A DNA stretch of 12,337 nt from Candidatus Peregrinibacteria bacterium RIFOXYB2_FULL_32_7 (lineage in GTDB: Bacteria > Patescibacteriota > Gracilibacteria > UBA1369 > GWF2-33-10), in contig MFXJ01000016.1 of NCBI GenBank assembly GCA_001787465.1, forward strand, positions 1-12,337, given 5' to 3'. The notes below the pieces were generated by a model, which worked only from the letters and a program-made list of their open reading frames with translations, ran no database searches and was not told the DNA's origin. The position numbers and the translations under genes were made by a program. Each line of letters opens with the position of its first letter. The stretch's first letter is position 1. This document shows, piece by piece, positions 1 through 12,337 of the stretch.

Positions 1-1
1 T

Positions 2-169
2 TCTGATGGCTATAGTCCAAATTTGGAAGAGGAAGAGTTAGATAATGAGTATTTAGATGAGTGTGGTCTAAGAAGAGAAACAGCCCCTTTACCAAAAACA
101 GTTTCCCCTGATGGTTATAATCCAAGTGGGGATGAAGAAGCTAAAGATGAATGCAATATACTTGATTGA
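2..169 (+). CDS. C-terminal tail of an unknown protein, cut by the window edge
   Basis: An open frame enters from the left edge and ends at TGA (167-169), leaving 55 residues. The peptide is strongly acidic, with runs of Glu and Asp, and contains two copies of a short unit: DGYSP at residues 2-6 and DGYNP at 37-41, each followed by an acidic stretch and later by Asp-Glu-Cys (19-21 and 49-51). The repetition is also visible in the DNA: about three quarters of the first 34 bases match between copies roughly 105 bp apart. This regularity is the main reason to believe it is coding. No domain is recognised. It converges on vapC with about 60 bp between the stops. A TAG follows two codons after the TGA, so the end would barely change under any other code. 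Confidence 0.5.
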   Translation, partial: SDGYSPNLEEEELDNEYLDECGLRRETAPLPKTVSPDGYNPSGDEEAKDECNILD

Positions 170-192
170 TGTTAGATAATACTAAAACGTTT

Positions 193-218
193 CATTTATA
201 TTTTGAATTTTATAAACG
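193..218. terminator. Weak AT-rich hairpin between convergent genes
   Basis: CATTTATA (193-200) and TATAAACG (211-218) can pair around a 10-base loop. Read as minus-strand RNA this is an 8-bp stem with one G-U pair, followed by a short T-run, so it could end the vapBC transcript. On the plus strand there is one A-C mismatch. The stem is mostly A-T and weak, so the call rests mainly on its position between two convergent stop codons. Confidence 0.25.
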
Positions 219-229
219 GTTGAGTGTAT

Positions 230-628
230 TTACACCCAATTCTCAACTTTCAAACTTGGGATTCTTTTAAATTCTTTTTCATTGTTTGTTATTAAAGTTA
301 AATTTAGTGACAGTGCATGAGCGGCTATAAGTAAATCCATCGCTCCAATAATTTGTCCTTTTCGTTCTAAAAATGCTCTAATTTCACCGTAAATTTTTGC
401 AGAATTATCTGTATAAGGTAAAATATTAAGAGGAACGAGAAATTTATTTAAATTTAAACGATTTTTTATTGGATATTGGCTTTTTGTTATTCCATATTCC
501 AGTTCGCTGACAGTAATAGCTGAAATATTAATATTTTCTTTATCTATCTCTTCAAATTTATCAATTAATTTATAATTTTTTTTATTTATTAAATAAATGC
601 AAATATTTGTATCTAGCAAATATGCCAT
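230..628 (-). CDS. vapC: VapC-family PIN-domain ribonuclease toxin
   Basis: This is a 132-residue PIN-domain protein, the usual VapC size. It opens with LLDTN, giving the first metal-binding aspartate (D6). It continues with SELEYG (E42) and the GAMDLLIAAHAL segment (D98), and ends with a TNNEKEF strand. These are the acidic positions that bind Mg2+ in PIN nucleases. Known VapC toxins cut tRNA or rRNA when freed from their antitoxin; the target here cannot be read from sequence. The ATG lies 25 bp after the stop of the antitoxin gene, the classic VapB-then-VapC order, so the two are almost certainly co-transcribed. No Shine-Dalgarno sequence precedes the start. All key residues seem present, so the toxin is probably active. 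Confidence 0.93.
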   Translation of the reverse strand: MAYLLDTNICIYLINKKNYKLIDKFEEIDKENINISAITVSELEYGITKSQYPIKNRLNLNKFLVPLNILPYTDNSAKIYGEIRAFLERKGQIIGAMDLLIAAHALSLNLTLITNNEKEFKRIPSLKVENWV

Positions 629-653
629 AGTTTGGTGTATTTAATTATTTTAA

Positions 654-884
654 TTATAATGAAGGTCTAATTTGTAAATCCATAGGTTGATTTCGTTCTT
701 GCATAAAATCTTCAGAGAATCCGCTTAAGCTTTCTCTCATTAAATCCCATTTATTTTCTTTTGGAATTAAAATTACCATATTTTCAATTTTATTAATATA
801 AACTTCTTTATCATCAAATCGAAACTCTTTTGGTAATCTTACCGCTTGACTACGTCCATTTGTAAATATTTTTGCAGTTTGCAT
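654..884 (-). CDS. vapB: VapB-type antitoxin with AbrB/MazE-like DNA-binding fold
   Basis: The protein has 76 residues. The N-terminal half (about 1-45) has the swapped-hairpin AbrB/SpoVT signature: TAKIFTNGRSQAVRLPKEF, followed by an EVYI strand and a VILIP strand. The C-terminal part (about 46-76) is the flexible region that in this family wraps around the toxin. It should neutralise the PIN toxin encoded 25 bp downstream and, as a dimer or complex, repress its own promoter. An inverted repeat just upstream (900-921) is a fitting operator. The ATG at 882-884 is the only sensible start and has no Shine-Dalgarno sequence. It follows purSL by about 64 bp on the same strand. Confidence 0.9.
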   Translation of the reverse strand: MQTAKIFTNGRSQAVRLPKEFRFDDKEVYINKIENMVILIPKENKWDLMRESLSGFSEDFMQERNQPMDLQIRPSL

Positions 885-899
885 GTTATAAATTTAATT

Positions 900-921
900 G
901 ATATATATCATAGTATATATC
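900..921 (-). promoter_or_regulatory. Inverted repeat, candidate VapB operator
   Basis: GATATATA (900-907) and TATATATC (914-921) are perfect 8-base inverted arms around a 6-base spacer, 15 bp upstream of the vapB start. On the minus strand the segment also contains -10-like hexamers (TATACT, TATGAT). AbrB-type antitoxins commonly bind such palindromes to autoregulate. In AT-rich DNA a palindrome of A and T can arise by chance, so the call relies on perfect arms that end in G/C and on the position. Confidence 0.45.
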
Positions 922-922
922 T

Positions 923-936
923 TTATTTTAAAATAA
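923..936. repeat. 14-bp perfect palindrome next to the vapB operator
   Basis: TTATTTTAAAATAA reads the same on both strands. It lies between the purSL stop and the candidate operator. It could be a second protein-binding site. It lacks the G+C stem and T-run of an intrinsic terminator. Chance is possible in DNA this rich in A+T. Confidence 0.3.
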
Positions 937-948
937 GCAAAATTCTTC

Positions 949-3798
949 TTATCCAAATATCTTTTTCATCGGCTTTTGCCAGGTTTTTAGCAGATTTCCA
1001 GTTTTTTCTTTGATTAAAGTTTTTTCTTCATTTTTAAAAATAATTTCTCCTGTATCGGTAATTTCACCAATTATTTCACAAAAAATTTCTCCGCAGATTT
1101 GTTTTAAAGATTCAAAGTCTTTAGTTGTAATTTCGCATATAAAACGAGCAGGAGATTCAGAAAAAAGTAATTGAGGATTACCGATTTGGAATTGGGAAAT
1201 TTGTATTTCGGCTCCGAAGAGTTCGCCGAAGCACATTTCTGTAATTGCGGAAGCGAGACCGCCTTCTGAGATGTCCGCGCAAGATTTGATTAGTCCGTTT
1301 TTGATTCCTTGATGAATGGCTTGGTAAGTTTTTAAGGCGACTTGATTATCAATATCTGGAACTTTTGAACCAAGATATCCTAAAATATCATAATAAATTG
1401 ATCCACCCATTTCAGGTTTTGTTTCGCCAATTAATACAATTTTATTTCCTACTTTTTTAAATGGAGAAGAAATAGTTTTGTTAATATCGTCAACTACTCC
1501 AAAAGTTGAAACGCATAAAACTGGCGGAATATGGATTTTTTCTCCAGTGGCTTTATTGGTGTAAGTTGAACTTAAACTATCTTTGCCAGATACGAATGGC
1601 ATATTGAAAGCTTTGGAAAGTTCGACGCAAGCAGAAATTGATTTGTCTAAATCAGCAATAAATTTGTTATTAGGCTTCGGCCAGATAAAATTATCGATGA
1701 GAGCCATATCTTCAGGATTTGCTCCTTGGCAAATTGCATTGGCAATGGCTTCATTAATTGCCCATTTTGAACCTAAATATGGATCAATTTTGTTTAAAAT
1801 CGGGTTTAGGCCATGCGAAATTATCATTCCTTTCCCATTTCCAGGAATTGGTTCAAGCACGCTACAATTATTTGGTGCGCTTTGTGTTTTTCCAGATAAA
1901 GGCATTTGTACTGCTGTTCCTTGAACATTGTAATCATATCTATGAATTATTGGTTCTTTTGAACAAACATTTAAATGCGCGAGAACTTTTTTTAAGCTTT
2001 CTGTATAATTATCTTTTTGCAGTTCATTTTCATTTGGATCTTTGAAATTTGAGGGGATAAAATTCCCTTTTATTATCATTTGATTAAGTCCTTTATGTAC
2101 AAATTCCATTGGTAAATCACAAAGAGTTTTGTCTTTATAAGTGACTAATAATCTTTGATCACCAGTGAATTCTCCTAAAACTGTGCTTTCTACCGAATAT
2201 TTTTCACAAATTTTCTTCGCTTTCGTTAAATTTTTTGGGTCAATAGCTATTACCATTCTTTCTTGGCTTTCGGAGATAAAAATTTCCCATGGTGCAAGAC
2301 CAGTATATTTAAGAGGTGCTTTTTCAAGTTTTACATGAGCGCCGGTTTTTTCGCCCATTTCCCCCATAGCTGATGAAAATCCTCCGGCTCCGCAATCAGT
2401 TACGGCATTAATCATATTTTTTTGGCTTAATTCTAAAATCGCGTCAAAAGTTCTCTTTTCTTCAATGGGATTACCGATTTGTACAGCAGTTGAATTCACA
2501 GTTGCTGTTTCTGCGGTCATTTCCGCGCTGGAGAAAGTTGCTCCATGTATGCCGTCACGGCCTGTTTTGCCTCCAATAACTAAAATTAGATCACCAGAAT
2601 TAGGTGCTTTTTTAATTGCTTTATTAAGTTCAATTAAACCGTAAGATCCAACTATAATACTTGGTTTGCAACGAAAATCTTGATGGAAATGAACTGATCC
2701 ATTAGGAGTTGGTATACCCATCGGATTCCCATAATAGGAAACTCCTCTTACTACGCCTTTAAGTATAAATCGTGGATGTTTGCAACCTTCAGGAATATCA
2801 GATTCAGAACAATCAGGTAAGCCAACGCAAAATATATCGGTTGAGGCAATTACTTTCGCCCCCTGTCCTGTGCCAGCTACATCTCGGAAAACGCCACCCG
2901 AGCCAGTTGCCGCTCCGCCAAATGGATCAAGAGCAGATGGAGAATTGTGGGTTTCTACTTTTCCACAGATTCCATATTTATCATCAAATTTCCACACCCC
3001 TGAATTATCAACAAAAATTGAAACTGCGTTTTTATGATTGATCTCTTTTGTAGCATTTTTGAGTCTTTTAAATAAAGATTCTTTTTCCACTCCATCAATA
3101 ATAAGTTTTGCGTTAAAAGTTTTGTGACAGCAATGTTCTGACCAAGTCTGTGCTAGAATTTCTAGTTCCGCATCATAAGGATCACGTGCAATATTTTTAA
3201 AATAACTTTGAATAGTACGCATTTCTTCAAGCGTCAAAAATAAAGTATTTTTGGAAAGTTCCATTAATTGTTCATCAGTCATGTTTCTAACTGGTATAGT
3301 TTTTATTTCTCCAGTTTGTCCTGATAAGACTAAAGTTTTTGGTGTCTGAATCCTTATTTCTTCAATTGTTGTATTCATTACTAATTTATTTATAACTGCG
3401 GTAATTTCATTTTGATCCAAATTATCTCCGTAAAAATAATAAACAAAACCAGTATCAGCCGCGATTAAATTTGTTATGTTAAGAGCATGAGCAGTATCAA
3501 GAATGCTTTGGACTTCGGGATTCATCATGCCTGGTTTGTAGGCTACTTCTACTTTGTAATGATGATTTTCGTAAAAATCTTGATTAATTTTGTGGTCCTG
3601 CCAAACTTCTTCAACAAGTAGTTTATCTTTTAAAATCTGCAATTCGTTTTCATTTATTCCTTCAAGATAAAACTTTTTTACGCATCTGATTTCAGAAATT
3701 GTTTTAATTTTTAAAAATTCTTTAGCATCAGCTAGCAAGCTTATCCCTTTAGCATCAATTAAAGGATCCTTTGGGAACGTTAAAATAGTATGAATCAT
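949..3798 (-). CDS. purL: Phosphoribosylformylglycinamidine synthase, fused PurS-PurL form
   Basis: This is the ATP-dependent FGAM synthase of purine synthesis (FGAR + glutamine to FGAM). Numbering from the ATG at 3796-3798 gives 949 residues. Residues about 1-70 and 81-150 look like two PurS-type modules. The catalytic PurL part follows: AQTWSEHCCHKTF (216-228), KVETHNSPSALDPFGGA (280-296), GGKTGRDGIHGATFS (409-423), DCGAGGFSSAMGEMG (468-482), SESQERM (509-515), a second half with GTAVQMPLSGKTQSAPNN (627-644) and FVSGKDSLSS, and near the end DISEGGLASAITEMCFGE and LFSESPARF. It is longer than small PurL (about 740) and lacks the C-terminal glutaminase of the 1,300-residue form, so a separate PurQ must supply ammonia. 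A TTG 10 codons upstream is possible, but the ATG fits the first PurS strand (MIHTILTF). It starts 37 bp after the Nudix gene. Confidence 0.93.
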   Translation of the reverse strand: MIHTILTFPKDPLIDAKGISLLADAKEFLKIKTISEIRCVKKFYLEGINENELQILKDKLLVEEVWQDHKINQDFYENHHYKVEVAYKPGMMNPEVQSILDTAHALNITNLIAADTGFVYYFYGDNLDQNEITAVINKLVMNTTIEEIRIQTPKTLVLSGQTGEIKTIPVRNMTDEQLMELSKNTLFLTLEEMRTIQSYFKNIARDPYDAELEILAQTWSEHCCHKTFNAKLIIDGVEKESLFKRLKNATKEINHKNAVSIFVDNSGVWKFDDKYGICGKVETHNSPSALDPFGGAATGSGGVFRDVAGTGQGAKVIASTDIFCVGLPDCSESDIPEGCKHPRFILKGVVRGVSYYGNPMGIPTPNGSVHFHQDFRCKPSIIVGSYGLIELNKAIKKAPNSGDLILVIGGKTGRDGIHGATFSSAEMTAETATVNSTAVQIGNPIEEKRTFDAILELSQKNMINAVTDCGAGGFSSAMGEMGEKTGAHVKLEKAPLKYTGLAPWEIFISESQERMVIAIDPKNLTKAKKICEKYSVESTVLGEFTGDQRLLVTYKDKTLCDLPMEFVHKGLNQMIIKGNFIPSNFKDPNENELQKDNYTESLKKVLAHLNVCSKEPIIHRYDYNVQGTAVQMPLSGKTQSAPNNCSVLEPIPGNGKGMIISHGLNPILNKIDPYLGSKWAINEAIANAICQGANPEDMALIDNFIWPKPNNKFIADLDKSISACVELSKAFNMPFVSGKDSLSSTYTNKATGEKIHIPPVLCVSTFGVVDDINKTISSPFKKVGNKIVLIGETKPEMGGSIYYDILGYLGSKVPDIDNQVALKTYQAIHQGIKNGLIKSCADISEGGLASAITEMCFGELFGAEIQISQFQIGNPQLLFSESPARFICEITTKDFESLKQICGEIFCEIIGEITDTGEIIFKNEEKTLIKEKTGNLLKTWQKPMKKIFG

Positions 3799-3829
3799 TT
3801 TGGTGAATTTTATAAAAAAACTGAACAAA

Positions 3830-3861
3830 ATTATACTATTGGCCTAGTTTTTCTTTGTCAA
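3830..3861 (-). promoter_or_regulatory. Possible internal promoter for purSL
   Basis: On the minus strand TTGACA (3861-3856) and TATAAT (3835-3830), both perfect consensus hexamers, lie at the end of the Nudix gene and point at the purSL ATG about 30 bp further on. The 20-bp spacer is longer than the 16-18 usually needed, which lowers confidence. It may give purSL expression independent of yajQ and the Nudix gene. Confidence 0.28.
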
Positions 3862-4267
3862 TGATTTCCTGTGCTTGTTTTAAAATCCTTTTATTATTAT
3901 CATAAGTTAATTTTTGTAAAGCGTCTTCAAAATTTAACCATTCAAAATTTAAATGTTCATGTGAAATTTTTACCTTTTTATCTTCTGTTTTGGCTAAAAA
4001 TAATGTAGCAAATTTGTGATGTTTGATACCGTCATAAAAACAAAAATAATCAAATTCAAATTTATGATTTGTATCAAGTTCAAGCTTTTTTATACCAGTT
4101 TCTTCCCAAATTTCTCTTTTGGCAGTTTGTTCAAAAGTTTCCCCTGTATCTTGAATCCCTTTTGGGAATCCCCAGGCTTTGTCTGGATATTGTAAAAGTA
4201 AATAAAGGATTTGATTATTTTCAATCCGGTAGAGAATAGCGCCGATGGTTTTTAAGATTAAGGACAA
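3836..4267 (-). CDS. Nudix hydrolase, NUDT2-like (probable Ap4A hydrolase)
   Basis: The 143-residue protein carries an intact Nudix box (37-59): G-x5-E-x7-R-E-I-W-E-E-T-G-I, which binds Mg2+ and cuts nucleoside diphosphate-X bonds. The flanks resemble asymmetrical bis(5'-nucleosyl)-tetraphosphatases: KTIGAILYRI at the start, YLLLQYPDKAWGFPKG before the box, and a C-terminal LTYDNNKRILKQAQEII helix. The preferred reading is therefore Ap4A hydrolase, but another nucleotide substrate is possible. No ATG exists near the N-terminus; the only usable start is TTG at 4265-4267, and the bases before it are pyrimidine-rich with no Shine-Dalgarno sequence. It starts 18 bp after the yajQ stop, so coupling to yajQ translation is plausible. 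The stop is TAG. Confidence 0.85.
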   Translation of the reverse strand: MSLILKTIGAILYRIENNQILYLLLQYPDKAWGFPKGIQDTGETFEQTAKREIWEETGIKKLELDTNHKFEFDYFCFYDGIKHHKFATLFLAKTEDKKVKISHEHLNFEWLNFEDALQKLTYDNNKRILKQAQEIIDKEKLGQ

Positions 4268-4285
4268 AGGAGAAAGAAAAAAGAT

Positions 4286-4777
4286 TTATCTATAATTCAC
4301 AAATTGTAGGGAAATTTTAATTTCTTCCAAAGATTTTATTGCTTTCATAATTGCTTGAAGTTCATCTTTGCTTTTTGATTTAACTCTTACGGCTGATCCT
4401 TCAATTGTCCCTTTGGCTTTTGGGAAATTATCTCTTAAATATTTGGAGATTTTCTTTGCATTTTCTTGATCAAGAGCTTTGATTAATTTAATTGCGTGTT
4501 TAAATCTCATTCCGCCTACAGCTTCAGTCTTTTGTTCTCCAAAAATCCTTGCTGAAATTTGTCTATTTACTAATTTTTGTATCAAGACTCCTCTTACTGC
4601 TTCAACTTGATATTCATTGGCAACATTGAAAGTGATTTCAGTGTCATTTAATTCAATTTCAATCTTTGAATCTTTAAGGTCATATCTTGTTGATACTTCT
4701 CTTCTAGTTTGATCAAGAGCGTTTTTAAGTTCTTGTAAATCGAATTCGGAAACGATATCAAATGAAAATTCAGACAT
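4286..4777 (-). CDS. yajQ: YajQ-family nucleotide-binding protein
   Basis: The 163-residue length and the sequence match the YajQ/UPF0234 family throughout: FSFDIVSEFDLQELKNALDQ at residues 4-23, REVSTRYD, then the EIELND and EITFNV strands, the QVEAVRGVLIQKLVNRQI helix, HAIKLIKALDQENAKKISKYLRD in the second repeat, and the closing VRVKSKSKDELQAIMKAIK and LQFVNYR. The fold is two RRM-like halves. Family members bind nucleotides or tRNA in vitro, and some bind cyclic di-GMP and act as regulators; which applies here is unknown. It is probably the first gene of yajQ-Nudix-purSL. The 84 bp upstream hold no convincing promoter, so it may also be read from the promoter of the small secreted gene before it. 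Confidence 0.93.
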   Translation of the reverse strand: MSEFSFDIVSEFDLQELKNALDQTRREVSTRYDLKDSKIEIELNDTEITFNVANEYQVEAVRGVLIQKLVNRQISARIFGEQKTEAVGGMRFKHAIKLIKALDQENAKKISKYLRDNFPKAKGTIEGSAVRVKSKSKDELQAIMKAIKSLEEIKISLQFVNYR

Positions 4778-4861
4778 TTTAGATAATTAAAAATTTAAAA
4801 AACATTAATAATCTAATGGATTTTAAATATTTTGAAAAGTTAAAATGGAATTTTAGAAACT

Positions 4862-5077
4862 TTATTCTCTAGTACACCAAATTGTTGAAGCGCCTTCTGA
4901 AAGATCTTTCCCAGTAAGATTTTCTATAGCTTGTTCTATTTGATCCCCATATTTATTTAAGAATAAATAACATTTCACGTTATTTTCTACTCCTGGTACG
5001 ACTACAGCAGAAGCAATAGAAATATTTGAGGCTAATAATAAACTAACTACAATTATAGTTATAAAAAGTTTTTTCAT
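4862..5077 (-). CDS. Small secreted two-cysteine protein
   Basis: The 71-residue protein begins with a clear Sec signal peptide: MKK, a hydrophobic core (about 4-17) and an Ala-Ser-Ala cleavage site after residue 24. The mature product would be about 47 residues, with only two cysteines (C36 and C68), well placed for one disulfide bond linking both ends of a short helical segment (YGDQIEQAIENL). No family is recognised. It is divergent from the SLH/beta-propeller gene across a 169-bp control region and has its own good promoter. It could be an extracellular peptide, a partner of the surface protein, or a bacteriocin-like molecule; nothing in the sequence decides this. The signal peptide and promoter make it a real gene rather than chance. 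Confidence 0.72.
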   Translation of the reverse strand: MKKLFITIIVVSLLLASNISIASAVVVPGVENNVKCYLFLNKYGDQIEQAIENLTGKDLSEGASTIWCTRE

Positions 5078-5119
5078 ATTTGTTATTTTAAATAATAGAA
5101 ATTAATTTTTAACAAATTT

Positions 5120-5148
5120 TTTATACATTAACTCTTGTCAGATATCAA
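5120..5148 (-). promoter_or_regulatory. Sigma-70-type promoter of the small secreted protein gene
   Basis: On the minus strand TTGATA (5148-5143) is followed after exactly 17 bp by TATAAA (5125-5120), preceded by ATG. Transcription would start near 5112 and leave a leader of about 35 bases before the ATG at 5077. Match and spacing are close to the bacterial consensus. Confidence 0.5.
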
Positions 5149-5180
5149 ATGATTTTTGTAACGGTTTTGGCAATTTCTCG

Positions 5181-5206
5181 TTCTATTTAATAGAAATAGG
5201 TATAAT
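5181..5206 (+). promoter_or_regulatory. -10 box with overlapping palindrome upstream of the SLH gene
   Basis: TATAAT (5201-5206) is a perfect -10 hexamer about 40 bp before the ATG. No good -35 box is present at 16-18 bp. In its place, just upstream, is a perfect inverted repeat, TTCTATT-T-AATAGAA (5181-5195), which would lie between the -35 and -10 regions. A promoter with a weak -35 and a palindrome there suggests control by an activator or repressor. TTCTATT also recurs at 5094-5100 (on the minus strand) and directly before the ATG (5240-5246). Confidence 0.45.
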
Positions 5207-5246
5207 ATTTCACGTGAATTATTTATTTAGTTTTTAATTTTCTATT

Positions 5247-7721
5247 ATGAAAAATTTATTTAAAGTGTTTTTAATTACTTCGATTTTTTGGATTCCAACA
5301 ACATCTTTTTCAGCGGAAACATTAGCTTTCCCTGATCTTAATTATGATGATCCTAGTTTTACGGCGATTTCGGAGTTAAAAGATTTTGGAGTTATTGGCG
5401 GTTATGAAGATGGTGAATTTAAATCTTTAAATAAAATTAATCGGGCGGAATTTTTGAAAATAGTAATAGAAGCAATCGCCGAAGATGATCAGATTAAAGG
5501 GGAAAATTGTTTTTCTGATGTAAAAACCGAATGGTTCGCGAAATATGTTTGTTATGCATATGCAAAAAAGATTGTGGCTGGCTATTCAGATGGGTTTTTT
5601 CGGCCAGAGGCAAATATAAATTTTGCTGAAGCGAGTAAAGTGGTGGCAAAAGCTTTTAATATCGCTAAAGAAGCTAATAAAAATGAACTTTGGTATAAAA
5701 ATTTTGTTGAATCAATTGCTGAAAAAAATGCTATCCCGACTTCAATTTCTGATTTAGATAAAGATATTTATCGAGGTGAGATGGCAGAAGTAATTTGGAG
5801 GCTTAAAGAAAATAAAATTGATTTAGCTAGTTTAAAATATGAAGAACTTTCCGGGGTTCCTATCAAAATTAATTCTTGCTCTGAATTAAAAGATTTTTTC
5901 TTGCAAGAAAGATTTGATGCTTATGTTATTGAAGAATCGGTATCGCTTCAGGGAGCAGTAGATTCTTCAAGCGCTGAAAAATCAGAGGTTTCGTCTGAAG
6001 GTAGTGATGATTATTCAGAAACTAACGTGCAGGTGCAGGGAGTTGATGAAGGAGATATTGTAAAAAATGACGGGAAATATATTTATATTTTGAAAGACAA
6101 TACGGTAAGAATTGTTGAGGCCTATCCAGCGAGCAAGCTTGCGGAAACATCTATTATTACTTTTGAAAATAGTTCTTTTTATCCTTATGAAATGTATTTA
6201 GATGATGATTTGTTAGTAGTTTTGGGAAATATTTATAATCAGGAAGTGTTTGATTATGGGTTCGAAGGTGAAATATATTTACCGTATTTTCATCAAAATA
6301 GAACTGCGGTTTATATTTATGATATTAAAGATCAAAGCAATCCGACACTGAAAAGGAGTTTTGAGCTTGATGGTAATTATAGTGATTCCAGAAAAGTTGA
6401 TGATACTTTATATTTAGTCTTGAATAAGAGTCAATATCTTTATAGCCTTCCTGAAGATATGAATATTGAAGAACTTCTTCCTCGCTATAAAGATTCTTTG
6501 GAAGGAGAAGAGAAATATTTGACTGATTGTAACGGTATTGTTTATTTCCCAAGAGAAAGGGGAGTGAATTATTTGATTATTTCCGCTATTCCTCTTCGTA
6601 GTTCTGATGCAATTGAATCTGAGGTAATGATTGGTGATAGTGAAAATATTTATGCTTCAAAAGACAATTTATATGTAGTTAGTACAAATTATGAGTATGG
6701 TGATTTTTATTTTGATTTTAGTAATGCGAAAACTTTAGTTTATAGATATTCGTTGCAACCTAAAAATATTGAATATGAAGCTAGGGCAAAAGTTCCAGGT
6801 ACGATTTTAAATCAATTCAGTATGGATGAACACAATGGATATTTTCGAATTGCGACAACAGCCGGGGATATTTGGAATCCAGATAATGTTTCTAGAAATA
6901 ATTTATATATTTTAGAAGCAGAAAAAATGGAAATTACAGGATCAATTGAGGATATTGCTAAAGGTGAAAAAATTTATTCTACTCGATTTTTGGGTGATCG
7001 AGGATATATGGTAACTTTTAAGAAAATCGATCCGCTTTTTGTTTTTGATATTTCTGATCCGTATGATCCTAAAATTTTAGGTGAGTTAAAAATCCCTGGT
7101 TACAGTGATTATCTCCATCCTTATGATGAAAATCATTTAATTGGATTCGGTAAAGATGCGGTCGCGGCTGAAGAAAATTTGCAAGAAAGGCGCGGAATAG
7201 ATTTCGCTTGGTATCAAGGTGTGAAGATTTCACTTTTTGATATTACAGATCTAAATAATCCAAAAGAGCTTTTTTCTGAAAAAATTGGTGATAGGGGAAC
7301 TGAAAGTGAGGTTTTGTATGATCATAAGGCTTTGTTATTTGATAAATCAAAAAATTTATTGGCTTTCCCAATTACCGTTTACGAATATGATGCCACTCCT
7401 GAAAATGCTTGGGATAGTGGAAAATTAACTTTTCAGGGGGCATATGTTTATAATTTAGATTTAGAGAATGGATTTGATTTAAAAGGTAAAATTACTCATT
7501 TCGAAGATAATGAATTTGAGAATTATGATGGATATTGGTATGCAGATTACGCCAAAGAAATTCGAAGAATTTTGTATATAGGAGAGAATTTATATACAGT
7601 TTCGCAAGATTTTGTAAAAGCGAATGATATGGCAACGATTGAGGAAAAAGGAAAATTAGAAATGCCAGCCCGAAATTCTGGCGGGAAAAATGATGATGGA
7701 GAGCCTACAGTAACGAAATAG
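5247..7721 (+). CDS. Exported SLH-domain and beta-propeller surface protein
   Basis: The protein has 824 residues. Residues 1-22 form a signal peptide, cut around SFS-AE. Three SLH-like segments follow: about 27-77 (FPDLNYDDP ... GVIGGYEDGEFKSLNKINRAEFLKI), 87-137 (CFSDVKTEWFAKYV ... AGYSDGFFRPEANINFAEA) and 148-188 (weaker, RGEMAEVIWRL). SLH domains bind secondary cell-wall polymers and hold proteins on the cell surface. A Ser/Glu-rich linker (about 228-257) leads to TNVQVQGVDEGDIVKNDGKY (259-278), the characteristic opening of the Beta_propel family (PF09826), whose blades (DISDPYDPKILGELKIPGYSDYLHP and similar) run to about 800. Family members are extracellular and mostly uncharacterised; no catalytic residues are claimed. 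It is the only plus-strand gene of any size. Its 3' end overlaps aroK by 17 bp and contains a repeat motif shared with aroA. Confidence 0.9.
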   Translation: MKNLFKVFLITSIFWIPTTSFSAETLAFPDLNYDDPSFTAISELKDFGVIGGYEDGEFKSLNKINRAEFLKIVIEAIAEDDQIKGENCFSDVKTEWFAKYVCYAYAKKIVAGYSDGFFRPEANINFAEASKVVAKAFNIAKEANKNELWYKNFVESIAEKNAIPTSISDLDKDIYRGEMAEVIWRLKENKIDLASLKYEELSGVPIKINSCSELKDFFLQERFDAYVIEESVSLQGAVDSSSAEKSEVSSEGSDDYSETNVQVQGVDEGDIVKNDGKYIYILKDNTVRIVEAYPASKLAETSIITFENSSFYPYEMYLDDDLLVVLGNIYNQEVFDYGFEGEIYLPYFHQNRTAVYIYDIKDQSNPTLKRSFELDGNYSDSRKVDDTLYLVLNKSQYLYSLPEDMNIEELLPRYKDSLEGEEKYLTDCNGIVYFPRERGVNYLIISAIPLRSSDAIESEVMIGDSENIYASKDNLYVVSTNYEYGDFYFDFSNAKTLVYRYSLQPKNIEYEARAKVPGTILNQFSMDEHNGYFRIATTAGDIWNPDNVSRNNLYILEAEKMEITGSIEDIAKGEKIYSTRFLGDRGYMVTFKKIDPLFVFDISDPYDPKILGELKIPGYSDYLHPYDENHLIGFGKDAVAAEENLQERRGIDFAWYQGVKISLFDITDLNNPKELFSEKIGDRGTESEVLYDHKALLFDKSKNLLAFPITVYEYDATPENAWDSGKLTFQGAYVYNLDLENGFDLKGKITHFEDNEFENYDGYWYADYAKEIRRILYIGENLYTVSQDFVKANDMATIEEKGKLEMPARNSGGKNDDGEPTVTK
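7664..7685. repeat. Two-part CCAGCCCGA/TCTGGCGGG motif at the surface-protein 3' end
   Basis: CCAGCCCGA (7665-7673) and TCTGGCGGG (7677-7685) lie 3 bases apart near the end of the beta-propeller gene, encoding the PARNSGG stretch of its tail. The same two 9-mers, 24 bases apart and in the same orientation relative to the coding strand, occur inside aroA (11224-11265). GCCAG/CTGGC can form a 5-bp stem. Read on the minus strand, just past the aroK stop, that stem is followed by T-rich sequence, so it may double as the terminator of the aroA-aroK transcript. Confidence 0.5.
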
Positions 7722-8217
7722 TTTGAAATATTTTTTCAACTCTTTTTTCTTTTGAAATATCTTTTTCGTCTTCCATGATGAAATCTGCGGCTTTGAGATA
7801 TTTTTCTTTTCTTCTTTCCCAAATTTCGTTTAATTCTTCAAGGAAATTCTTGCCGGTTAAAGAAGGACGATTTTGAGATTTTTTAATTCTCTGCGCACAA
7901 AGCGATATAGGAACTTTCAAGAAAATTATTTTTCCATTTTTTTTCAAATTTTTAATATTTTCATCGTTCTCAACAACTCCGCCACCACAAGAGATTACTA
8001 GATTTTCTTTTTCTCCAAATTCTTTACAGATTTTTGCTTCTAATTTTCTGAAATGCGGCCAGCCATGAATTTCGACTATTTCATTAATAGTTTGACCAGC
8101 TTGTTTCTCAATTTCTTGATCAAGGTCAAAAAAATGGCGCTTGAGTTTTTTAGCTAAGAGTTGACCCATGGCAGTTTTACCACTACCTCGCATGCCGATG
8201 AGGATGAGGTTATTCAA
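7705..8217 (-). CDS. aroK: Shikimate kinase
   Basis: The 170-residue length is normal for AroK, which phosphorylates shikimate with ATP in aromatic amino acid synthesis. Visible sites are the Walker A loop GMRGSGKT (8-15), the shikimate-binding DLD (D31, D33), FRKLE (R57), the GGG turn (78-80), the lid arginine NRP (R117) and WERRKEKYLKAA. The start must be TTG (8215-8217): a TAA lies one codon upstream, and the next ATG falls inside the P-loop. There is no Shine-Dalgarno sequence. It begins 16 bp after the unknown 671-residue gene, and aroA lies two genes upstream on the same strand, so an aroA-unknown-aroK operon is likely. Its 3' end overlaps the convergent surface-protein gene by 17 bp. 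Confidence 0.93.
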   Translation of the reverse strand: MNNLILIGMRGSGKTAMGQLLAKKLKRHFFDLDQEIEKQAGQTINEIVEIHGWPHFRKLEAKICKEFGEKENLVISCGGGVVENDENIKNLKKNGKIIFLKVPISLCAQRIKKSQNRPSLTGKNFLEELNEIWERRKEKYLKAADFIMEDEKDISKEKRVEKIFQTISLL

Positions 8218-8233
8218 AGGTTAAAAGGTTTAA

Positions 8234-10249
8234 TTATGCGGCTAATGATCTATAGCATTCTAAAGGAGGTAGAAAATCATCAATCTCTTCTTCGTCGCCT
8301 AAAGCAAAAGCTACTTTTCCACTTAGTGGCAAACCAGGTGTTGTTAGTTTAGCAATCATTTCGAATGGATTTCTTACAGCTGAAGTCATTTGTAATTTAT
8401 AGAATTCACGTTGAAGGATAATCACAAATGGCATATTCACATTAGCGATATGCTGATATTCAAGTCTTTCGTCTTCGTATGGGATATCATAACCTAATAA
8501 AGTTTCGCTAATAATATACCATACTTGTCCAGGGGTTAATTGATCAAGTTTTTCTTTATATTCTTCAAGAAGCTCACTTTTTTTGAATTTTGTTTCATTA
8601 TTTTGGCAGAATTCTAGAAGTAATTCGGGTTTTTTACAGGAAATGATTAAATCATATATGGCATAACAAGCTCTGAATCGTAATTTGAAGCTTTCTATAT
8701 CTTTATTTAATTCTGGTGAGGCAAATACATGTTGGAATTTTTTTAAAATTGGGAATTGTTTTTTAAATTTTTTATAAAATTCTGGAGTTTTCACGTAATC
8801 TTTTAATAAGTTACCTATTAGTTCAAATACCCATTCGCCTATGGCATACCAATAATAACTTCTTTGATCTTCTGGTAGTTTTTTTATCATTTTACCAATT
8901 TCGGCGGCATACATCGCTAAGCCTCCAAGTTCATGGACGGAAACTTCTAATCTATCATATCCGCCTTTAGTTTTGGAAAATCTTGAAAAAGTTGTTCCTA
9001 ATGGATTGGACATAGTTTCAGGTGTTCCAGAATCCACAGCAACAATCGTGCCATTTTTTAAATGTTCGTTTAAAGGAGAAAAACCAGGAATTTCTTTTGT
9101 AATTGCTTCGATTATTGGTAATATTTCTTTTTCCCAGTTCTTAAATATTGCTGATTGTGCTGGTTGTGATTTAGGATCAACATGTTTGGTTCTAGTTCGT
9201 TGTTGTAACTTTCGATAAAGATATACTTTGTCAGAAGGACGAAATTGCTTATTGGTTTCTCTTTTTGCTCGATTTCTAAAATTACTAGCTCCTGGTTGTG
9301 TATATGCTAGGGTTTGTTCTATAATTTTTTTTGCTTGTTCAAAATTAACTCCAATCTGCGCTCTCATAGCTAATTCTTTTAAAGACATATCTGATACTTC
9401 TTTAGTAGCAGTATAAGCTTCATTAACTAAAGCTAGAGCCTGTGAATCCCATTCTCTCAATTGAGATAATCTTGTAGAATATTTTGCGTATCTTGTGCCA
9501 GCATCTGTTTGACGTTCTAAATCAGTTTCTAATGATCTTATTCGACCAATTTCACCATGTTCTCTTCTTAAATCTGAGCCTTTTTTTTCTAATTCAGATA
9601 AATTTTCTGGTGCGTTTATCATAACTATGATTCCTTGAATCATATAAGCAAGTTTCCAGGGAAAATATTTATCTCCAGTTTCTTCTACCACGGCAGATCT
9701 AATTTCTTGATTATCAATAATTGTGGTTAATAATAATTTTAAAGCTTCAAAAATAGCTGGTGTGATTGTTGAATGTTCATAACGAGGATCATCACAACGA
9801 CCAGTTAGTTCATCTATTCTATTTAGGTGACTTTCTGCTTGAGTTAATTTTTCACTGTCTTTATCTTTCGCTTGCCAGATAGAGCCATAAGCTTCATATC
9901 TTAAGTTCATTAGTTCTCCTATCGCTTGACCAATGCCTGTTGCTAGTCTAGCCGCTTTTTTTGCGGCTTTTGGAGATAATTGTTGTTTATCATCTTCTCT
10001 TAATTTCTTTAAAATTGTTTCTAAGCTAGGTTCTGTGCGGAAATCTTTTATTGTTTTTTGAATTGTTGAGTCAGAAATTTGTACTTCTTTTGCAGATTCT
10101 GATTTTGCTTCTGGTTTTGATGCCTCTTCCGTTGATAATACGGTAATTAATTCTTGTAATTGTCTATGAATCTCTTTTGTTATTGCTGAAATTTTTTCAC
10201 ATGATGGTCCTTCTGGTATGGTTTGTCTAACGTGTTCTTCTGTAAGCAT
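8234..10249 (-). CDS. Large helical protein of unknown function between aroA and aroK
   Basis: No family is recognised. From the ATG at 10247-10249 the protein has 671 residues and is predominantly charged and helical. Residues about 40-90 are low-complexity and rich in Glu, Lys and Ser. About 215-300 shows heptad-like leucine spacing (LEKKGSDLRREHGEIGRIRSLETDLERQ), suggesting a coiled coil. The C-terminal half (about 365-671) looks globular and is rich in aromatic residues (RSYYWYAIGEWVFEL). VSVHELGGLAMYAAE (436-450) resembles a zinc-metalloprotease HExxH helix, but the second histidine is glycine (H439, G443) and no third ligand is obvious, so no protease call is made. The frame also opens with TTG at 10312, which would add 21 mostly hydrophobic residues. 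The ATG is preferred because that TTG can serve as a -35 box and because AT-rich DNA readily yields hydrophobic residues. It lies 16 bp before aroK. Confidence 0.8.
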   Translation of the reverse strand: MLTEEHVRQTIPEGPSCEKISAITKEIHRQLQELITVLSTEEASKPEAKSESAKEVQISDSTIQKTIKDFRTEPSLETILKKLREDDKQQLSPKAAKKAARLATGIGQAIGELMNLRYEAYGSIWQAKDKDSEKLTQAESHLNRIDELTGRCDDPRYEHSTITPAIFEALKLLLTTIIDNQEIRSAVVEETGDKYFPWKLAYMIQGIIVMINAPENLSELEKKGSDLRREHGEIGRIRSLETDLERQTDAGTRYAKYSTRLSQLREWDSQALALVNEAYTATKEVSDMSLKELAMRAQIGVNFEQAKKIIEQTLAYTQPGASNFRNRAKRETNKQFRPSDKVYLYRKLQQRTRTKHVDPKSQPAQSAIFKNWEKEILPIIEAITKEIPGFSPLNEHLKNGTIVAVDSGTPETMSNPLGTTFSRFSKTKGGYDRLEVSVHELGGLAMYAAEIGKMIKKLPEDQRSYYWYAIGEWVFELIGNLLKDYVKTPEFYKKFKKQFPILKKFQHVFASPELNKDIESFKLRFRACYAIYDLIISCKKPELLLEFCQNNETKFKKSELLEEYKEKLDQLTPGQVWYIISETLLGYDIPYEDERLEYQHIANVNMPFVIILQREFYKLQMTSAVRNPFEMIAKLTTPGLPLSGKVAFALGDEEEIDDFLPPLECYRSLAA

Positions 10250-10284
10250 TTGTAAAGAAAAATATAAAAAAGAAATAGTACTTA

Positions 10285-10312
10285 AGAATACAGAAATTTT
10301 TAAAAAATTCAA
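10285..10312 (-). promoter_or_regulatory. Possible promoter of the unknown gene downstream of aroA
   Basis: TTGAAT (10312-10307) and TATTCT (10290-10285) lie 16 bp apart on the minus strand, preceded by the aroA stop and followed by the ATG at 10249. The match is moderate and could be chance in AT-rich DNA. If real, the first TTG is not a start codon. Confidence 0.27.
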
Positions 10313-10322
10313 TACTTTAGTT

Positions 10323-11741
10323 TCAATAAATTCTTTTCAGATCTTTCCAGAATTCCGGATAAGTCTTGTTCACGCAATCAGGATTTTTAATTATTATTCC
10401 AGGAATTTTGGTCCCAAGAACAGCAAAACACATTGCTATTCGATGATCATCATAAGTTTCTATTGTAGCTCCGTGTAATTTAGTTGGATTTCCATTAATC
10501 TCTAAACCATCATCTAATTCTTTTACTTCGCAACCAATTTTTTGAAGCTCAGTTGCGAGAGCTTTTAGTCTGTCTGTTTCTTTGATTCGTAAATTGGAAA
10601 GTCCCGTTAAAATGCTTTTGCCTTTGGCAAGAGAACAGAGAATGGCGACGGTCATAGCGGCATCAGGCAGATCGCAGAGATTGATGTGGCCTAGAGGATT
10701 TAAAGATTTTGGTCCTGTGATTTGGATGCCGGTAGAGACACATTGTTTACCCGCCGTAGCTTTAGCGAAGGAGGGCAATGTGTCTCTACGGCATCCCATT
10801 TTTTCAATTACATCGATAAATTTAATATCGCCTTGAAGGGAATCATATTTAGCATTTTCTACGGTAATTTCTGATCCGGTAGCGGCGGCAATTCCAAAAA
10901 AGTAGCTGGCTGATGATGCGTCTGCCTCAATTTTATATTCTCTTGAATAATATTTTTGTTCAATTGGAATGATGAATTTTTTATAGTTTTTATTAATTAC
11001 GTTAACGCCGAAATTTTTCATAATTTCAATAGTGATATCAAGATAAGGTTTGGAAACTAAATCGCCAATAACTTCGATGGTTACAGGATTTTCTGCGTAT
11101 GGGGCGGATATCATGATGGCTGAAAAATATTGGCTAGATTTATCACCTGGGATTTTACAAGTTCCGCCTTTAAGACCAGTTTGGTGGATGAGAAGAGGAG
11201 GGCAGTTTGAAAATTGTGAATTGCCCGCCAGACCGATTGTTAATATTTGTTTGTTGTCGGGCTGGTGAATTGTGAATTGTGAATTTTTTGATTTGTTTGT
11301 AATTTGTTGAATATAATCAATTTTTGCACCTAATTGTCTAAGGCCTTCGACAAGATCTGAGATTGGACGTAAATGCATTCTTTCACTTCCATCTATAATT
11401 TTGTCTGAATCTTTGGATAAACACATGGCGGCGGTGAGGAAACGAGTAGCAGTGCCGGCGTTACCTAGGTAGAGATGTTTTGTTAGGGTATCTTTACCTT
11501 TGATTGTCTTTAATCCATTTGTTCCTTTTATCTCAAAATTATTTTTATTTTGTTTAATTTCTACTCCGATTTGTTTCAAGGCTTCAGCCATGTATTTGGT
11601 ATCATCAGAAATAAGCGCATCTTTTATGATTGATTTTCCTTTAGCTAAAGCTGAGATTATGAAAGCTCGATTGGTGTAGGATTTTGAGCCGGGGACTTTC
11701 AGCGAGGCTTTGATTGGAGATGTGAAATGCTTAATTAACAT
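10323..11741 (-). CDS. aroA: EPSP synthase (3-phosphoshikimate 1-carboxyvinyltransferase) with two in-frame insertions
   Basis: The enzyme joins PEP to shikimate-3-phosphate, the sixth shikimate-pathway step. Active-site elements are all visible: GSKS (K20), LGNAGTATR (92-100), MHLRP (R125), KSSQYFSA (201-208), LPDAAMT with the catalytic aspartate D360, IKETDRL (E388), DDHRIAM (431-437) and VNKTYPEFW (K459). At 472 residues it is about 45 longer than E. coli AroA (427). The excess maps to two repeat-derived insertions: residues about 146-177, between GAKIDYI and NCPPLLI, and about 317-337, between EKMG and GIQITG. Both fall between conserved elements rather than in them, so the enzyme is probably functional. 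It has an ATG start, no Shine-Dalgarno sequence and a good promoter just upstream. The stop is TGA, with TAA two codons later. It is probably the first gene of aroA-unknown-aroK. Confidence 0.95.
   Translation of the reverse strand: MLIKHFTSPIKASLKVPGSKSYTNRAFIISALAKGKSIIKDALISDDTKYMAEALKQIGVEIKQNKNNFEIKGTNGLKTIKGKDTLTKHLYLGNAGTATRFLTAAMCLSKDSDKIIDGSERMHLRPISDLVEGLRQLGAKIDYIQQITNKSKNSQFTIHQPDNKQILTIGLAGNSQFSNCPPLLIHQTGLKGGTCKIPGDKSSQYFSAIMISAPYAENPVTIEVIGDLVSKPYLDITIEIMKNFGVNVINKNYKKFIIPIEQKYYSREYKIEADASSASYFFGIAAATGSEITVENAKYDSLQGDIKFIDVIEKMGCRRDTLPSFAKATAGKQCVSTGIQITGPKSLNPLGHINLCDLPDAAMTVAILCSLAKGKSILTGLSNLRIKETDRLKALATELQKIGCEVKELDDGLEINGNPTKLHGATIETYDDHRIAMCFAVLGTKIPGIIIKNPDCVNKTYPEFWKDLKRIY
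10724..10796. repeat. 73-bp palindromic element inserted in frame in aroA
   Basis: The left arm (10724-10745, GGATGCCG, one extra G, then TAGAGACACATTG) and the right arm (10776-10796) are exact reverse complements over 21 bases apart from that single extra G. The 30-base centre (10746-10775) is over half G+C and forms an imperfect hairpin itself (CCGCCGTAGC / GCGAAGGAGGG around TTTA). On the aroA strand it encodes CRRDTLPSFAKATAGKQCVSTG without a stop. It resembles a non-autonomous palindromic (MITE- or REP-like) element tolerated inside a protein. Confidence 0.8.
11212..11285. repeat. AATTGTG-bounded repeat insertion in aroA
   Basis: AATTGTGAATTG (11212-11223) recurs at 11268-11279, where the 7-base unit runs on for about two and a half copies to 11285. 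The 44 bases between contain the CCAGCCCGA/TCTGGCGGG pair seen in the surface-protein gene (here 11257-11265 and 11224-11232). The segment encodes aroA residues about 153-177 (NSQFTIHQPDNKQ to LAGNSQF), beginning and ending with the same NSQF peptide and absent from ordinary AroA proteins. Confidence 0.65.
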
Positions 11742-11759
11742 GATTAGAAATTTAAAAAT

Positions 11760-11788
11760 ATCATATCTTAATAGTGTTTCTCTTTCAA
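11760..11788 (-). promoter_or_regulatory. Sigma-70-type promoter of aroA
   Basis: TTGAAA (11788-11783), exactly 17 bp, then TATGAT (11765-11760) on the minus strand. Transcription would start near 11753, leaving a leader of only about 12 bases before the aroA ATG. This short leader fits the lack of a Shine-Dalgarno sequence. Confidence 0.52.
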
Positions 11789-11821
11789 AAAATCATTTCT
11801 ATTTCTAAACTTTTTAATAAA

Positions 11822-12229
11822 TTAATTTACGGTTTGTTGCTCAGCATTATTACTGCCAGTCAATTCAAAACGAGGTTTCATTTGCGCGCCTCTTAATTTT
11901 AATTTATCTACAGAGCCATCTAATACTGATATTTTTAGCGGAATAGCTACAGAAAGTTGTTCTCTTATTCTCTCAGCCACTTCGGTAGCTTTTTCTGGCG
12001 TGGAGGCGGTAACTACTATTCTTCTTATTTCTGTTCCTTTTAGTTTTTGGCGTATTTCTTCTATTGTATTTGGTGCGATCAAGCTATTTTGAACATTTAC
12101 GGTACAAGGTAAGTCTAAAGCTCCGGTATTTTGTTCAACAGAAGGTCTAGCATCAACAAATACTGCCTTACCTTTTATTTGCATAAATTCTGGAACTGAA
12201 CATGATGTGATTTCTGCTCCTATAGCCAT
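11822..12229 (-). CDS. Degenerate rhodanese-like domain protein
   Basis: The 135 residues follow the order of a single rhodanese domain: a first strand ending in VFVDARPSVEQNTGAL (23-38), a NVQNSLI segment (45-51) where rhodaneses have the 'GA-N-P' stretch, a central IVVTASTPEKATEVAERI (71-88), and VLDGSVDKLKLRGAQM (102-117) matching the 'L-GG--W---G-P' ending. In active enzymes the loop after the central strand starts with the catalytic cysteine; here it reads T-A-S-T-P, so no sulfurtransferase activity is expected. Such inactive domains usually bind partners. The assignment rests on pattern rather than strong identity. There is no signal peptide and the C-terminal tail is polar, so it is probably cytoplasmic. 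It precedes aroA by 80 bp, but aroA has its own promoter. ATG start; no Shine-Dalgarno sequence and no convincing promoter in the 108 bp upstream. Confidence 0.62.
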   Translation of the reverse strand: MAIGAEITSCSVPEFMQIKGKAVFVDARPSVEQNTGALDLPCTVNVQNSLIAPNTIEEIRQKLKGTEIRRIVVTASTPEKATEVAERIREQLSVAIPLKISVLDGSVDKLKLRGAQMKPRFELTGSNNAEQQTVN

Positions 12230-12337
12230 ATTAAAATATATTAAAAAATAAGAATTAATGAAATCATATATTTTCCCGTTTGTAAAGATTTTTTTGATAA
12301 TTTAGAGGATACCTGATTGCTAATTTGTTATTGATTT

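Follow-up and report, generated by a model that had tools for sequence, protein, structure and literature searches.

Near one end of the analysed window, a stretch of 12,337 nucleotides that forms one contig of a 1.11-Mb draft genome (116 contigs, 74% complete), the minus strand carries aroA, and the EPSP synthase gene is interrupted at two places by sequence that stands apart from it. The best named match to the MnmA of this genome, at 74%, comes from Candidatus Peregrinibacteria, and the genome is accordingly taken to be probably one of the Patescibacteria. The features are as follows.

10323..11741, minus strand: aroA, the host gene, encoding an EPSP synthase of 472 aa (PF00275, E 1e-111; PDB EPSP synthases, best E 4e-96)
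10724..10796, no strand assigned: the whole nested palindrome, whose minus strand codes most of CRRDTLPSFAKATAGKQCVSTG (C317-G338)
10724..10730: outer layer, arm 1, GGATGCC on the plus strand and GGCATCC on the minus strand, within G-I-Q codons; a 7-bp inverted run with the opposite flank
10731 (10731 or 10732): lone unpaired G where the outer arm meets the GTAG palindrome, from the fold; the mnmA copy has an equal offset
10732..10745: left half of the GTAG palindrome (28 bp), ACA variant; ACA arms also occur bare at C10:8195 and C17:3247 of the same genome
10746..10775, minus strand: hairpin A (30 nt), lying precisely on the dyad centre of the 28-bp palindrome
10755..10770, minus strand: 16-nt core of hairpin A, CTTCGCTAAAGCTACG
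10776..10789, no strand assigned: right half of the 28-bp GTAG palindrome
10790..10796: outer layer, arm 2, GGCATCC on the plus strand and GGATGCC on the minus strand, codons G-C following M
11211..11303, minus strand: a second, different AroA insert, about residues 147-177 (NSQFTIH...), missing from the same-family relative G001 and containing direct repeats AATTCACAATTCAC

The 73-bp element consists of three layers, in which hairpin A splits the 28-bp GTAG palindrome and both lie within 7-bp inverted flanks of aroA, giving on the plus strand the order GGATGCC, one G, GTAGAGACACATTG, 30 nt, CAATGTGTCTCTAC, GGCATCC. The 21-base inverted repeat described in an earlier, sequence-only reading of this DNA is borne out, as 10732-10745 and 10776-10789 are complementary at 14 of 14 positions with 30 nt between them, and the outer arms GGATGCC and GGCATCC extend the pairing to a 21-bp stem; among nine inverted pairs reported within 100 nt this is the sole exception to a set of eight self-overlapping palindromes, and the null probability of an inverted run of at least 7 bp in the outer arms is 0.002. 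At the centre, the 5-nt arms of hairpin A, read on the minus strand, are CCCTC (10771-10775) and GCGGG (10750-10754), with one mismatch; a palindrome with no hairpin A at its centre can be seen for comparison at C69:219-246. Folded as single-stranded DNA, the 73 nt of the plus strand reach -26 kcal/mol against a shuffle mean of -7.7 (z = -9.1), and none of 200 shuffles folds as well. The element contains 40 G+C in 73 bases, as compared with 0.35-0.39 in the overlapping 500-base windows, and it reads through with no stop within the 472-codon frame, both as had been read from the letters. The one-base difference between the arms was also correctly seen, and it is the one G left unpaired between the outer arm and the GTAG palindrome. 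The suggestion that this G records a frame-correcting change is not supported, since the mnmA copy has the identical one-base offset at the same junction, and it is further weakened by the 58-bp unit being no multiple of three and by the apparent loss of about 16-19 nt of native aroA loop, an estimate from the modal loop length of homologues.

Further copies, on which the idea of a mobile-like element had been made to depend, are present in the genome: with the aroA copy included, 25 related copies were found, with DNA matches down to E 6e-22, comprising seven composites (the 58-bp unit), nine bare 28-bp palindromes and nine cases of hairpin A alone. The composites come from a DNA search of the genome followed by inspection of the loci and the bare palindromes from a single-arm search, and the single-arm matches C68:4291 and C110:6287 and two partial arms of an array on C17 are left out of the count. 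The element is a composite, in which hairpin A occupies the centre of a 28-bp palindrome, it is present in several copies, and exactly 30 nt lie between the palindrome halves in all seven composites. The arm variants GACGC and GACAC each occur both bare and composite, three of the nine bare palindromes are decayed, and the loci L366 and L004, which share the extended arms TGTTTAAATT and AATTTAAACA, resemble an empty and a filled version of one another. The array (C17:2642-3274, L360) holds repeated and partial 28-bp palindromes, and a single O-antigen-ligase-like gene contains two of these in frame. Outside this genome, the exact outer arms match seven GTDB stretches, none with Rickettsia in its title, and no match was found in viral contigs. 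That the copies were produced by the assembly is extremely improbable: the draft is in 116 contigs and a run of N lies near the mnmA copy, but every copy has its own flanks, and the same AroA, TrpCF and MnmA are recorded from longer contigs (15319, 22938 and 36365 against 12337, 6897 and 6094 bases), which may share reads with this draft.

The copies lie in frame in ORFs of at least 100 aa in six of seven composites, seven of nine bare palindromes and three of nine cases of hairpin A alone, in total 16 of 25 copies in 15 ORFs; a 104-aa ORF at L373, outside the family scan, and an 83-aa ORF at L017 are not counted. For 14 of these 16 the host ORF has a Pfam family above cut-off, the other two being L006, without a family, and L375, whose ORF is outside the scan. 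The composites are hosted by AroA, TrpC-TrpF, MnmA, a HAD hydrolase, an FtcD-like protein and one ORF without a family, with the seventh upstream of a metallo-hydrolase gene, and their sequence is read in four different translations among these hosts. Bare palindromes are found in an O-antigen-ligase-like protein (two copies), 6-phosphogluconate dehydrogenase (gnd), MutL, a methyltransferase, a PEP-utiliser-domain protein and one ORF outside the scan; the remaining two are the copy in the uncounted 104-aa ORF and one that closely precedes a dprA-like gene on its upstream side. For hairpin A alone, the in-frame hosts are AlkD-, QueG- and HsdM-like proteins. Of the 16 copies that contain the GTAG palindrome, 13 lie in frame within ORFs, and most such copies lie in frame within unrelated conserved genes. 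The element-bearing ftcD-like ORF (L008, on C19) also has a pentapeptide-like repeat (PF00805) fused near its start.

Alignment of AroA with its homologues answers the second concern of the sequence-only reading, namely that relatives might share a conserved sequence at these residues, as the homologues examined are without it. From the cysteine of MGC to the next isoleucine column, 92 of 120 sequences (query included) have 7-8 residues as against 21 here; the corresponding spacing in TrpC is 5-7 residues in 106 of 120 (query included) against 22, and the MnmA segment is 9-10 residues in 91 of 120 (query included) against 28. Judged by these alignments, the element lengthens a short loop, variable among homologues, in all three proteins. 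Relative to the modal loop lengths, a 58-bp unit adds 13-18 codons, which points to a probable loss of native loop, about 4-19 nt as estimated from the loop lengths. In an AlphaFold2 model of AroA with a mean pLDDT of 91, residues 321-340 have block means of 53 and 69, and the insert is predicted at low confidence between strands 318-321 and 339-342, which fits a loop; the second insert has block means of 57-64 over residues 151-180.

The same AroA loop is long in most of the nearest homologues as well: it exceeds 9 residues in P0002-P0005, P0007 and P0008, six of the seven next-best sequences, the exception being P0006, and the loop sequences of P0002 and P0003 give the impression of being repeat-like. 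In P0005 and G001 the loop contains a DUF559 domain (PF04480, E 4e-28) between 16-nt inverted repeats, so that this one loop in one family has received at least two clearly unrelated inserts, the present element and DUF559 between its repeats, and probably more. At L052 (G001:C16), DUF559 is in frame in the equivalent loop and bounded by CCCCTTGATAAAGGGG and CCCCTTTATCAAGGGG, and a short DUF559 remnant containing a stop lies at L071 (C22:6948-7049) of the element's own genome. P0002, P0003 and P0004 have extra residues near AroA position 80, and P0002 also near 146, which indicates that AroA varies at several loops in close relatives. An intron, an intein or ribosomal bypass, by which the segment would be removed or skipped at the RNA or protein level to leave a normal AroA, is very improbable; the hairpin is strong enough to bring such a device to mind, but the insert is open in frame, the window has no Rfam match at gathering score, hosts and reading frames vary among the copies, and the same loop in relatives holds other in-frame sequence.

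Hairpin A belongs to a family that extends across the phylum. Its core CTTCGCTRAAGCTWCG occurs in 114 of 379 genomes sampled from the phylum and the reversed-pattern control in none of the 379, while a looser hairpin A pattern is found in 12 of 99 genomes of relatives against 2 of 99 for its control. At least 120 stretches of viral contigs match the core, although 16-mers may match by chance. In 163 distinct copies at cellular loci with complete flanks, viral loci being left out, the five stem pairs next to the core covary, with 0.79-0.90 paired against 0.29-0.77 when the right flanks are permuted (z 8.6-15.1, values too high to be read as probabilities because copies within one genome are related). 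Beyond 5 bp there is no clear excess of pairing, pair 12 alone showing a small one (z 2.9), and the stem is therefore taken as part of hairpin A. The varied stems had also been considered as palindromic targets or inverted target copies, and this was rejected because the pairing ends at 5 bp over the 163 copies. In the wider set, copies of hairpin A fall in open frames less often than random points of the same loci do (27/161 vs 642/1782). Hairpin A starts two nt past a tRNA gene in all seven copies checked at six loci chosen for that look (L013 with two, L017, L092, L100, L104 and L115), and the CCA of the tRNA thereby forms part of the stem. A few copies have a direct copy of the arm following CA(A/G)G.

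The family is also linked statistically with Y1 transposases. Across the 379 genomes, 75 have both hairpin A and Y1_Tnp, 39 the hairpin only, 102 Y1_Tnp only and 163 neither, that is, Y1_Tnp occurs in 75 of 114 genomes with hairpin A and 102 of 265 without (odds ratio 3.1, p 1e-6, figures that ignore shared ancestry). This raises the question of whether we are dealing simply with REP sequences mobilised by a REP-associated tyrosine transposase (RAYT), with the GTAG end as the REP tag, which we regard as somewhat doubtful. The published REPs (PMC3733652, PMC8266576) are, in the passages available, short hairpins with a terminal GTAG, some with conserved mismatches, that are cut by such enzymes, and REPs inside genes are found in several species (PMC3733652); the arms here likewise start with GTAG and finish with CTAC, and hairpin A, with its imperfect conserved core, covarying 5-bp stem and association with Y1_Tnp, resembles a GTAG REP hairpin, in which conserved mismatches are often present. 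However, in those passages GTAG lies ahead of the palindrome, whereas here it is paired with CTAC within the stem at both ends. In addition, REPs are described there as mostly intergenic (PMC8266576), unlike the GTAG-palindrome copies here, and a search for Y1_Tnp (PF01797) in the element's 74% complete genome gave 0 matches. With its tag paired and the transposase not found in this genome, the element is not assigned to the GTAG REPs.

At the intact loci, the host sequence outside GTAG...CTAC is itself inverted, as short flanks specific to each locus. The inversion was spotted by eye in four intact composites and scored afterwards, intact status and the ends of decayed units being the analyst's judgement; the inverted runs measure 7, 5, 9 and 10 bp in these composites and 6, 4, 2, 10, 5 and 6 bp in six intact bare copies, and a run of at least 4 bp is thus present in nine of ten intact copies, as against 5.5% of random sites (p about 5e-11). 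A fairer test uses the bare copies, which were found after the pattern had been noticed, and there five of six have such a run (p 3e-6); with L366, whose arms are those of L004, and two array copies set aside, it is two of three (p 0.009). None of six decayed copies has a run of at least 4 bp, the run at L005 being 0, nor has any of 13 outer palindromes in other genomes. One outer palindrome, at L067 on a Desulfuromonadales contig, has 9-bp inverted arms CAAGATGGC and GCCATCTTG 6-9 nt away. No strain of this species without the insertion came to light, and codon counts of the window did not tell native from copied arms.

Two explanations of these flanks are to be weighed. Quasipalindrome correction, which is template switching at a hairpin, could have acted after insertion, turning one flank into the reverse complement of its partner and thereby lengthening the palindrome, and we consider this possible. 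The high frequency of flank runs in intact copies would be expected from it, the arm changes are symmetric (ACA/TGT), and the partial repeated arms at C17 resemble fold-back products. Additionally, GGGATGC stands at the place of the aroA arm 10790..10796 in G001, which is without the element, so the other arm may be a copy. Against this, both outer arms of aroA code residues common in homologues and the residues from both arms also fit in trpC, suggesting that both arms are native, while the equal extended arms of L004 and L366 mean that such arms can travel with the element.

Alternatively, and slightly more plausibly, the flanks may be short inverted repeats that the target already had, with the element entering the tips of native hairpins as hairpin A entered the centre of the 28-bp palindrome. 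This agrees with the constant 30 nt of hairpin A exactly between the halves of all seven composites with two arm variants, both of which are also found bare, with L366 as a seemingly empty counterpart of L004, with the fit of both flanks to homologues in aroA and trpC, and with the estimated loss of native loop. It is opposed by the lack of pairing past the 5-bp stem of hairpin A elsewhere, by which insertion at a centre is not general for hairpin A, by the possible origin of the composites from a single event, and by the lack of flank runs in the outer palindromes of other genomes, although L067 has its more distant inverted arms.

Among known systems, the likeness to Rickettsia palindromic elements (RPEs) proposed from the sequence holds for behaviour, as several dispersed copies are present, 16 of 25 are in frame, and the sequence is absent from the AroA, TrpC and MnmA homologues. 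RPEs are palindromic repeats dispersed over genic and intergenic sites, and conserved protein genes carry them as in-frame fusions (PMC2229807, PMC10969869), and the passages available from these papers contain no mention of inverted host flanks, a trait of the element here. They describe RPEs as 105-146 bp long with a 12-bp TIR (PMC2229807), unlike the nested 28- or 58-bp element of another phylum. Since it is shorter than the RPE range of about 105-150 bp and the likeness shown is one of behaviour, we do not file it as an RPE. Wolbachia palindromic repeats, represented here by a cited title, are grouped with RPEs as the closest systems. Like the enterobacterial RU/ERIC MITEs, described in part of PMC2759123 as small mobile repeats with reading frames that form fusions with host ORFs, the element has terminal inverted repeats (14-bp arms), but those MITEs are 103-168 bp long, and two of the three listed in the passage of PMC2229807 have a target duplication, whereas inspection by eye of four intact composites revealed none at L001, L002 and L004, and GGCGCC at L003 is ambiguous as a direct repeat because it is its own reverse complement. 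The review passages regard an isolated in-frame fusion between a small repeat and a host ORF as "not unusual" and present Rickettsia as exceptional in the number of such fusions.

Based on these findings, we propose that the aroA insert is, with good probability, a copy of a small palindromic repeat element that contains no gene itself, is scattered over the genome, resides in frame in protein genes and is presumably mobile. We envisage that copies would arrive as folded single strands and enter at hairpin tips, and would survive only where a loop of the host protein takes the peptide without a stop or frameshift; the moving activity might be supplied in trans by a Y1 (HUH) single-strand transposase, or the copies might come from template switching during replication. 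The 39 of 114 hairpin A genomes without Y1_Tnp, and its absence among matches in this genome, count against supply in trans, and a coding habit is counted against by the hairpin A family not being enriched in open frames and by hairpin A alone being in frame in only three of nine cases here. The enzyme probably gains nothing from the encoded peptide. Going further, the element could represent a class of palindromic DNA that spreads through hairpin tips, a hairpin having entered the centre of a palindrome and the composite the tips of native inverted repeats in genes, where the nest is translated; we put this forward as speculative and on balance unlikely.

The lineage, the nesting at an exact centre and the inverted flanks look new. 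In a literature search of titles and abstract beginnings, with subscription literature mostly outside its scope, none of the matches listed deals with coding palindromes in Patescibacteria, the peptide SFAKATAGK had no match, and the matches to "gtagagacgc", judged by their titles, concern other subjects. Because of its exact-centre nesting and inverted flanks, the element allows hairpin-tip targeting to be tested against template switching as the mechanism of insertion. Many in-frame repeats in one distant lineage of small genomes suggest that the habit is a recurrent one, perhaps in dense genomes, and provide a second system for asking how selfish DNA adds peptides to working enzymes. If spread through hairpin tips were true, it would repeatedly remodel enzyme loops in the small genomes of Patescibacteria.
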